From Alloiococcus otitis ATCC 51267 (lineage in GTDB: Bacteria > Bacillota > Bacilli > Lactobacillales > Carnobacteriaceae_A), in the NCBI RefSeq assembly GCF_000315445.1, contig NZ_JH992957.1, positions 381,675 to 445,674 on the forward strand: a stretch of DNA of 64,000 nucleotides, read 5' to 3'. Shown one piece after another: positions 1-64,000 of this stretch. The notes below the pieces were generated by a model, which was given only the letters and a program-made list of their open reading frames with translations, did no database searches and had not been told where the DNA came from. The translations under genes and the position numbers were made by a program. Within the stretch, counting starts at the first letter, position 1. Every line of letters begins with the position of its first letter.

Positions 1-1226
1 TCTTGAGTGACATGAGTTGATTTGATGAAGCGATTAACATCATTCGCTCCTTTTTGGTGGAGCCGGGAAGGCTCCTGAACTTTTTTGAGAGCTCGATCAA
101 TTTGCCCTTGTCGAACAGAAGCTTGATATTGGCGATATTTTGGGGAATAACTCACGATGAAACGTTGCTCGAGTCCATTTTCATGAATCCATCTTTCTTT
201 ATAAAAGATATCTGAAAAATGAGCGGTTTCATCAATGTCGTCTAAGTGATAGCTTTCCTTGCCATGACTAAGTCGCCAACCGCTTTTATCTAAAAGCCAG
301 TCTTTCAAATGTTTTTTCGTTTTTTTGACCGATTGAGTGGTAATGAAGGCACGCTCCCCTAAGGTGTTGTATTTGCGATTGGCTGTTGAAGAGAGACCGG
401 CATCGGTACAGACGACAAATTTTGATAAGCGAAAATCCTTAAGGATTCTTTTCTCTAAAGGTTTCAGGGTGGTTTGTTCATTGGTGTTGCCGCTTGTGAT
501 ATTAAAAGCAAGTGGAATGCCCGAGCCGTCCATAAATAATCCCATTTGCACAATGGGGTTCGGCCGATTTTCCTTGGAACGACCGTATTGTTTCAGGCCT
601 TCGGCTTCTTCGATTTCAAAGAAAAAATTGGTGCAGTCATAGTAAAGAACGGCGGTTTCCCGGTTCGCTACTTTTTGACTTAATCGATAAAAATGTTCTT
701 GAATATCATGGGTATGTTCAGCTAAGACATCAAGACTGCGGTAAATAGCTTGTAACTGAAATTGAGGGGGTTCTAATAGGGTTTGGGCAAACTCAAAAGC
801 ACTTTTTTTGGAAGCAGGACTCAAAATCCGATTGTAAATGAGACACGATAGAATTTGATCCAACGGATAGTTAAATTGATGCTGCTTGGCGATTTTTTTC
901 GTCATGGTGGGGAGTTTCAACTGAGCTAAAATGGATTGTAAAAAGAGGTAACCAACATTAAAAAGTTGTTGTTTATCTTTTTTTATTTTCTTGGTTGGAT
1001 CGTAGTGAATGGCGATCTTTTGCTTTTTCTGTTTTTCTTGTTCCGTTAATTCGGCGGCTCGTTGTTTAGCCCATTCTTCTGGGTCCATTTCGGGATGTTT
1101 TTGTTTGATTTCTTCGTGATTGCCTAGTGTTTCGACAATTTTAGTGGTGCGCTTACCATTTCGAGTAATATCTTTAATAACGGCATAGGAAACCGAATTT
1201 TTTGAACGACTTTTTTTGATACGCAA
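1..1226 (-). mobile_element. IS1634-family transposase gene, 3' end off the left edge
   Basis: DDE transposase of the IS1634 (COG5421) type, which would cut and paste its own element. An open frame runs leftwards from a TTG at 1226 to the window edge, 408 codons visible; family members are roughly 550-600 residues, so the C-terminal part with the last catalytic residue lies outside. TTG is preferred because an out-of-frame ATG lies seven bases upstream and GAGGTG sits at a good distance. Family hallmarks are YYDCTNFFFE (first catalytic Asp region), the block QYGRSKENRPNPIVQMGLFM, and VVCTDAGLSS (second Asp). No internal stop or frameshift was found in the visible part, so the copy may be active. 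The right end of the element lies somewhere between about 1260 and 1380; I could not define the terminal repeat because the other end is outside the window. Confidence 0.88.
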
Positions 1227-1328
1227 AGCTCATCACCTCAGGGATAGGATAGCTTTATTATATCACGGTACGTAATAGTACGCAATGTTATTTAATAAAA
1301 TTTTGGCAAAAAAATAAAGCCCTGATAG

Positions 1329-1598
1329 GCTTTGTGGCACTTTTTGCCTTTTAAAACTGTCAAACTCCCGGACTACTACCACTTGCCCAGTCAATTTAAC
1401 CAGCAAGTCCAAGGCCAGGTAAGCCACGCCTTTAGCCATCTCAATTGGTCCATTTACTTGTTGGAAGGCCAGGTTGAATCTGGCCAAGCCATCCCCGACC
1501 AGTGTGAATGGCTGAGCCCTGACCAAAGAGAGGCCTATGCCTTCCCGAAAGTCCAGGAGAAGATCTGGGAGACCTATTTTAACCCTTCCTTATTTTAA
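1329..1598 (+). pseudogene. mutY: 3' remnant of mutY (A/G-specific adenine glycosylase), probably cut by the IS
   Basis: About 80 codons with no good start; the frame opens just after a TAG at 1326. The residues VSHAFSHLNWSIYLLEG followed by YAFPKVQEKIW resemble the C-terminal NUDIX-like domain of MutY (H-x-FSHL-x-W, then YAFP..-Q-KIW), which recognises 8-oxoguanine opposite adenine. The catalytic N-terminal domain and the iron-sulfur cluster motif are absent here. The next gene is ntdP, and mutY beside a DUF402/NtdP gene is a familiar arrangement in Bacillota, which supports the call. The simplest reading is that the neighbouring IS inserted into mutY and the 5' part lies left of the element, outside the window. 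Some of the first 10-15 codons may belong to the IS end. Confidence 0.7.
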
Positions 1599-1690
1599 GT
1601 TAGGCAAATTGTCCCTATAAGATAAGCTATTTTATGATATAATGTTTATTGTGCGACTGTAAAACTTACAGAATAAAAGGAAGGATACTG

Positions 1691-2227
1691 ATGCAATTTC
1701 CAAGAGAAGGAGATTTCATCACAATCAAAAGTTACAAGCATGATGGGTCACTCCACCGGATATGGCGGGATACCATGGTCTTAAAAACCAGCGACCATTC
1801 CTTAATTGGTTGCAATGACCATACCCTAGTGATTGAATCAGACGGCCGAAAGTGGCGGACCAGAGAGCCTGCCCTAGTCTACTTCCATAAAAATTATTGG
1901 TTTAATATTGTGACCATGATTAGACAAAAGGGCATTTCTTACTATTGCAACCTAGCTTCGCCTTTTTTGATCGATGAAGAAGGTCTGAAATATATTGATT
2001 ATGACCTGGATGTCAAGATTTTCCCAGATGGGGAAAAGCGTCTGTTGGATGTCGATGAATACGAAGACCACGGTAAGAAGTGGGACTATCCAGACGAAAT
2101 TGACTACATCCTCAAGGAGCATGTTAAAATTCTAGTTTCTTGGATCAAAAATGAAAGAGGTCCCTTTTCAGAAGGCTATGTTGACCTTTGGTTTAATCGT
2201 TACAAGCAATTAACCGGTAAGTACTAA
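1691..2227 (+). CDS. ntdP: NtdP-type nucleoside tri-/diphosphatase (DUF402)
   Basis: A 178-residue protein of the DUF402 family, the length usual for NtdP, which hydrolyses nucleoside tri- and diphosphates in the cytoplasm with divalent metal. Family signatures are [12 protein letters not shown] near the N-terminus, [28 protein letters not shown], and the metal-binding stretch [15 protein letters not shown] followed by DVDEYEDH. The ATG at 1691 follows AAAGGAAGG at proper spacing; an in-frame TTG at 1649 is rejected because it lies only five bases after a TATAAT (1638-1643), which is probably the -10 of this gene's promoter. It lies just after the mutY remnant and is closed by a strong terminator at 2290-2324. 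Confidence 0.9.
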
Positions 2228-2289
2228 GCTTAGTGGCAAACCATAGTAAACTTGTGATGAAATCAGTTTAAAAAGCAGGAATGCTGATA

Positions 2290-2324
2290 AAAAGACTACA
2301 AGCTAAAAAGCTTGTAGTCTTTTA
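2290..2324. terminator. Bidirectional intrinsic terminator
   Basis: A perfect 14-bp stem (AAAGACTACAAGCT and its complement) with an AAAA loop. It is flanked by A and T runs, so it works on both strands between convergent ntdP and the exporter gene. Confidence 0.93.
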
Positions 2325-2370
2325 TACTTTTGATTGCCTAGCATACTTTGAAGCAAATCTTGTGTCTAAC

Positions 2371-3471
2371 TTAGATGGGTTTGTTAAAGTTGGTTTCTAA
2401 AATGTCACTTTCATTGGCGTGATTTTTAACATAAACAGAAACTAGGGTGTTGAGGTGGATCAGGCTTTCTTCGTATTCCAAAATAGACGACATGATTTTA
2501 AAGACGGTGTTGCTATCGATGTAATCTTCACCTAGCTTGTTGTCGATGCTAGCTTCATGATAGAAGCTGTCCATAAATTCCTTGCGTAGACTTCGTTTGT
2601 GCTTCATAAACTTAACTTCTTCTGGTAAGACTCGGCCGTTCCATTTTTGTAAGATTTGTTCGTGGGCAGACATCAGGACTTCAATCCTTTCCCTGACTGA
2701 TAGTCTCAAGTCTTCATCAAAGTGGTTAAAAATATTTTCTGACCGCTGGAGGGTGAGGGCTAGTTTCAAGGCTGACCGGGTTACCTTGATAAACTGCCGG
2801 TAGACAACCAAGAGTCTTGAAATAGAATACTTGCTTTGGATGCGGAAGGGGTTGATGTGACCTTCTTTAATATATTTAAAGAATAATTCCATGGTATCGA
2901 TGTCTTGGTCAATAGTTTTCAGGTCTTTTTTCATAACCCCGTATTGGGTGTTTTTTCGTAAGGCGATCCGGATATTTCGCATGATATTATCGCTGACATG
3001 GTTGGTTAATTCAAACAACTTGTGGTCATACTTGGGAGGCCAGACAAAGGTATTGATGACAAAGGCGATGATAACCCCCAAGACGGTAGCGGAAACCCGG
3101 GTGACAGCAGTATACAAGGGGGCCTGGCCGGATTCCACCATAACAATGATCAAGGTCATGACAGCCAGGGAAATCACCCCATCTAACTTGAATTGGTGGA
3201 GGAGGGCAATTAAGAACAAGGAAGCCAGGCCGATCAAGAAAGGAGAGACTCCAATTTGGGTAGCAGTTATGTAAGCAACTAGACCCCCAATGGCATTGGA
3301 GAGGACCCGGTCCCTTAGGGTAATGTAAGATCGCTTGACGGAGGGTTGGATCGATGCTACAACAGCCAATCCGGACAAAACGGTTAATTCTGGTAAGTTA
3401 ATGGCGACTGGAATGTAGACAGCGATAAAGATAGCAATAGCAGTTTTAAAGGTACGGGCACCGATTTTCAT
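2371..3471 (-). CDS. Aromatic acid exporter family (FUSC/DUF939) membrane protein
   Basis: A 366-residue inner-membrane protein of the ArAE/DUF939 group, proposed to export aromatic acids. The first ~155 residues hold about six hydrophobic segments (for example AIAIFIAVYIPVAIN and TVLGVIIAFVINTFVW), with the family motif SVKRSYITLRDRVLSNAIGG between segments 2 and 3. The remaining ~200 residues are charged and helical, as in the ArAE_1 C-terminal cytoplasmic domain. The start ATG at 3471 follows AAGGAAG. It is divergent from the aminotransferase gene; both probable -10 boxes (TATAAT on each strand near 3527-3550) fall in the shared 119-bp spacer. The transported substrate is not known from the sequence. 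Confidence 0.8.
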   Translation of the reverse strand: MKIGARTFKTAIAIFIAVYIPVAINLPELTVLSGLAVVASIQPSVKRSYITLRDRVLSNAIGGLVAYITATQIGVSPFLIGLASLFLIALLHQFKLDGVISLAVMTLIIVMVESGQAPLYTAVTRVSATVLGVIIAFVINTFVWPPKYDHKLFELTNHVSDNIMRNIRIALRKNTQYGVMKKDLKTIDQDIDTMELFFKYIKEGHINPFRIQSKYSISRLLVVYRQFIKVTRSALKLALTLQRSENIFNHFDEDLRLSVRERIEVLMSAHEQILQKWNGRVLPEEVKFMKHKRSLRKEFMDSFYHEASIDNKLGEDYIDSNTVFKIMSSILEYEESLIHLNTLVSVYVKNHANESDILETNFNKPI

Positions 3472-3590
3472 AAAATGTCATCTTCCTTAGGTATAAGTCC
3501 CATTTATCTCTTTCACATAGATTTTATTATAAGGGTAAATACTGTATAATGAAACCAAATTAATGTTAATTTCAATAAATTTAGGAGGTT

Positions 3591-4853
3591 ATGGTGACCA
3601 TGGACCAAGAGATTGAATATCTCCAAAAGTTAAAAAATGAATACCAAGCATACTTAAAAGATCCGGTCAACTTAAATATTGCCAGGGGGATTCCATCCAA
3701 GGACCAGCTCGACCTGTCTCAAGACTTGCTTAGCCTAGACTTAAGCCAGGACTATATGTCCCAAGATCAAGTCGACCTTAGAAGCTATGGTGGAATTGAC
3801 GGAGTTTTAGAAGCCCGAACCTTATTTGCTGAACTTTTGGAGACGGAGATAGAAGAAGTTATGGTGGTCGGTAATGCCAGCTTGCAAGTGATGTACTTAA
3901 GCCTGGACTACTTTATGAACCACCAAGACCATCCTTGGTCCCAGCAAGGTCCGGTCAAGTTTTTATGCCCAGTACCAGGCTATGACCGCCATTTTGCCAT
4001 GCTAGATTATTTGGGCTATGACATGGTGCCCGTGCCTTTGACTGGGTCAGGGCCAGACATGGATGTGGTAGAAGACCTGGTCAAGGATGACCCTAGTATC
4101 AAGGGGATCTTCTGTGTCCCTAAGTATAGCAATCCAACCGGTGAGGTTTATTCGGATGAGACGATTCACCGCCTAGTCAAAATGGAGACAGCTGCTTCCG
4201 ATTTCAAGATTTTGTGGGACAATGCCTACATCGTCCACCACTTGACTGAAGACCAGGTGGAAATCCCCAACATCCTAGACCTAGCCAAGGAAAACCAGGT
4301 GGCTGACCGCCCTTTTATCTATACTTCGACCTCTAAAATGACTCTGCCAGGAGCAGGAATAGCAGCCATAGCAGCTTCAAGGAACAACCTCCAAGCCTTT
4401 CAGAACTTCCTGTCCAAGCAACTGACTAGCTTTGACAAGTTGAACCAAAAAAGGCAGACCCTGTTTTTGAAAAACAAGGCCAATATCTTAGACCATATGG
4501 CCAAACATGCGGCTATCTTGAAACCCAAATTCGACTATATTCTAAACCGCTTGGAAGAAGCCTTCCCAGACCGTAAGCTCCTTGACTGGACTAAGCCCAA
4601 GGGAGGGTATTTTATCCACTTAACCACCCAGGAGGGCTGTGCCCAAGAAATTGTCCAAAAGCTGGCGGATATTGGCCTGGCTGTGACCCAGGCCAATGCT
4701 ACTTATCCTAAGGGGGACAACCCCAAAGACAATAGTATTCGGCTCGCCCCAACCTTTGCTTCCCTAGAAGATTTAGTCAAGGCCATGGATGCTATTATCC
4801 TCTGTGTTGAATTAGTAAGTTTAAGTAAGGAAAGGAAGAATGAAAATGAATAA
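3591..4853 (+). CDS. PLP-dependent aminotransferase, class I/II (aspartate aminotransferase-like, PF12897 type)
   Basis: A cytoplasmic aminotransferase of about 420 residues. The N-terminal NIARGIPSKDQLDLS and RSYGGIDGVLEAR, then VPKYSNPTGEVYS, DNAYIVHHL and the PLP-lysine motif STSKMTLPGAG (Lys near residue 249), match the Asp_aminotransf branch rather than classic AspC. The amino donor is uncertain; aspartate is plausible by family. The start is ambiguous: AGGAGG at 3583-3588 is followed by ATG 3591, GTG 3594 and ATG 3600 in one frame, and the latter two have better spacing. The 3' end overlaps the YtxH-like gene, so the two are co-transcribed. A TATAAT at 3545-3550 is the likely -10 box. 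Confidence 0.85.
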   Translation: MVTMDQEIEYLQKLKNEYQAYLKDPVNLNIARGIPSKDQLDLSQDLLSLDLSQDYMSQDQVDLRSYGGIDGVLEARTLFAELLETEIEEVMVVGNASLQVMYLSLDYFMNHQDHPWSQQGPVKFLCPVPGYDRHFAMLDYLGYDMVPVPLTGSGPDMDVVEDLVKDDPSIKGIFCVPKYSNPTGEVYSDETIHRLVKMETAASDFKILWDNAYIVHHLTEDQVEIPNILDLAKENQVADRPFIYTSTSKMTLPGAGIAAIAASRNNLQAFQNFLSKQLTSFDKLNQKRQTLFLKNKANILDHMAKHAAILKPKFDYILNRLEEAFPDRKLLDWTKPKGGYFIHLTTQEGCAQEIVQKLADIGLAVTQANATYPKGDNPKDNSIRLAPTFASLEDLVKAMDAIILCVELVSLSKERKNENE

Positions 4854-5181
4854 AGTAACTGCTAGTATTGGTATTGCCTTTGGTGCTGGAGCCGGCTATG
4901 TCCTAGCTCACCTCCTAGCCCCCATGCCAGGAGAGGAATTTCAAGCCAAGTTGGACCTAGAAGGTAAAAAATTAAAACGTCGAGCCTTACTCAAGGCTGA
5001 CGATTTAATTAAGCGTCTGAATTATGCCATCGGACGGCAGGTAAGCAAGGAAGAGGCCAGACGATTAAATGACCTCAGACGAGATATTGACCAGGCTAGT
5101 GACCAAACAGATGTGGCAATTGGTGCTGGTTATGGGGATGAACCCATTATTCAGTTGGAAGATTCGGATTTAACCGATTAA
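4846..5181 (+). CDS. YtxH-like small membrane-associated protein
   Basis: About 111 residues. One N-terminal hydrophobic, glycine-rich segment (SIGIAFGAGAGYVLAHLLAP) ends in the APMPGEEFQAKL turn typical of YtxH-like proteins (usually AP..G.e.R..L). A charged helical part and an acidic C-terminus follow. The function of this family is not established. ATG 4846 is preferred over ATG 4840 because AAAGGAAG at 4831-4838 then lies seven bases upstream. It overlaps the end of the aminotransferase gene, implying translational coupling, and the transcript probably ends before the promoter at 5257. Confidence 0.65.
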   Translation: MNKVTASIGIAFGAGAGYVLAHLLAPMPGEEFQAKLDLEGKKLKRRALLKADDLIKRLNYAIGRQVSKEEARRLNDLRRDIDQASDQTDVAIGAGYGDEPIIQLEDSDLTD

Positions 5182-5256
5182 GGAAAAGCTGGAGCCCCGT
5201 CTTATGCTAGCCTCTAGCAAAATTTTTTCTGTAAAAATATTTTGTTAAAAGAGAAC

Positions 5257-5285
5257 TTGCAAAGAAAAGAAAAATGGCGTACAAT
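5257..5285 (+). promoter_or_regulatory. Sigma-A promoter
   Basis: TTGCAA (5257-5262), 17-bp spacer, TACAAT (5280-5285). Transcription would begin near 5292 and run into the structured RNA described next. Confidence 0.8.
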
Positions 5286-5291
5286 AGTTTT

Positions 5292-5418
5292 CATAAGTTC
5301 ATTAAGTTCATTGGTTTATATCAGTTAGCCATCAGATACTGATATAAGTAAATGAATATGGATGACTTAATAACGTATCATTTCGCTGTTGCATGACCGA
5401 AATGATACGTTTTTCTAT
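5292..5418 (+). ncRNA. Structured RNA upstream of trmL: small RNA or attenuated leader
   Basis: About 125 nt from the predicted start to a strong terminator. Visible helices: an outer stem ATTAAGT (5301-5307) with ACTTAAT (5365-5371), extended by TCATT/AATGA; an inner hairpin TATATCAG (5317-5324) with CTGATATA (5339-5346); and a perfect 14-bp terminator stem at 5372-5385/5398-5411 followed by a T-rich tract. I recognise no Rfam class. A 14-codon ORF (5352-5396) overlaps the terminator arm but has no ribosome site. The RNA either ends here as an sRNA or acts as an attenuator for trmL, 60 bp further on. Confidence 0.6.
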
Positions 5419-5470
5419 TTTACCAGACTTAATAAAATGGCCAAGACAGACAAAGGATGTTGCATAAATC

Positions 5471-5980
5471 ATGACTAATCATATAGTTTTATACAAACCC
5501 CTTATCCCACCTAACACCGGCAATATTGCCAGGACATGTGCAGGGACCAATACCAAGCTCCACTTGATTGAACCCTTAGGATTTAAAACGACAGACAAGG
5601 CACTTAAGCGGGCTGGCCTGGACTATTGGCATGAGTTAGACTTAACCTACCACCGTAATCTCCGGTCTTTTTTGCAGGCGATTGATACCCGCCACTTGTA
5701 CCTAGTCTCTAAGTTCGCCTACCATACTTATGCTGATATTGACTATAGGGACACAGACAAGGACTATTATTTCATTTTTGGGAAAGAAACCACTGGCCTG
5801 CCGGAAAAATTTATGCACGATTATGCTGACAAGTGTATCCGGATCCCAATGGACGATAGCCATGTCCGGTCCTTCAACCTGTCGAATTCAGCCAATATTG
5901 TTTTATTTGAAGCCTTGAGACAGCAAGACTTTGCTGGACTGGAGAAAGTGCATGCCTACCCCCATGACAAGTTAAAATAA
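5471..5980 (+). CDS. trmL: tRNA (cytidine/uridine-34 2'-O)-methyltransferase TrmL
   Basis: A SPOUT-class methyltransferase of 169 residues, a typical TrmL length, which 2'-O-methylates the wobble nucleotide of tRNA-Leu species using S-adenosylmethionine. Seen motifs: PLIPPNTGNIARTC at the N-terminus, FGKETTGLP in the middle, and IPMDDSHVRSFNLSNSANI forming the C-terminal cofactor knot. The ribosome site (AAAGGA near 5453) is unusually far from the ATG, about 12 bases, and no alternative in-frame start is better. It lies downstream of the structured RNA at 5292-5418 and is closed by a convergent terminator shared with zwf. Confidence 0.9.
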   Translation: MTNHIVLYKPLIPPNTGNIARTCAGTNTKLHLIEPLGFKTTDKALKRAGLDYWHELDLTYHRNLRSFLQAIDTRHLYLVSKFAYHTYADIDYRDTDKDYYFIFGKETTGLPEKFMHDYADKCIRIPMDDSHVRSFNLSNSANIVLFEALRQQDFAGLEKVHAYPHDKLK

Positions 5981-5984
5981 AAAA

Positions 5985-6042
5985 AGCCTACTAGTTGCTG
6001 GGACAGGCGGTCTTGGAAAGGCCAAGCCTTGGCTAGTAGGCT
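5985..6042 (+). terminator. Large terminator hairpin between trmL and zwf
   Basis: A 10-bp outer stem AGCCTACTAG (5985-5994) with CTAGTAGGCT (6033-6042), enclosing an inner hairpin built on TTGG/CCAA. It is preceded by an A-run, so it can also end zwf transcription on the minus strand. Confidence 0.7.
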
Positions 6043-6054
6043 ATTGCTTTGTAT

Positions 6055-7494
6055 TTAAAAGATCCAGTAGTGACCGTCTTGCTCCAGGAGTTCCTGGGCT
6101 TCTTTGGGACCATCAGAGTAGACTTCATAGCTATAGAGGGCTTCATCTTGGTCCCGCCAAATCTTTTGGATTTTATCTACATATTTCCAAGATGCTTCGA
6201 TTTCCTCATACTGGGCAAAGTTCACCTGGTCTCCATGCAAAGCATCATAGATGAGGCTTTCATAGTCGCTAGGCCAAGCCAGGGACCCATCTGTGGCAAC
6301 AATGGCTAATTGTTGTCTGGCAAAAGCTTTGGGATTCCCCCGCTCCTTGCCGTTGATTAAGAGCTGTATGGTCCGGCTAGGGTCTAGGTAGACCGTTAAA
6401 ACGTTTTGGTTGTTATCAAAGAGTGAGGGGCCTTGGTCTTTAAAGACAATGTCTAAGCGGGTCTTTTTACTAGCTAATTTTTTACCAGTCCGGTAGAAGA
6501 CCGGGATGCCAGCTAGGTCTCCTTCTAGGATATTGATTCGGCCGGCGACATAGGTTTCAGTAGTGGAGTCATCTGCCACCTTGTCATTTTGTGTGTAGGA
6601 TTCTTCACCAGGCATGGAATGAGCAGCGTATTGGGCCCGGACAGTTGACTTAGTCAAGTGGTCGTCTCTAAGGTCGATCCGGTCTAGGGCTTCTACCTTG
6701 GCCTCTAAAATGGCCTTAGTAGTGAGAGCTTCTGGCTGGTCCATGGTGAGGAGGCTAAAGCATTGGAGGATATGGTTTTGGACCATGTCTTTTAAGGCGC
6801 CAGTCTTGTCATAAAAGCTGCCCCGCTCTTCTACACCGACTTTTTCGGCCAGGGTAATTTGGATATTGTCAATATGGTCCTTGTTCCAAATTCCCTTGAA
6901 GAGGGGGTTGGCAAAACGCATGGTGAGAATGTTTTGGACGAGAGGCTTGCCTAGGTAGTGGTCGATAAAGAAAATATCATTTAAGTCGACTACCTGGCCC
7001 AGGTCGGCTTTTAATTGGGCCGCACTGGATTGGTCATCGCCGAAGGGTTTTTCGACAATGATCCGGCTAAAGCCACCACAATCAAAAAAAGCGTGTTGGT
7101 TGAGGTTTTCAACAATCACCTTGTAAAAGCGAGGAGACATGGATAGGTAATAGAGGCGGTTGCCACCGATCTTGTGTTTGGCGGCTATTTGGTCTGAATA
7201 GGCCTTAAAATCTGGGTACTGGTCCAATTTGGTCACATCATGGGACCGGTAGTAAAAGTGTTTGGCAAAGTCAGTTTGCAAGCTGGTATTTTGGTCCATA
7301 TCTTTGATGGAATCTTTAATAACAGACCGAAAGTAGTCGTCTGACCAGACCCTTCGACCTGTCCCGATCAAGGCGAAATGCTTAGATAGGTAGTTTTTCT
7401 TGTATAACTGGTAAAGGGCAGGGTAAAGTTTTCTAGCAGCTAAGTCACCTGTTGCACCGAAAAGGATTACCAGGACCTTGGTGTTTAATGTCAT
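6055..7494 (-). CDS. zwf: Glucose-6-phosphate 1-dehydrogenase
   Basis: A 479-residue cytoplasmic enzyme, first step of the oxidative pentose phosphate pathway, converting glucose-6-phosphate to 6-phosphogluconolactone and producing NADPH. The Rossmann motif FGATGDLAARKLYPAL is at the N-terminus, IIVEKPFGDD precedes the active-site segment IDHYLGKPLVQN with the catalytic His, and YFDK-type C-terminal features are normal. Pro after DHYLGK is a departure from the common Glu, at a position that varies between families. It is a single-gene transcript convergent with trmL; a TATAAT on the minus strand near 7533-7538 is the likely -10 box. Confidence 0.95.
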   Translation of the reverse strand: MTLNTKVLVILFGATGDLAARKLYPALYQLYKKNYLSKHFALIGTGRRVWSDDYFRSVIKDSIKDMDQNTSLQTDFAKHFYYRSHDVTKLDQYPDFKAYSDQIAAKHKIGGNRLYYLSMSPRFYKVIVENLNQHAFFDCGGFSRIIVEKPFGDDQSSAAQLKADLGQVVDLNDIFFIDHYLGKPLVQNILTMRFANPLFKGIWNKDHIDNIQITLAEKVGVEERGSFYDKTGALKDMVQNHILQCFSLLTMDQPEALTTKAILEAKVEALDRIDLRDDHLTKSTVRAQYAAHSMPGEESYTQNDKVADDSTTETYVAGRINILEGDLAGIPVFYRTGKKLASKKTRLDIVFKDQGPSLFDNNQNVLTVYLDPSRTIQLLINGKERGNPKAFARQQLAIVATDGSLAWPSDYESLIYDALHGDQVNFAQYEEIEASWKYVDKIQKIWRDQDEALYSYEVYSDGPKEAQELLEQDGHYWIF

Positions 7495-7648
7495 CTATCT
7501 CTCCACTCCATTCTAGTCAGTCACATGATGAATTATACCATAAAATAACTGGTTTATAAGTGGCAAGTCCTTTATACTATGGTCTAGGATCAGACAGGTT
7601 AGTTCTTGAAGTTTTAAAAAAGATTCGAATAGAAAGTTGAGGCCAACC

Positions 7649-8947
7649 ATGCCCAATCAATTTACAGATTATCATTTTAAGCCCTTTATTAATCATGCCC
7701 TGGCAGATATGGGCTTTGTCCATACCAGGGAAGTTCAAGCCAAGGTAATACCGGAAATCAAAGCTGGGAGAGACCTGGTAGTTAAAGCCCAAACTGGTTC
7801 AGGCAAAAGCCACGCCTTTCTCTTGCCCTTGATTAATGCTATTCAGCCAGACAAGGATGAAGTACAGGTGGTCATCACAGCCCCCAGTCGGGAGTTGGCT
7901 GACCAGCTCTACCAATTTAGCCAGGACCTTATCAAGCCTGCTGGTGAAGCGATCCGGATTGAAAATTATGTTGGTGGGTCTAACAAGGAAAAACAGGTTC
8001 AAAAGTTAGAACAAAAACAACCCCACCTAGCCATCGGGACACCTGGCCGGATGCTAGACATGGTCAGCAACCACGGTCTTAATATTTATACAGCCCAATA
8101 CCTGGTAGTGGATGAGGCAGACATGACCTTGGACCTGGGATTTCTTAGGGAAGTGGACCAACTGGCCAGTCGGGTAGGTCAAAGCAGTCAACTATTAGTC
8201 TTTTCTGCTACCATCCCTGACAAGCTCAAGCCCTTCTTTAAAAAATACCTCAACCATCCTAAATTTATTTATACTGAAAGCCAATCTTTGATTCCCGACC
8301 AGGTCGAAAATTGGCTGATCGCAACAAAAAGTAAGGACCGGGTTGATTTAATCTATGACCTCCTCACCCTAGGCCAAGCCTATTTAGCCTTAATCTTTGC
8401 CAATACCCAGGACCAGGTAGAAGCCATTGCCCAGGCTTTGGAAGAGAGGGGACTGGACTGTGCCACACTCCACGGTGGATTAGAAGCCCGAGAGAGAAAG
8501 CGGGTCATGCGACAAATCCGCAATTTAGACTACCAATATGTCGTAGCCACCGACTTGGCTGCCAGAGGGATCGATATTGAAGGGGTTTCCCATGTCATTA
8601 ATGCCGAAATCCCAAATGACCTGGACTACTTTATCCATCGGGTGGGCCGGACTGGTCGTAATGGCCTAGCAGGACTGGCTGTTACCTTCTATGGTCCTGA
8701 CGAAATTGAAGCCGTCCAATACCTAGAAGACCGGGGGATAAACTTTGTAGCCAAAACCATCAAGAACCATGAAGTGGTGGATGATAAAAAACACGACCAC
8801 CGCCAGGCCAGAAAGCAAGTAGGGAAGAAAAAGACCTATGACCCTGAGATCGCTGGCATGGTGGAGAAGGCTAAGAAGAAAGTTAAGCCCAATTACAAGA
8901 AAAAAATTAACCGCTACAAGCAAAGAAAAAACCGCCGGCGCAAGTAA
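7649..8947 (+). CDS. cshB: DEAD-box RNA helicase, CshB-like
   Basis: A 432-residue ATP-dependent RNA helicase for RNA unwinding in ribosome assembly and cold adaptation. Motifs in order: KPFINHALADMGF with REVQAKVIP (Q motif), AQTGSGKS (I), PSRELA (Ia), GTPGRM (Ib), DEAD (II), FSAT (III), HGGLEARERKR, VATDLAARGIDI (V) and HRVGRTGRNG (VI). The C-terminus is a lysine/arginine-rich tail (KPNYKKKINRYKQRKNRRRK), as in CshB, which probably binds RNA. ATG 7649 is chosen over a TTG at 7637 because GAGG lies just before it. It is transcribed alone, divergent from zwf. Confidence 0.88.
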   Translation: MPNQFTDYHFKPFINHALADMGFVHTREVQAKVIPEIKAGRDLVVKAQTGSGKSHAFLLPLINAIQPDKDEVQVVITAPSRELADQLYQFSQDLIKPAGEAIRIENYVGGSNKEKQVQKLEQKQPHLAIGTPGRMLDMVSNHGLNIYTAQYLVVDEADMTLDLGFLREVDQLASRVGQSSQLLVFSATIPDKLKPFFKKYLNHPKFIYTESQSLIPDQVENWLIATKSKDRVDLIYDLLTLGQAYLALIFANTQDQVEAIAQALEERGLDCATLHGGLEARERKRVMRQIRNLDYQYVVATDLAARGIDIEGVSHVINAEIPNDLDYFIHRVGRTGRNGLAGLAVTFYGPDEIEAVQYLEDRGINFVAKTIKNHEVVDDKKHDHRQARKQVGKKKTYDPEIAGMVEKAKKKVKPNYKKKINRYKQRKNRRRK

Positions 8948-9077
8948 GCTATTTCTCCAGGTTTTTTAACCATGAGGGCCAATTTAAGTTAGCTAGTTAA
9001 AATAAATTTCTATCGCGCCCCCCAAAAGCTGTTATAATGGCATAAAATGATTTTTAAGTAGAAAGGAAGACTTGACC

Positions 9078-10305
9078 ATGAGTCAGAAAGCAATTCAAGT
9101 CCAGTCAGAAATTGGAAGGTTAAAAAAGGTCTTGCTCCACCGACCAGGCAAGGAATTGGAGAATCTGATGCCAGACTATCTCGACCGCTTACTCTTTGAT
9201 GATATCCCCGATTTACAAAATGCCCAAGCCGAACACGACCAATTTGCTAAAGTCTTGCGACAAAATGGTGTCCAAGTTCTTTACCTAGAAAAATTGGTGG
9301 CTGAAGCCATTGACCACGCTGGAGTAAGAGAAAAATTTATCCAAGACTGGCTTGCGGAGGCTGGTATTGCTTCTGACAATGCAAAAAACCAGGTCAAAGA
9401 AATTTTACATGGCCTTGATACATTTGACATGGTCCTGAAAAGCATGGAAGGCTTTAAAAAGGCGGAAATTGACCAAGGCTCTTACCAGTCTTTGGCCGAC
9501 TTGATCGAGACTGACTACCCTTTCTTGGTGGACCCCATGCCGAACCTCTACTTTACCCGGGATCCTTTTGCTAGCATGGCAAATGGGGTGTCTGTCAACC
9601 ACATGTATTCTGACACCCGAAACCGGGAAACCCTATACGGCCAGTATATTTTTGACTACCACCCGGAATATGGTGGCGACAAGGTGGACCATTTTTACAA
9701 TCGATTTGAAGAAAGTCGCTTAGAAGGTGGGGATGAGCTCGTTTTATCCAAAGACGTCTTAGCTGTCGGCATATCGCAACGCACTGATTCCCGGTCTATT
9801 GAAAAACTGGCTAAAAAGCTCTTTCAAGCTGGTGTCTTTAAAGAAGTTTTGGCCTTTTTAATCGGTAACTACCGCAAGTTTATGCACCTGGATACTGTCT
9901 TCACCATGGTCGATTATGACAAGTTTACTATCCACTCCGAAATCCAATCTGGTCTCCGGGTCGTCTCTTTAAAACCAGGTAAAAATGGCCAGATTCAAAT
10001 GGAAGAAAAAAAACAGCCAGCAATTGGACAGGGTTTTGGCCGAAGCTCTCGGTTTAGATGAAGTCACCCTGATCCCTTGTGGGGGAAATGACCCTGTGGC
10101 TGGGGCTAGAGAGCAGTGGAATGATGGATCCAATACCCTAGCCATCGCCCCGGGTGAAGTAGTGGTTTATGACCGCAACCGGGTGACCAATGCCTTGTTA
10201 GAAGAAGCTGGACTTAAACTCCATAAAATCATGGCCAGTGAACTGGTCCGAGGACGGGGAGGCCCACGTTGCATGTCTATGCCTCTCTTTCGAGAGAACT
10301 TATAG
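9078..10305 (+). pseudogene. arcA: Arginine deiminase gene with a one-base frameshift
   Basis: Arginine deiminase converts arginine to citrulline and ammonia, the first step of the ADI pathway. The first frame covers residues 1 to about 308 ([39 protein letters not shown]); the next frame supplies the rest ([43 protein letters not shown] with the catalytic Cys). The switch falls at a run of eight A (10006-10013); removing one A restores a continuous protein of about 408 residues, the family's normal length. ATG 9078 follows GAAAGGAAG; a TATAAT lies at 9033-9038. No arcB, arcC or arcD is nearby. The frameshift may be a real null allele, a slippage-prone switch or a homopolymer sequencing error. 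Confidence 0.9.
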
Positions 10306-10359
10306 GAAATAAAGAAGTGATTGTCATGTATCAAGTTGAGAACAATTGGAGTTGGCTAA

Positions 10360-11061
10360 ATGGTTAGGCAAGACAAGCAAAAGTACATTAAAGATTTGGC
10401 CCAAAGACCCTTTTTCCAAGTCTTTGACAGCCAAGATATTAAGCAAATAAAGGACCAGTCCATTCTGCGAAACTATAATAAAAACCAAGTGGTCAGCTAT
10501 GAAGGAGACCACAAGCACTACTATTATTTTGTCCTGCAAGGCTTAATTAAACTTGAGCGGACAACCTATAACGGCAATTATAGTTATGTGGATTTTGTAA
10601 TTGAAAACCGCTTTGTGGCTTACGGAGATCTTTTCAATAATGATTACTATAGTTACAATATTATAGCTGAAACACCAACTCGCCTGCTCATGATCCCCAC
10701 CGACTTATTTGAAAGCATCATTAGCCAAAATAGTGACTTGCTGATCGAATTTTACCGTAGCTTGTCGGATGACTTGTTTTTCCAAGAAAAGAGGATCCAA
10801 CTAGCTGCCGTCTCCAGTGCCAAAGAAAGGGTTGAATTGATGCTTGCCTTGTGGATGCTTGACCTGGGAACCCGGCAGGGAGAGGCCGTACTAATCCCGT
10901 ATCCCTTGACCATCATCCAATTGTCGGAAGTGGCCGGTACTAGCCGGGAGACGGCGGGCAAAGTGGTCAAGGAACTGACCCAAAACAAACGACTGGAGTA
11001 CAGTCGCAAGGAAATTAAAATTTTAGACACTGATTATTTCAACCACTTGTTGGAAGGGTAG
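10360..11061 (+). CDS. Crp/Fnr-family transcription regulator, ArcR-like
   Basis: A 233-residue regulator. Residues ~20-130 form a cyclic-nucleotide-binding-type beta barrel (VVSYEGDHKHYYYFVLQGLIKL and VDFVIENRFVAYGDLF). A helical dimer segment follows, then a C-terminal winged helix whose recognition helix is SEVAGTSRETAGKVVKEL, close to the Fnr/Crp pattern. No cysteine cluster for iron-sulfur is seen, so direct oxygen sensing like Fnr is unlikely. Its position right after arcA suggests ArcR, the activator of arginine deiminase genes, but here the rest of the arc operon is missing. A TGGAG-type ribosome site lies about ten bases before the ATG. Confidence 0.78.
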   Translation: MVRQDKQKYIKDLAQRPFFQVFDSQDIKQIKDQSILRNYNKNQVVSYEGDHKHYYYFVLQGLIKLERTTYNGNYSYVDFVIENRFVAYGDLFNNDYYSYNIIAETPTRLLMIPTDLFESIISQNSDLLIEFYRSLSDDLFFQEKRIQLAAVSSAKERVELMLALWMLDLGTRQGEAVLIPYPLTIIQLSEVAGTSRETAGKVVKELTQNKRLEYSRKEIKILDTDYFNHLLEG

Positions 11062-11076
11062 TCTAAAAGATTGCTT

Positions 11077-11096
11077 ATTGTATTGTGTAATACAAT
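11077..11096. promoter_or_regulatory. 20-bp inverted repeat downstream of the ArcR-like gene
   Basis: ATTGTATT, four bases, AATACAAT: a perfect 8-bp inverted repeat without a T-tract. Its size and symmetry suit a dimeric regulator site such as a Crp/Fnr operator, but no gene starts downstream on the plus strand before the argS terminator. Confidence 0.35.
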
Positions 11097-11141
11097 TATG
11101 TATTTGCAAACACCAACTAATTGCTTTAAAGTTTATCACAA

Positions 11142-11172
11142 CCTGCTAGGTTGAGCATTCTAGTGGGCTTTT
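11142..11172 (+). terminator. Weak terminator after the ArcR-like gene
   Basis: CCTGCTAG (11142-11149) can pair with CTAGTGGG (11160-11167), with two wobble pairs, followed by CTTTTA. Confidence 0.4.
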
Positions 11173-11201
11173 AGGGTGAATCTGAGGACTAAAAACGAAG
11201 T

Positions 11202-11237
11202 CTAAAACCAGCTAGCCATATGGCTAGCTGGTTTTAG
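11202..11237. terminator. Bidirectional terminator, 36-bp perfect palindrome
   Basis: CTAAAACCAGCTAGCC and its exact complement around an ATAT centre, with T-rich ends on both strands. It mainly ends the minus-strand argS transcript. Confidence 0.9.
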
Positions 11238-11262
11238 TTTATATTTAACTAAGATAAGGAGG

Positions 11263-12954
11263 CTACATTTCACTTGGGGAAGACAGGCCTAGGAGGTTGA
11301 GGTTGATTTTAATTAAAATTTCAACTGCCTTGACCAAGGCTAATCTGCTGGTCAAGTCTCCATCTTCATCCAGGACCCGGACATTGGCATAATACTTGTT
11401 AAAGGCTTGAGACAGGTCGATTACATACTTGGCAATTAGGGATGGATCATAGTTTTTGCAAGCTCTGGATAATGTATTTGGAAATTGTTCCAGTAATTTT
11501 ACAACTGACCAGGCATGGTCATCTTCTAAGCCTTGAACTTGGTTAGGATTGAGGTCAGCTTGGCTATTCTCTAAAATGCTGAGGGCTCGGACCCGGGAAT
11601 ATTGGACATAGGGACCAGTTTCTCCTTCAAATTGGACCACTTCTTCAATCGTGAAGTCAAAGTTATTCATTCGGTCATTTTTTAAGTCATGGAAGACTAC
11701 AGCCCCAACCCCAACCTGGTCTGCAATTTCTTCCTTGTTAGCTAGGTCTGGGTTTTTATCTTCAATTTGTTCCAAGGCCCGCTTGCTAGCCTCGTCTAAA
11801 ACATCTTCCAGTAAGACCAACTTACCTTTACGAGTGGATAATTTTTGTCCGTCCTTGGTAATCAAGCCAAAGGGAATGTGGTGGATGTCTTGGGCCCAGT
11901 CAAAGCCAAGTTCTTGCAAGACTCCCTTGAGTTGTTTAAAGTGGTTAGCCTGTTCTTGGCCTACCACATAAAGGGCTTGGGCAAAGTCGTATTCCTTTTT
12001 ACGGTAAATGGCTGCTGCAATATCTCGGGTAATGTAGAGGGTGGACCCGTCTTTTTTCTTGATCAAGGCTGGGTTTAAGTCGTATTTGTCCAGTTTAATA
12101 ATCTGGGCCCCTTGGTCTTCAACCAGCTTACCGGAATTTTCAATCAGCTCGAGGGTTTGGTCCATCTTGTCGTTGTAAAAGGCTTCCCCATTGTAAGAAT
12201 CAAATTCGACATTTAAGCGTTGGTAGATTTTGTTGAATTCTTCCAGGGAAAGGGCCCTAAATTTTTTCCAAAGTTCTAGGGCTTCAGAATCACCTTGTTC
12301 TAGCTTAGCAAACCACAACCTGCCTTGGTCTTCTAATTCAGGATTGTCTTCAGCCTCTTCATGGAATTTGACGTAAATCCGCAATAATTCCGGAATAGGG
12401 TCCTCTTCGATTGCCTGGGGATCGCCCCAAGTTTTATAAGCATAAATCAACTTCCCAAACTGGGTACCCCAATCACCCAGGTGGTTGATTTTGATCGGGT
12501 TGAAACCCATCTTTTCCATTATATTCGCTAGGGCATTGCCGATAACAGTCGACCGTAAGTGGCCCATGGACATGGGTTTGGCTATATTAGGGGAGGACAT
12601 GTCAATAGGAACATTTTGTCCTTGTCCGACACTCTGATCGCCGTAGTTTTCGTCTTGGTCTAAAATTTCTTGAATGATGGCAGACGAGACCGTTTTTCGG
12701 TTTAAATGAAAGTTGAGGTAGGGCCCAACTGCTTCGACTTGGTCAACCAAGTCAGAAGAGATTTTACCTGCTAGGTCACTGGCAATTTCCTTGGGGTTCT
12801 TTTTAAAAATACGGGCCAGCTGAAAAGTCGGGAAGGCGAGATCCCCGTGTTCTTCCAACTTAGGCCGTTCCAAGAGGGAGTAGATATCTTCTTTGGTAAG
12901 ATCCTCTTGTAAGACCTGGTGGATACTTTCAGCTATCTTTAATTTATAATCCAT
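11263..12954 (-). CDS. argS: Arginyl-tRNA synthetase
   Basis: A class I aminoacyl-tRNA synthetase of 563 residues that charges tRNA-Arg. The N-terminal Add1 domain is followed by MSSPNIAKPMSMGHLRST, the HIGH-type motif, with VIGNAL after it. The KMSK-like position reads DGQKLSTRKG, and the C-terminal helical anticodon-binding domain includes FNKYYANVRVLDE. The start ATG has a clear upstream AGGAGG. Its neighbours on the plus side are arcA and arcR-like, so two arginine-related loci are adjacent, though on opposite strands. It probably forms a transcript with the DUF1189 gene upstream (63-bp gap). Confidence 0.95.
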   Translation of the reverse strand: MDYKLKIAESIHQVLQEDLTKEDIYSLLERPKLEEHGDLAFPTFQLARIFKKNPKEIASDLAGKISSDLVDQVEAVGPYLNFHLNRKTVSSAIIQEILDQDENYGDQSVGQGQNVPIDMSSPNIAKPMSMGHLRSTVIGNALANIMEKMGFNPIKINHLGDWGTQFGKLIYAYKTWGDPQAIEEDPIPELLRIYVKFHEEAEDNPELEDQGRLWFAKLEQGDSEALELWKKFRALSLEEFNKIYQRLNVEFDSYNGEAFYNDKMDQTLELIENSGKLVEDQGAQIIKLDKYDLNPALIKKKDGSTLYITRDIAAAIYRKKEYDFAQALYVVGQEQANHFKQLKGVLQELGFDWAQDIHHIPFGLITKDGQKLSTRKGKLVLLEDVLDEASKRALEQIEDKNPDLANKEEIADQVGVGAVVFHDLKNDRMNNFDFTIEEVVQFEGETGPYVQYSRVRALSILENSQADLNPNQVQGLEDDHAWSVVKLLEQFPNTLSRACKNYDPSLIAKYVIDLSQAFNKYYANVRVLDEDGDLTSRLALVKAVEILIKINLNLLGLSSPSEM

Positions 12955-13017
12955 AAGTAACCTCCTAAATACTATACTTTACAATTCTACCGAAATTGAC
13001 TGGAAAAATCTATACGG

Positions 13018-13812
13018 CTAATTGGCTTTCTTGGCTTTTTTAAGACGGCGGATGGATAGGAAGAAGATGAGGATGGAAAAGATGGTAAAGAGAGGACCGC
13101 TCAAACTGGTTTGTAAACCGACCGCACTAGCAATGGATAAGGCTAGGGTGGGGAGGGCAATAGCTAGGAGGGAAATTTTAAAGACAGCTTTAAAACCCAA
13201 CCCTTGTAAATAAAAGATACTGATAAAATAATTGGTTAGGGCAACTAAAATGTATTGGTAGATTAGAATGATGGCTCCAACCCCGAAAAGAACAAAGAAG
13301 GCAAGTAAGATGACGGGTAGGTTGATTTGGGTCATGGAATTTAAAAGAAAAGAAAATTGGTCCTGGTTAAAGTCAGGCAAGTTGGCATAAGAAATTGACT
13401 GGCCACTGCCATAGACGTAGAGGGTCATTTGGTCCTGGCTTAAAGCAATATTGATTGGGGAGAAGTTCAACTCCACATTCCGGTCAATGGTCTCATCTTC
13501 CGTCATTTGGTTGTCAGGGTCAAAATATAGGGAAATTGTATCTGTAAAATGAATGTAGTCTTCTTGGTCTGTTTTTATCTGGTCGTCTTCGATGGCAAAA
13601 TCCGGCAATTGACCTTCCACTTCACTCACATCAGACCTAAATTGCTGGTATTCTGGGACTAGGGTGAAGAGGGGAGGGATGAGTGAGATGATGACTAAAG
13701 CAATAAAAAGGGCAAAAAAGGTATTTTTAGTCATTTTTCTGCCTTGGTGGATTTCCAAGGGAGAACTTAGGCTGAGTTTTAAAAAGTCAAACAAGTTAAT
13801 CGGTCCTTTCAT
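13018..13812 (-). CDS. DUF1189 membrane protein
   Basis: A 264-residue membrane protein of the DUF1189 family, found in Bacillota with unknown function. A cytoplasmic N-terminus carries SLSSPLEIHQGRKMTKN, then one membrane segment (TFFALFIALVIISLIPPLF). An extracytoplasmic domain of about 115 residues follows, then four more hydrophobic segments from about residue 160 to 255, ending in a basic tail RRLKKAKKAN. This is the family's usual topology. It lies upstream of argS on the same strand and is divergent from sodA. Confidence 0.72.
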   Translation of the reverse strand: MKGPINLFDFLKLSLSSPLEIHQGRKMTKNTFFALFIALVIISLIPPLFTLVPEYQQFRSDVSEVEGQLPDFAIEDDQIKTDQEDYIHFTDTISLYFDPDNQMTEDETIDRNVELNFSPINIALSQDQMTLYVYGSGQSISYANLPDFNQDQFSFLLNSMTQINLPVILLAFFVLFGVGAIILIYQYILVALTNYFISIFYLQGLGFKAVFKISLLAIALPTLALSIASAVGLQTSLSGPLFTIFSILIFFLSIRRLKKAKKAN

Positions 13813-13962
13813 CTACTAGTAGACATGAAATCATTCTACCTAATTTTAATAATATTTTACAATTAAAAAGTCAGATAAAAAATCTATATAAGCACTTCTA
13901 TGGACTTTTTTTAATCAGATGTTAAAATAAGTTTAGATTCGAAATATTAGGAGGAGTAACTT

Positions 13963-14571
13963 ATGACTTACCAATTAGAAGACTTACCATACGCATATGA
14001 CGCATTGGAACCTTATATTGATGAAGAAACCATGAAACTTCACCATGACAAACACCACCAAACTTATGTGGACAAGACCAATGTAGCTCTCGAAGGTCAG
14101 GAAAAATATGCTGACCTGTCGATTGAAGACTTAGTTGCTCAATTAAACTCGTTGCCAGAAGAACTTCAAGCACCAGTCTTAAAAAATGGTGGGGGCCATG
14201 CCAACCATAAACTTTTCTGGACCGTTCTTTCGCCAAATGGTGGAGGCCAGCCAGAAGGCGATTTAGGTCAAGCTATTGAGGAAAAATTCGGTAGCTTCGA
14301 AAAATTCCAAGAAGAATTTAAAGCTGCAGCGACTGGTCAATTTGGGTCAGGCTGGGCTTGGTTGGTTGTTAACAATGGCACATTGGAAATTGATGCCACT
14401 CCTAACCAGGAATCCCCACTTACTTCAGGCAAAACACCTATCTTGGGTCTAGACGTTTGGGAACACGCTTACTACCTTAACTACCAAAACAGACGACCTG
14501 ACTACGTGGATGCTTTCTGGAGTGTCGTAAACTGGGATGAAGTTGCAAGAAGATACCAAGAAGCTAAATAA
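13963..14571 (+). CDS. sodA: Superoxide dismutase, Mn/Fe type
   Basis: A 202-residue cytoplasmic metalloenzyme that dismutates superoxide to oxygen and hydrogen peroxide. Metal ligands are visible in [15 protein letters not shown] (His near residue 27), [10 protein letters not shown] (His near 82), and [12 protein letters not shown] (Asp and His near 165-169). [10 protein letters not shown] and the G-G pair in [10 protein letters not shown] favour the manganese form, but iron or cambialistic use cannot be excluded. The ATG follows AGGAGGAG. It is a monocistronic gene with its own terminator at 14614. No operator could be named in the 150-bp upstream region, although the A/T-rich stretch at 13920-13945 probably holds the -10. 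Confidence 0.96.
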
Positions 14572-14613
14572 TTTTGACCAGGCTCTATCTAGTTAAAATA
14601 TAGCCCTGACCTT

Positions 14614-14658
14614 AAAACCAGTTGCTAGACGATTGACTCGTTTGGCAACTGGTTTTTT
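14614..14658 (+). terminator. sodA terminator
   Basis: AAAACCAGTTGC (14614-14625) pairs perfectly with GCAACTGGTTTT (14645-14656), followed by further T residues. Confidence 0.9.
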
Positions 14659-14763
14659 AATTTGGTCGCGAGACAATCTTTAGAAAAGTTTAGGGAAAAC
14701 CCCATGCATTTCCTGGTCGGATTTGATAAAATTAGGAGTAGATTATTTAACGGAGGGGTAGGC

Positions 14764-16929
14764 TTGAAATTGCCTAACAAGCGAAGAAGAGAAAAGTTAA
14801 AATCGCAAATTCCATTTCGATTAAATTTGCTGTTTTTTGTTGTCTTTATTTTATTTGCAACTTTTATCCTGCGTCTGGCTTATATGCAAATCATTAAAGA
14901 GGAAGAATACCAAGCTGAAGTTGACCGGACGGAAAGCACGGTTATCAGTGGCCCGGTAGCCCGGGGTGAAATATACGATAACCAGCTCAACAAATTAGTG
15001 GGCAATGAAGCCCACAATACTATTACCTATACACGGGGGCAGAACGTCTCCAACCAAGCCATGGCCAATGTTGCCAACCGATTGGCTAATATTATCGACT
15101 TGCCAAATGCCGACCCATTTGAATCTGATGACCCAGATATTACCGAAAGGGAAATGAAGGACTACTACTACGCTATTCACCGGGACGAAATTGATGATCA
15201 AGTTGAAGCTTACATGGAAGCCAATGACATTGAAGAAATGGAAAGCAGTGACCGCTTGGATTTTATCGATGAAGACCAACTTAAGTCTTTTTCGGATGAG
15301 GAAAAAACCGCTACTTCAATTTTTTCGACCATGACTTCAGCCTATGCCCTGAGTACGGTTAATATCAAAAACCAAGACGTGTCTTCCCAAGAGCTAGCCC
15401 AGGTCAGCGAAAACTTGGATGACCTACCAGGGGTCGATACTGGAGTGGACTGGCAACGGGTTTATCCTGAAGGCAATATGCTCAAGTCCATTCTCGGCCA
15501 GGTCTCCAGCGAGGAAACGGGTATCCCAGAAGAGCGGATTGGTGAATACCTAGCTAAGGGTTATTCCCGTAATGACCGGGTTGGGATTTCCTATTTGGAA
15601 TACCAATTTGAAGATGTCTTGAGTGGTAGCAAGTCTAAAGTCGAAACGGAAACCAACAAGCTGGGAGAGATTATTTCCCAAAATGTCCGCTATGCGGGTA
15701 GCAAGGGGGACAACCTGGTTTTAAATATCGATATTGATTTCCAGGAAAAAATGGAAGGCATCGCCATTGACTCCCTCAACAAGAGACGGGGCCTCAATGA
15801 TTCTATCTACCTGATAGCCATTGACCCAAGGGATGGGGGAATCCTTGGCTTTACCGGAAAGCGGGTGAACAGTGACGGAGAAATTGTCGATGACGCCATG
15901 GGAAACTTAACTAAATTCTTTGAAATGGGGTCCAGTGTCAAAGGGGCGACCGTCCTATCAGCTTACATGGATGGGGTCTTAGATGATTCCAACAATATCA
16001 TTGTCGATGCCCCCATGAATTTCACTGGAACTAGCAGTATTTCATCCGTCTTTAACCAAAGTGGGTCGGTTCCCCTCAATGAAACTCAGGCCATCCAATA
16101 TTCCTCCAATATCTACATGTCCAGGCTAGCCATGCGGATGGGAGACAAATGGGACTATGAACCAGGTGAGCAGTTGAATATGGACTATCAAAAGTCCATC
16201 GACAAGATGCGCTACTACTTCTCCCAATTTGGTTTAGGGGTACCCACTGGGGTAGAGTTACCAAATGAAATGATTGGCCAGCAAAGTCCGGTTGAAAGCC
16301 CTGGCTCAGCTCTCTACCAGTCTTTTGGCCAGTTTGATACCTACACCCCCCTCCAATTGGCCCAATATATTGCTACTATTGCCAACGGAGGTACTCGGTA
16401 TGCACCACGCTTCGTCTCCGAAATCCGGGGAACTCATCCTGAAACAGGGGAAGTGGGTCAGTTGAAAACCAAGATTGAACCAAAAATTTTGAACCAAATC
16501 GATGTAACACCCGAACAGATGGACCGGGTCAAGGAAGGGATGTACCTAGCAGTCAATGGAGACTATGGGACCTTGCCTAAAGTCTTTGGTGATGCGGAAT
16601 ATGTGGCAGCCGGTAAAACAGGGACTGCCCAAGCCTCTTACTGGAGTAATGACCCGGACCTCCGCGGAACCAGTGTCATTAACATGAACTTTACTGGTTT
16701 TGCCCCTTACGACAATCCTGAAATTGCCGTCGCTGCTGTGGTGCCTTACCTGCCAGACAATATCAATAATATTGAAAACATGAATGCCAGCAAACGAGTG
16801 ATGGATGCCTACTTTGGCGTTGGCGAATTTGCTGAGGATGCAGACGACCAAGAAGATGAAGGCGATGAAGAAGAAGCCCAGGAAGAAGTCGTTCAGGAAG
16901 AGGAAGACCAAGCTGACCAGGCGGCCTAG
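14764..16929 (+). CDS. Class B penicillin-binding protein, PBP2b-like transpeptidase
   Basis: Membrane-anchored D,D-transpeptidase of about 721 residues that crosslinks peptidoglycan, closest in layout to streptococcal PBP2b (elongation). Short basic cytoplasmic tail, one membrane helix (LNLLFFVVFILFATFILRLA), then the dimerisation domain with VARGEIYDNQLNKLV and GISYLEYQFEDVLSGS. The transpeptidase motifs are SSVK (catalytic Ser), SSN in IQYSSNIYMS, and KTG in AAGKTGTAQAS. TTG 14764 is chosen because GGAGGGG precedes it; an upstream in-frame extension lacks such a site and is not family-like. Unusually, the last ~35 residues are almost purely acidic plus Gln. Confidence 0.88.
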   Translation: MKLPNKRRREKLKSQIPFRLNLLFFVVFILFATFILRLAYMQIIKEEEYQAEVDRTESTVISGPVARGEIYDNQLNKLVGNEAHNTITYTRGQNVSNQAMANVANRLANIIDLPNADPFESDDPDITEREMKDYYYAIHRDEIDDQVEAYMEANDIEEMESSDRLDFIDEDQLKSFSDEEKTATSIFSTMTSAYALSTVNIKNQDVSSQELAQVSENLDDLPGVDTGVDWQRVYPEGNMLKSILGQVSSEETGIPEERIGEYLAKGYSRNDRVGISYLEYQFEDVLSGSKSKVETETNKLGEIISQNVRYAGSKGDNLVLNIDIDFQEKMEGIAIDSLNKRRGLNDSIYLIAIDPRDGGILGFTGKRVNSDGEIVDDAMGNLTKFFEMGSSVKGATVLSAYMDGVLDDSNNIIVDAPMNFTGTSSISSVFNQSGSVPLNETQAIQYSSNIYMSRLAMRMGDKWDYEPGEQLNMDYQKSIDKMRYYFSQFGLGVPTGVELPNEMIGQQSPVESPGSALYQSFGQFDTYTPLQLAQYIATIANGGTRYAPRFVSEIRGTHPETGEVGQLKTKIEPKILNQIDVTPEQMDRVKEGMYLAVNGDYGTLPKVFGDAEYVAAGKTGTAQASYWSNDPDLRGTSVINMNFTGFAPYDNPEIAVAAVVPYLPDNINNIENMNASKRVMDAYFGVGEFAEDADDQEDEGDEEEAQEEVVQEEEDQADQAA

Positions 16930-16942
16930 GTATTTGGCCAAT

Positions 16943-16978
16943 AAAAAAGAGTAGCTGGCTTTTCAGCTACTCTTTTTT
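16943..16978. terminator. Bidirectional terminator between the PBP gene and rpmG
   Basis: AAAAAAGAGTAGCTG and CAGCTACTCTTTTTT form a perfect 15-bp stem with a six-base loop. T6 occurs on either strand, so it serves both convergent genes. Confidence 0.92.
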
Positions 16979-16993
16979 GATTCTATAATATTT

Positions 16994-17027
16994 AGTGTTG
17001 GTGGGAGCATCCCACCAACACTTTTTT
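16994..17027 (+). terminator. Second, tandem terminator on the PBP side
   Basis: AGTGTTGGTGGGA and TCCCACCAACACT form a 13-bp stem with a GCA loop, followed by T6 on the plus strand only. Confidence 0.85.
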
Positions 17028-17030
17028 ACT

Positions 17031-17189
17031 TTAGTTTTTACCCTTTGTTTCTCGGTGTAAAGTCATTTTACGCAAACGAGGGCAGTATTTTCTTAATTCA
17101 AGTCTTTGTTCATCGTTACGTTTGTTTTTAGTTGTAATGTAGTTACGGTCGCCACATTCAGTACATTCTAAAGTAACCTTAACGCGCAT
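17031..17189 (-). CDS. rpmG: 50S ribosomal protein L33
   Basis: A 52-residue ribosomal protein of the large subunit near the E site. It begins [17 protein letters not shown], runs through [20 protein letters not shown], and ends in [10 protein letters not shown]. The first zinc-knuckle pair CxxC is intact; the second half has a single Cys (KYCPRL), so full zinc binding is uncertain. It was read directly from the minus strand. AGGAGG lies eight bases before the ATG. It is slightly longer than the usual 49 residues owing to the GKN tail. Confidence 0.93.
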
Positions 17190-17356
17190 GTTTCAACCTC
17201 CTAAATCTTTCTTAATTACTCTTACACCCGACTAGGATACCATGTTTTTCATGAAAAATCCAATGAAAATTAACCAAAGGGCCCGGAATTTTTTCCTTAT
17301 TAGGAGCCAGGTATGTTATACTTTATGATAGCTTATGTAAAATTGAGGAAGATGAT

Positions 17357-18043
17357 ATGGTGCAAAATCGAAAACTAGCTAGCATTCAAAACAAGCCTTA
17401 TGTTACCTATGCCATCATCATTATAACTGTTATAGTCTATATTATGATGACACTGAGTGGTGGGTCGCAAAATACAGAGGTTTTAATCCAGTATGGGGCC
17501 AAGTTCAACTTTGCTATTATTTATTTTAACCAGTGGTGGCGGCTAATCACCCCAATGTTTCTCCACATTGGCCTGGCCCACATCCTCTTTAATCTATTGA
17601 TTGTTTATTACTTAGGATCAAATTTGGAGTATTTCTTCGGCCACTTTAAATATGCCTTACTTTACCTGCTAGGAGGTATAATGGGGAATATCTTCTCATT
17701 TGCCTTCAACATTTCCATTTCAGCTGGGGCTTCAACTGCGATTTTTGGCTTATTTATGTCTACCATAGCCCTGTCTCGCATCTACCCTAACCGGATTCAA
17801 ATCCAAAATATTGCCAGCCAGTATGGTCTATTAATTGGACTTAATATTTTTATTGGGATATTGTCAACAGGCATTGACAATATGGGCCACTTGGGTGGTT
17901 TAGTCGGAGGATACTTGGCAACTTATATGATTACCAAAACTCACAATCCTGGTAGTCAATTGAAATACACCTTAATTTATATTGCAATAGCCTTATTGGG
18001 TATTTTTTGGGGCTATAATGAAATTTTCTATATCAACTTTTAA
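17357..18043 (+). CDS. Rhomboid-family intramembrane serine protease
   Basis: A 228-residue integral membrane protease that cleaves substrates within or next to membrane segments. Six hydrophobic segments are visible. The catalytic serine lies in SAGASTAIFGLF (GxSxxxF-type rhomboid motif) and the catalytic histidine in NMGHLGGLVGGYLAT. The family's WR-type loop appears as FNQWWRLITPMFLHIGLAHILFN. It lacks the TPR extension of GluP, so it is a short form. The ATG follows GAGGAAG, and glucokinase follows after 17 bp. The rhomboid-glucokinase-rhodanese arrangement resembles the yqgP-yqgQ-glcK-yqhL neighbourhood of bacilli. Confidence 0.9.
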   Translation: MVQNRKLASIQNKPYVTYAIIIITVIVYIMMTLSGGSQNTEVLIQYGAKFNFAIIYFNQWWRLITPMFLHIGLAHILFNLLIVYYLGSNLEYFFGHFKYALLYLLGGIMGNIFSFAFNISISAGASTAIFGLFMSTIALSRIYPNRIQIQNIASQYGLLIGLNIFIGILSTGIDNMGHLGGLVGGYLATYMITKTHNPGSQLKYTLIYIAIALLGIFWGYNEIFYINF

Positions 18044-18060
18044 CGAGGAGTTACGTACTT

Positions 18061-19035
18061 ATGGCACAAGACAAGCTAATCGGAATTGACCTGGGTGGGA
18101 CCACGACTAAGTTTGCCCTACTCACACAAACTGGCAAGATAGTGGACAAATGGTCGATTAAGACCCAGACAGAAGACCATGGGAGTCAGATCCTGCCGAA
18201 TATGATTGCTTCGATTCAGGCCAAGTTAGAGGAATGGAAGTTGACTAGCCAAGACATCTTAGGCATTGGCATGGGATCTCCTGGCTCTGTTGACCGCAAG
18301 GCAGGGACAGTTGTGGGGGCCTATAACTTGAACTGGCAGGAGGTCCAAGCAGTTAAAGCAACCATGGAAGAAGAGTTAGGCCTAGACTTTTACCTGGACA
18401 ATGATGCCAATGTGGCCGCCTTAGGTGAACAATGGCAGGGGGCTGGAGACCAAGACCCCAACCTGGTCTTTATGACCCTTGGAACAGGAGTAGGCGGGGG
18501 GATCATCTTGGACAACCAGCTGGTCCACGGCGCCCATGATACAGCTGGTGAAATCGGCCACTTAACTGTATCCAATGACCGATTTGACTTCCCTTGTACT
18601 TGTGGCAAGTCTGGCTGCCTGGAATCCATCGCCAGTGCCAGTGGTATTGTTAAGGTGGCCCAACAAATGTTGGCTGAAAATAAGGGTCAAAGTCAGCTCT
18701 ACCAAGTGGCTGACCGGGGAGATTTGGAGGCCAAGGTCATTTTTGACCTGGCTAAGCAAGGGGACGACTTAGCTTTATTGATCGTCGACATTGTTTGTGA
18801 TTACCTAGCCTTCGCCGCCGGCAATATTGCCAATATTGTCAATCCGTCTGTTATTGTGATTGGTGGCGGGGTATCTCAGGCAGGAGCTATTTTAAAGGAA
18901 ACCGTGGAAAAACACCTGGCCGACTACTTGTTTCCGCCCCTAAGGGATAAGACCAGGGTCAAGATTGCTCAACTGGAAAGTGATGCCGGGGTGATCGGGG
19001 CAGGATCTTTAGTTTTAAAAGAAAAATTAGCTTAA
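18061..19035 (+). CDS. glcK: ROK-family glucokinase
   Basis: A 324-residue kinase that phosphorylates glucose with ATP, feeding glycolysis and, through zwf, the pentose phosphate pathway. Seen: GIDLGGTTTKFALL (phosphate-binding loop), LDNDANVAALGE with the catalytic Asp, LGTGVGGGIILD, the His of GEIGHLTV, and the zinc loop CTCGKSGCLESIAS. No DNA-binding domain is present, so it is an enzyme and not a ROK repressor. The ATG follows ACGAGGAG. It lies between the rhomboid protease and the rhodanese-like gene, with 3-17 bp gaps, in one transcript. Confidence 0.93.
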   Translation: MAQDKLIGIDLGGTTTKFALLTQTGKIVDKWSIKTQTEDHGSQILPNMIASIQAKLEEWKLTSQDILGIGMGSPGSVDRKAGTVVGAYNLNWQEVQAVKATMEEELGLDFYLDNDANVAALGEQWQGAGDQDPNLVFMTLGTGVGGGIILDNQLVHGAHDTAGEIGHLTVSNDRFDFPCTCGKSGCLESIASASGIVKVAQQMLAENKGQSQLYQVADRGDLEAKVIFDLAKQGDDLALLIVDIVCDYLAFAAGNIANIVNPSVIVIGGGVSQAGAILKETVEKHLADYLFPPLRDKTRVKIAQLESDAGVIGAGSLVLKEKLA

Positions 19036-19047
19036 AGGATGATTGGA

Positions 19048-19452
19048 TTGGATATAAATAATGCTTTACGATTGTTAATCATTGTAGTTGGCTTGGGCTG
19101 GGCAATTTATGAGATTGTCCAATTTGTCCGGCGCAGGAAGGCTGCGACTCCTTTGACCAATGAGGAATTTAAAGAGGACATCCGCAAGGCCCAAGTCATC
19201 GACGTCCGGGAGAAGGATGAATTTAAACGCAAGCATATTTTAGGGGCAAGGAGCCTCCCTTATTCCCAGTTTAAACAAAGAATGAATGAATTACGTAAGG
19301 ACCAACCCATTTATTTATATGAAGAAAACAAGATGCTGAGCTTGCGGGCAGGCTTGAAATTAAAGGAAAACGGCTTTGAAGATATCTATTACTTAAAAGA
19401 TGGCTTTTCCAATTGGGATGGCCGGACAAAAAGTGACAGGCTTGACAATTAA
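19048..19452 (+). CDS. Rhodanese-like membrane-anchored protein without the catalytic cysteine
   Basis: About 134 residues: an N-terminal membrane segment (ALRLLIIVVGLGWAIYEIV) followed by a rhodanese fold (AQVIDVREKDEFKRKHILGA, then SLPYSQF and YLKDGFSNWDG). In active rhodaneses a Cys begins the loop after the central strand; here that loop reads YLYEENKMLS with no Cys, so sulfurtransferase activity is unlikely. YqhL-type proteins of related lactic bacteria commonly show this loss. TTG 19048 is preferred to ATG 19039 because AAAGGA is otherwise too close. It is last in the rhomboid-glucokinase transcript. Its role is unknown. Confidence 0.75.
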   Translation: MDINNALRLLIIVVGLGWAIYEIVQFVRRRKAATPLTNEEFKEDIRKAQVIDVREKDEFKRKHILGARSLPYSQFKQRMNELRKDQPIYLYEENKMLSLRAGLKLKENGFEDIYYLKDGFSNWDGRTKSDRLDN

Positions 19453-19463
19453 GACTCGATTCA

Positions 19464-19525
19464 GTAACATGTCTATGTTACTTTAATCAGTGGAAAACAA
19501 GAGGAGATCATTGTGATTTCCTCTT
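19464..19525 (+). promoter_or_regulatory. Hairpins before and over the MFS start site
   Basis: GTAACAT (19464-19470) pairs with ATGTTAC (19475-19481), followed by TTTAAT, a weak terminator-like hairpin. Next, AAGAGGA (19499-19505), which contains the ribosome site, can pair with TCCTCTT (19519-19525) so that the GTG start lies in the loop. Confidence 0.4.
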
Positions 19526-21024
19526 TCTATTTAGTAGGAGTCTTGAGATTGAGTAGTGAAAATAAATTAACCTTCAAACACTTCCTTGCAAACCAGTTGA
19601 CCAAAAGGGACAATTTACAAATCCCCCGTTGGCAAATTTTTGCCGTTTTATTTACAGGAGCCGTGATTGTGGTTCTCAACCAAACGGCCATGTCTACCGC
19701 CTTGCCTAATATGATTGAAAGTTTGGGCATTGACCCTAGCCTAGGCCAGTGGATTGTCTCGGGTTATACCTTGGTCAAAGGGATTATGGTCCCCATAACC
19801 GCCTTTGCCATGACCAAGTACCGGACACGGAACTTTTTTATTTTAATGTTGGCCCTCTTCTGTACCGGTAGTTTTTTGACTGGTCTGGGCTTTAATTTTC
19901 CGGTTGTGGTCATGGGGACAGTCATCCAGGGTATAGCGGCTGGGATGATCATCCCCTTGATGCAGACCGTCCTCTTGACCTTGATGCCGGTTGAAAGCCG
20001 AGGCACTGCTATGGGGGTAATGAGTGGGGTTATTGGTATTGGTCCAGCACTGGGTCCCCTTGTCGGTGGGGTCATTGTTGATGCTTTCACCTGGGAAATT
20101 TTATTCTACATCTGGGCCTTAATCACCCTTTTATTGGTTCCTTTAACTTGGCTGGTCTTACCCGATGTATTGCCAAATGCAGATTTAACCATTAATTGGG
20201 CCAATATCCGGGACTCCCTCATTGGTTTTGGCCTCCTCCTCTTTAGCTTGTCAGTCTTTGGTTCTTCCGGTTTTTCTTCGGTCATTGCCTGGGTCAGCTT
20301 GCTTATCGGTTTAGTCTTTGTCGCCAAGTTTATCCACTTCAACCTCAAGGCAGACCAACCAATCTTAAATCTTAGACTCTTTAAAAAAACCTATTACCGT
20401 CGGGCTGTCTTGGTAGCCACCTTGGGGATTGTCATTATTTCTTGCCTATCCAATGTTATCCCTATTTATGTTCAAACTGTTAGGGGCTTGGGGGCTTCCA
20501 TAGCAGGCTTAATCTTAATGCCAGCTGGTATCATCAAAACCATCTTAGCTCCTATCTCAGGCAAACTTTATGACAAGGTTGGAGTGGCTCGGATTGGCCT
20601 TATCGGTGGTATCTTACTTTTAGTTGGGTCCTTATTACTAGTTACCCTCAATGAAGCTAGCTCCCTTTACTTACTGATGATTTACTACGGCATCTTATCA
20701 GCCGGTTTTGGCTTGTTTAATATCCCTATTACCACTGCTGGCATGAATATTATGGCCAAGGAAGATATGGGACATGCGACTTCAGCCCGGCAAACGGTCC
20801 GGCAAATCTCTTCAAGTTTTGCCGTTTCCCTCTCCTTTATCATCATGACCCTGGTGACTATTGCCACTTCCGGCCAATCGGTGGGGGTTTTCCAAGATGG
20901 CGGTCCGACAGACTTAAATATGGCAGGAGTCCGAGGCGCCTTTATCTTGGTGGCTATATTTTCAATCCTAGCCATGATCTTGATCTTCTTTTTAAAAGAC
21001 CCTAAAGAAAAACCAGACCAATAG
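19513..21024 (+). CDS. MFS multidrug exporter, DHA2 (EmrB/QacA, LmrB-like)
   Basis: A 503-residue proton-driven efflux transporter with 14 predicted membrane segments. Diagnostic stretches are LNQTAMSTALPNMIESLG in the first helix, WIVSGYTLVKGIMVP in the second, GMIIPLMQTVLLTLMP, and motif C-like GVIGIGPALGPLVGG in the fifth. The substrate cannot be read from sequence; members export drugs, dyes or bile salts. GTG 19513 follows GAGGAGA, but this ribosome site can be buried in a hairpin with the start codon; an alternative TTG lies about 36 bases downstream behind AGGAG. A bidirectional terminator follows. Confidence 0.88.
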   Translation: MISSFYLVGVLRLSSENKLTFKHFLANQLTKRDNLQIPRWQIFAVLFTGAVIVVLNQTAMSTALPNMIESLGIDPSLGQWIVSGYTLVKGIMVPITAFAMTKYRTRNFFILMLALFCTGSFLTGLGFNFPVVVMGTVIQGIAAGMIIPLMQTVLLTLMPVESRGTAMGVMSGVIGIGPALGPLVGGVIVDAFTWEILFYIWALITLLLVPLTWLVLPDVLPNADLTINWANIRDSLIGFGLLLFSLSVFGSSGFSSVIAWVSLLIGLVFVAKFIHFNLKADQPILNLRLFKKTYYRRAVLVATLGIVIISCLSNVIPIYVQTVRGLGASIAGLILMPAGIIKTILAPISGKLYDKVGVARIGLIGGILLLVGSLLLVTLNEASSLYLLMIYYGILSAGFGLFNIPITTAGMNIMAKEDMGHATSARQTVRQISSSFAVSLSFIIMTLVTIATSGQSVGVFQDGGPTDLNMAGVRGAFILVAIFSILAMILIFFLKDPKEKPDQ

Positions 21025-21029
21025 ACTTT

Positions 21030-21058
21030 AATAAGGCACAAGTCCTGTGCCTTATTTT
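21030..21058. terminator. Bidirectional terminator after the MFS gene
   Basis: AATAAGGCACA (21030-21040) and TGTGCCTTATT (21046-21056) form an 11-bp stem with an AGTCC loop. It separates the convergent MFS and kinase-regulator genes. Confidence 0.88.
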
Positions 21059-21105
21059 AATGGTTTGCTAGACCTAATTGCCTGTACAACTTTACTCCTG
21101 TCCCT

Positions 21106-21915
21106 TTACTCTTCCTGGCTTAAGTAGTCCTTGATGATGGCCGTTGTTTCTTCTATGGACTTGTTGGAGACGTTGATGGTGAAGCAACCCAGGTCTTGGT
21201 AGAGCTGGTTGGCAAAGTCCAGTTCAGCCTCTATTCGCTCTTGGGTAGAGTAAAGCATGTTGTCATCCAAGCCATATGCCCGCATCCGTTCCTTGCGAAT
21301 GGCCAGTAAAAGGTCTTTGCTGTTGGTGAGGCCAATAATCTTCCTTGGGTCAACCTGATAGATTTGGTTGGGAATGGTGGATTCCGGCATAACAGGGAGG
21401 TTGGCTACCTTAAAGCCTTCATTGGCCAGGTAAATAGAAAGAGGGGTCTTGGAAGTTCGGGAAACTCCCAATAAGATAATATCCGCCTGCAAAAAACCAT
21501 TGGGGTCTTGGCCGTCATCATATTGGACGGCAAATTCCATGGCATTGATCCGGTCGAAGTAGGCTTGGTTTAGTTGGTGGTTGGCCCCAGCTTCTTGGCT
21601 AGGGGCATGCCCAATCCGGTCTGCTAGGTATTCGGTCAAGGGGGTCAGGAGGTTAAAGGCAAAGAGGTCATGTTCCTCTTGAAAGCTCTCCACCAAGCTG
21701 ACATGGTCTAGCTTGGCAAAGTTATAGATAACCATAGCTTCCCTGTCTTTGGCCCGGGTTAGGATAGCCAAGAGTTCTTGGTCGTCTTTGATAAAAGGAA
21801 AGTTTTTAATGGGGACCTTGTGGCTAGGGAACTGGGCTAGAGCACTTTTGGCTACATTGATGGCCGTATTGCCGACTGAATCGGAAAGGGTATAGATGAT
21901 AAGACCAGGGTTCAT
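21106..21915 (-). CDS. Pyruvate,phosphate dikinase regulatory protein (DUF299)
   Basis: A bifunctional ADP-dependent kinase and phosphate-dependent pyrophosphorylase that switches pyruvate,phosphate dikinase off and on. It has 269 residues, family length. The N-terminal IYTLSDSVGNTA and FPFIKDDQEL match DUF299, and the P-loop-like GVSRTSKTPLSIYLAN is the family's nucleotide-binding motif, followed by VDPRKIIGLTNS. No pyruvate,phosphate dikinase gene lies in the window, so the target must be elsewhere. It is divergent from zur; the two TATAAT -10 boxes overlap at 21953-21962. Bacillota with zur/yqfV beside yqfL make the pairing familiar. Confidence 0.9.
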   Translation of the reverse strand: MNPGLIIYTLSDSVGNTAINVAKSALAQFPSHKVPIKNFPFIKDDQELLAILTRAKDREAMVIYNFAKLDHVSLVESFQEEHDLFAFNLLTPLTEYLADRIGHAPSQEAGANHQLNQAYFDRINAMEFAVQYDDGQDPNGFLQADIILLGVSRTSKTPLSIYLANEGFKVANLPVMPESTIPNQIYQVDPRKIIGLTNSKDLLLAIRKERMRAYGLDDNMLYSTQERIEAELDFANQLYQDLGCFTINVSNKSIEETTAIIKDYLSQEE

Positions 21916-22006
21916 TGAATCATCCTCCTTTGTTTTTCTGTCTTGAACCTAGTATAATTATACAATAAGTAGTAGCTGAATACATGAGCTAGAAGGGGTG
22001 GAGAAG

Positions 22007-22444
22007 TTGACAACTTATGAAGAAGCACTTGACATCTTAAAAGACAACAAGTTAAAACTAACCTCCAAACGAAAAAGGATGGTTGAAATTCTCTATGATG
22101 AAGATAAGTACCTGTCAGCTAGTGACGTCCAGGCCAAGATGAGCCAAGACTACCAGGGGATCAGCCCAGACACCATCTATCGTAACCTTTATACCTTTTA
22201 TGACCTCGGTATTATCGAGAAGACCGAGTTAAAAGGAGAAAAAGTCTTTCGGTCTCACTGTGATGTCCATGACCACCACCACCATTTTATTTGCAAAAAC
22301 TGTGGCCAGACCAGGGAAATTGATGCCTGCCCCCTAGACTACTTCCAGGTCCAACTCCCAGGATGTGAGATCCAGTCCCACCGTTTTGAAGTCTACGGCC
22401 TGTGTGAAAAATGTAATCAAAAACTCAACCATCAGGCATCTTAG
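22007..22444 (+). CDS. zur: Fur-family zinc uptake regulator Zur
   Basis: A DNA-binding repressor of about 145 residues that senses zinc. The N-terminal winged helix includes KLTSKRKRMVEIL and GISPDTIYRNLYTFYDLGI. The metal region HDHHHHFICKNCGQTREID, followed by ACP and a second CxxC (YGLCEKCNQ), is very close to Bacillus Zur, with the structural zinc Cys4 site intact. PerR- or Fur-type assignments fit less well because of the HHHHHF stretch and ACP. TTG 22007 is preferred over GTG 21998, which lies on top of its AAGGGG site. No zinc transporter gene is adjacent. Confidence 0.87.
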   Translation: MTTYEEALDILKDNKLKLTSKRKRMVEILYDEDKYLSASDVQAKMSQDYQGISPDTIYRNLYTFYDLGIIEKTELKGEKVFRSHCDVHDHHHHFICKNCGQTREIDACPLDYFQVQLPGCEIQSHRFEVYGLCEKCNQKLNHQAS

Positions 22445-22520
22445 TCCGGCTTAAGCCCATCAATAGCTAGCTTAGGCGTATCTTTTTTGTGAAAAATGTA
22501 AAAAATAAGTGAAGCCGTTA

Positions 22521-22549
22521 TTGACTGATTTGGTCATGTTTTATATAAT
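22521..22549 (+). promoter_or_regulatory. Strong sigma-A promoter of rpsU
   Basis: TTGACT (22521-22526), 17-bp spacer, TATAAT (22544-22549). It is one of the best promoter matches in the window. Confidence 0.9.
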
Positions 22550-22555
22550 GAAACT

Positions 22556-22670
22556 TGAATTGAATAATCATTCAATTAATATTGTTTTTAGGCTTTTGCC
22601 CAAGGTAAGGAAGTTCGTAATGAAATGTGTTTTCATCTGCAAACGGAACTACCTGAACGAACGAGGGGAG
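22556..22670 (+). promoter_or_regulatory. Structured 5' leader of rpsU
   Basis: The predicted transcript starts with a perfect hairpin ATTGAAT/ATTCAAT (22559-22576). Further on, GGAAGTTC (22609-22616) can pair with GAACTACC (22646-22653) with one mismatch, enclosing ATGAAA/TTTCAT (22620-22636). The ribosome site follows immediately. Possible binding site for an autoregulating ribosomal protein; I do not recognise a named class. Confidence 0.5.
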
Positions 22671-22680
22671 GGGAACTGCA

Positions 22681-22863
22681 TTGACTAAAACAAATGTCAA
22701 AAAAGGTGAGTCCATTGATGACGCTCTTCGTCGTTTCAAACGTTCTGTTTCTAAAAGTGGTACGTTAAGAGAAGCACGTAAACGTGAACACTACGAAAAA
22801 CCAAGTGTTCGACGAAAGAAAAAATCTGAAGAGGCTAGAAAACGTAACCGCAGAAGACGTTAA
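22681..22863 (+). CDS. rpsU: 30S ribosomal protein S21
   Basis: A 60-residue basic protein of the small subunit, near the anti-Shine-Dalgarno end of 16S rRNA. It reads [20 protein letters not shown], then the [16 protein letters not shown] stretch typical of S21, ending in an Arg-rich tail. It starts with TTG behind GGGGAGGGG. It is followed after 26 bp by the yqeY gene, the standard Bacillota arrangement, and both share the promoter at 22521. Confidence 0.95.
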
Positions 22864-22889
22864 GTGAATAAGTAGCGAGGGAGATCGTC

Positions 22890-23333
22890 TTGACCATTCT
22901 AGAACAATTAAACGATGATATGAAAAAGGCGATGAAGGCTAAGGATAAAGAATCCTTGAAGACCATTCGGATGCTCAAATCATCGCTACAAAAAGAACAA
23001 TTGAACAAGCAGGCTGACTTGTCTGAAGACGATGAGATCGCTGTTATCTCTAGCGAGAAGAAACAGCGCCAAGATTCTTTAAAAGAATTCCAGTCAGCTG
23101 GCCGGGATGATTTGGTGGACCAAGTTAAAGGAGAACTGGAAGTTGTTGACCGCTACCTACCAGAGCAGTTAACAGATGAAGAAGTCGACCAACTTGTCCA
23201 AGAAACCATCCAGGAAACTGGAGCCAAGTCCATGCAAGACATGGGCAAGGTTATGGGAGCCATCATGCCCAAGGTTAAAGGTAGGGCAGATGGTGGCCAG
23301 GTCAATTCAATTGTCAAACAATACTTATCATAG
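22890..23333 (+). CDS. yqeY: GatB/YqeY domain protein
   Basis: A 147-residue soluble protein, related to the C-terminal tRNA-binding domain of the GatB amidotransferase subunit. Seen: DMKKAMKAKDKESLKTIRML near the start, KKQRQDSLKEFQSAGRDDL in the middle, and MGKVMGAIMPKVKGRADGGQ at the C-terminus, all family hallmarks. A role with tRNA is supposed but not shown. It uses a TTG start after GAGGGAG. It is co-transcribed with rpsU and ends at the terminator at 23339. Confidence 0.9.
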   Translation: MTILEQLNDDMKKAMKAKDKESLKTIRMLKSSLQKEQLNKQADLSEDDEIAVISSEKKQRQDSLKEFQSAGRDDLVDQVKGELEVVDRYLPEQLTDEEVDQLVQETIQETGAKSMQDMGKVMGAIMPKVKGRADGGQVNSIVKQYLS

Positions 23334-23338
23334 ATCGA

Positions 23339-23366
23339 AAGGACCAGGCTAACCTGGTCCTTTTCC
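23339..23366 (+). terminator. Terminator after yqeY
   Basis: AGGACCAGG and CCTGGTCCT form a 9-bp stem with a CTAA loop, followed by TTTTCCT. Confidence 0.88.
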
Positions 23367-23474
23367 TATCCCAAGATTTTTAAATAATTTTCCTTTTTAT
23401 CACCACCAAAATGGCAAGGCCCCCTTTTGTATGCTATTATAGGGGGGAATATTGATAAAAGGAGCGAATCATTT

Positions 23475-24479
23475 TTGACAGACCAAACATTTCAATCGGT
23501 AAGGACATTTGAGGATCCCGAGGCGGCTATCGCCATCTTTGGATCCCAAAATAGCTACCTAGCCTTGGTGGAAGAAGAGCTGGACATTACCCTCTCCACT
23601 AGGGGTAATAAGATGATCCTCAAGGGTGAGGAAGACCGGGTCACCTTGGCAGGTGAGATCATTTCCCAATTGGAATTTTTGTATGAAAAGAACAGTCAAA
23701 TTACCGAGTCCGATGTCCTAAGCGCAATTCGTTTGGCTAAAAGTGGGCAGATTAACCAATTCATTAAAATGTACGAAAATATTATTGGTCGAGACGTAGA
23801 CGGCAAGCCTATCCGGGTGAGAAATGTTGGCCAACAGCGGTATGTAGATACGGTGAGTCGCAACGACATTGTCTTTGGCCTGGGACCTGCCGGAACTGGG
23901 AAGACTTTTTTGGCTGTCGCCTTGGCAGTCGAAGCCCTCAGACGTAACCAGGTTAAGCGAATCATCTTAACCCGTCCAGCAGTAGAAGCCGGAGAAAGCC
24001 TGGGTTTTTTGCCAGGGGACTTGAAAGAAAAGGTCGACCCCTACCTCAGACCCTTGTATGATGCCCTTTTTGCTATCTTTGGGGTGAGCCATACCAATCG
24101 CTTGATGGAAAGGGAAACCATTGAAATTGCCCCCCTAGCTTATATGCGGGGCCGAACCCTGGATGATGCCTTTGTGATCTTAGATGAAGCTCAAAATACC
24201 ACCATTCCCCAGATGAAAATGTTCTTAACCCGGCTGGGTTTTGGGTCCAAGATGATTATCAACGGGGATGTCAGCCAGATCGACTTGCCGAGAGGAGTAA
24301 CTTCAGGTTTGGTTCACGCGGATAAAATACTCAAGCAGACACAGGGTATTGGCCACGTTAAATTTGAAACAGCTGATGTGGTTAGACACCAATTGGTTAC
24401 TCGGGTTATTGAAGCTTATGACCGCCATAAAAAAGGTCAAGTAACCGATGAAGAAAGCCAGGAGAAAGAAGAGGACTAG
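23475..24479 (+). CDS. phoH: PhoH-family ATPase
   Basis: A protein of about 334 residues with an N-terminal KH-like region (residues ~1-100) and a C-terminal P-loop ATPase domain. Motifs: GLGPAGTGKTFLAVALAV (Walker A), FVILDEAQNTTIPQMKMFLT (Walker B) and NGDVSQIDLPRG. PhoH-like proteins are thought to act in RNA metabolism, and the link to ybeY and era, both in 16S rRNA maturation, supports this. TTG 23475 follows AGGAGCG at eight bases; upstream codons in frame lack a ribosome site. It heads the phoH-ybeY-dgkA-cdd-era-recO cluster. Confidence 0.93.
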   Translation: MTDQTFQSVRTFEDPEAAIAIFGSQNSYLALVEEELDITLSTRGNKMILKGEEDRVTLAGEIISQLEFLYEKNSQITESDVLSAIRLAKSGQINQFIKMYENIIGRDVDGKPIRVRNVGQQRYVDTVSRNDIVFGLGPAGTGKTFLAVALAVEALRRNQVKRIILTRPAVEAGESLGFLPGDLKEKVDPYLRPLYDALFAIFGVSHTNRLMERETIEIAPLAYMRGRTLDDAFVILDEAQNTTIPQMKMFLTRLGFGSKMIINGDVSQIDLPRGVTSGLVHADKILKQTQGIGHVKFETADVVRHQLVTRVIEAYDRHKKGQVTDEESQEKEED

Positions 24480-24482
24480 GAA

Positions 24483-24962
24483 ATGGAGATTGAAATTATC
24501 GATAAAAACGATGCCCTATCCTCAAATTTTCGAGACTTGGTTCATGATTTGCTGGTTTTTTCGGCCCAGTATCTTAACTTAAGTGACCAGGTTGAGGTGT
24601 CGGTTACCATCGTAGATAATGAGGAGATTCGGCAAATTAACCGGGACTACCGGGGCAAGGACTATGCGACTGACGTTATCTCCTTTGCCATGCGGGATGT
24701 TATCGAAGACGACCCCTTATGCCAAATGGATATGGCCCCTTTACAAGCCTTTGACCTTATGTTGGGGGATTTAATTATTTCCATAGACAAGGTTAAGTCT
24801 CAAGCCAAGGAGTACGGTCACTCCCAAAGAAGAGAATTGGCCTTCTTGGTCGTCCATGGCTTCTTACACTTGAATGGCTATGACCACCACAGCCAGGCTG
24901 AAGAAGAGGAAATGTTTCAACTCCAAGAAAACATCTTGGCTGAATTTGGGGTTGGGCGCTAA
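24483..24962 (+). CDS. ybeY: rRNA maturation endoribonuclease YbeY
   Basis: A 159-residue zinc-dependent RNase involved in 16S rRNA 3'-end maturation and ribosome quality control. The zinc motif HGFLHLNGYDHHSQAEEEEMF contains the three His ligands, and the upstream INRDYRGKDYATDVISFA is the other conserved block. It starts four bases after phoH and overlaps the dgkA start by one base (TAATG), so the cluster is translationally coupled. Confidence 0.95.
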   Translation: MEIEIIDKNDALSSNFRDLVHDLLVFSAQYLNLSDQVEVSVTIVDNEEIRQINRDYRGKDYATDVISFAMRDVIEDDPLCQMDMAPLQAFDLMLGDLIISIDKVKSQAKEYGHSQRRELAFLVVHGFLHLNGYDHHSQAEEEEMFQLQENILAEFGVGR

Positions 24963-25339
24963 TGGCCGGACCGAATAAGAACAATAGTTTTCGCCAGTCA
25001 TTTAACTATGCCTGGCAGGGCTTAGTCACAGCCTTTAAGGAGGAGCGAAACTTTCGCTTCCATCTCTTGGCTAGTTTAGTGGTTTTTATCCTAGCTTTTC
25101 TTTTCTCTTTTTCAGGGCCTGAATTTTTGTGGTTGGGCCTTGCCTGTTTTAGCGTGATCTCGGCTGAGACGACCAACACCATTGTTGAGAATATCGTGGA
25201 CTTGGTCATGCCCAACTACCATCCCCAGGCCAAAAAGATCAAGGATTTGGCAGCAGGTTTGGCTCTGCTTGCAGCAGGTTTTGCCGTTTTTATTGGCCTC
25301 TTTCTCTTTTTACCCAAGTTGATCGCCCTAGTTTTTTAA
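24962..25339 (+). CDS. dgkA: Diacylglycerol/undecaprenol kinase
   Basis: A 125-residue membrane kinase. In Gram-positive bacteria this family phosphorylates undecaprenol, recycling the cell wall lipid carrier. Seen: AFKEERNFRFHLLASLVV before the first helix, the catalytic SAETTNTIVENIVDLV (usually E..NTAIE..VD), and the KKIKDLAAGLALLAAG signature before the third helix. Val/Ile substitutions in NTIVEN relative to NTAIE are conservative. The start overlaps the ybeY stop; cdd follows after 14 bp. Confidence 0.9.
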   Translation: MAGPNKNNSFRQSFNYAWQGLVTAFKEERNFRFHLLASLVVFILAFLFSFSGPEFLWLGLACFSVISAETTNTIVENIVDLVMPNYHPQAKKIKDLAAGLALLAAGFAVFIGLFLFLPKLIALVF

Positions 25340-25353
25340 AAGGATGACCCATT

Positions 25354-25773
25354 ATGATAGATGGAGACAAAGTAAAAGAAATGATTAAACAGGCAACTGT
25401 CATGTTGGACCAGGCCTATGTACCTTACTCTCATTTTCCAGTTGGAGCAGCCATTTTGACCCGAGAGGGAAAGATTTTTGCTGGATGCAATATTGAAAAT
25501 GCCTCCTATGGCCTCAGCAACTGTGCTGAACGAACGGCTATCTTTAAGGCTATCTCCAGTGGCTACCGCCAATTTGACTACTTGGTCGTCATTGGCCAAA
25601 CCGACCAGCCCATTACACCTTGCGGGGCTTGTCGCCAGGTGATGAGCGAATTTTGCCAGTCGGATATGCCTGTTTTAATGGTCAACAGCAAGGGCGATTG
25701 GGTAAGCCAGACAATCGGACAACTATTACCGGACAACTTTAAGCCAGGGGACATGGAATATGGAAAACAATGA
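25354..25773 (+). CDS. cdd: Cytidine deaminase
   Basis: A 139-residue homotetrameric zinc enzyme that deaminates cytidine and deoxycytidine to uridines in pyrimidine salvage. The zinc site is formed by [20 protein letters not shown] (with catalytic Glu) and [12 protein letters not shown]; the N-terminal [13 protein letters not shown] binds substrate. The 3' end overlaps era by 14 bases. The dgkA-cdd-era order is classic for Bacillota. Confidence 0.96.
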
Positions 25774-26692
25774 AAACAATGAAAACAAAGATAGCAAAAC
25801 ATTTAAATCAGGTTTTGTCACCCTTCTTGGCCGGCCCAATGTGGGCAAGTCAACCCTGCTCAACCAAATATTAGGCCAGAAGATTACCATTATCAGTGAC
25901 AAACCCCAAACAACCCGGAATAAAATCCAGGGTATTTACACCGACCAAGCGGGGCAAATTGTCTTTATCGACACACCTGGTATACATAAACCCAAGCACC
26001 GCCTGGGCCGGTTTATGGTGGATTCGGCTATGTCGACCATCAATGAGGTGGACCTGGTCTTATTTGTGGTCAATGTCAGGGAAAAGATTGGCCCGGGGGA
26101 CCGGTTCATTATCGACAAGTTGCGAACCATCGATACGCCAGTTTTTTTAATTATTAACCAGATTGACCAGGTCGATCCAACAGACCTCCTACCGGTTATT
26201 AGCGACTACCAAGAGGAATTCGACTTTGCCGAAGTGGTTCCAACTTCAGGCTTGGAAGGGGAAAATATCCAGGAGCTCATTCAAACCATCAAGTCTTACC
26301 TACCTGTTGGACCCCAATTTTACCCGGACGACCAGGTCTCGGACCACCCCGAATACTTTATTATTTCAGAACTCATCCGGGAGAAGGTTTTAGACTTGGC
26401 TAGAGAAGAGATTCCTCATTCAGTAGCAGTAGTAACTGAGAAGGTAGACCGAAACCAAGATGGTAAAGTCCAAACCTATGCCACCATTATTGTCGAACGC
26501 AAGAGCCAAAAGGGGATTATTATCGGCAAGCAAGGGTCCATGATTAAAAAAATTGGTAGCCTAGCTCGGCGAGATATTGAGAAACTACTGGGAGATAAGA
26601 TTTACTTGGAACTCTGGGTTAAAGTCCAAAGAGACTGGCGGGACAAGCCCAGTCGCTTAGAAGACTTTGGCTACAATGAAGACAACTATTAG
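25760..26692 (+). CDS. era: GTPase Era
   Basis: A 310-residue GTPase that binds 16S rRNA near its 3' end and assists 30S assembly. GTP motifs: GRPNVGKST (G1), [13 protein letters not shown] (G3) and NQID (G4). The C-terminal KH domain contains [20 protein letters not shown]. The first ~15 residues are Asn/Glu-rich and not conserved, so a slightly later start is possible, but no better ribosome site is seen. It overlaps the end of cdd by 14 bases; recO follows after eight bases. Confidence 0.96.
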
Positions 26693-26700
26693 GGGATTTT

Positions 26701-27471
26701 ATGGCAGAATTAAAAGAAGTCCAGGCGCTTGTCTTATCCAAGCGCAAGTACAAGGAAAGAGACTACCTGGTTAAAATCTTCTTAAACCATTACGGCAAGA
26801 TGATGTTTTACGTTCGGGGGTCCAAAAACCCCAACCGGTCCATGGCTAGCCTGATCCAACCTTTTACAGCCGGGCGCTACATTGTTGATATTAGAAAGAC
26901 AGGACTGTCTTTTATCCGGGATGCCAAGTCTGTTCAAGCTTTTAGCTTAATCCAACAAGATATTTTTAAAAATGCTTATGCCACCTATATTTGTGGTTTG
27001 GTGGATGCCTGTATGGGAGACCGGCAACCAGCAGACGGTCTCTTCCGCCAGCTTTACTACGGCTTAAGTAAGATCGAAGCTGACATAGACCCAGAAGTCA
27101 TTATGTTTATCTTTGAAATCAAACTTCTCTACTATTTTGGGGTAATGCCTGACTTTTTCACTTGTCAAGTATGTGGCAAAAGCCAAGGCCCCTTTGATTA
27201 TTCTGGGGCCTATGCTGGCCTGCTTTGTCCAAACCACCTGGACCAAGATGCCCACAGGTTGCAACTCCACCCTAAAACCATCTACCATGTCCAAAACTTT
27301 TTGCAAGTCAACTTAAAAAATATTGAAAGCATCACAATTGCCCCAGAGATTAAGGCCTCATTGGAGAAATTGACTGACACCATCTATGAGGACTTGGTTG
27401 GAGTCCGCTTAAAGAGCAAAAAATTTATCAAGCAGATGAAAAAATGGGGGTCAATGCTAGATGGTGATTGA
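26701..27471 (+). CDS. recO: DNA repair protein RecO
   Basis: A 256-residue recombination mediator that loads RecA on SSB-coated DNA with RecR in the RecFOR pathway. An N-terminal OB fold (ALVLSKRKYKERDYLVKIFL, YVRGSKNPN) precedes a helical domain with a partial zinc-ribbon, CQVCGKSQGPFDYSGAYAGL followed by Cys. It is the last gene of the cluster; the -35 box of the glyQS promoter overlaps its stop codon. Confidence 0.92.
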   Translation: MAELKEVQALVLSKRKYKERDYLVKIFLNHYGKMMFYVRGSKNPNRSMASLIQPFTAGRYIVDIRKTGLSFIRDAKSVQAFSLIQQDIFKNAYATYICGLVDACMGDRQPADGLFRQLYYGLSKIEADIDPEVIMFIFEIKLLYYFGVMPDFFTCQVCGKSQGPFDYSGAYAGLLCPNHLDQDAHRLQLHPKTIYHVQNFLQVNLKNIESITIAPEIKASLEKLTDTIYEDLVGVRLKSKKFIKQMKKWGSMLDGD

Positions 27472-27495
27472 CTTTTTCTTGTGATTTAGTACAAT
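27468..27495 (+). promoter_or_regulatory. glyQS promoter
   Basis: TTGACT (27468-27473), 16-bp spacer, TACAAT (27490-27495). The -35 box contains the recO stop codon. Confidence 0.82.
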
Positions 27496-27501
27496 GAAGT
27501 T

Positions 27502-27712
27502 AATTCAATAAGCAAGTACGATGACAGAAGAAGTAGACTAATGAGCTTTCAAAGCGAGCCTGGATGAGTGGAAGCTAGGCAAAGCTTGTTATATCGAAAG
27601 GCCTCTCGAGTACTAATCAAGGGCTAGTAACGACTGTTGCTAGAAGTAGGGTGGAACCGCGAATAATCGTCCCTATACTGACTCCAAGAGTTGGTATAGG
27701 GGCTTTTTTATT
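27502..27712 (+). promoter_or_regulatory. T-box leader (glycine) of glyQS with terminator
   Basis: The T-box sequence AGGGTGGAACCGCG is at 27648-27661, followed by a terminator CCCTATAC (27671-27678) with GTATAGGG (27694-27701) and a T-run. Such leaders read uncharged tRNA; binding of tRNA-Gly would favour the antiterminator and glyQS expression. A GGC triplet at 27600-27602 is a plausible Gly specifier, but I could not fold stem I with certainty. Confidence 0.93.
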
Positions 27713-27727
27713 AGAAAGGATAGGATT

Positions 27728-28660
27728 ATGGAGCAGACAAAAGCTTTATCCTTACAGGGAATTATTTTATCACTGCAGAATTATTGGTCTGATCAAGGTT
27801 GCATTATTTTAAATGCCTATGATACCGAAAAAGGGGCAGGGACCATGAGTCCTTACACTTTTTTACGGAGTAATGGACCGGAGCCATGGAATGCCGCTTA
27901 TGTGGAGCCTTCCAGAAGGCCCGATGATGGACGTTACGGGCAAAACCCCAACCGTCTCTTCCAACACCACCAATTCCAGGTGGTCATGAAACCGTCTCCT
28001 AGCAATATCCAAGACCTCTACCTAAAAAGTTTAGAAGCTCTGGGGATTGACCCCTTGGCCCATGACATCCGCTTTGTAGAAGACAACTGGGAAAACCCTT
28101 CCCTAGGCTGTGCTGGTTTGGGCTGGGAAGTTTGGCTGGATGGCATGGAAGTCACCCAATTTACCTACTTCCAGCAAGTTGGGGGGATGGAAGTGGACCG
28201 GGTGACTGTCGAATTGACTTATGGCCTGGAGCGCCTGGCTTCTTATATCCAGGAAGTGGCCAGCGTCTATGACCTGGAATGGACCCAGGGCGTTTTATAC
28301 GGGGATATTTTTAAACAGGCTGAATTTGAACACTCAACCTATTCCTTTGACCAGTCAGACCCCCAAGTCTTGATCCAGGAATTCAAGGTTAATGAGAACC
28401 AGGCCCTCCGCTTAATTGATGCTGGCCTAGTCCACCCCGCATACGACTATGTCTTAAAGGCTAGCCACACTTTCAACCTTTTGGATGCCAGAGGGGTGGT
28501 ATCAGCCATTGAGCGGGCTGACTACCTGAAACGAATTCGGAATATGGCTCGGAGCATCGCCAAACAATTTGTGGCCGAACGCTACAAGCTCTCTTTTCCT
28601 TTAATAGAAGATGACAAGCGACAAGAGTGGTTAGACAAGTATGAAGGAAGGTTTGAATAA
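27728..28660 (+). CDS. glyQ: Glycyl-tRNA synthetase alpha subunit
   Basis: A 310-residue catalytic subunit of the alpha2beta2 glycyl-tRNA synthetase, a class II enzyme. Seen: [20 protein letters not shown] at the N-terminus, [16 protein letters not shown] (motif 2 region), and [20 protein letters not shown]. It follows the T-box terminator and overlaps nothing; glyS begins two bases after its stop. Confidence 0.97.
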
Positions 28661-28661
28661 G

Positions 28662-30719
28662 ATGAGTCACCAGTTTTTATATGAAATTGGCCTAGAAGAG
28701 TTGCCAGCCCGTTTCATCACTGACTTAGAAGCCCAATTAAAGAATTTGGTCAGTCAATTTTTAAATGACCAAGGCTTGGCTTACAGCAAAATCAAGTCCT
28801 ATTCCACTCCCAGAAGGCTAGCAGTTCAAGTTTGGGATTTAGCTGACAGCCAAGAGGACAAAACAGAAAGCTTCAGAGGACCGGCCAAGAAGATTGCCCT
28901 AGACCAAGACGGCCAGTGGACCAAGGCTGCCCTTGGTTTTGCTAAGGGGCAGGGGATGAGTGCCGACGATATTGTCTTTAAAGAAGACAAGGGCCAAGAC
29001 TATGCCTTTATTGAAAAATTCCGACCAGGTCAAAAGGCTGACCAGGTCTTAGAAGATATTTCTCAAGTAGTTTCAGGATTGACGGCCCCTGTCAGCATGA
29101 AGTGGGGCGATAACCACTTCCGCTTTGTCAGACCCGTCCACCAGCTAGTCTGTCTTTTAGACGACCAGGTTATCGACAGCTCCTTATTTAACGTGTCCAG
29201 CGGCCGGAAGACTGATGGCCACCGTTTTCTAGGGGAAACTCTTGAGCTGGCTTCAGCCGAGAACTATGAAAAAGCCTTAAAGAACCAATATGTTATCGCC
29301 GACAGACAGGATCGGCAAGAAGATATTGCTAGACAAATTGAAGCCTTGTGCCAAGACAAAAACTGGCAAAGTCCCCTCTACAACCAGGCCCTCTTGGATG
29401 AAGTCACAGACCTGGTTGAATACCCAACCGTCTTTTTCGGGGAATTTGACTCCTCCTTCTTAAGTGTACCGGAGCGGATTTTAGAGACTTCCATGGCTGA
29501 CCACCAGCGTTACTTCCCTGTCCGGTCCAAATTAGGCGACTTCCTTCCCTACTTTATCGGGGTCCGGAATGGGAATGAGGCTGGTTTAGAAAATGTTGTT
29601 GCCGGCAATGAAAAAGTTTTAGTGGCCCGGTTAGAAGATGCCAAGTTTTTCTACCAGGAGGATAAGGACCACTCCATTGACTACTTCCTAAACCAGCTAG
29701 ACCAGGTCACCTACCACGACAAGTTGGGGTCTATGCAGGATAAACAGGACCGGGTAGGTCAGATTTGCTTGGACCTCCTAGACTATGTCTCCTTGACCCA
29801 AGCTGAAAGAGATGACCTCAGCCGGGCAGCAGCCATCTATAAATTTGACCTGGTTACCGCTGTGGTCGATGAATTTTCTTCCCTTCAAGGCTATATCGGC
29901 GGGGTCTATGCCCAAGAATTTGGCGAGTCTCAGGCGGTTGCCCAGGCCATTGGGGAACAGTATTTGCCAACCAGTTCAAGGGGCGACTTGCCAGAGTCCA
30001 AGCTCGGTTCCATCTTGGCCATGGCCGACAAGTTGGAATCCCTCTTGATGTTCTTTAGCATTAACTTAATTCCAAGTGGGTCAAATGACCCTTACGCTCT
30101 AAGACGGGCAGCATACGGTTTGATCCGGATCTTGGATGACCAGGACTTATCACTTGATTTAACGGACTTTTTCTACCAGCTGGCCCAAGACCTTGGGATA
30201 GAAGACACTCACTTTATCGAAAAGCTTGACCAGTTTATCAAGGAGCGGGTTGATAAGTATCTTGAAGCCCAATACCAAATCCCCCACGATATTCGTCAGG
30301 CTGCCATTAGTGGCCTCCACTTAAACCCAGTCAAGGCCATTAAGGTCGGGCAAAAACTGGCAGAAGACCGGGGAAGCCAAGACTATAAATTTATGGTGGA
30401 ATCCCTGTCCCGGGTAGCCAATATGACGCAGCAAGAAACCAGCCATGCAGAAGTTGACCCTGACCTGGCCCAAAGCCAGTCAGAAGAAGACTTAATCAAG
30501 GCTTCCGTCTTCCTCTTGGGCTTGTTCCAAGAATCAGATGATATCACTGCCCAGTATGAAGCCCTCAAGGAGATCAGTCCGAAAATCGAAGCCTTTTTTG
30601 ACAACAATATGGTTAACACTGAAGACGACCAGGTCCGGGCTAACCGCTATGCGATCTTGGATCAGATCACCCAAGCTTCGCACAGCTTTGCCGACTTTAA
30701 CCAATTATTGACCAAGTAA
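28662..30719 (+). CDS. glyS: Glycyl-tRNA synthetase beta subunit
   Basis: The 685-residue beta subunit, required for tRNA recognition. The N-terminal YEIGLEELPARFI, then RFVRPVHQLVCLLDD, MADHQRYFPV and the HD-like region with SNDPYALRRAAYGLIRIL are family hallmarks; the C-terminus holds the anticodon-binding DALR-like domain. ATG 28662 follows AAGGAAGG; an in-frame ATG at 28641, within glyQ, is less likely. No terminator hairpin is obvious directly after the stop. Confidence 0.96.
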   Translation: MSHQFLYEIGLEELPARFITDLEAQLKNLVSQFLNDQGLAYSKIKSYSTPRRLAVQVWDLADSQEDKTESFRGPAKKIALDQDGQWTKAALGFAKGQGMSADDIVFKEDKGQDYAFIEKFRPGQKADQVLEDISQVVSGLTAPVSMKWGDNHFRFVRPVHQLVCLLDDQVIDSSLFNVSSGRKTDGHRFLGETLELASAENYEKALKNQYVIADRQDRQEDIARQIEALCQDKNWQSPLYNQALLDEVTDLVEYPTVFFGEFDSSFLSVPERILETSMADHQRYFPVRSKLGDFLPYFIGVRNGNEAGLENVVAGNEKVLVARLEDAKFFYQEDKDHSIDYFLNQLDQVTYHDKLGSMQDKQDRVGQICLDLLDYVSLTQAERDDLSRAAAIYKFDLVTAVVDEFSSLQGYIGGVYAQEFGESQAVAQAIGEQYLPTSSRGDLPESKLGSILAMADKLESLLMFFSINLIPSGSNDPYALRRAAYGLIRILDDQDLSLDLTDFFYQLAQDLGIEDTHFIEKLDQFIKERVDKYLEAQYQIPHDIRQAAISGLHLNPVKAIKVGQKLAEDRGSQDYKFMVESLSRVANMTQQETSHAEVDPDLAQSQSEEDLIKASVFLLGLFQESDDITAQYEALKEISPKIEAFFDNNMVNTEDDQVRANRYAILDQITQASHSFADFNQLLTK

Positions 30720-30854
30720 GTGTTCCATGACGATTGAAAAGACCATCCTAGCTTTTGTGCTTTTTAAGAGCCGGGGTGGTTTTGCCTGTCTGTTTGCCTT
30801 AGTTAGGTTTTGAAAATTTAAGTCATGACTACAGGTTGATTTTAAACCATATGA

Positions 30855-30883
30855 TTGGCTTTCAAGCCATTCCTTGCTATAAT
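30855..30883 (+). promoter_or_regulatory. Promoter of the SNF2 helicase gene
   Basis: TTGGCT (30855-30860), 17-bp spacer, TATAAT (30878-30883). The GTG start is 36 bp further on. Confidence 0.72.
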
Positions 30884-30918
30884 TAATGGATGAGAATAAG
30901 AGATAAGGACTGAAGCGA

Positions 30919-33900
30919 GTGTTTAAAAAACAGTTTTTTCCTGAGGCAACTCTAAGATCTTTGGCAACCAACTCGACTGTCTATGACCGGGGCGTCAGAC
31001 TCTTTGAAGAAGGTCGAGTGGAATCTTGTGAACTCGATGAGGACAACCACTTAGCTATATCAGATGTAAATGGCAACCAAGACGATTACACTACCCAGAT
31101 CAGTTTTTTAAAAAATGGGGTAGCCAGACGTTACCACTGTACCTGTCCAGCCTTTGAACAATATGCTGGTGCTTGCAAGCATGTCATTGCCAGTATGTTG
31201 AATTTAAACCAAATCGATCTTTCAGACCAAGACCAGCCGGCCAAAGAAGACCCAAGAGCAGGTAAGAAAAGTCAGCTCGATTCCTACTTAGCTGACCTGG
31301 AGGAAGATTTTCAAAAACTACAAATTAATAAGTATTCCTCTAGAAGTCGTAACCGGCTCTTTTTTGACTTTATCCTCAATGTCAGTCCCTATTATTATGA
31401 GAATGCCTTTGAAATTTATATGAAGGTGGGGATTGACCATATGTACGTTATTAAAAATGTGCCAGACTTGGTCCATACCCTTCTCAATAACGATGACTAT
31501 GTTTTTGGTAAAAACTTAACCTACCACTATAAAGACCACTTCATTGCCCCAGAAGACCGGGCTGTTTTGCAGGAATTAGCCGATATCCATGCCAATATGG
31601 AACAAGTTAAAGCTTCTAGCTACCAGTCGCTCACAAATAAAAATGAATTGATGATACCTAACCAAATGGTGGGTCGGCTCTTGCGTCGACTGAGACAGGT
31701 TGACCATGCTTCTGCCCACTTTGGCAGTTCACCGACTTCCATCACTGCTATCAGAGACTTGGAGCCCATACAATATTCTAACAGCCTAGCTGATTTCCCG
31801 CTTGACTTCAGTTTGACAAGGGAAGGGAGCCATTACTATTTCAATATGGACGGTATCAAGATGAATACCCAACCCATTTCCTTCTTTCCTGAAAGTCGCT
31901 TGGTGGTTTATGACCACGTCTTTTATGACCTGTCACAGGAAGATTACCAAGTTCTCTATAGTTTGGTTAAATTCTTCCATGGCTTGCACACCAATGAAAT
32001 TCCCATGAAGCAAGATGACTTAAGCCACTTCATGTCCACGATTTATCCTACTCTTAGCCGGTACTTTGACCTAGCACTTGATCCTGATATTGAAAAAACC
32101 ATCTACCAAAAAGAACTAACTGCTGCCTTGTATATCGATTATAAAAATAAGGTCCTAAGCTTAGAACCCCGTTTTAACTACGGCCAAGTGACCGTCAACC
32201 CCATAGTAAACCAGACTGACCAGGCTGGGGAGGGACAAGTCTTAATCCGAGATACGGTAGAAGAAGCCAGCCTCCTTGACTTGCTTTACCAGGTCTTGGA
32301 CGGCTTAGAAGAAGAAGAGGACCATTTTGCTATCAGTGACTTCCAAGCAGTTAGTAAGGCCATATATGACGGTATGGGCCAGCTCTTTGAGTCCTTTGAC
32401 CTCTATTTAACCGATGCTGTCCGCAAGCTTTACTACCAAAGACCCAACCATAAGCCGGTTTCCATCGATGTGGACTATGATGCCAACCTCCTCCAAGTTG
32501 ATTTTGAAATGGAAGACATGGCTAGCGATGATATTAAACAAATTCTTACCCAGTTGAAGGCAGGCAATGACCGTTTTTACAAGTTGTCGTCTGGTGCTAT
32601 TTTAGACTTGGAGCGAGATGAGTTTAAAGAATTGAAGGAAGTGGCAGACGACTTATCGCTTGACCCGGACCAAGATGACATCTCAAACTCCTTTAATATC
32701 CCCCTCTACCAAGGCTTGTCGCTACTTGAAAACAATAATGTCGACAAAAGTGACCAGTTTATGAGCCTGGCCAAGTCCCTTCTGGAACCCAAATCAATTT
32801 CCTATGAGGTCCCAGACCAAGTCCAGGCTGATTTAAGACCCTATCAAAAGACTGGCTACAACTGGCTGAAGGCCTTGGATGCCTACAAATTTGGTGGGGT
32901 TTTAGCTGACGACATGGGCTTGGGTAAAACCCTGCAGTCCATTACTTTTATCCAGTCCAAGCTAAACGAGTTAGGGGGCAAGTATCTGATTGTCTGCCCA
33001 TCCAGTGTCTTATACAACTGGCAGTACGAGTTCAACCAGTTCACACCGGAAATTCAACCAACTGTTATTGCCGGGACGGCCCAAGAACGGGAAGAGGTCA
33101 TCGACCAGGTCAAAGACAAGAAAAATGGTGTTTGGATCTCATCCTACCCCTTGATTCAACGAGACAGTGACTTTTACCAGGGTATCCACTTTGAAACCAT
33201 CATCCTGGATGAATCCCAAGCGGTGAAAAATGATTCGGCCAAGACAACCCGGGCTGTCGCCCGCCTGCAGGCTAAGAACAAGTTCGCCTTGTCGGGAACC
33301 CCAATTGAAAACAATTTAAATGAACTCTGGACCCTCTTTTCCATTATCCAACCGGGCATGTTCCAAGATAAGAAGAACTTTAAGCAGATGGACCAGTCCG
33401 TCATCGCTAAAAAGATCAAGCCCTTTATCCTCCGCCGGCTCAAAGGTCAGGTCTTAGATGACTTGCCTGAAAAAACGGAGACAACAGAATATATCGAACT
33501 CAGCAAAAAGCAAAAACAAATTTACCAGACCCAACAGGCCATGATCCAGTCCCAGGTCCAAGAACTGTTGGATAACAATGAATTTGAACGCAATAGTGTT
33601 CAAGTCCTGGCTGGTATGACAAGATTGCGGCAGATCTGTTGTGACCCTAACCTGGTGACTAAGCAATATGATGGAGATTCAGCCAAGCTCGACCGCTTGA
33701 TGGAATACCTAGCTGAAGCTAAGCAAAATGGCAAGCGAATCGTCCTCTTTTCCCAATTTACCAAGATGTTAGATATAATCAGGGACCGGCTTGCTGAAAA
33801 TGACTATGACTACTTTTACCTGGATGGCCAAACCAAGAAAGAAGACCGGCTCGACCTCACCCATCGCTTTAATAAAGGAGAGAAGGACCTCTTCCTTATT

Positions 33901-34206
33901 TCCCTGAAAGCAGGGGGGACCGGGATCAACTTGACGGGAGGCGACACAGTTATCCTCTATGACTCGTGGTGGAATCCGGCCATTGAAGACCAGGCAGCTG
34001 ACCGGGTCCACCGCTTTGGTCAGAAAAAACACGTCCAAGTCTTGCGTTTAATTGCCCGAGGAACCATCGAAGAGCGGATCAACGAACTCCAAGAAAAGAA
34101 AAGGGACTTGGTAGACTCCGTCATCGATTCCAAAGGCAACCAGGCCATTACCAGTCTCTCCAAAGATGAAATCTTGCAACTTTTAGATGTTTCTGCATCT
34201 GTGTAA
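30919..34206 (+). CDS. SWIM zinc finger SNF2-family helicase
   Basis: A 1095-residue DNA-dependent ATPase of the bacterial RapA/SNF2 group. The SWIM zinc finger CTCPAFEQYAGACKH sits near residue 75; a long linker region is followed by the SNF2 ATPase with DDMGLGKT (motif I), ILDESQ (motif II) and LSGTPIENNLNELW (III). The C-terminal helicase domain has LKAGGTGINLTGG and DQAADRVHRFGQ. It may remodel stalled RNA polymerase or protein-DNA complexes; the substrate is unknown. It starts with GTG after AAGGACTGAAGCGA. It is followed by dnaG after 27 bp. Confidence 0.92.
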   Translation: MFKKQFFPEATLRSLATNSTVYDRGVRLFEEGRVESCELDEDNHLAISDVNGNQDDYTTQISFLKNGVARRYHCTCPAFEQYAGACKHVIASMLNLNQIDLSDQDQPAKEDPRAGKKSQLDSYLADLEEDFQKLQINKYSSRSRNRLFFDFILNVSPYYYENAFEIYMKVGIDHMYVIKNVPDLVHTLLNNDDYVFGKNLTYHYKDHFIAPEDRAVLQELADIHANMEQVKASSYQSLTNKNELMIPNQMVGRLLRRLRQVDHASAHFGSSPTSITAIRDLEPIQYSNSLADFPLDFSLTREGSHYYFNMDGIKMNTQPISFFPESRLVVYDHVFYDLSQEDYQVLYSLVKFFHGLHTNEIPMKQDDLSHFMSTIYPTLSRYFDLALDPDIEKTIYQKELTAALYIDYKNKVLSLEPRFNYGQVTVNPIVNQTDQAGEGQVLIRDTVEEASLLDLLYQVLDGLEEEEDHFAISDFQAVSKAIYDGMGQLFESFDLYLTDAVRKLYYQRPNHKPVSIDVDYDANLLQVDFEMEDMASDDIKQILTQLKAGNDRFYKLSSGAILDLERDEFKELKEVADDLSLDPDQDDISNSFNIPLYQGLSLLENNNVDKSDQFMSLAKSLLEPKSISYEVPDQVQADLRPYQKTGYNWLKALDAYKFGGVLADDMGLGKTLQSITFIQSKLNELGGKYLIVCPSSVLYNWQYEFNQFTPEIQPTVIAGTAQEREEVIDQVKDKKNGVWISSYPLIQRDSDFYQGIHFETIILDESQAVKNDSAKTTRAVARLQAKNKFALSGTPIENNLNELWTLFSIIQPGMFQDKKNFKQMDQSVIAKKIKPFILRRLKGQVLDDLPEKTETTEYIELSKKQKQIYQTQQAMIQSQVQELLDNNEFERNSVQVLAGMTRLRQICCDPNLVTKQYDGDSAKLDRLMEYLAEAKQNGKRIVLFSQFTKMLDIIRDRLAENDYDYFYLDGQTKKEDRLDLTHRFNKGEKDLFLISLKAGGTGINLTGGDTVILYDSWWNPAIEDQAADRVHRFGQKKHVQVLRLIARGTIEERINELQEKKRDLVDSVIDSKGNQAITSLSKDEILQLLDVSASV

Positions 34207-34233
34207 TGTTGTTTTGGCTAAAAGGAGTTTTAA

Positions 34234-36087
34234 ATGGTTAGAATACCTGAAGAGACCATTAATCAAATACGAAGCCAGGCAGATATTGTCGATGTCATTG
34301 GCCAATACTTGGACTTAAACAAGTCTGGGGCCAATTACTTTGCCCACTGCCCCTTCCATGAAGACAGCACGCCTTCTTTTTCGGTCAACAGAGACAAGCA
34401 AATTTATAAGTGCTTTTCTTGCAAACGAGGTGGCAGTGTCTTTAGCTTTATACAAGAGAAGGAGGGACTTTCCTTCCCAGAATCGGTTCTTAAAGTGGCA
34501 GACTTAGCTAATGTGGACCTTGATCCGGCCTTAAAAGAAGCTGTCCAAGGCCAACCTGACAAAGCCGATTCTCCCTACCGAGACCTCTATACCATCCATG
34601 ACCAGGCCAAGGACTACTACCAGTATATCCTCTTAAAGGCCCAGGTGGGAGAAGTTGCTTACGACTATCTCCAGAATCGTGGGATTTCCAGAGAGGTGAT
34701 GGAAGAGTTCGAACTGGGTTATTCTCCCAGCCAAAGGGAGTCGCTCCACCTTTATTTGCAGTCCCAAGACCAGGCGGACTTGACAGATGACTTACTGGAA
34801 GAAACCGGCCTTTTTTCCAAAAGAGAAGTGGAAAGTGATAGTTTTAAAGACCGCTTTGCCAAGCGGATCATCTTCCCCTTAAAGAACTTACAAGGGCAGA
34901 CGGTGGGCTTTTCGGGCCGGTATTTCCAAGATGAGCCTAACCAGGACTTCCATCATGCCAAGTATTTAAACAGTCCAGAAACCAAAATATTCAATAAACG
35001 GCGGACCCTCTTTAACTACCACCAGGCCAAGGCCTACATTCGTCGGGCCAAGGAAGTTGTCTTATTCGAAGGTTACATGGATGTGATTGCTGCTTGGCAA
35101 GCGGGGGTCAAAAATGGCTTAGCTTCCATGGGGACCAGTTTAACAGCTGACCAAGTCCAGACCATGCAAAGGATTGCTGACACCTTAGTCTTGGCCTTTG
35201 ACGGGGATGAAGCTGGCCTTGAATCCAGCAAAAAGATCCTGGATGACTTAAGCTTGACCAGCAAGCTTCAAATTGAAGTGGTCATTTTCCCTAAAAAAAT
35301 GGACCCGGATGAATATATTAGAGAAAATGGACCAGAAGCCTTTCAAAATCTCATCCAACATGGTAGGATGACTGTCTACCAATTCTTAAAAGAATACTTT
35401 AAAAAATCCTACAATCTAGATAACGACTCGGACCGGTTGAAATTTATCCAAACCATGACCAATAAAATTGGCAAGCTAGCTTCCCCCTTGGAAAGGGAAG
35501 TCTATGCCAAGGATTTGGCAGAAGAATTTAACCTGTCTTATGATACGATTATAAGCCAAGTTCAAAGTGAAGCCACTCTAAACCAGCAAGAGGCTTTGAA
35601 AAAGGACCGGCATAAGGAATTTTCTCAAGCAAGAGTGGAAGTCAAAGCCCCAAGTAGTCAAAAGACTAAGATTGACCGGGCCCAGGAAAAACTTTTAAAC
35701 CGACTCTTTTACTATCCCCAAGTTCAAGAGATCATCGATGCTTATAATCCGGACTTTGAATTTAAAACGGAAGTCCACCAGCGGATTTACCTCTTGTTTT
35801 TAGAATACAGCCAGGAAAATGATAGCATTGATTCTTTCATCGATTTTGTCAAAGACAAGGAGACGAAAGAGGTCATATCTGATATAATGTGGACATCCAT
35901 TGAGGTCGAACCCTCAGATGAAGAAATCCTAGACTACTTGGACTACATTGACCAAACCTACCCCCTGGAGCAAAAACGCCAAGACTGCTTGGAGGAAGTC
36001 AAAGCAGCTAAACAGTCCGGTAATAAGAAGCGAGAGCTGGAATTAACCAATCAATTAATTGAAATAAACCGTATGCTAAAACAATAA
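34234..36087 (+). CDS. dnaG: DNA primase
   Basis: A 617-residue RNA polymerase that makes primers at the replication fork. The N-terminal zinc-binding domain has CPFHEDSTPSFSVN and YKCFSC; the TOPRIM core contains VVLFEGYMDVIAAWQAGV and LAFDGDEAGLESSKKI; the C-terminal helicase-binding domain is about 170 residues. The ATG follows AAAAGGAG. It is upstream of rpoD by 18 bases, the usual macromolecular synthesis operon. Confidence 0.97.
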   Translation: MVRIPEETINQIRSQADIVDVIGQYLDLNKSGANYFAHCPFHEDSTPSFSVNRDKQIYKCFSCKRGGSVFSFIQEKEGLSFPESVLKVADLANVDLDPALKEAVQGQPDKADSPYRDLYTIHDQAKDYYQYILLKAQVGEVAYDYLQNRGISREVMEEFELGYSPSQRESLHLYLQSQDQADLTDDLLEETGLFSKREVESDSFKDRFAKRIIFPLKNLQGQTVGFSGRYFQDEPNQDFHHAKYLNSPETKIFNKRRTLFNYHQAKAYIRRAKEVVLFEGYMDVIAAWQAGVKNGLASMGTSLTADQVQTMQRIADTLVLAFDGDEAGLESSKKILDDLSLTSKLQIEVVIFPKKMDPDEYIRENGPEAFQNLIQHGRMTVYQFLKEYFKKSYNLDNDSDRLKFIQTMTNKIGKLASPLEREVYAKDLAEEFNLSYDTIISQVQSEATLNQQEALKKDRHKEFSQARVEVKAPSSQKTKIDRAQEKLLNRLFYYPQVQEIIDAYNPDFEFKTEVHQRIYLLFLEYSQENDSIDSFIDFVKDKETKEVISDIMWTSIEVEPSDEEILDYLDYIDQTYPLEQKRQDCLEEVKAAKQSGNKKRELELTNQLIEINRMLKQ

Positions 36088-36105
36088 TTGGAGGCTGAAT
36101 AATTA

Positions 36106-37215
36106 GTGGTTGAGACAAAATCAAAACTAGAAAATGCAGTAAACACCCTCATTAAAGACTTGAAAAATAAAAAAGAGTCGACCATTTCTTATATTGACCT
36201 CAGCAACAAAATTGCTGAACCCTTCGAACTTGAAAGTGAAGCCATGGACAAGTTAATCCAGCAATTAGAAGATGATGGGATTGGTGTAGTTGACCAAGAC
36301 GGTAATCCCTTGGCCAAGCAACTAGCCAAGCAGGAAGAAGAAGCAGAAAAAGCCAAGGATGAAGAAATGATAGCCCCACCTGGGGTTAAAATTAACGACC
36401 CTGTCCGGATGTACCTAAAAGAAATTGGCCGGGTAGATCTTTTAGATGCTGAAGAAGAAGTGGCCCTAGCCAAGCGGATTGAAGAAGGCGATGAAATCGC
36501 TAAACAAGAACTAGCTGAGGCTAACTTGAGACTGGTTGTCTCTATTGCTAAACGGTACGTTGGCCGGGGCATGAGCTTTTTGGACTTGATCCAGGAAGGG
36601 AATATGGGGCTAATGAAGGCAGTTGAAAAATTTGACTACGAAAAAGGTTTCAAATTTTCAACCTATGCCACCTGGTGGATCCGTCAAGCCATCACTCGGG
36701 CCATTGCCGACCAAGCCCGAACCATCCGGATTCCGGTCCACATGGTCGAAACTATTAACAAGCTGGTCCGAATCCAGCGGCAGCTCCTACAAGAACTAGG
36801 CCGGGAACCAACCCCAGAAGAAATTGGGGCAGAGATGGATTTGCCAACCGAAAAAGTCAGAGATATTTTGAAAATTTCCCAAGAACCCGTCTCCCTTGAA
36901 ACCCCAATTGGGGAAGAAGAAGATTCCCACCTGGGAGACTTTATTGAAGATGATGGGGCCTTGTCGCCATCTGATAATGCAGCTTATGAGCTGTTGAAAG
37001 GGGAACTCAAAGGAGTCTTAGACACCCTAACTGACCGGGAAGAAAATGTCTTGCGCCTCCGTTTTGGCCTAGATGATGGCCGTCAACGTACTTTAGAAGA
37101 TGTCGGTAAGGTCTTTGGGGTCACCCGGGAGCGGATCCGTCAAATTGAAGCGAAGGCCCTCCGCAAACTCCGCCACCCTAGCCGGTCCAAACAATTAAAA
37201 GACTTTTTAGAATAG
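36106..37215 (+). CDS. rpoD: RNA polymerase primary sigma factor (sigma-A/RpoD)
   Basis: A 369-residue housekeeping sigma factor. Region 1.2 ([11 protein letters not shown]), region 2 with [37 protein letters not shown] and [20 protein letters not shown], region 3 and region 4.2 ([20 protein letters not shown]) are all present. Region 1.1 is short, as in Gram-positive bacteria. It uses a GTG start behind GGAGG. The -10/-35 elements found throughout the window fit its consensus. Confidence 0.97.
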
Positions 37216-37236
37216 TTGATCCAAACCAGAAAATGC

Positions 37237-37266
37237 TTTACAATGCTAGCTATAATTTGCTATAAT
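37237..37266 (+). promoter_or_regulatory. Promoter of rplY
   Basis: TTTACA (37237-37242), 18-bp spacer, TATAAT (37261-37266). A second TATAAT lies ten bases upstream without a suitably spaced -35. Confidence 0.7.
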
Positions 37267-37339
37267 GGCTCTTGGCTTGTAAAACACACTGAAATTTAAC
37301 GACTAATCAGTTATTTTGATGATTTGGAAGGTGAAATGT

Positions 37340-37984
37340 ATGAAAATAAGTGCACAAAAACGTACACAAACTGGTACTAGTGCCTCCAAAAAAGCACGTC
37401 AAGAAGGTTACCTACCAGCTGTTGTCTACGGTTCGAAAGTGGATTCAACCCCAATTTTATTAAAATTAAAAGATGTAGAAGATACTCTGAGAGAAGTTGG
37501 GTCAAACGGTGTCTTTGAAATTGACTTAGACGGGGACAAACTACAGGTCTTTGTTAAAGATGCTGTTTATGAAACCTTTAGACCTCAATTGCGTCACATT
37601 GACTTGCTTGCCTTTACTTCAGGGGAAAAAGTTGCTATGTCTATCCCTGTTTATGTTGAAGGTGAAGAGTCAATCGAAGTGGGTTATGTTTCCCAATCTA
37701 TCTCTGAGATTGAAATGGAAATTGCCCCTGCTAAGGCCCCATCTGAATTGACTGTTGATGTCAAAGGGATGGAAATTGGGGATTCCCTAACGGTTGCAGA
37801 CATCGACGTTCCTGAAGATGCTGAGATCTTAGACGAATTAGAAGCAACCGTCTTGTCCATCTCAGCACCAGATGATGTTTCTGATGACCTTGAACAAAGT
37901 GATGAAGGTGAAACAGAAGCAGATATGCCTGAACCTGAAGTAATTACTGAAAAAGAAGATGAAGAGGAAGACTCAGAAGAGTAA
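37340..37984 (+). CDS. rplY: 50S ribosomal protein L25 / general stress protein Ctc
   Basis: A 214-residue long-form L25 that binds 5S rRNA. The N-terminal L25 domain (residues ~1-95) includes TGTSASKKARQEGYLPAVVY and FQ-type strands (RPQLRHIDLLAF); the C-terminal TL5 domain (~95-185) ends in a strongly acidic tail of about 30 residues. ATG 37340 is chosen because GGAAGGTG precedes it; upstream in-frame codons lie without a ribosome site. In bacilli, Ctc is induced by stress; here the promoter looks like ordinary sigma-A. Confidence 0.93.
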   Translation: MKISAQKRTQTGTSASKKARQEGYLPAVVYGSKVDSTPILLKLKDVEDTLREVGSNGVFEIDLDGDKLQVFVKDAVYETFRPQLRHIDLLAFTSGEKVAMSIPVYVEGEESIEVGYVSQSISEIEMEIAPAKAPSELTVDVKGMEIGDSLTVADIDVPEDAEILDELEATVLSISAPDDVSDDLEQSDEGETEADMPEPEVITEKEDEEEDSEE

Positions 37985-38008
37985 TGGCCTAATAAGTCAC
38001 ACGAACAA

Positions 38009-38034
38009 GAGGAGGGTGGTCCCCTCCTTTTTTT
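38009..38034 (+). terminator. rplY terminator
   Basis: GGAGGG (38011-38016) pairs with CCCTCC (38022-38027), followed by a run of seven T. Confidence 0.85.
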
Positions 38035-38124
38035 GTACTTAAATTCCCAACTCTGACAGGTGGGATATTGTCATTTGTATTGACATTTTGCTATCATTAA
38101 AATATAAAATTAAAGGATGACCTT

Positions 38125-38832
38125 ATGGAATTATCAAACCGTTTGCAAGTTATAGCTGACCTGGTCCCCCTAGACACCGCTTGCCTGGCTGATATTGGTT
38201 CGGACCACGCCTACCTACCAATTTACTTAATCCAAAATAATCGGGTGGGTAAGGCTATAGCTGGCGAAGTGGCCCCCGGACCCTTACAAAACTCCCAAAA
38301 AGAAGTGGCCCAGGCTGGGTTAAGCCAGGTCATGGAGGTCCGGATGGGGGACGGTTTAAGTATTTTACAAGATGAGGACCCGGTGGACTTGATCACCATC
38401 TGTGGCATGGGGGGGAATTTAATCACCCGAATTTTGGACCAGGGACTAGACTTGGGCAAGTTACCGGCCCAGGCCAAGCTAATCCTTCAAGCCAACAATG
38501 GGGAGCCTGGCTTAAGAAAATGGCTAGTTGACCACCACTACGAGATTGACTGCGAGCTTTTAGTAAAAGACAAGGGGATTATTTACTCCATTATTTTAGC
38601 TAGTAAGGCCCAGGAAGCTTTTAATTATAGCCAAATCGACTTGGAGTATGGTTTCTTCGACCACACTAAGCCACCCCAACTAGCCATAGAAAAGTGGCAA
38701 AAAGAATTTGATAAGTGGTCAAAAATCCTGGCCCAGGTCCAACAAAGCAAAGGGGACCAGGCAGACCGGGTGAAAGAAGTCAAAGAAAAGGTCAAGCAAT
38801 TGGAGGAATTACTCAACCATGACCAGCATTAA
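38125..38832 (+). CDS. trmK: tRNA (adenine(22)-N1)-methyltransferase TrmK
   Basis: A 235-residue SAM-dependent methyltransferase that modifies A22 of bacterial tRNAs. A Rossmann fold with LADIGSDHAYLPIYLI (SAM loop), GDGLSIL, and TICGMGGNLITRIL is typical, and the C-terminal part forms a coiled-coil domain rich in Lys/Gln. The 3' end overlaps the next gene by 14 bases. TrmK beside a Nif3-like gene, usually downstream of rpoD, is a familiar Bacillota arrangement. Confidence 0.93.
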   Translation: MELSNRLQVIADLVPLDTACLADIGSDHAYLPIYLIQNNRVGKAIAGEVAPGPLQNSQKEVAQAGLSQVMEVRMGDGLSILQDEDPVDLITICGMGGNLITRILDQGLDLGKLPAQAKLILQANNGEPGLRKWLVDHHYEIDCELLVKDKGIIYSIILASKAQEAFNYSQIDLEYGFFDHTKPPQLAIEKWQKEFDKWSKILAQVQQSKGDQADRVKEVKEKVKQLEELLNHDQH

Positions 38833-39949
38833 GGAATTTGTCTCAGTTTACGAAAAATTTGCCCCTAAAAAATTAATCATGGGAGGGGACCCAACCGGCC
38901 TTCACTTTGGCCACCCTGACCAAGAAATCACTAAAGTCATGACTACTTTAGATGTTAGACCTGAAGTGGTCGATGAAGCTGTGGCTAGGGGGGTCGACTT
39001 TATCTTGGCCCACCACCCTCCTATCTTTAAGCCTGCCAAAACCCTGGTGGAAGATGATCCTCAAAATCATATGTACGCCCAGCTGATCCGCCACAATATT
39101 GGGGTATATGCTTCCCATACCAATTTGGATGTCGTGGCTGGTGGAATGAACGATTGGCTAGCAGACGCCTTAGACCTGACCAATCTCCAAATTTTAAGCC
39201 CGACCTACCAGGCAGACCAGTACAAATTAGTGGTTTATGTCCCCCAAGAAGCGAGCGACCAAGTCTTATCGGCCTGCCATGACAAGGGAGCAGGACAGGT
39301 GGGAGACTTCTACCAGGATGTTTCTACTTCTATCCCTGCTTTAGGTCGCTTTACCCCTAAAGCTGGTGCCAAACCAGCTATTGGCCAGGTTGATCAGGCA
39401 GAAGAAGTCCAGGAAGACCGGCTTGAAGTCTTGGTAGACGAAGACGATTTGGACCAGGTCATTTTGGCCCTACTTGAAGCCCATCCTTACGAAGAACCCG
39501 TTTACGATGTCTTTAAGCTGGAAGGGAATTGTAAAAGTCAGGGAATTGGCCGGGTTGGAGACCTAAGCCAAGTTATGACCCTGGAAGACCTCCTGGCCCA
39601 TATCAAAAAAAGTTTTGACCTCCAAGGCTTGAGATATGTCCAAGTTCCCAATACCAAGCAAAAAACCTTCCAAAAAATAGCCATCTGTGGTGGAGATGGG
39701 TCTTCCTTTATCCAAGATGCCATCAATTCGGGAGCTGATGCCTATATCACTGGTGATGTTTATTACCACACAGCCCATGACCTCCAGGCTGCCGGTCTAA
39801 CCGTGATTGACCCCGGCCACCATATCGAGGCCATCTGCATCCCCAAACTGGCCCAAAAAGTCCAAGAATGGATCCAAGCATACAAGTGGCCCATCCAGGT
39901 GGTCCAATCTCAGGTCAATACCGAACCCTTCGAATTCTATACCAAGTAA
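38819..39949 (+). CDS. Nif3-like dinuclear metal-centre protein (YqfO type)
   Basis: A 376-residue protein of the Nif3/DUF34 family, often labelled GTP cyclohydrolase I type 2 homolog. The metal-binding motifs are LAHHPPIF, YASHTNLDVV and the C-terminal ITGDVYYHTAHD; an inserted PII-like (cutA-type) domain occupies the middle (ending AHPYEEPVYDVF). Its biochemical role is unsettled. It overlaps trmK by 14 bases and is followed by pepT after 17 bases. Confidence 0.9.
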   Translation: MTSIKEFVSVYEKFAPKKLIMGGDPTGLHFGHPDQEITKVMTTLDVRPEVVDEAVARGVDFILAHHPPIFKPAKTLVEDDPQNHMYAQLIRHNIGVYASHTNLDVVAGGMNDWLADALDLTNLQILSPTYQADQYKLVVYVPQEASDQVLSACHDKGAGQVGDFYQDVSTSIPALGRFTPKAGAKPAIGQVDQAEEVQEDRLEVLVDEDDLDQVILALLEAHPYEEPVYDVFKLEGNCKSQGIGRVGDLSQVMTLEDLLAHIKKSFDLQGLRYVQVPNTKQKTFQKIAICGGDGSSFIQDAINSGADAYITGDVYYHTAHDLQAAGLTVIDPGHHIEAICIPKLAQKVQEWIQAYKWPIQVVQSQVNTEPFEFYTK

Positions 39950-39966
39950 AGAAAGCAGGTTATACT

Positions 39967-41208
39967 ATGTCAAAGCAATTAGAAGAAAGATTCCTTTCCT
40001 ACGTTAAAAAGAATACCCGGTCAAATGAAGCCAGCACTAGTGTTCCATCGACTTCTATTCAAACCGATTTTTTAAAAGACTTGGAACTTGAGCTAAAAGA
40101 CTTGGGCTTTGCCGATGTCAGGTTAAACCCCAAAGACTCTTATTTAACTGCTAGAATTCCGGCCAATACAGACCAGCCAGCCCCAACGATTGGCTTTATC
40201 TCCCATGTGGACACGGCCGACTTCGAGTCCGAAAACATCCAACCGCAAAAACACGTAAATTACGATGGCCACCCCATTATCCTTAACCAAGAAGAGGACA
40301 TCACCCTGGACCCAAGTGAATTCCCTAACTTGAAAAACTATGTGGGCCAAACCTTGATTACCACAGATGGAACCACCCTCTTAGGGTCTGATGACAAGTC
40401 AGGTGTGGCGGAGATTGTCACTGCCGGGGCTCGTTTGCTTGATAACCCAGATATTAAACACGGGGAAATCCGGCTAGCTTTTGGCCCAGATGAAGAAATT
40501 GGGCGTGGAGCTGACTTGTTTGACTTAGCCAACTTCCCTTGTGACTTTGCCTACACCGTTGATGGGGGACCAGTGGGTGAATTGCAATACGAAAGTTTCA
40601 ATGCTGCCCAGGCTAAAATTACTATTAAGGGTAAAAATGTCCACCCCGGCAAGGCCAAAGACTCTATGGTTAACGCTCTTGAGTTAGCCCGGGCCTTCCA
40701 GAACAAGTTGCCTGACGACCAGGTCCCTGAAAAAACCAATGGCCGGGAAGGCTTCTACCACTTAACCAATCTCAATGGCCGGGTAGAAGAAGCCGAGTTA
40801 GTCTATATTATCCGGGACCATGACAACAAACTCTTCAAGGAGAAAAAGGCCTATATTGAAAAAGTTGCCCAGGAATTGAATAAAACACTAGACAAGGACC
40901 GGGTCTTTGTCGACATGGAGGACCAGTATTACAATATGGCTGACATTATCAAAAAAGACCTCACCCCAGTAGACTTAGCTCAAAAAGCCATGGAAGCCTT
41001 GGATATTGACCCCATCATCGAGCCTATTCGTGGAGGAACAGATGGGTCTAAGCTTTCCTTTAGAGGTTTGCCTTGTCCCAACTTGTTTGCAGGAGGAGAA
41101 AACTTCCACGGTCGTTATGAATTTGTTGCCTTAGAAAGCATGGAAAAAGCCTGCCAAGTCATCTTAAAAATTGCCCAGTTGGCTGTGTCTGGTAAAAATG
41201 AAAACTAA
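39967..41208 (+). CDS. pepT: Peptidase T (tripeptide aminopeptidase)
   Basis: A 413-residue cytoplasmic M20B metallopeptidase that removes N-terminal residues from tripeptides, typical of proteolytic lactic acid bacteria. Two-zinc site motifs: FISHVDTADF, LLGSDDKSGVAEIV, FGPDEEIGRGAD and HPGKAKDSM. ATG 39967 starts MSKQLEERFLSYVKKNTRSN, matching the family; upstream in-frame codons overlap the preceding gene and are discounted. Confidence 0.95.
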   Translation: MSKQLEERFLSYVKKNTRSNEASTSVPSTSIQTDFLKDLELELKDLGFADVRLNPKDSYLTARIPANTDQPAPTIGFISHVDTADFESENIQPQKHVNYDGHPIILNQEEDITLDPSEFPNLKNYVGQTLITTDGTTLLGSDDKSGVAEIVTAGARLLDNPDIKHGEIRLAFGPDEEIGRGADLFDLANFPCDFAYTVDGGPVGELQYESFNAAQAKITIKGKNVHPGKAKDSMVNALELARAFQNKLPDDQVPEKTNGREGFYHLTNLNGRVEEAELVYIIRDHDNKLFKEKKAYIEKVAQELNKTLDKDRVFVDMEDQYYNMADIIKKDLTPVDLAQKAMEALDIDPIIEPIRGGTDGSKLSFRGLPCPNLFAGGENFHGRYEFVALESMEKACQVILKIAQLAVSGKNEN

Positions 41209-41225
41209 GAGAAAGAAGGCTCAAG

Positions 41226-44200
41226 ATGGGACTACACTTCAAGCTAGGGCGGAACCGGCTCAACCAGGACCAGGTCAGGGCCCAGCAACTATTTGACCTG
41301 GTTCAGCAAGAAGATTTAGACCAGGTTTATTACCTGATCCCCGACCACCTCAAATTTGAATCAGAAGTCAATATATTAGACTTTTTCAAAGAGAAAAGCC
41401 AGGCCAAAGCAGCTGGCATGATCAAAGTCCAGGTTTACAGTTTTACCCGGCTTGCTTGGGCCTTGCTGTCGGATTCGGCCATGGTTAACCGGACTCGCCT
41501 ATCCCAAACAGGTCTAGCGGTCATGGTCAAAAAAATAATGCTGGAGTTAAAGCAAGACAAGGTAGACCTCCTAGTTTACCAAGGACAAGAGGCCTATCCG
41601 GGCTTTATCAGTAAGTTGACCGACCTCCTCTTGGAATTTCGTTCGGGTTTGATCGAAGCTGAGGACCTGACCCAAATAAAGGATCAGTTGGATCAAGAGG
41701 GGCAAAGCTTTCGGAAACTGGCTGACTTAGAAAAAATCTACCCCAAATTTTTAGAGGAATTGAGTCAAAAATACTTAGACCAAGAAGATATTTTAAAGAC
41801 CCTAGTCGATTATATTAAAGGTCATGACTTTTCCCAAACTGTTTTTGTCATTGACCATTACGACAGTTTTTCTAGCCAGGAGATGGACTTGATAAAAGCC
41901 CTCTTAGAAAATGCCAAAGACGTCTACCTCTACTTAAACCTGGACAAGGCTTACCCTAATAACTATCCCCCCCTCCTAGATATTTTTTACCAGTCGGGCA
42001 AGACCTACCAGCAGGTCTTTCAACTAGCCCAGACCATCCCAGACCTAGCTATCCAAACAGACTATATTGACCCATCCGGCTACCAAGTAGGGATTAAGCC
42101 CGGCATTTTAGACTTGGAAGACTATTGGTATCGAACTTATAGTCAAAACCAGAAGGGTAGTCCAGTCCAGTCCAGCCAATTGAAAGACCGGGTTCAGATT
42201 ACTGAAGTTTTAACTATCCAAGATGAAGTCCACTACCTAGCCAATAAAATCAAGCAATTTGTCGCTTCTGCTTCCTACCGTTACAAGGATATTTTGGTAG
42301 TGGGTCGGGATCTCTCTGATTACAAAAATAGCTTGGTTCCTATCTTTAACCAAGAAGGGATACCCGTCTTCTTTGACCTAACAGATTCCATGAGCCAGCA
42401 CCCCCTCGTGGAATTTTTGCTAGCTGCCATCCGAATCGTCCTCTACAACTTCCAGTACCCAGATGTCATGCGTTTTTTACGGTCAGAGTTATACTTGCCA
42501 AATGACCAAGAAAAAACCACCAGTCCAAAGGCTTGGCGGGCCAAGGTAGACCAAACTGAAAACGTCCTCTTAGCCTATGGTTACCAAGGACCGGCCTGGA
42601 CCAGGGGTGAGGATTGGGTTTATGACCGGATCAGTAGGGGAAGGGAAGACCAGGAGCAAAGTCTAGAAGAAAAACGAATCCAAGAAACCAGTAACCAGGT
42701 CAGAAGTCAACTCCACCGCTTGTTTGACCCCTTGATCAAAAGCTTAAACCAAGACCACATAACCAACCGACAGGCAATGCTAGCTATTTATGATTTTATG
42801 GAAAAATGTCAGGTGAAGGACCGAATTTTAGCCTGGCGGGACCAGGCCTTAGAAGCCCAAGATCTAGACCAGTCTAAGCGTCACGAGCAGGCCTGGCATA
42901 GTCTTATCTCCCTTTTTGATGAATATATTGAAGTAATGGGGGACTACCCATGGGACGGGGAAGAATTTCTTGCCATGATTGAGCTTGCCTTTGAAAGCAC
43001 GGAATTTTCTAACGTTCCACCAAGGCTGGACCAGGTTACGGTGACTAGTCGACTGGACTGGGACCGGACCAGCCGTCATCCCATCGTCTTTTACCTTGGC
43101 ATGAACGAAAGTAACTTTCCCCAAGCTATTGACAACCAAAGTATTTTAGACGACCAAGACCGGCAAGTCTTCCAGGACTACCTCCAAGAGAATCCTTTAA
43201 AAAATTTGCGGTCTAGTAGTGAGGAAAGGTTGGCTGACGAAGCTTATACAGCTTACAAGGCTTTTAACCTAGCCAGCCAGTACCTTTTCTTTAGCTATAG
43301 TCAAAAACAAGATGGGGCTTCAGACCATAGTCTCAGTCCCTATCTCAAACAAGTTCAGCAGGCCTTTGACCTTGAGATATACCAGCAGGGAAGGTTAGGA
43401 GACTTAATCCAGGACCCCCATCCGAAAGATTTAGACCAAGTCCTGGCTTCCAAGTACCAATTGGCCAACCTAACCCTCTTGGCTTTCCGCTTAGACAGGG
43501 AAAAGCAAATTCCTCTCCACCCCCTATGGGCCAAGCTGGCAACTTACTTGGCTGCCCAAGACCAGGGGCAATTAAGAAGGATTTTTTCATCCTTGGACTT
43601 TAAAAATATCCCAGTCCCATTAGGGGAAAAACTGGCCCAAGACTTGTACGGTAAGGACCTTTACTTGTCTGTCTCCCAGCTTGAGACCTACTATAAGGAC
43701 CCCTACAATCACTTCTTGCAGTACGGCTTGAAATTAAAAGACCGAGACCAATTAGAATTGACTCCGGCAGAGTCCGGTTCTTACTACCATGACATCTTAG
43801 ACCAGGTCATCAGTGAAGTTATCGCCTCCAAGCAAGATCTGGCAGACATAGACCCGGCCGACCTAGAAGACTTGGCCCAAGACCGAGCCAGAAACTTGTT
43901 AGAAGACCCCCGCTACAAGGTTCTATCAGCTTCCAATCAGATGGCTTTCATAAGAGACCAACTCCTTAAAAATGTTAACCGCCGTCTTAAATCCACCCAC
44001 AAGCACTTTCAGTCCTCCCATATGCGGCCCTACCTGACTGAATTAAACTTTGGCCTGGGCTCGTCTGACACCAGCCTGCCAGCCTATGAAATTCCTTTAA
44101 GTGACCAGTCCACTGTTTACTTGCGGGGTAAAATCGACCGGGTGGACTTGATGTCTGACCCAAATCGGGGAGAAGACCACAAGTATTTGCAAATTGTCGA

Positions 44201-44855
44201 CTACAAGTCCAGCAAAAAAAGCCTTAAGGCAAGTGAATTAAATGCCGGTCTGTCCTTGCAACTCTTGACCTACTTTGATACAGTCTTAAAATATTATGAC
44301 CAGCTAGACTTAAACTTAGCAGGCCTAAAACCCCTGGCTGCCCTTTATTCTCAGATCCATATGCCTAAAATCATGGTAGACAAGCTTTTAAATGAAGCCG
44401 ACCTAAACCAAAAAATCAATAAGGAATTAAAATACCAGGGCCTCTTGCTGGATGAACCCAAAGCATTAGACCTACTAGATGTGAACCTACAAGACACTAA
44501 TGGTTATTCTGACTACTATCCCTACATGAAAAAGAAAGATGGTAGTTTTTCAATCCGAAGACCCAACCAATTGATTAAACCAGCAGACTTGGAATTGTTG
44601 CTCCACCACAACCGGCAATTAATCGCTAAAGCTGGCCAAGACATCCTCTCTGGCAAGTTAGTGATGAAACCTTATTATGGAGTGGACCATATTGATACTG
44701 TTTCAGGGCCCTACCACGCTATTTCCCAATTTGATGTTTTGCTAGCAGAAAACCAGTACCAATACTTAACAACCTTTGATTCGATGGAAGACTATCTAGC
44801 CCATTTGCAAAAACTCTACCAAAAAGATGGAGGAGACCATGACCCAAGACACTAA
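41226..44855 (+). CDS. rexB: ATP-dependent helicase/nuclease subunit B (RexB/AddB)
   Basis: A 1209-residue subunit of the RexAB/AddAB complex that resects double-strand breaks and recognises Chi. The N-terminal half is a helicase-like fold without a good Walker A motif, as expected for RexB. The C-terminal PD-(D/E)xK nuclease shows LRGKIDRVDLM and IVDYKSSKKSLK. It lacks the four-cysteine iron-sulfur cluster of AddB, another RexB feature. rexA begins inside its last codons (17-base overlap), so the pair is coupled. Confidence 0.92.
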   Translation: MGLHFKLGRNRLNQDQVRAQQLFDLVQQEDLDQVYYLIPDHLKFESEVNILDFFKEKSQAKAAGMIKVQVYSFTRLAWALLSDSAMVNRTRLSQTGLAVMVKKIMLELKQDKVDLLVYQGQEAYPGFISKLTDLLLEFRSGLIEAEDLTQIKDQLDQEGQSFRKLADLEKIYPKFLEELSQKYLDQEDILKTLVDYIKGHDFSQTVFVIDHYDSFSSQEMDLIKALLENAKDVYLYLNLDKAYPNNYPPLLDIFYQSGKTYQQVFQLAQTIPDLAIQTDYIDPSGYQVGIKPGILDLEDYWYRTYSQNQKGSPVQSSQLKDRVQITEVLTIQDEVHYLANKIKQFVASASYRYKDILVVGRDLSDYKNSLVPIFNQEGIPVFFDLTDSMSQHPLVEFLLAAIRIVLYNFQYPDVMRFLRSELYLPNDQEKTTSPKAWRAKVDQTENVLLAYGYQGPAWTRGEDWVYDRISRGREDQEQSLEEKRIQETSNQVRSQLHRLFDPLIKSLNQDHITNRQAMLAIYDFMEKCQVKDRILAWRDQALEAQDLDQSKRHEQAWHSLISLFDEYIEVMGDYPWDGEEFLAMIELAFESTEFSNVPPRLDQVTVTSRLDWDRTSRHPIVFYLGMNESNFPQAIDNQSILDDQDRQVFQDYLQENPLKNLRSSSEERLADEAYTAYKAFNLASQYLFFSYSQKQDGASDHSLSPYLKQVQQAFDLEIYQQGRLGDLIQDPHPKDLDQVLASKYQLANLTLLAFRLDREKQIPLHPLWAKLATYLAAQDQGQLRRIFSSLDFKNIPVPLGEKLAQDLYGKDLYLSVSQLETYYKDPYNHFLQYGLKLKDRDQLELTPAESGSYYHDILDQVISEVIASKQDLADIDPADLEDLAQDRARNLLEDPRYKVLSASNQMAFIRDQLLKNVNRRLKSTHKHFQSSHMRPYLTELNFGLGSSDTSLPAYEIPLSDQSTVYLRGKIDRVDLMSDPNRGEDHKYLQIVDYKSSKKSLKASELNAGLSLQLLTYFDTVLKYYDQLDLNLAGLKPLAALYSQIHMPKIMVDKLLNEADLNQKINKELKYQGLLLDEPKALDLLDVNLQDTNGYSDYYPYMKKKDGSFSIRRPNQLIKPADLELLLHHNRQLIAKAGQDILSGKLVMKPYYGVDHIDTVSGPYHAISQFDVLLAENQYQYLTTFDSMEDYLAHLQKLYQKDGGDHDPRH

Positions 44856-47800
44856 ACCTAATTATACACCTGAACAAAAAGAAGCCATCTACCATACTGG
44901 CCATGATATTCTAGTTTCGGCCTCGGCTGGTTCGGGAAAAACCATGGTCTTGGTTGAACGCATCCTTAACTTAGTCAGCCAAGGAGCCGATATTACCGAC
45001 TTATTGGTAGTGACCTTTACCAAGGCGGCGGCCCAGGAAATGAAAGAACGGATCCAGGCCAAGATCCAAGACCAAATTAGCCAGGCCCCATCTGGCAGTA
45101 ACCTTAAAAACCACCTAATTAAGCAATTACCCTTGATCAACCAAGCCAATATTTCCACCATCCACTCCTTTTGTTCTAAGGTTATCCAAAAATATTACTA
45201 TTTGATTGATATGGATCCAGTCTTCCGCATGTTGACAGACCAAACCGAAATCGACCTGGTCCAAGAGCGTATATTAGATGACTGCATCAATTTGAAGTTA
45301 GAAGACCAAAACCCTAGCTTTTACCGCCTGCTAGAGATGTTTGCTGGCCCTAGTAACTTGGACCCTTTTAAAGACATGGTTCGGTCTATCTATCAATCTG
45401 CCCTGGCCAGACCCGACAGTATCAAATGGTTGAGTGAGCTGGGCCAGACCTACCAAGTAGATGACCTCAAGGACCTTTCCATCTACCAGGATGAAATTAA
45501 AGGAGACATCCGCTCTAGTTTAGACCTGGCTATCGACCATTACGACCAGATCTTAAACCTGGTCCAAGGGGAGGCTGGCCTTGAAAAATTCCAGGACAAA
45601 TTTGGGGAAGTTCGCCAAAAACTAGTCAGTTTTCAAGACCTAGTCCAAAAAGACCAATTGGATGACTTTTACCTACAAGGTCAAGCCATGAAATTTCCTA
45701 AAAAACCGGCACTGCCCAAAGACTACAAGGAAGACCCCCATTACCAGGCCCTGGATGAAGAGGTCAAGGCTTTAAATAATAGTGGTAAAAAAGCTTTTAA
45801 CAGCCTCATTGAAGACTATTTCACCATCAAGCCCAGTGACCAAGTGGATAAGATTAACAAGTTAAGACCCTTGGTGGAGTCCTTGGTTGAACTCCTTTTA
45901 GAATTCCACCAGTCTTTTTCAGCTGAAAAAGAAAAGATGCGGGCCTTAGACTTTAATGACCTGGAGCACAAGACACTCGATATCTTAAGCCATGAATCAG
46001 GGGTGGCCCAGGCTTATTACCAAGATCTTTTCCAAGAAATCTTAATTGATGAATACCAAGACATCAATGTCCTCCAGGAAGCTATTTTATCCAGCCTGGC
46101 TAAGCCAGGAGCGGGTAACCGCTTTATGGTGGGGGATGTCAAGCAGTCCATTTATGGCTTCCGCCTGGCTGAACCCAAGCTCTTTATTGACAAGTATGAC
46201 CGCTTTGGCCACGACCCGGTCAAGGAGCGGATTATCTTACAGGAAAACTTCCGGTCCCGTAATACAGTCTTGGACTTTATCAACTATATCTTTCACCAAA
46301 TCATGGACCGGGACCTGGGCGACGTAGTTTACGATCAAGCCGCCCAGTTAAATGTGGGTAACCCAAACTTTCCCAATGAGACGGATGACTTGGATTCCAA
46401 GCAAACTGAATTCCTCATCTACCAAAGCAAGGGGGAAGATTCAGATAGGGAAGGGGAGATACCCCCCCAAGATGGGATCCGCGAAAGTAACCAAGGTCAG
46501 TACCGGATGGTGGCCCAAAAAATTAAGGACCTGGTGGATTCTGGCTTTTTGATTTACGACAAAAAAGCAGACCGAAACCGCCCCCTCCAATACCGAGATA
46601 TTGCTATTTTAACCCCAACCAAGAATAACAACTTGGTGATTAGTGAAGAATTTAAGGCATTGGGCATCCCAGTGGCTATTAACAATACTGAAAATTACTT
46701 CCAGCGGACCGAGATCAAGACCATGATGTCTATCTTGAAGATTATTGACAACCCCTTGCAAGATATTCCCCTGGTCGCCGTCTTACGGTCCATGGTCCTG
46801 GGTTTAACCGAACCCGAATTAGCCAAAATCCGTCTCATCAACCGCCAGGGCCTCTACTTCCATGCCTTAGAAGACTATGCCAAGGCCAAGAAGAACAAGG
46901 TTGACCCTAACTTGCAGGTCAAGGTTCAAGGCTTTTTAAGCCAGTTGGAAGAATGGCGGGACTATGCTAAATTTCATTCCCTGGTGGACTTGATCTGGAA
47001 GGTTTACCAAGACACCAACTACCTAGAGTATGTGGCTGGTTTACAGTCAGGCCAACAAAGGCAAAACAACCTCCATGCCCTGTATGAACGAGCAGGGGCC
47101 TATGAAGCTTCTTCCTTCAAGGGTCTTTTCCAATTCATTAAATTTATTGAAAGCATGCAGAAAAAAGACAAGGACCTGGCTGAACCTGTCAGTGTGACGG
47201 AAGATGAGGATGCTGTCCGTGTTATGACCATCCATGCTAGCAAGGGCTTAGAATTTCCCATCGTCTTTTTGACCGATAGCTCTAAGAAATTTAATGTCAG
47301 TGATGCCCAGGGAGACTATGCTGTCGACAGCCACCAAGGTTTGGGGCTCAACTATATTGATACTGACCAACAGCTTAAATACCCCACCTGGCTCAACAAG
47401 GGTATCCAAGCTAAACGAATGCGGCAGTTGATTTCAGAACAAATGCGGGTCCTCTATGTTGCATTGACCCGGGCTGAACAGAAGCTTTTTATCACCGGTA
47501 CGACAAAGACTAAAGAAGACCTCCTTAAGAAGTGGAAGACGGTCCAAAGTCAGACGAATACCACCTTGTCCATTAAAGAAAGGCTCAAGCCCGATGACGG
47601 CTTCCTCAATTGGCTGGGTAAGGGGATTATCCGCCACCCCTTGAGCCAAGATTTAAGGGACCAAAAGGACAGTCCGCTCCTGGCTTTCCAAGATATTTCC
47701 TTTCAAATTCACTTCTTCAATGAAGCCGACTTGGTCAAATCTAGTTCTAACCCTGACCAAGGACCAGGGGAGGGGGATAGTCAAGATATTAACACTCAAA

Positions 47801-48603
47801 CAGCTAAGTTAAATCCTAGCCAAGACTGGGGCCAGGATGAAGAAGACCTTAAGCAAGAACTGGACCAAGCCAAGGCCTATCTTTCCTATCATTACCCCCA
47901 CCAGCTTGCTGTTAATACCACCAGCTACCAATCTGTTTCTGAAATTAAACGCTTTTTTGAAGTAGATGAAGGATTGGAAAAGATGGACTTCACCGGTCAA
48001 GGGAGCAAACCCAACCGTTATGTCAGCCAAGACTTAGCAGACCCCCAATTTATCCAAAAGGGAAGCCAGGCTAAACCTTCTTCCAAGGATATCGGGTCAG
48101 CTACCCACTTAGTCCTACAAAAATGCGATCTCAGCCAGCCAGTGACAGCCCAGGCCATCCAAGCCGTCATAGACCAGCTGGTTAACCAGGAAGTGATCGA
48201 CCAAAACTTGGCGAATTACATCGACCAAAACTCCCTGGTTAAGTTATTCGCAGGAGAATTTGGCCATTTCTTGCAAGACCATGCCAGTCAGGTCAAACGC
48301 GAACAGCCTTTTTCTCTCTTGTTGGAAGCAGGCGACCTTTTCCACTTGGATACCCAGGAAGAGGACAGTGTATTAATCCACGGGGTTATTGATGGTTTTG
48401 TTCAAGTTGGTAAGGAGATTACCCTCTTTGACTACAAGACCGACCAGCTAGGCCACTATCAAGATCCCGACCAAGTCTTAAGAGAGCGCTACAAGGGGCA
48501 AATAGCCCTTTATAAACGAGCCTTAGAGACTATTTATCCTGATAGTCGGGTCAGTCATGCCTACCTGGTCTCAACAGACCTGAACCGGGCCATTGAAGTT
48601 TAA
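44839..48603 (+). CDS. rexA: ATP-dependent helicase/nuclease subunit A (RexA/AddA)
   Basis: A UvrD-type 3'-5' helicase of about 1254 residues with a C-terminal nuclease. Motifs: SASAGSGKTMVLVERIL (I), VVTFTKAAAQEMKERI (Ia), ILIDEYQDINVLQE (II), GDVKQSIYGFR (III), MTIHASKGLEFPIVF (V) and LYVALTRAEQKLFITG (VI). The nuclease core is GVIDGFVQVGKEITLFDYKTDQ. ATG 44839 follows GGAGGAGA; the upstream in-frame ATG at 44827 lies within the ribosome site. A terminator follows at 48621. Confidence 0.95.
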   Translation: MTQDTKPNYTPEQKEAIYHTGHDILVSASAGSGKTMVLVERILNLVSQGADITDLLVVTFTKAAAQEMKERIQAKIQDQISQAPSGSNLKNHLIKQLPLINQANISTIHSFCSKVIQKYYYLIDMDPVFRMLTDQTEIDLVQERILDDCINLKLEDQNPSFYRLLEMFAGPSNLDPFKDMVRSIYQSALARPDSIKWLSELGQTYQVDDLKDLSIYQDEIKGDIRSSLDLAIDHYDQILNLVQGEAGLEKFQDKFGEVRQKLVSFQDLVQKDQLDDFYLQGQAMKFPKKPALPKDYKEDPHYQALDEEVKALNNSGKKAFNSLIEDYFTIKPSDQVDKINKLRPLVESLVELLLEFHQSFSAEKEKMRALDFNDLEHKTLDILSHESGVAQAYYQDLFQEILIDEYQDINVLQEAILSSLAKPGAGNRFMVGDVKQSIYGFRLAEPKLFIDKYDRFGHDPVKERIILQENFRSRNTVLDFINYIFHQIMDRDLGDVVYDQAAQLNVGNPNFPNETDDLDSKQTEFLIYQSKGEDSDREGEIPPQDGIRESNQGQYRMVAQKIKDLVDSGFLIYDKKADRNRPLQYRDIAILTPTKNNNLVISEEFKALGIPVAINNTENYFQRTEIKTMMSILKIIDNPLQDIPLVAVLRSMVLGLTEPELAKIRLINRQGLYFHALEDYAKAKKNKVDPNLQVKVQGFLSQLEEWRDYAKFHSLVDLIWKVYQDTNYLEYVAGLQSGQQRQNNLHALYERAGAYEASSFKGLFQFIKFIESMQKKDKDLAEPVSVTEDEDAVRVMTIHASKGLEFPIVFLTDSSKKFNVSDAQGDYAVDSHQGLGLNYIDTDQQLKYPTWLNKGIQAKRMRQLISEQMRVLYVALTRAEQKLFITGTTKTKEDLLKKWKTVQSQTNTTLSIKERLKPDDGFLNWLGKGIIRHPLSQDLRDQKDSPLLAFQDISFQIHFFNEADLVKSSSNPDQGPGEGDSQDINTQTAKLNPSQDWGQDEEDLKQELDQAKAYLSYHYPHQLAVNTTSYQSVSEIKRFFEVDEGLEKMDFTGQGSKPNRYVSQDLADPQFIQKGSQAKPSSKDIGSATHLVLQKCDLSQPVTAQAIQAVIDQLVNQEVIDQNLANYIDQNSLVKLFAGEFGHFLQDHASQVKREQPFSLLLEAGDLFHLDTQEEDSVLIHGVIDGFVQVGKEITLFDYKTDQLGHYQDPDQVLRERYKGQIALYKRALETIYPDSRVSHAYLVSTDLNRAIEV

Positions 48604-48620
48604 CTTGTATTATAAATACT

Positions 48621-48660
48621 CAAGTTGGAAGTTTCTGCTTCCAGCTTGGGTTATTTGCTT
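48621..48660 (+). terminator. rexA terminator
   Basis: CAAGTTGGAAG (48621-48631) pairs with CTTCCAGCTTG (48638-48648) with one wobble, followed by a T-rich stretch. The core AGTTGGAAG/CTTCCAGCT recurs in the terminator at 48936. Confidence 0.75.
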
Positions 48661-48683
48661 TTGATAGAATTATAAAATTTGTT

Positions 48684-48848
48684 ATTCTCAAACTGAGGGT
48701 CTAGTTTGAGAATTTTTCACCGGTTTTCTAAAATAACAACCATTATTTGAGAAATTTGGCGGACTTTTCTCAAACAACTATTGTTATTCGAGAATCTCTC
48801 AACTTTTTTCTCAAACAACATTAGTTATACGAGAATTTTAAAATCCAG
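48684..48848. repeat. Four 28-bp palindromes at an exact 41-bp period
   Basis: Units begin at 48685, 48726, 48767 and 48808. Each has arms of the form TTCTCAAAcAAC and GTTATTyGAGAA around a 4-base centre. Unit 1 is a perfect 10-bp inverted repeat around eight bases; unit 2 has one mismatch over its 12-bp arms; units 3 and 4 share the same left arm and nearly the same right arm, with two or more A/C mismatches between arms. The 13-bp stretches between palindromes are not alike. The 375-bp intergenic region (48604-48978) lies between convergent genes and holds only two terminators, this array and about 85 bp without visible features. Confidence 0.9.
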
Positions 48849-48935
48849 GTCATTTACTCCAGAAGGTGGCATCTGACTGGCCGTTTTAAAAATGATACTG
48901 TATTGGCTTCAGCAAAGCCATTTAGCAGGTAAGCA

Positions 48936-48973
48936 AAAAGCCTAGTTGGAAGCTAACTTCCAGCTAGGCTTTT
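48936..48973. terminator. Bidirectional terminator of the glycosidase-like gene
   Basis: AAAAGCCTAGTTGGAAG and CTTCCAGCTAGGCTTTT form a 17-bp stem (one wobble) with a CTAA loop, and T-runs on both strands. Confidence 0.92.
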
Positions 48974-48978
48974 CATTT

Positions 48979-50352
48979 CTATTCTGCTTCGCTTTCATTT
49001 TCTGTTTGTCCCTCAAAGGAGTAGGTAGCACCCTGGGAGTAGTTGTTGCTAGCATCCCAAAGGAGGAACTCATCAACCCCATTATCATGGAGGGCCTTGA
49101 CTTGGTCGGTGACTTCTTGCGCACCATATTCCTTGTAGTTTCCTGCTCCAAGGTAGCTAGCTGTAAAGTCTTGGATCCAAGGTCTGGATTGGGGTGCATC
49201 ACTGCCCAGTTCATCGAGGAGGACATTTTCTAACTTCATGTATTCATCGACAGTGCTGTAAGGTTCTAGGTCGGGCTTTTCAATGCCAAAGTTACCTGGC
49301 CCCCAGTGGCTAGGGTAGACCATGGCCGAAATGGCATCCACATGTTCAGAAATACCTTGGAAGCTTTGTCCGATACCAGGTGCTTCTTGGATAGCTGCTG
49401 CATAGCCAAAAATATCAACGGAAACGTCCACATTATAAGGGATGAGTTCATTTCTGGCATGTTCGACAAAGCTCTTAACGGTGTCAATCCTTTGTTCAGA
49501 ATTTGTAGTGGAGTCATCATATTTGCCCCGACTGTATTGGAGTTCTTCGTCCCGAGTTTCAAAACCTTCTGGGAAGCGGACATAGTCAAATTGGATATCG
49601 CGGAAGCCAACTTCAGCGGCTGCCTTGGCGATTTCAATGTTGTAGTCCCAAACTTCCTGCTCGTAAGGGTTAACGAAGGCTTCGCCCCGGCCATTTTTCC
49701 AAAGCGTTCCATCCGCCTGGGTAAAGGATAAGTCCGGTCTTTCTTCAGCTAGGACTGTATCTTTAAAGACAACAATCCGGGCGATAGGGTAGATGTCATT
49801 TTCCTTAAGGGTCTCAACAACTTCCTCAGCATCAGAAAAGGGGTTGCTGGCATTTTGGATGGCCTGGCTATCGCTGTCAAAATCCAAAACGACTTGCCCG
49901 TAATCTTCCTTGACATCGATCACCATGGAGTTCAAGTCAGTGGAATTCACCATGTTGATTAAGTTTTGGAAGTTAGCTTCTGCTGTCGTTGGGCCGGTTA
50001 CGTAAATCCCCTTAACCCCATCTTCAGGGTAGGCTACAACTTCATCGGGACCGTAAGACAATTCGGGAGGGAAGTTTTTGGGGATGGCTAGGATAGGATC
50101 TTCATTAATGCGGAGGGGGCCATCCAATTCCACTTCCTGGTCTTGATCATCGCCAGCTTCTTCACCACCATCTTCTTCATTTTCTGAACCTGCTTGGTCC
50201 TCTTGGTCTTCCTGACCGTCTGTTTCTTGGTCTTGGACAGCTTCTGTATTTTCGTCAGCTTGGTCACTTTCTTCTTGGGCTAGGGCAGGGAGGCTAGCTG
50301 AAGACAAGATTAGGAAACTGACCAGCGAGCCGATTAATTTTTTATGCGGCAT
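48979..50352 (-). CDS. Secreted putative glycoside hydrolase (DUF4015)
   Basis: About 457 residues. A signal peptide (MPHKKLIGSLVSF to PALAQ) is followed by a ~65-residue linker of Glu, Asp and Gln, then a TIM-barrel DUF4015 domain with KGIYVTGPTTAEAN, VIDVKEDYGQVVLDFDSD, FRDIQFDYVRFPEGF and SAMVYPSHWGPG. DUF4015 is a predicted glycosidase family related to the catalytic domain acting on poly-N-acetylglucosamine; activity here is inferred. ATG 50352 gives a proper signal peptide and overlaps the deacetylase gene by 11 bases. It is third in a transcript with a deacetylase and a YkyA-like lipoprotein. Confidence 0.82.
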   Translation of the reverse strand: MPHKKLIGSLVSFLILSSASLPALAQEESDQADENTEAVQDQETDGQEDQEDQAGSENEEDGGEEAGDDQDQEVELDGPLRINEDPILAIPKNFPPELSYGPDEVVAYPEDGVKGIYVTGPTTAEANFQNLINMVNSTDLNSMVIDVKEDYGQVVLDFDSDSQAIQNASNPFSDAEEVVETLKENDIYPIARIVVFKDTVLAEERPDLSFTQADGTLWKNGRGEAFVNPYEQEVWDYNIEIAKAAAEVGFRDIQFDYVRFPEGFETRDEELQYSRGKYDDSTTNSEQRIDTVKSFVEHARNELIPYNVDVSVDIFGYAAAIQEAPGIGQSFQGISEHVDAISAMVYPSHWGPGNFGIEKPDLEPYSTVDEYMKLENVLLDELGSDAPQSRPWIQDFTASYLGAGNYKEYGAQEVTDQVKALHDNGVDEFLLWDASNNYSQGATYSFEGQTENESEAE

Positions 50353-51181
50353 CTTTATTCCCACTTTCAATTAAACTAGGGTCGACAAACCCATATCCTT
50401 TTTCTTCAAAACCGAGGATAATATCTTCAACAGCATCCTTGGTCCACTCTCGGTCGTGCATGAGCAAGTTAGCACCATCGGATAAGAATTCACTATTCAC
50501 CATAATGTCTGCTAGGGCATCGGGGTCTTGGTACTGGCTCTCCCAGTCGTAGCCATAAGACCAGTTCATAGACTGCATGCCTTCTTCTTCAGCCACCTGG
50601 TAGGAGTAGTCGGTCTGAGCCCCAAAGGGTGGGCGGAAAAAGCGAGGTCTAACCCCAATGAGTTCTTCAACTCGGTCGTTGGTATCAACGATCTCAGCTC
50701 TTTGGGCTTCTTCAGATATTTCTTGCAGGTTGGGGTGGTTATAGGTGTGGTTGCCAATTTCAAAGCCCATGTCGTGGATGGCTTGGAGTTGGTCTTGGCC
50801 TTCTTGGTCATCCAAGTACATAGCATTGACGAAGAAAATAGCAGGAACGTCGTGGTCATGCAAAATCTCTGCTATCTCTAAGGCATAATTGTCAGGCGCA
50901 TCATCAAAGGTCATCAGGACCACCTGACTGTCCGCTCCGCTTCCTTCAATCGGTTCAATCCGAAAGCTTTCTTCATTTAATGTGTACTGTGCTTCTTGGT
51001 CCGCTTCAGCCTGGTCGCTTTCATTGCTAGCTTCTTGGCCATCTTGACCTTGTTGGTCTTCTACTTCTTCAGTGTTTTCCTCTTGGGCTTCATTTTCTTG
51101 GTCTTCTTGGTCACCTGAGCAAGCTACCAAGATGAGGGGAGCGACTAGGAGGGGTAAGAAGCCTTTCATTTTATTTTTCAT
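50342..51181 (-). CDS. Polysaccharide deacetylase lipoprotein (NodB domain)
   Basis: A 279-residue lipoprotein: lipobox LVAC at residues ~18-21, an acidic Gln/Glu/Asp linker to about residue 75, then a NodB homology domain. Deacetylase motifs are MTFDDAPD (motif 1, two Asp), NHTYNHPN (motif 2 His), FFRPPFGAQ (motif 3) and LLMHDREW (motif 5 His). It would deacetylate N-acetylglucosamine residues of peptidoglycan or an extracellular polymer at the cell surface. The start ATG overlaps the upstream gene's stop (ATGA) and the 3' end overlaps the glycosidase gene. Confidence 0.9.
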   Translation of the reverse strand: MKNKMKGFLPLLVAPLILVACSGDQEDQENEAQEENTEEVEDQQGQDGQEASNESDQAEADQEAQYTLNEESFRIEPIEGSGADSQVVLMTFDDAPDNYALEIAEILHDHDVPAIFFVNAMYLDDQEGQDQLQAIHDMGFEIGNHTYNHPNLQEISEEAQRAEIVDTNDRVEELIGVRPRFFRPPFGAQTDYSYQVAEEEGMQSMNWSYGYDWESQYQDPDALADIMVNSEFLSDGANLLMHDREWTKDAVEDIILGFEEKGYGFVDPSLIESGNKDAA

Positions 51182-51831
51182 TCGTTTTCACCTTCCTGAT
51201 TGTTTTCTTCCTCGTTAACACTTTGGGCAAAGTCATCGATTTGGTCCAAAATTTGATCAAATTCTGCATTTAAATCGGAGGCTTGGTTCTTCAAGTCTTC
51301 ATCCTCTGCTTCAATATCTTCTAGACCTTGGAGAAATTCTTCCCCCGAGACTTCATCGGAGCCAATATCTTGGAAGAAAGTTTCCTGGTTATCTAAACTA
51401 GTTTGGTATTGGTCGGTATAGGCTTCAACTTGGTCAGTAAAATTATGTAAGTTGTCAGCCAAGGCTTGGACTTCTTCTTGGTTCAGTTCCTCACCGTCAT
51501 AATCTGCTAAATAATCAGCCTGGTCAGTGATGCTTTGGTTGAGGTCCAAAATACTTTCCACTTGTTCGCGCCGTTGGTTGACATTTTCAAAAACTTCAGC
51601 ATCTTCACTTGTGAAACGATCTAAACCTTCTTCAGATCCAAGGTCTTCTTCAAAAGTATCCATTAAGTCAGCCTCTGTATCGTAGAGCTCATTAAATTGG
51701 TCTACCATGGCCTGACTATCTTCTTGAAGATTACTTGTTGTATCACTGACGCTTGATATACTATAATTAGTGCATCCAGCAAGTAGAAAAAGGCTGGAAG
51801 AACTAACCAGTGTCTTGACTAATTTATTCAA
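51178..51831 (-). CDS. YkyA-like cell-wall-binding lipoprotein
   Basis: About 217 residues: a lipobox LLAGC near residue 20 followed by an acidic, heptad-like helical body rich in Asp, Glu, Gln and Leu, without predicted catalytic residues. It matches the YkyA type of putative cell-wall-binding lipoprotein in length and layout. TTG 51831 is preferred over TTG 51837 because AAGGAG then has normal spacing. It is first in the three-gene surface operon and overlaps the deacetylase gene by four bases. Confidence 0.7.
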   Translation of the reverse strand: MNKLVKTLVSSSSLFLLAGCTNYSISSVSDTTSNLQEDSQAMVDQFNELYDTEADLMDTFEEDLGSEEGLDRFTSEDAEVFENVNQRREQVESILDLNQSITDQADYLADYDGEELNQEEVQALADNLHNFTDQVEAYTDQYQTSLDNQETFFQDIGSDEVSGEEFLQGLEDIEAEDEDLKNQASDLNAEFDQILDQIDDFAQSVNEEENNQEGENE

Positions 51832-51957
51832 GTTCAAACTCCTTCGTAATGTAAGATTGGTATTTCCATTCTACAGTAAATAAGTTAGGATGTTAATCAT
51901 ATTCCCCTAATATTGACCACTTGTGGCCATTAATTTCACAAAAGGAGCTATTAAAGC

Positions 51958-52425
51958 ATGATCCAATATTATTTTATCAGCTTGGTCATTATCATTCTTG
52001 ACCAATTAACCAAGTATTTAACAGCCAGCAATCTAGACTTAGGCCAGACTATAAACTTGATTCCCAATGTCTTGTCTTTGACCCATGTCCAAAACACTGG
52101 GGCAGCTTGGAGTATATTTGAAGGACAGATGGTCTTTTTTTACCTTGTCACCATCTTAGTCGTGGCCTTTTTAATCTACCTTCTCCACAAGGAAGGTAAG
52201 AAGTCAGCCCTCCTGGCAACGGCTATTGCTTTTATGATTGGTGGCGCCCTGGGTAACTTTATTGACCGCCTATTCCACCAGTACGTTATCGATATGATCC
52301 AAGTTGACTTTATGTCCTTTCCAATCTTTAATATTGCTGATATAGCCCTAACAACTGGGGTTATTTTGATGCTTGTAGCAGTCCTTTACGACGAATACAT
52401 GATGAAAGGAGGGGAGGAAGGATGA
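51958..52425 (+). CDS. lspA: Lipoprotein signal peptidase II
   Basis: A 155-residue integral membrane aspartyl protease that removes signal peptides of prolipoproteins, such as the two encoded just upstream on the other strand. Four hydrophobic segments, with NTGAAWSIFEG, GALGNFIDRLFHQYVIDM (first catalytic Asp) and FNIADIALTTG (second Asp). It overlaps rluD by four bases (ATGA). The ATG follows AAGGAG at a slightly long spacing. Confidence 0.96.
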   Translation: MIQYYFISLVIIILDQLTKYLTASNLDLGQTINLIPNVLSLTHVQNTGAAWSIFEGQMVFFYLVTILVVAFLIYLLHKEGKKSALLATAIAFMIGGALGNFIDRLFHQYVIDMIQVDFMSFPIFNIADIALTTGVILMLVAVLYDEYMMKGGEEG

Positions 52426-53336
52426 CTGAAAGAAGAGAAGTCCGGATAGACCAAGAAAAGGGGCGTCTGGACAAGGTCTTAAGTGATCAACTCAATGATT
52501 TATCCCGGTCTAAAATTCAAGACTTGATTCAAACAGACCAGGTGACCGTCAATGGCCAGGCTGTAAAAGCCAACTACCAAGTCGCCAAAGGGGACAAGGT
52601 AGTCCTTACCATCCCGCCAGTTCAAGAAGTTAACTTAGAAGCTGAAGCTATTCCAGTCCCTATTGTCTACCAAGACTCAGACCTAGCTGTGGTGAATAAA
52701 CCCCAAAACATGGTCGTCCACCCCAGCCTAGGTCACCCAGACCATACCTTGGTCAATGCCCTTTTATACCAACTGGACAACTTGTCTGGTATCAACGGAG
52801 AATTGCGGCCAGGTATTGTCCACCGGATAGACAAGGACACATCGGGTCTTTTGGTCGTAGCTAAAAATGACCTGGCCCACCAGTCCTTATCCAAGCAGTT
52901 AAAAGACAAGACGGTTGACCGTCACTACCTAGCCTTGGTTCATGGCCACGTCCCTCATCCAAAAGGGACTATCGATGCTCCAATCGGACGCGACTCAAAA
53001 GACCGGAAGAAATATGCCGTCACTGAGAATGGGAAAGAGGCCATCACCCATTTTGACCTTATCCGCTACTTTGGCCAAGACTATAGTCTCATCCAGTGCC
53101 AACTGGAGACCGGCCGGACCCACCAAATCAGGGTCCACCTAGCCTATATTGGCTTTCCTTTAGCCGGAGACCCCCTATACGGTCCGAAGAAGACCCTTGA
53201 GGGACCAGGCCAATACTTACACGCTAAGACTTTAGGCTTTGACCATCCCAGAACTGGCCAGCGCCTATCCTTTACTAGCGACTTGCCGCAAGTTTTTCAG
53301 CAAACCTTAAAAGAATTAGACTTAAAATACAAATAA
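52422..53336 (+). CDS. rluD: 23S rRNA pseudouridine synthase, RluD family
   Basis: A 304-residue enzyme. An N-terminal S4 domain (LDKVLSDQLNDLSRSKIQDL, VTVNGQAVKANY) precedes the catalytic domain with PGIVHRIDKDTSGLLVVAK, whose Asp is the nucleophile, plus GRTHQIRVHLAYIGFPLAGD. RluD types modify 23S positions 1911, 1915 and 1917; the exact site here cannot be proven. The lspA-rluD pairing with four-base overlap is the standard Bacillota arrangement. Confidence 0.93.
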   Translation: MTERREVRIDQEKGRLDKVLSDQLNDLSRSKIQDLIQTDQVTVNGQAVKANYQVAKGDKVVLTIPPVQEVNLEAEAIPVPIVYQDSDLAVVNKPQNMVVHPSLGHPDHTLVNALLYQLDNLSGINGELRPGIVHRIDKDTSGLLVVAKNDLAHQSLSKQLKDKTVDRHYLALVHGHVPHPKGTIDAPIGRDSKDRKKYAVTENGKEAITHFDLIRYFGQDYSLIQCQLETGRTHQIRVHLAYIGFPLAGDPLYGPKKTLEGPGQYLHAKTLGFDHPRTGQRLSFTSDLPQVFQQTLKELDLKYK

Positions 53337-53339
53337 AGT

Positions 53340-53450
53340 TTGCAAGCTTGAAGCCTTTATGCTAGTATGTTTAATTGGTGGTAGCACCATATCATGCAGT
53401 CATCCGCTAGGACCAAGCACCCAAGATGGTTGCGCGAGAGGAGTAGAAAA
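53340..53450 (+). promoter_or_regulatory. Promoter and short leader of rplS (possible L19 leader)
   Basis: TTGCAA (53340-53345), 17-bp spacer, TAGTAT (53363-53368). The ~75-nt leader begins with a hairpin GGTG-GTAG-CACC (53377-53388). L19 leaders that mediate autoregulation are known in Bacillota, but I cannot confirm the match. Confidence 0.45.
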
Positions 53451-53801
53451 ATGAACCCATTGATCGAAGAAATTACCAAAGAGCAGTTACGAGATGATAT
53501 TCCAGACTTTAGACCTGGTGATACTGTCCGCGTTCACGCCCGCATTGTCGAAGGGAGCCGTGAACGTATCCAATTGTTCGAAGGCGTTGTTATCAGTCGC
53601 CGAGGACAAGGAATCAGTGAAATGTACACTGTTCGTAAAATTTCTAGCGGAGTTGGGGTAGAACGGACTTTCCCAGTTCACTCCCCACGTGTTGCTAAGA
53701 TCGAAGTTACCCGCCGTGGTCGCGTTCGTAGAGCTAAATTATTCTACTTACGCAAACGGACTGGTAAGGCAACCCGAATCCGTGAACAAATGCGCCGTTA
53801 A
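53451..53801 (+). CDS. rplS: 50S ribosomal protein L19
   Basis: A 116-residue large-subunit protein at the interface with 30S. Hallmarks are [60 protein letters not shown] and the basic C-terminus. ATG 53451 follows AGAGGAG; upstream in-frame codons are discounted. It is monocistronic, flanked by its own promoter and terminator. Confidence 0.97.
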
Positions 53802-53809
53802 GTGGCCAC

Positions 53810-53849
53810 AAATGACCAAACCTACTTTCGATAGGTTTGGTCATTTTTT
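53810..53849 (+). terminator. rplS terminator
   Basis: A 15-bp stem AAATGACCAAACCTA with TAGGTTTGGTCATTT, a short loop and a T-run. Confidence 0.93.
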
Positions 53850-53971
53850 ATGTTAAAAATCATTCATATTGACTCGTTAAGATCCTAGGCTAGGGCAAGA
53901 TAGTAAAATAATTTGTTTATTTGTCAAAATAAGTTATACTGAATGTATACATAGACTTTTGGAGGAATATT

Positions 53972-54463
53972 ATGAGTTTGATTACCGAAAAATTCAAGCA
54001 ACTTGCCGATGATCAGAATGTGAAGTTTAAAGACCGGGTTGTTGAACAACCGATTAAAAACAAAGATGGGGAAGAAGTGACCCAAAAGCAACACGCCTTC
54101 CAAACCGGCCTACAAGTTAACAAAGACAAGGTTGTTCCCTGCTCTGTTATTATTCAAGAATCACCTAGCGACCGGGTTAACTACCAAATTACCTACAATA
54201 GAATTGGTTACGTTACTGACCGCAACAAGATAGGGTCTGTCCTTGAAGAATTAAATGAACTCAACCGGGTGCGAAGTGGCTACTATCACTTTGCCATTTC
54301 CAAAGATGGCGAATTAATTATGCGTAACTTAGGTATTACAGGTGAAGACGTTAGACCCCTTATCAATACTTTTGTCTTCGGTGCCCGCATCTTGCGCGCC
54401 CTTTACCAAGAACTAGACCAAATTTCTGGCTTAGACCTAAGCCAATCCAACCAAGCTAACTAA
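53972..54463 (+). CDS. Conserved protein of unknown function, possibly YbjN/chaperone-like fold
   Basis: 163 residues, soluble, no signal peptide. It alternates strands and helices: VPCSVIIQESPSDRVNYQI, then NKIGSVLEELNELNRVRSGY, HFAISKDGELIMRNL and a C-terminal helix NTFVFGARILRALYQEL. The pattern recalls YbjN or type III secretion chaperone-like proteins, but I do not recognise a named family and make no functional claim. The ATG follows GGAGGAATATT; TTTGTT and TATACT upstream (53912-53940) could be its promoter. Confidence 0.6.
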   Translation: MSLITEKFKQLADDQNVKFKDRVVEQPIKNKDGEEVTQKQHAFQTGLQVNKDKVVPCSVIIQESPSDRVNYQITYNRIGYVTDRNKIGSVLEELNELNRVRSGYYHFAISKDGELIMRNLGITGEDVRPLINTFVFGARILRALYQELDQISGLDLSQSNQAN

Positions 54464-54545
54464 TTTATAATCAATTTGCCTACCAGGTCCGATCTGACAA
54501 AACTAATATTGGGAGTAACAAAAATATATAATAGGAGTGTTTAGA

Positions 54546-55100
54546 TTGGCACAAGATTACGATGAAAAGCAGTTGTTAGACCAGGTAGAGAAAGTAACCT
54601 ATGACTTGCTTGAAGAAGCAAAACTGGAAGCTGGCCAGGCCCTCGTTTTAGGCTTGAGTACCAGTGAAGTTGTCGGTGGGCAAATTGGGAAAAATTCCAA
54701 TGCTGAAATCGGTAAGGCAATTGTCTCCAAAATCAAATCCATCTTAGATGATAAGGGGATTTACCTGGCTACCCAGGGTTGTGAGCACATTAACCGGGCC
54801 TTAGTGGTGGACCGGGAATACGCTAAAAGCCACAATTTAGAAATTGTTAATGTCAAACCAGCCCTTCATGCGGGTGGATCAGGCACAGTTGCCGCCTATG
54901 ACCTCTTAGACGACCCGGTTATGGTGGAACACATCACAGCTGATGCTGGTTTGGACATTGGGGACACCTTTATTGGGATGCAGGTGAAATTTGTCCAGGT
55001 TCCTGTCCGTTTTGATATTGACCAAATTGGACAAGCCCATTTAACTGCCCTTCGGTCTCGACCTAAAAACATCGGTGGCGAACGGGCTGAGTATGAATAA
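54546..55100 (+). CDS. UPF0340 family protein (YwlG-like)
   Basis: About 184 residues, TIGR01440/UPF0340 family, function unknown. Family blocks are [56 protein letters not shown] and [22 protein letters not shown] 54546 has AGGAGTGTTTAGA upstream; a GTG at 54537 overlaps that site. No functional tie to neighbours is obvious. The trp leader promoter lies just after its stop. Confidence 0.88.
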
Positions 55101-55101
55101 G

Positions 55102-55130
55102 TTGACTTAATCGCTTGAGATAAGTAGTTT
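55102..55130 (+). promoter_or_regulatory. Promoter of the trpXYZ leader transcript
   Basis: TTGACT (55102-55107), 17-bp spacer, TAGTTT (55125-55130). Transcription would start near 55137 and give a ~270-nt leader. Confidence 0.68.
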
Positions 55131-55160
55131 AAAACTGATGAAAACTAGGGAGGTAGACCC

Positions 55161-55238
55161 ATGCAACAAGCGAATCAAATTTTAAATCCTGTTTCAGGTT
55201 TTTTGTGGCAAAATCGCATAGTAGCTGTGTCTGCTTAA
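55161..55238 (+). CDS. Leader peptide with a single Trp codon, upstream of trpXYZ
   Basis: A 25-codon ORF with an excellent ribosome site (AGGGAGG, seven bases before ATG). It begins MQQANQIL, ends WQNRIVAVSA, and its only Trp is codon 16 (55206-55208). The stop lies inside the loop side of RNA segment pairing 1:2 described next. Position, size and downstream terminators indicate a regulatory leader peptide and not a functional protein. The promoter is 31 bases before the ATG. Confidence 0.75.
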   Translation: MQQANQILNPVSGFLWQNRIVAVSA

Positions 55239-55372
55239 CTAAAATCAAGTAAGCCTAGATACAGCTGATCAACTCGATTGACCTGTATCTATGCGTTTAT
55301 AGAGCAAAAACCGCATAGATCGGATAAGTCTGTGCGGTTTTTCACAACCGTAGTCAACTACGGTTGTTTTTT
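55222..55372 (+). promoter_or_regulatory. Multi-state attenuator with two tandem terminators controlling trpXYZ
   Basis: Pairings read from sequence: 1:2 = 55222-55240 with 55248-55267 (~18 bp, bulges); 2:3 = 55256-55264 with 55283-55291, plus inner TCAA/TTGA; 3:4 = ATCTATGCG 55287-55295 with CGCATAGAT 55312-55320; 4:5 = terminator 1, AAAAACCGCA 55306-55315 with TGCGGTTTTT 55333-55342; 5:6 = 55333-55339 with 55346-55352; 6:7 = terminator 2, ACAACCGTAG 55344-55353 with CTACGGTTGT 55358-55367, then a T-run. States {1:2, 3:4, 5:6} and {2:3, 4:5, 6:7} are mutually exclusive. There is no room for a promoter between terminator 2 and trpX. Confidence 0.82.
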
Positions 55373-55406
55373 ATTTTAAACTAATTTTTAATTAGGAGGG
55401 AAAAGA

Positions 55407-56399
55407 TTGAAAAAATTACTTGCCACCATTGCGGTCCTCATTGCCATTGTTTCCTATTACACGGTTTCCTACCAGGATCCAGAACAAGGTCAGGCTAGCC
55501 TAGACCAAGAAGTGAGTGTTGGCATCCTACAATTGGTCAGCCACCCATCCCTGGATGAAATCCAACAAGGCATCCAAGATAGCTTTGAAGAAGATGGCAG
55601 CCAAGTCGAAATTGACCTGCAAAATGCCCAGGGGGACCAAAACAACCTTAATACCATGTCCCAACGATTTGTTTACCAAGAGGCAGATCTGATGATTGGA
55701 ATTGCCACCCCAGCTGTCCAGGCCTTGGCTAATGCAAGCTCAGATATTCCCATTATCATGGCTGGTGTCACCGATCCAATCGAAGCTGGCTTAATGAAAG
55801 ACTTAAATCAACCGGGTAGAAATATTAGTGGGGTGAGAGACCTAACCCCCTACCAGGACCAAATCGACCTTATCCAAACCATCCTACCAGACTTGTCAAG
55901 CTTGGGGATTATTTACTCCAGTGGTGAGGTTAATTCAGCCAAGCAAAGTCAAGCCGCAAAAGACTATGCCCAGTCCCTTGGTATGGAGGTCAAGGAAGCG
56001 ACTATTTCTTCGCCAAATGACCTCATCCAAGTAGCTGCCCAATTATGCCAGGAAGTGGAGGCTATCTGGGTGGGAACGGACAATAATATTGCTTCTGCCT
56101 TTCCCAGCCTGGTCGAAGTGGCTAACGACAACCAGGTTCCCATCTTCCCAGCAGTTTATGAAATGGTGGCAAGTGGGGGACTAGCAACCCGGGGACTGAG
56201 CCAGTATCAAATCGGACGGTTGAGCGGGCAAATGGCCTTGGAAGTTTTAGCTGGAGCAGACATTGCTAATCTTCCTGTCCAAGATCCTACAGAGACAGAA
56301 CTCGTGGTTAACCCTGACCAGGCCGATCGCTTAGGCTTGACCATCCCGTCTGAAATCCTAGAAGAAGCAGACATCCTAATAGAGGGAGGTCAAGAATGA
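55407..56399 (+). CDS. trpX: Tryptophan ABC transporter substrate-binding protein TrpX
   Basis: A 330-residue extracytoplasmic binding protein of the COG2984 family. An N-terminal hydrophobic segment (residues ~4-20) lacks a lipobox cysteine, so it is a signal peptide or membrane anchor. Matches to streptococcal TrpX include VGILQLVSHPSLDEIQQGIQ, ADLMIGIATPAVQALAN, PIIMAGVTDPIEAGL and EAIWVGTDNNIASAFPSLVE. The ATPase and permease genes overlap downstream. Tryptophan as substrate follows from the family and is supported by the Trp codon in the leader peptide. The start is TTG at 55407, following AGGAGGG. Confidence 0.9.
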   Translation: MKKLLATIAVLIAIVSYYTVSYQDPEQGQASLDQEVSVGILQLVSHPSLDEIQQGIQDSFEEDGSQVEIDLQNAQGDQNNLNTMSQRFVYQEADLMIGIATPAVQALANASSDIPIIMAGVTDPIEAGLMKDLNQPGRNISGVRDLTPYQDQIDLIQTILPDLSSLGIIYSSGEVNSAKQSQAAKDYAQSLGMEVKEATISSPNDLIQVAAQLCQEVEAIWVGTDNNIASAFPSLVEVANDNQVPIFPAVYEMVASGGLATRGLSQYQIGRLSGQMALEVLAGADIANLPVQDPTETELVVNPDQADRLGLTIPSEILEEADILIEGGQE

Positions 56400-57295
56400 A
56401 CTTAATCATTGTTTCCATAGCGGAAGGGTTATTATGGGCCGTCATGGCTATCGGGATTTTCCTTTCTTTCCGTATCCTACAAATAGCCGACTTGACCATT
56501 GAAGGAGCCTTTCCCTTAGGGGCAGCTGTTTCTGCTGCCATGATTGCAAGCGGGTTTAACCCACTCCTAGCTACCCTTATGGGATTTGTAGCTGGTATGC
56601 TGGCTGGTTTGGTGACTGGTCTTTTAATTAATAAGTTAAACATTCCAACCCTCCTAGCCGGTATCTTGACCATGACGGGCCTTTACTCCATAAACTTACG
56701 GATTATGGGCCAGGCCAATATCAGTTTACTCAACCAAGACCGGTTTACCCAAATCTTAGACAAGGTCTTTAACCTTCCTAGCCAAACCAACCTAATCCTC
56801 CTAGCCAGCTTGATTTTGACTGTCATTGTTGCTGGCTTACACCTCTTTTTTAAAACTGACCTCGGACAAGCCTTAATTGCTACAGGGGATAATGAGCGTA
56901 TGGCGGCTTCCATGGGGGTCAAGATCCAACAAATGAAAATTTTAGCCCTTATGTTGTCCAATGGCTTTGTGGCCTTGTCTGGGTCCTTAATTGCCCAAAA
57001 TAACGGTTACGCTGATATCAGCATGGGGATTGGGACCATTGTCATTGGACTGGCCTCCTTGATGCTGGCTGAAGTGATTTATGCCAATGTCTCGCTAGGG
57101 GTCCGGCTCACTTCCTTGGCCGTGGGGTCGATTATCTACCGGCTCCTCATTTCCCTGGCCCTATCCTTGGGGCTCCAGCCCAACGACTTAAAACTGGTCT
57201 CGGCAATCTTATTGGCACTTGTCATCGCCTTGCCACATTTTTTCAAGCATTACCAATCCAATTTAAAAGCCATGAAGGAGGGAGACAATGACTGA
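56396..57295 (+). CDS. trpY: Tryptophan ABC transporter permease TrpY
   Basis: A 299-residue membrane permease (COG4120, branched-chain amino acid-type fold) with about eight to nine hydrophobic segments. Family blocks: SFRILQIADLTIEGAFPLGA, NIPTLLAGILTMTGLYSINL and ATGDNERMAASMGVK, the cytoplasmic ATPase-contact loop. It overlaps trpX by four bases and trpZ by eight bases, so the three are translated as one unit. Confidence 0.9.
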   Translation: MNLIIVSIAEGLLWAVMAIGIFLSFRILQIADLTIEGAFPLGAAVSAAMIASGFNPLLATLMGFVAGMLAGLVTGLLINKLNIPTLLAGILTMTGLYSINLRIMGQANISLLNQDRFTQILDKVFNLPSQTNLILLASLILTVIVAGLHLFFKTDLGQALIATGDNERMAASMGVKIQQMKILALMLSNGFVALSGSLIAQNNGYADISMGIGTIVIGLASLMLAEVIYANVSLGVRLTSLAVGSIIYRLLISLALSLGLQPNDLKLVSAILLALVIALPHFFKHYQSNLKAMKEGDND

Positions 57296-58097
57296 GCGAT
57301 TACTCCACTTATCCAATATTAAAAAGACCTTTAACCCTGGTACCCTTGATGAAAAACAAGTCCTGAAAGGCTTAAACTTAACCATTCACAAGGGGGATTT
57401 CATCAGTGTCATTGGGGGCAATGGGGCAGGCAAGTCTACCTTACTCAATGTTATTTCGGGAGCTACTAAGCCTGATTCAGGCCAGATTCAAATGGAGGGA
57501 AAAGATATCACTCGGACGGGGGAGGTTAACCGGGCCAAAGACATTGCCCGGGTCTTTCAAAACCCAAGTTTGGGGACTGCCCCAAGGATGACTATCGCTG
57601 AAAACCTGGCTATTGCCATGAAGAGAGGGGAAAGACGGCTTTTCGGCCGGTCCTTAACCAGTACAAACAAGGCCTACTTTAAAAAACTCTTAGCCAGTCT
57701 GGACCTTGGCTTAGAAGACCGGCTGGATGACAGCTTAGACCTGCTGTCAGGCGGTCAGCGTCAGTCTATCTCCCTCTTGATGGCCACCATTAAAAAGCCT
57801 AAGCTCCTCCTCTTAGATGAGCATACCTCTGCTTTAGACCCTAAAGCTGCTGGTAAGGTGATGGCCCTGACAGACCAAGCCATTAAAGAAGACCAAATCA
57901 CCAGCCTTATGATCACCCACAATATGAGACAGGCAATTGATTACGGCAACCGGCTCATTATGCTCCACCAAGGACAAATTATCTTGGACATGAAAGGACA
58001 AGCCAAGGATGAACTAACAGTTGACAAGGTTTTGGACCTCTTCCAAAACCAGACCCTGGACCAAGAAGTGACCGATTCCCTTTTCTTGTCCGATTAA
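57288..58097 (+). CDS. trpZ: Tryptophan ABC transporter ATP-binding protein TrpZ
   Basis: A 269-residue ATPase subunit (COG1101). Walker [14 protein letters not shown]-loop VFQNPSLGTAPRMTIAEN, signature LLSGGQRQSISL, Walker B LLLLDEHTSALDP and H-loop MITHNMRQAI are present; the EH in place of EP after Walker B is common in this family. It is the third gene of trpXYZ. No clear terminator follows; the next gene has its own promoter. Confidence 0.92.
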   Translation: MTERLLHLSNIKKTFNPGTLDEKQVLKGLNLTIHKGDFISVIGGNGAGKSTLLNVISGATKPDSGQIQMEGKDITRTGEVNRAKDIARVFQNPSLGTAPRMTIAENLAIAMKRGERRLFGRSLTSTNKAYFKKLLASLDLGLEDRLDDSLDLLSGGQRQSISLLMATIKKPKLLLLDEHTSALDPKAAGKVMALTDQAIKEDQITSLMITHNMRQAIDYGNRLIMLHQGQIILDMKGQAKDELTVDKVLDLFQNQTLDQEVTDSLFLSD

Positions 58098-58102
58098 GAT
58101 TG

Positions 58103-58131
58103 TTTCAAAAGAGGGCTTTCTATGGTATATT
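58103..58131 (+). promoter_or_regulatory. Promoter of the orphan gene at 58160
   Basis: TTTCAA (58103-58108), 17-bp spacer, TATATT (58126-58131). Confidence 0.5.
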
Positions 58132-58159
58132 AGGCAAAAGCAAGGAAAGTTGGGTTAAG

Positions 58160-58600
58160 ATGTCAAATACTTACTATACAATTTACTGGATTAACAAGCG
58201 TGATGATGTCAGAAAAGAGCATGGGACCTACAAGAGTGAAGACGAGGCCAAGGAAGCCATCTTGACCTGGTGGGAAATTAACCAGGAAGATTATGACTAT
58301 GAAATTTACCGAACCAATACTGGGGCCCTAGAAGTCAAATACATCGATGACTATTCCTTCTACCGGATTGAAGCGGTACAAAGTGACCAAAAGCTGCCTT
58401 CCAAATCTTACAAACTCTACAAGCATGACCAAATCCTAGCCAAACGAAAGGCCCTTGATTTAGATGACAACCAATACCTCTTTGACCAATTAGCCGAACC
58501 TTACCGGGACCGGCTGATCATGGCCATGGCCAGTCCCAAAGTCGCCCGGAGCTTGGTTTACAACCAAGAAGGTCAACCCCTCTTCCAAATTGATGACTAA
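58160..58600 (+). CDS. Unrecognised soluble protein
   Basis: 146 residues, no signal peptide or membrane segment, rich in Tyr, Asp, Glu and Lys. The N-terminal half, YYTIYWINKRDDVRKEHGTY with SEDEAKEAILTWWEIN and YEIYRTNTGALEVKYID, looks like a small alpha/beta domain; the C-terminal half contains AKRKALDLDDNQYLFDQLAE. I do not recognise the family. ATG 58160 is preferred over an upstream in-frame start at 58100, which lies before the predicted promoter's -10 box. It has its own promoter and terminator. Confidence 0.6.
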   Translation: MSNTYYTIYWINKRDDVRKEHGTYKSEDEAKEAILTWWEINQEDYDYEIYRTNTGALEVKYIDDYSFYRIEAVQSDQKLPSKSYKLYKHDQILAKRKALDLDDNQYLFDQLAEPYRDRLIMAMASPKVARSLVYNQEGQPLFQIDD

Positions 58601-58627
58601 GCTTTAAACCCTATAGATGATTAAGCC

Positions 58628-58656
58628 AAGGCCCTTGCCATTTACAAGGGCCTTTT
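58628..58656 (+). terminator. Terminator after the orphan gene
   Basis: AAGGCCCTTG (58628-58637) pairs perfectly with CAAGGGCCTT (58645-58654), followed by TTCTC. Confidence 0.85.
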
Positions 58657-58798
58657 CTCATCCACTTTTTTATAGGTTTAGCTAGGACCTAGTTGAGGCC
58701 TTTCAGTATAGGTTTTGTAGTCACTAGTTAAGTTTTTAGCAATTTTCAGTTATAATGGTTATAGTGGAAATGATGACTAGTGAAGAGGAGTGACCATT

Positions 58799-59617
58799 TT
58801 GGATGAGATTTCGCAAGACCTAATCGAAAGCTGTATCGAAACAGTTCGGCAAGACCACCCCATAGTAGGGGCAGTGACCGGCGTTTTAGCCAATGATTTT
58901 GTGGCTAGAAGTCAAAATGCAATTGGTGCTGGCTCGGCAATCGTGAATATGCCTGACGAGGCAGAAGCTATGATCGACAAGACGGATGCTTTTTATATTA
59001 ACGTTGGGACCATCCTGCCGATATTTGAAGATACCATCCCCCAAGCTGGTCGCATACTAGCCAAAAGTGGCAAAACCTGGCTCCTAGACCCTGTAGGTAT
59101 TGGCTTAGGATCTTTAAGAACGCGACTATTGCGACAATTTAAAGGCTACCAGCCTACCATCATCAAGGGGAGACCAGCTGAAATTCTTTCCTTGGCTAAC
59201 TTATGGTCCTGTGACGGTGGCCGGCCTAGTGACAGTTTAAGTCCCCAACCCCCTGCTGAAGAAGCCTTAGCAGCAGGAGTGGCCATTGCTGACCATACGG
59301 GAGGGGTGGTGGTTATCATTGGCGAAAAAACCCTCATAGCAAGCCCCGACCAAGTTTACTGTGTAGAACGCAAGGCCCATTACCTGGATAAATTAACCGG
59401 TATCCACTCCATTTTAGGGGGCCTCATCTCAGCCTATGCCGGGGTAGAAGACCCCCTCCCAGCTGCCTTGGTAGCTTGCTTGGTCTTGGAAGAAGCCGGC
59501 AACCAGGCTGAGCAAGTGTCTGACGGTATTGGGACCTTCGAACTCAAATTAATTGATGCCCTAGAAAAAATTGACCCCAAAGCGGTTAGCCAATACCCAT
59601 TCACCCTAAAAGATTAA
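58799..59617 (+). CDS. ThiM-like kinase (hydroxyethylthiazole kinase family), divergent
   Basis: About 272 residues with the ThiM ribokinase-like fold. Hydroxyethylthiazole kinases salvage the thiazole half of thiamin. Recognisable blocks: HPIVGAVTGVLANDFVARS (usually P..H.iTN.V..N), FYINVGTI, LLDPVGIGLGSLRTRLL and IIKGRPAEIL (usually RGN.sEI). The catalytic loop normally TGtGC reads TGIHSILGG, so the Cys is replaced. No thiamin genes or TPP riboswitch are nearby. It may have another substrate. TTG 58799 follows GAGGAG at eight bases; the GTG at 58790 overlaps it. TATAAT at 58751-58756 is the likely -10. Confidence 0.68.
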   Translation: MDEISQDLIESCIETVRQDHPIVGAVTGVLANDFVARSQNAIGAGSAIVNMPDEAEAMIDKTDAFYINVGTILPIFEDTIPQAGRILAKSGKTWLLDPVGIGLGSLRTRLLRQFKGYQPTIIKGRPAEILSLANLWSCDGGRPSDSLSPQPPAEEALAAGVAIADHTGGVVVIIGEKTLIASPDQVYCVERKAHYLDKLTGIHSILGGLISAYAGVEDPLPAALVACLVLEEAGNQAEQVSDGIGTFELKLIDALEKIDPKAVSQYPFTLKD

Positions 59618-59620
59618 GTT

Positions 59621-59652
59621 AAAAGGACAGCCTACTGGGACTGTCCTTTTTT
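59621..59652 (+). terminator. Terminator after the ThiM-like gene
   Basis: AAAAGGACAG and CTGTCCTTTT form a 10-bp stem with a ten-base loop, followed by T residues. Confidence 0.88.
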
Positions 59653-59742
59653 GATCCTAGTCTAAATACTCGTTTTATCCTGGATTTTTTGTTAAAATTT
59701 TTATAATAGATTGATTCAAACCAGGATGCAAAGGATGATTAG

Positions 59743-60588
59743 ATGAAAACGGCTTTAGTAATGGAAGGTGGGGGCATGCGTGGCTTGTACACAGCTGCCA
59801 TTTTAGATTATTTTATTGGGACGGGTATTGAGTTTGATGCCTTATTTACGGTATCGGCTAGTGCCTTATTTGGGATTAACTTACTGTCCAAAGACCAATA
59901 CCGGACCATCCGATACAACTTAAATTACGTTAATGACAAACGTTTTGTTAGCTTAAAAAACTTGATCAAGACAGGGAATATGGTGGACGAAAACTATGCC
60001 TTCCATGTCTTGCCCTTAGAATTAGACCCCTTTGACAATGAAAAATTCAAGCAAGCTGAGTCAGATTTTTATGTCACAGTCACCAACCTAGAAACAGGTT
60101 TAGCTGAACACTTCAAGGTCCAGGATGCCCACCAGGATGTGGAAGTTTTCCGGGCCTCTTCTTCCTTGCCCTTCGTTTCCCAACCGGTGGAAATCGACGG
60201 TCAGCATTATTTAGATGGGGGAGTGGCGGACTCCATTCCTTACCAAAAGGCAATGGACTTGGGTTATGACAAGATTGTGATTGTCTTGACCCAACCCTTA
60301 GACTACCGCAAGTCTAAGACCAACCCCTTACTGATTGACTTGGCTTACCGCAATTATCCTGAATTTGCCGACCGCTTAAAAAACCGTTACTTGGAATACA
60401 ACCAGACTCTGGATGAGGTCAAGGCTTTAGAGGACCAAGGAGAGGTCTTTGTTATCAGACCTTCTAGGGACTTAAATATCTCCCGGATGGAAAAAGACCC
60501 CCAACGATATATTTATGCTTATAAAACCGGCCTCAAAGATATCCAGGCCAACTATCCCGATATGATTGACTACCTGAAAAAAGATTAA
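59743..60588 (+). CDS. Patatin-like phospholipase with an altered nucleophile elbow
   Basis: A 281-residue cytoplasmic patatin-family protein, presumed acyl hydrolase with a Ser-Asp dyad. The oxyanion hole MEGGGMRGLYTAA is at the N-terminus and the catalytic Asp lies in YLDGGVADSIP (Asp158). The nucleophile motif, normally GxSxG, reads TVSAS (residues 36-40): the Ser is kept but both glycines are replaced. The following ALFGINLLSKDQ parallels the ALNG..Y-S-Q of relatives, so alignment is sound. Activity is therefore uncertain. Flanked by terminators, it is monocistronic. Confidence 0.8.
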   Translation: MKTALVMEGGGMRGLYTAAILDYFIGTGIEFDALFTVSASALFGINLLSKDQYRTIRYNLNYVNDKRFVSLKNLIKTGNMVDENYAFHVLPLELDPFDNEKFKQAESDFYVTVTNLETGLAEHFKVQDAHQDVEVFRASSSLPFVSQPVEIDGQHYLDGGVADSIPYQKAMDLGYDKIVIVLTQPLDYRKSKTNPLLIDLAYRNYPEFADRLKNRYLEYNQTLDEVKALEDQGEVFVIRPSRDLNISRMEKDPQRYIYAYKTGLKDIQANYPDMIDYLKKD

Positions 60589-60630
60589 TGGTAGGTTTAA
60601 AGTCAACTGACACAAACCAAAGAATATCAA

Positions 60631-60659
60631 AGTCTCCAGCTAGCATGTGGGGGCTTTTT
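60631..60659 (+). terminator. Terminator after the patatin gene
   Basis: AGTCTCC (60631-60637) can pair with GGGGGCT (60649-60655), two wobble pairs, followed by TTTTT. Confidence 0.6.
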
Positions 60660-60703
60660 ACTTGCTAACTTTATTCGAACCAATTAACAAAAAACTTGAT
60701 TTG

Positions 60704-60731
60704 TTGACACCATGAAAAATTGTTATACTAT
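60704..60731 (+). promoter_or_regulatory. Promoter of the ABC exporter
   Basis: Consensus TTGACA (60704-60709), 16-bp spacer, TACTAT (60726-60731). Confidence 0.7.
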
Positions 60732-60761
60732 TGTGGTAATGTTTTGCAAAGGGGATTTTTT

Positions 60762-62495
60762 ATGTTGTCAACATTGGACTTAATCAAAGTGATTAAACCG
60801 TATTTTTCAAAATATAAACATATCTTAGTTTATGACTTGATATTTGCACTCTTAACCACCCTGGCTGGCTTTATCCTGCCCCTTGTCTTGCGACAACTCA
60901 CCAATTACGGAGCCAGTGGTAGCTTAACTGGTAGTATAATAGCCAGCCTGTCCTTAATCTTTATCGTTTTAAAAGTCGTTGAAGTAATTGCCCGCTACTA
61001 CATGACCAATGTTGGCCACCGGATGGGTGCTTTGATTGAAACCGATATGCGGCGCGACCTCTTTGACCACCTCATGGCCTTGGACAATGACTACTACAAT
61101 GAAAACCGGGTAGGGGAGTTAATGTCCAAAGTGACCAATGACCTGTTTGACATTACCGAATTCAGCCACCACGCCCCCGAAGAATACCTGATTTTTGCGG
61201 TCCAAACCGTGGTTTCCTTTATTATTTTAGGCATTATCAACCTACCTTTGACCTTGGTGATCTTTATCATGCTGCCCTTGATGTTTGTCGTCTCCCGTAA
61301 GTTCCGGCAAAAAATGGGTCATGAGCAGATGAACCAACGCCGGCAGATTGGGAAATTAAATTCTGGGATTGAAGATTCCTTGTCTGGTATCAATGTGGTC
61401 AAAAGTTTTGCCAATGAAGATCAGGAAATTAATAAGTTTAAAACAGGTAATGAGGACTTTTACTACATTAAGAAAAAATACTATATCTCCATGGCCGGTT
61501 TTATGACCGTTACTTCCGCCTTTGAAGGGGTTATGTATATTATCGTCTTGGTCATGGGAGGTGTCTTGATCTTAAATGGGTCCATGCTGGCTTCTGACAT
61601 GATTGTCTTTATTATGTACATCAATATGCTGATTACCAGTTTGAAGCGGATCATCCAGTTTACCGAAAACTTCCAAAAGGGGTTAACCGGTATCCAACGC
61701 TTCCATGAAGTGATGACTGCTAAACCACGGGTTATCGATTCCTCCCATCCGATTGAATTGGAAGATGTGGCTGGAAGAATTGAAGCCCGCCACCTAGTTT
61801 TTGACTACCACAATGGGGAGAGGGTCTTGGATGACATCAACTTTACCATTGAACCCGGCCAGCAAGTGGCCTTTGTAGGACCATCCGGGGCAGGCAAGTC
61901 CACTTTAATCAACCTAATCCCCCGTTTTTATGATTTAACGTCAGGAGAAATCCTCGTTGACGGCCACAATATCCAAGACATCAGCCTCTTTTCTTTAAGA
62001 GACCATATCGGGATTGTCCAACAAGATGTCTACCTCTTCGCTGGAACCATAGCGGATAATATCCGGTATGGGAAGTTGGATGCTAGCGATGCGGAAATCC
62101 GCCAGGCTGCCGACCTTGCTGGGGCTACTGGCTTTATCCGTGAACTACCAGAAGGCTTCAACACCAATATTGGGGAAAGAGGGGCCCGGCTATCAGGCGG
62201 ACAAAAACAAAGAATTTCCATTGCCCGGGTCTTCTTAAAAAACCCACCTATCTTAATCCTAGATGAAGCGACTTCTGCCTTAGACAACCAAAGTGAGTTA
62301 GTTGTGCAAGAATCCTTGGATAAATTAGCCCAAGGACGGACCACCATCACTATTGCCCACCGCTTGACAACGGTTGAGGATTCAGACCTAATCTACGTTT
62401 TAACCGACGATGGCATTATCGAACAAGGTAGCCACCAAGACCTGATGGATCAAAAAGGTTACTACTATAGACTTTACTCCAGAAGTTTAGACTAG
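60762..62495 (+). CDS. ABC exporter, fused permease and ATPase (MsbA/LmrA type)
   Basis: A 577-residue half-transporter. The N-terminal ~320 residues hold six membrane segments; the C-terminal nucleotide-binding domain has GPSGAGKSTLINLIPRFYD (Walker A), QQDVYLFAGTIADNI (Q-loop), LSGGQKQRISIAR (signature) and ILILDEATSALD (Walker B). It probably exports lipids, drugs or peptides as a homodimer. ATG 60762 follows AAAGGGG; an in-frame start at 60720 overlaps the promoter. It precedes the barnase-barstar pair by 45 bp on the same strand, but a link in function is unproven. Confidence 0.92.
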   Translation: MLSTLDLIKVIKPYFSKYKHILVYDLIFALLTTLAGFILPLVLRQLTNYGASGSLTGSIIASLSLIFIVLKVVEVIARYYMTNVGHRMGALIETDMRRDLFDHLMALDNDYYNENRVGELMSKVTNDLFDITEFSHHAPEEYLIFAVQTVVSFIILGIINLPLTLVIFIMLPLMFVVSRKFRQKMGHEQMNQRRQIGKLNSGIEDSLSGINVVKSFANEDQEINKFKTGNEDFYYIKKKYYISMAGFMTVTSAFEGVMYIIVLVMGGVLILNGSMLASDMIVFIMYINMLITSLKRIIQFTENFQKGLTGIQRFHEVMTAKPRVIDSSHPIELEDVAGRIEARHLVFDYHNGERVLDDINFTIEPGQQVAFVGPSGAGKSTLINLIPRFYDLTSGEILVDGHNIQDISLFSLRDHIGIVQQDVYLFAGTIADNIRYGKLDASDAEIRQAADLAGATGFIRELPEGFNTNIGERGARLSGGQKQRISIARVFLKNPPILILDEATSALDNQSELVVQESLDKLAQGRTTITIAHRLTTVEDSDLIYVLTDDGIIEQGSHQDLMDQKGYYYRLYSRSLD

Positions 62496-62540
62496 ACTTC
62501 AGTTAAATTATGCTAAAAGCATCATAGAGAGAGGCAAGTC

Positions 62541-63071
62541 ATGACCAAAAAACAAAAACAAGTCCTGTCTGCCCTAGCTGCCCTAATCCTGGGCTTGCTT
62601 GGCCTGTTTGGGATAGACCTAGTCGGTGAAGAAGCTAGTCAGGGTAGTGACCAAGCTGCAAGCCAACAAACTTGGAAGGATGAAGAAGGTCAGGCTGAAG
62701 TAGGAGCATTAGACCCAAACGGCCACTACACTGACAAGCAAAATGTGGTGGACTTTATCGATAACTTTCAGCAATTGCCAGATAATTACCTGACCAAGGA
62801 AGAAGCCCGTAACTTAGGTTGGGTACCTAGTGAAGGCAATTTAGATGAAGTGGCCCCCGGCATGTCCATAGGAGGCGACGTCTTTGGCAACTTTGAGGGG
62901 AACTTACCGGATGAGCCTGGCCGGCAATATTATGAGGCAGATATCAATTATGATGGAGGCTTTCGCAATGCTGAACGCCTAGTCTTCTCAGATGACGGCT
63001 TGTATTTTTACACTGACGACCATTACGATAACTTTGAAGAAGTCCAACCCAGCCAAGCTAAGGGGGTTTAG
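62541..63071 (+). CDS. Secreted or membrane-anchored barnase-family ribonuclease
   Basis: 176 residues. An N-terminal hydrophobic segment (LSALAALILGLLGLFGIDLV) is followed by an acidic Gln-rich linker, then a barnase domain from about residue 68. Aligned with barnase, the key residues are Lys86 (in YLTKEEARNLGW), Glu132 (YEADINY), Arg142 and Arg146 (FRNAER) and His161 (TDDHY), all present, so it should cleave RNA. It would act outside the producing cell. The stop codon directly abuts the ATG of the barstar gene. The ATG follows GAGAGAGG. Confidence 0.9.
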   Translation: MTKKQKQVLSALAALILGLLGLFGIDLVGEEASQGSDQAASQQTWKDEEGQAEVGALDPNGHYTDKQNVVDFIDNFQQLPDNYLTKEEARNLGWVPSEGNLDEVAPGMSIGGDVFGNFEGNLPDEPGRQYYEADINYDGGFRNAERLVFSDDGLYFYTDDHYDNFEEVQPSQAKGV

Positions 63072-63335
63072 ATGGATATAGTGACCATTCATTGCCGAGA
63101 CTTAATCCAAGCCGGCCAAGACCTTAATTACCTGAAAGACCGTTTAGACTTAACTAACTGTTCAGGCAACAACCTGGATGCCCTGTGGGACTGCCTCAGT
63201 GAAAAAGAAGATGACTGTCTAGTTATCTTAAGGCAAAGCAGGCTATTAAAAGAATCGAGTCGAGGACTAAAGCTACAAAGATTTTTCCAGAGCCTGGATC
63301 AGAATTTAACTTGTTATAAAATAATATATAAATAA
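63072..63335 (+). CDS. Barstar-family ribonuclease inhibitor
   Basis: An 87-residue cytoplasmic protein with the barstar core NNLDALWDCL; the two aspartates of this helix are those that plug the barnase active site. The order of strand (DIVTIHCRDLI), helix (LDLTNCSGNNLDALWDCL) and C-terminal helix (GLKLQRFFQSLDQ) then strand (CYKIIY) fits. It protects the producer from the nuclease encoded immediately upstream and is translated from the same transcript with no gap. The acidic residue corresponding to barstar Glu76 is not evident. Confidence 0.85.
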   Translation: MDIVTIHCRDLIQAGQDLNYLKDRLDLTNCSGNNLDALWDCLSEKEDDCLVILRQSRLLKESSRGLKLQRFFQSLDQNLTCYKIIYK

Positions 63336-63345
63336 TGAAATTTAT

Positions 63346-63373
63346 TTGACTTGTTTCAGGAAGTGTGTATAAT
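63346..63373 (+). promoter_or_regulatory. Promoter of the symporter gene
   Basis: TTGACT (63346-63351), 16-bp spacer, TATAAT (63368-63373). A ~150-nt leader follows before the ATG at 63534; it has a hairpin CAAATG/CATTTG (63468-63486) but no riboswitch or terminator I recognise. Confidence 0.8.
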
Positions 63374-63533
63374 TAGAACATATTTACTGTTTTATTAGAA
63401 TGTTGCTGTCCCTTATACCTAATACTTGTAGATGTTGAATAACTGTCCATTACGGTTTCCCTGATTACAAATGTGGTGTGCATTTGATACCTGCAAAGAT
63501 GGGTGTGTGAATGTAAAATTAGAAAGGAATACC

Positions 63534-64000
63534 ATGTTACCAGATATACAAGAATTAGCAGATTTGATTTGGCAACCCATGATTATCTTAGTGCTAGGGG
63601 GGAGCATCCTACTTACCCTCCGCACAAGATTTTTCCAAATTAGGCACCTACCTTTTATTTTGAAGGAAACCTTTGGTCAGTTATTTTCAAATGACGACAA
63701 TGGACGGGGGACCGTTACAGCCTTCCAGGCCATGACCACAGCCCTAGCTTCCTCCATCGGTGCTGCCAATATCGTTGTCGCCCCAACCGTTATCTTCCTA
63801 GCTGGACCTGGTGCCCTCTTTTGGATGTGGGTTTCAGGAATTTTGACTTCTGCAACTAAGTTTGGGGAAGTAGCCCTAGCCATCAAGTATCGGGAGAAAA
63901 ATGAAGATGGGGAGTACATAGGTGGTGCCAGCTATGTCTTCCGCAAGGGGATCCGGAATAATATTGGGAAAATTTTAGGCTTTTTAGTTTCATTTATCTT
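63534..64000 (+). CDS. Sodium:alanine symporter (AGCS) family, 3' end off the right edge
   Basis: About 155 codons visible of a family usually ~450-500 residues. AGCS proteins import alanine or glycine with sodium. Seen: an N-terminal hydrophobic segment after LADLIWQPMIILVLGGS, then TAFQAMTTALASSIGAANI (family signature, usually GTGNI), GPGALFWMWVSGILTSATKF, GEVALAIKYR and GGASYVFRKG. The Gly-Ala-Ala-Asn-Ile variation is at the substrate site region. ATG 63534 follows AGAAAGGA. It has its own promoter and a long leader. Confidence 0.88.
   Translation, partial: MLPDIQELADLIWQPMIILVLGGSILLTLRTRFFQIRHLPFILKETFGQLFSNDDNGRGTVTAFQAMTTALASSIGAANIVVAPTVIFLAGPGALFWMWVSGILTSATKFGEVALAIKYREKNEDGEYIGGASYVFRKGIRNNIGKILGFLVSFI

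Follow-up and report, generated by a model that had tools for sequence, protein, structure and literature searches.

What controls expression of the tryptophan transporter operon of Alloiococcus otitis? In the window, the whole stretch of 64,000 nucleotides of contig NZ_JH992957.1 that we analysed (coordinates refer to its forward strand), the operon begins with trpX (55407–56399), which encodes the substrate-binding protein of a tryptophan ABC transporter (NF041285 equivalog, 402.8 bits against a cut-off of 390), and continues with genes for a permease (trpY-like, 56396–57295, PF02653) and an ATPase (trpZ-like, 57288–58097, PF00005). Behind the ATPase gene lies a 166-aa ORF (58100–58600) with no Pfam or NCBIfam match. 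We found no trpB in the A. otitis genome, so tryptophan uptake is probably essential in this organism. A T-box (RF00230) model search of 55050–55450 gave no match at E values up to 10, and there are 20 T-box matches elsewhere in the genome. From its sequence and its relatives, the leader of the operon is very probably a ribosome-mediated transcription attenuator that would read charged tRNA-Trp through one TGG codon and thereby control trpXYZ.

The leader RNA would consist of eight segments, numbered 0 to 7. Upstream of them, a weak promoter-like sequence, TTGACT-17-TAGTTT (55102–55130), falls below the threshold of our consensus scan; loci L003 and L004 have better promoter matches in the same place. 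Segment 0 (55136–55167) spans the Shine–Dalgarno sequence AGGGAGGT (55147–55154), the start codon and the first codons of the leader ORF, and is the partner of segment 1 (55222–55240). The ORF (55161–55238), identified by translation and by homologous upstream ORFs (uORFs), encodes a 25-aa peptide, MQQANQILNPVSGFLWQNRIVAVSA*, with its presumed regulatory Trp codon TGG, conserved in homologous peptides, as codon 16 (55206–55208) and its stop codon at 55236–55238. Segments 2 (55249–55264) and 3 (55283–55300) are the left and right arms of a hairpin, P1, with segment 3 also serving as the antiterminator arm. Segments 4 (55306–55320) and 5 (55328–55342) are the arms of terminator 1, and segments 6 (55344–55353) and 7 (55358–55373, with the U-tract) those of terminator 2. 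Segment 7 was placed by duplex energy and all others by duplex energy and the swap tests described below, segments 2 and 3 additionally by alignment to the Rfam family RF04312. The 25-codon ORF, its strong ribosome site, its single TGG and its stop are all located where a preliminary description of this DNA had put them. The six pairings in its two exclusive sets, A (1:2, 3:4 and 5:6) and B (2:3, 4:5 and 6:7), are likewise each complementary.

These duplexes have computed energies of −21.4 (1:2), −16.2 (2:3), −16.4 (3:4), −21.7 (4:5), −8.6 (5:6) and −16.5 kcal/mol (6:7). A further pairing absent from that list, 0:1, reaches −19.7 kcal/mol. The region also folds better than its dinucleotide shuffles, both over 55137–55400 (z = −5.7) and over 55241–55380 (z = −8.6), with 0 of 200 shuffles as good in either case.

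The proposed switch works as follows. When tryptophan is plentiful, the ribosome would reach the stop codon and cover segment 1; P1 (2:3) would then form, leaving terminators 4:5 and 6:7 to turn the operon off. When tryptophan is scarce, a ribosome waiting at the TGG would reach forward to just short of segment 1, which would pair with segment 2, leaving 3 free for 4 and 5 free for 6, such that both terminators would be blocked in a domino-like fashion and the operon would be on. If the leader went untranslated, 0:1 would form, then 2:3, and the operon would again be off, a state that we add to the earlier scheme. For living cells, we infer stalling, read-through, the tryptophan response and this untranslated-OFF state.

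Several lines of evidence support this mechanism. First, the leader has many relatives. Positions 55252–55349 align end to end with RF04312 (the trpB ncRNA motif) at a relaxed threshold, with 29.3 bits and an E value of 0.034 in 401 bases, below the gathering cut-off of 59. Higher scores, of up to 66 bits, are seen at orthologous trpX loci from the same family (63–66 for L005–L007), and P1 and the terminator precede an amino-acid ABC transporter gene at the A. otitis locus, as is characteristic of RF04312. The A. otitis leader thus appears to be a divergent RF04312 copy, its homology resting on position and architecture and its score lying below the 59 bits of formal membership. Narunsky et al. 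(2024) presented RF04312 (SRC-39-1), with more than 900 members, as a strong riboswitch candidate; they speculated about an amino-acid-related ligand, did not name a uORF and left room for a classic attenuator (PMC11109978). They named Fusobacteria among its carriers (PMC11109978). The term ‘trpB motif’ occurs in no other paper of the literature searched. We found RF04312 in 213 of 398 genomes of the order of A. otitis. In a wide sample of the phylum, it was seen in only 4 of 399 genomes, two of these matches being apparently spurious, and a search of a plasmid collection gave no match. Ribosome-mediated attenuation had been called rarer in Bacillota by the preliminary description; this system corresponds to the widespread RF04312 and is not rare.

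Second, the uORF belongs to the family. Among the 121 RF04312 loci from Lactobacillales that we read, 120 have a uORF with Trp codons, and 117 pass a strict filter for a Shine–Dalgarno-led short Trp-codon ORF that ends 5–30 nt before P1, a filter passed by 2.9% of dinucleotide shuffles of the same upstream regions. The four exceptions comprise two leaders with weaker Shine–Dalgarno sequences, one in frame behind AUU and one spurious RF04312 match. At L129 (genome G205), where the Trp leader stands in frame behind AUU rather than AUG, there may be a non-canonical start or a decayed copy. A TGG codon is present in all 112 distinct homologous leader peptides, which contain two (76 peptides), one (34) or three (2) Trp codons and follow the consensus ...QLNxSWQ(N/S)WRR* (ending WQ[NS]WRR*) or, in the one-Trp form, ...RWQSR*. 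The median distance from the first Trp codon to the start of segment 1 is 19 nt in one-Trp and two-Trp leaders alike. The same-family trpX homologue at L008 (G020) has no leader that we could see and a promoter-like stretch near its start, a possible loss.

Third, the pairings are maintained between the segments of each locus. In a swap test, we asked whether true partners have better duplex energies than partners exchanged among all loci or within families, a procedure that removes shared ancestry incompletely. The true partners paired better for 0:1 (−16.3 versus −11.9 kcal/mol when swapped; about 110 loci), 1:2 (−15.6 versus −11.7), 2:3 (−14.6 versus −12.7) and 4:5 (−17.9 versus −10.8), with none of 2,000 swaps reaching the true mean. 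The same held for 3:4 (−11.7 versus −10.3; 0 of 2,000 overall), the weakest tested pairing within families, where 4 of 2,000 swaps reached it. For 5:6, the true mean of −7.99 compares with −6.00 for swaps overall and −6.64 within families (0 of 5,000 each), and covariation is apparent in examples such as TGCGGTT/AACCGTA in A. otitis and TGTGGTC/GACCACA in L052. The control pairings 1:4, 2:5, 0:2 and 2:4 had no cognate advantage. We also tried 1:3 as an extra alternative pairing and rejected it, as it lay weakly above swaps overall and not within families. Segment 0 surrounds the start codon, from −9 to +17 at the median. In 87 of 124 loci (about 70%), another terminator lies no more than 60 nt further on, so the tandem arrangement recurs in most relatives. 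The ORF, its Trp codon, the pairings and the associated genes are shown by sequence and comparison: conservation and covariation in homologous leaders, which the preliminary description had proposed to look for, are both found, and the pairings of its two sets hold up in the swaps from 1:2 through 5:6, with 6:7 compared in the Tyr/Phe set only.

These comparisons bear directly on the published interpretation of RF04312, in which P1 would be the aptamer of a metabolite-binding riboswitch, binding an amino-acid-related ligand and controlling the terminator. Its standing as a strong candidate (PMC11109978) and the covariation of P1 and the terminator are what such a riboswitch would have. However, a uORF that the published text does not name precedes all but one of the loci read, segments 0 and 1 are coupled to the motif from outside it, the sensing codons vary with the downstream gene while P1 stays similar, and the motif's own authors left a classic attenuator possible (PMC11109978). 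We consider a riboswitch very unlikely.

A second alternative keeps the ribosome and reverses the signal: the nascent peptide would sense free tryptophan in the manner of TnaC and stall at high tryptophan. Sensing of this type exists (PMC8429421), the A. otitis leader has a single Trp codon, and the peptide conserves WQ and, upstream of it, LN. But the codons that immediately follow the first Trp form pairs with the 3′ flank of P1 (0 of 2,000 swaps; 2 of 2,000 within families), which explains their nucleotide-level conservation through RNA pairing; Tyr/Phe, His and Leu versions of the leader (below) put other residues on the same scaffold; and for uptake and synthesis genes, induction by tryptophan would make no sense. 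An arrest peptide is a highly improbable account of this leader. Least credible of all is that the region holds the ordinary terminator or terminators of the upstream DUF436 gene and a chance ORF, with trpXYZ expressed on its own and unregulated: the DUF436 ORF does end 61 bp ahead of the leader ORF, and intrinsic terminators do close the region, but uORF, spacing, pairings and gene context are conserved across genera, and a sigma-70-like scan of 54900–55500 passed no promoter and hence none between the terminators and trpX, including 55372–55407, where the preliminary description had said that a promoter would refute attenuation.

Fourth, returning to the attenuator, folding predicts that the position of the ribosome selects the structure. 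Each leader was folded up to segment 4 from one of two starting points: for the stalled state, 11 nt downstream of where the last Trp codon begins; for the ribosome at the end of the ORF, directly behind the stop codon. Over 113 loci, the mean probabilities of 2:3 and 3:4 were 0.12 and 0.52 in the stalled state and 0.82 and 0.10 with the ribosome at the stop codon. The choice between set A and set B, as it had been proposed for stalled and terminating ribosomes, is predicted by folding in 95 of the 113 loci and the reverse in none. P1 is favoured in the fold of the untranslated RNA in 99 loci; at segment 4 complete, the fold of the untranslated A. otitis RNA is mixed and not clearly OFF. In the stalled state of the A. 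otitis leader, 3:4 has a probability of 0.86 before segment 5 is made, and 4:5 has an equilibrium probability of 0.93 once terminator 1 is complete. Because equilibrium prefers 4:5 even when the ribosome is stalled, read-through of terminator 1 must be kinetic and decided during transcription. For the A. otitis locus, this is where the predicted mechanism is weakest. The earlier idea that one stall resolves two terminators is well supported by the comparative evidence, with kinetics needed at terminator 1.

The same genomes contain paralogous transporters whose leaders encode peptides such as MLNQLNKTTQLNHFYFSYFRYCL*. These leaders match RF02863 (‘Enterococcus sRNA 2410’), just below or above its cut-off, a family described as an Enterococcus faecium sRNA (PMC5593968). 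It is present in 161 of 298 genomes of the order of A. otitis, the A. otitis genome included, where the leader at L187 (G000:C3:62630–62829, minus strand) encodes MNQQVLNLKTNFFFSYFRYSL* ahead of what is probably a second ABC transporter. An ORF ending in an aromatic cluster (...YFSYFR*) is found at 87 of the 90 RF02863 loci read, and 5:6 passes the swap test in this Tyr/Phe set (−11.6 versus −8.4). At 76 of 84 loci, no U-tract accompanies the middle hairpin, suggesting a relay to one terminator in the Tyr/Phe version. For 0:1, 183 of 2,000 swaps reach the true value overall and 5 of 2,000 within families; because the overall result is unclear, we propose the untranslated-OFF state for the Trp set only. 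By its sequence features, RF02863 looks like a Tyr/Phe attenuator leader rather than an sRNA, and the two transcripts seen on its Northern blot (PMC5593968) could be attenuated ends.

The genes downstream follow the codons. Trp leaders precede genes for a substrate-binding protein (TrpX) or TrpB, and Tyr/Phe leaders those for a substrate-binding protein, AroE (20) or PheA, the last two assigned by sequence motifs rather than model search; no cross-over between the two sets was seen. In a tree of 127 substrate-binding proteins, leader type changes once, between two clades separated by a branch with 100% SH-aLRT support, and the NCBI TrpX equivalog cut-off is passed by 5 of 5 proteins behind Trp leaders and 0 of 5 behind Tyr/Phe leaders. 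In the pneumococcal structure with bound tryptophan, a Gln bonds the indole nitrogen, and Tyr replaces this Gln in relatives that bind Tyr or Phe (PMC6816091). The corresponding column holds Gln in all 86 Trp-leader proteins, A. otitis TrpX among them, and Tyr or Phe in all 41 others; we picked this column as the only one with the matching Gln/Tyr pattern, because an exact correspondence to the published numbering could not be made. There was no clear relation between the pocket residue and Tyr- or Phe-specific leaders. Codons, transporter clade and pocket residue thus change together in matched leaders, which makes both the reprogramming rule and the two-terminator relay directly testable.

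Trp leaders stand ahead of trpX in Enterococcus, Vagococcus, Carnobacterium, Trichococcus, Aerococcus, Granulicatella, Gemella and many Lactobacillaceae, and T-boxes stand ahead of trpX in Streptococcus pneumoniae, S. mitis and S. oralis. The orthologous trpXYZ of S. suis shows T-box-mediated induction on tryptophan limitation (PMC9382623). The same trpX gene in neighbouring genera would therefore be served by two different sensors of charged tRNA. In the A. otitis window, an ordinary T-box match of 63.6 bits, below cut-off, lies at 27512–27677, 50 bp upstream of an ORF resembling the glycyl-tRNA synthetase alpha chain and followed by a beta-like one, both named by reading the sequences and not by model search; an ordinary 23S-methyl RNA motif (RF01065, 55 bits) is present at 5305–5416.

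Further codon versions occur in Clostridia. Sub-cut-off RF04312 matches are present in 41 of 196 genomes of one clostridial order, with up to four copies, and a few other genomes in the class also have matches. HHH uORFs precede genes for HisS/HisZ-like (histidyl-tRNA-synthetase-like) proteins in 15 of 15 cases, plus one with HYH; LLL-type runs (LLLL) precede one sodium symporter clade in 8 of 8; and uORFs with Phe/Tyr runs have another symporter clade, BrnQ-like carriers, or an ABC permease or binding protein downstream. The BrnQ-like (branched-chain amino acid) carriers behind Phe/Tyr leaders (L338, L350, L354 and L355) may transport aromatic amino acids. In the clostridial leaders, swaps support 1:2, 2:3 and 3:4, also when confined to code classes, and do not support the controls; in stall folding, the probability of 3:4 rises only slightly. 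His leader peptides were predicted earlier in several Firmicutes, without a link to the RF04312 scaffold (PMC2965389, PMC9413887), and some of our His loci may be the same ones.

The A. otitis leader very probably belongs to one widespread design, shared by RF04312 and RF02863 and recurring in many Gram-positive bacteria, in which the sensing codons (Trp, Tyr/Phe, His or Leu) fit the gene under control. With moderate confidence, we also favour a common origin for all of these versions. RF04312 and RF02863 would be one ancient, codon-programmable scaffold of Bacillota: its eight segments would form a relay, one ribosome position would decide one or two terminators, and only the sensing codons would have been exchanged, repeatedly, as the scaffold was copied before a new amino acid gene. 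Ribosome-read attenuation would account both for an orphan class with more than 900 RNAs and for an sRNA family, and searches for a ligand of the riboswitch-candidate class would be spared. Leader-peptide control by Trp and Tyr/Phe codons would be widespread in Lactobacillales, where T-boxes are the expected sensors, and the leader codons would point to the likely substrates of many transporters that are still uncharacterised.

Among known RNAs, RF04312 shares P1 and terminator 1 (segments 2 to 5), and either these ABC transporter genes or trpB lie downstream of it; as published, it has neither the uORF nor the second terminator, and the A. otitis leader scores below its cut-off. RF02863 has the same segment order, with a leader ORF (...YFSYFR*), a final terminator and a copy in the A. 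otitis genome, but differs in being filed as an sRNA, in the Tyr/Phe codons that it would sense and in its one terminator. In the trp and his attenuators of Escherichia coli, a ribosome translating a leader peptide stalls at cognate codons and thereby selects between alternative hairpins, and the untranslated RNA is OFF, all of which is likewise predicted for the A. otitis leader. We see no sequence relation to those attenuators and, unlike them, the A. otitis leader has eight segments, two serial tandem terminators and a single obligate Trp codon between segments 0 and 1. The kind of attenuator is thus known; the eight segments, the tandem terminators, the exchangeable codes and the link to a riboswitch-candidate class are new within the literature searched. 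The Listeria ilv attenuator Rli60 was also first predicted as a riboswitch or sRNA and later shown to be an attenuator (PMC5864092); like the Firmicutes His leader peptides, it is a case of ribosome-mediated attenuation in Bacillota, for other amino acids and genes and unlinked to RF04312. Finally, the Trp T-box of Streptococcus trpXYZ controls the same genes in response to the same signal, tRNA-Trp charging, but binds the tRNA directly (PMC9382623), whereas the A. otitis leader would read it through a ribosome.
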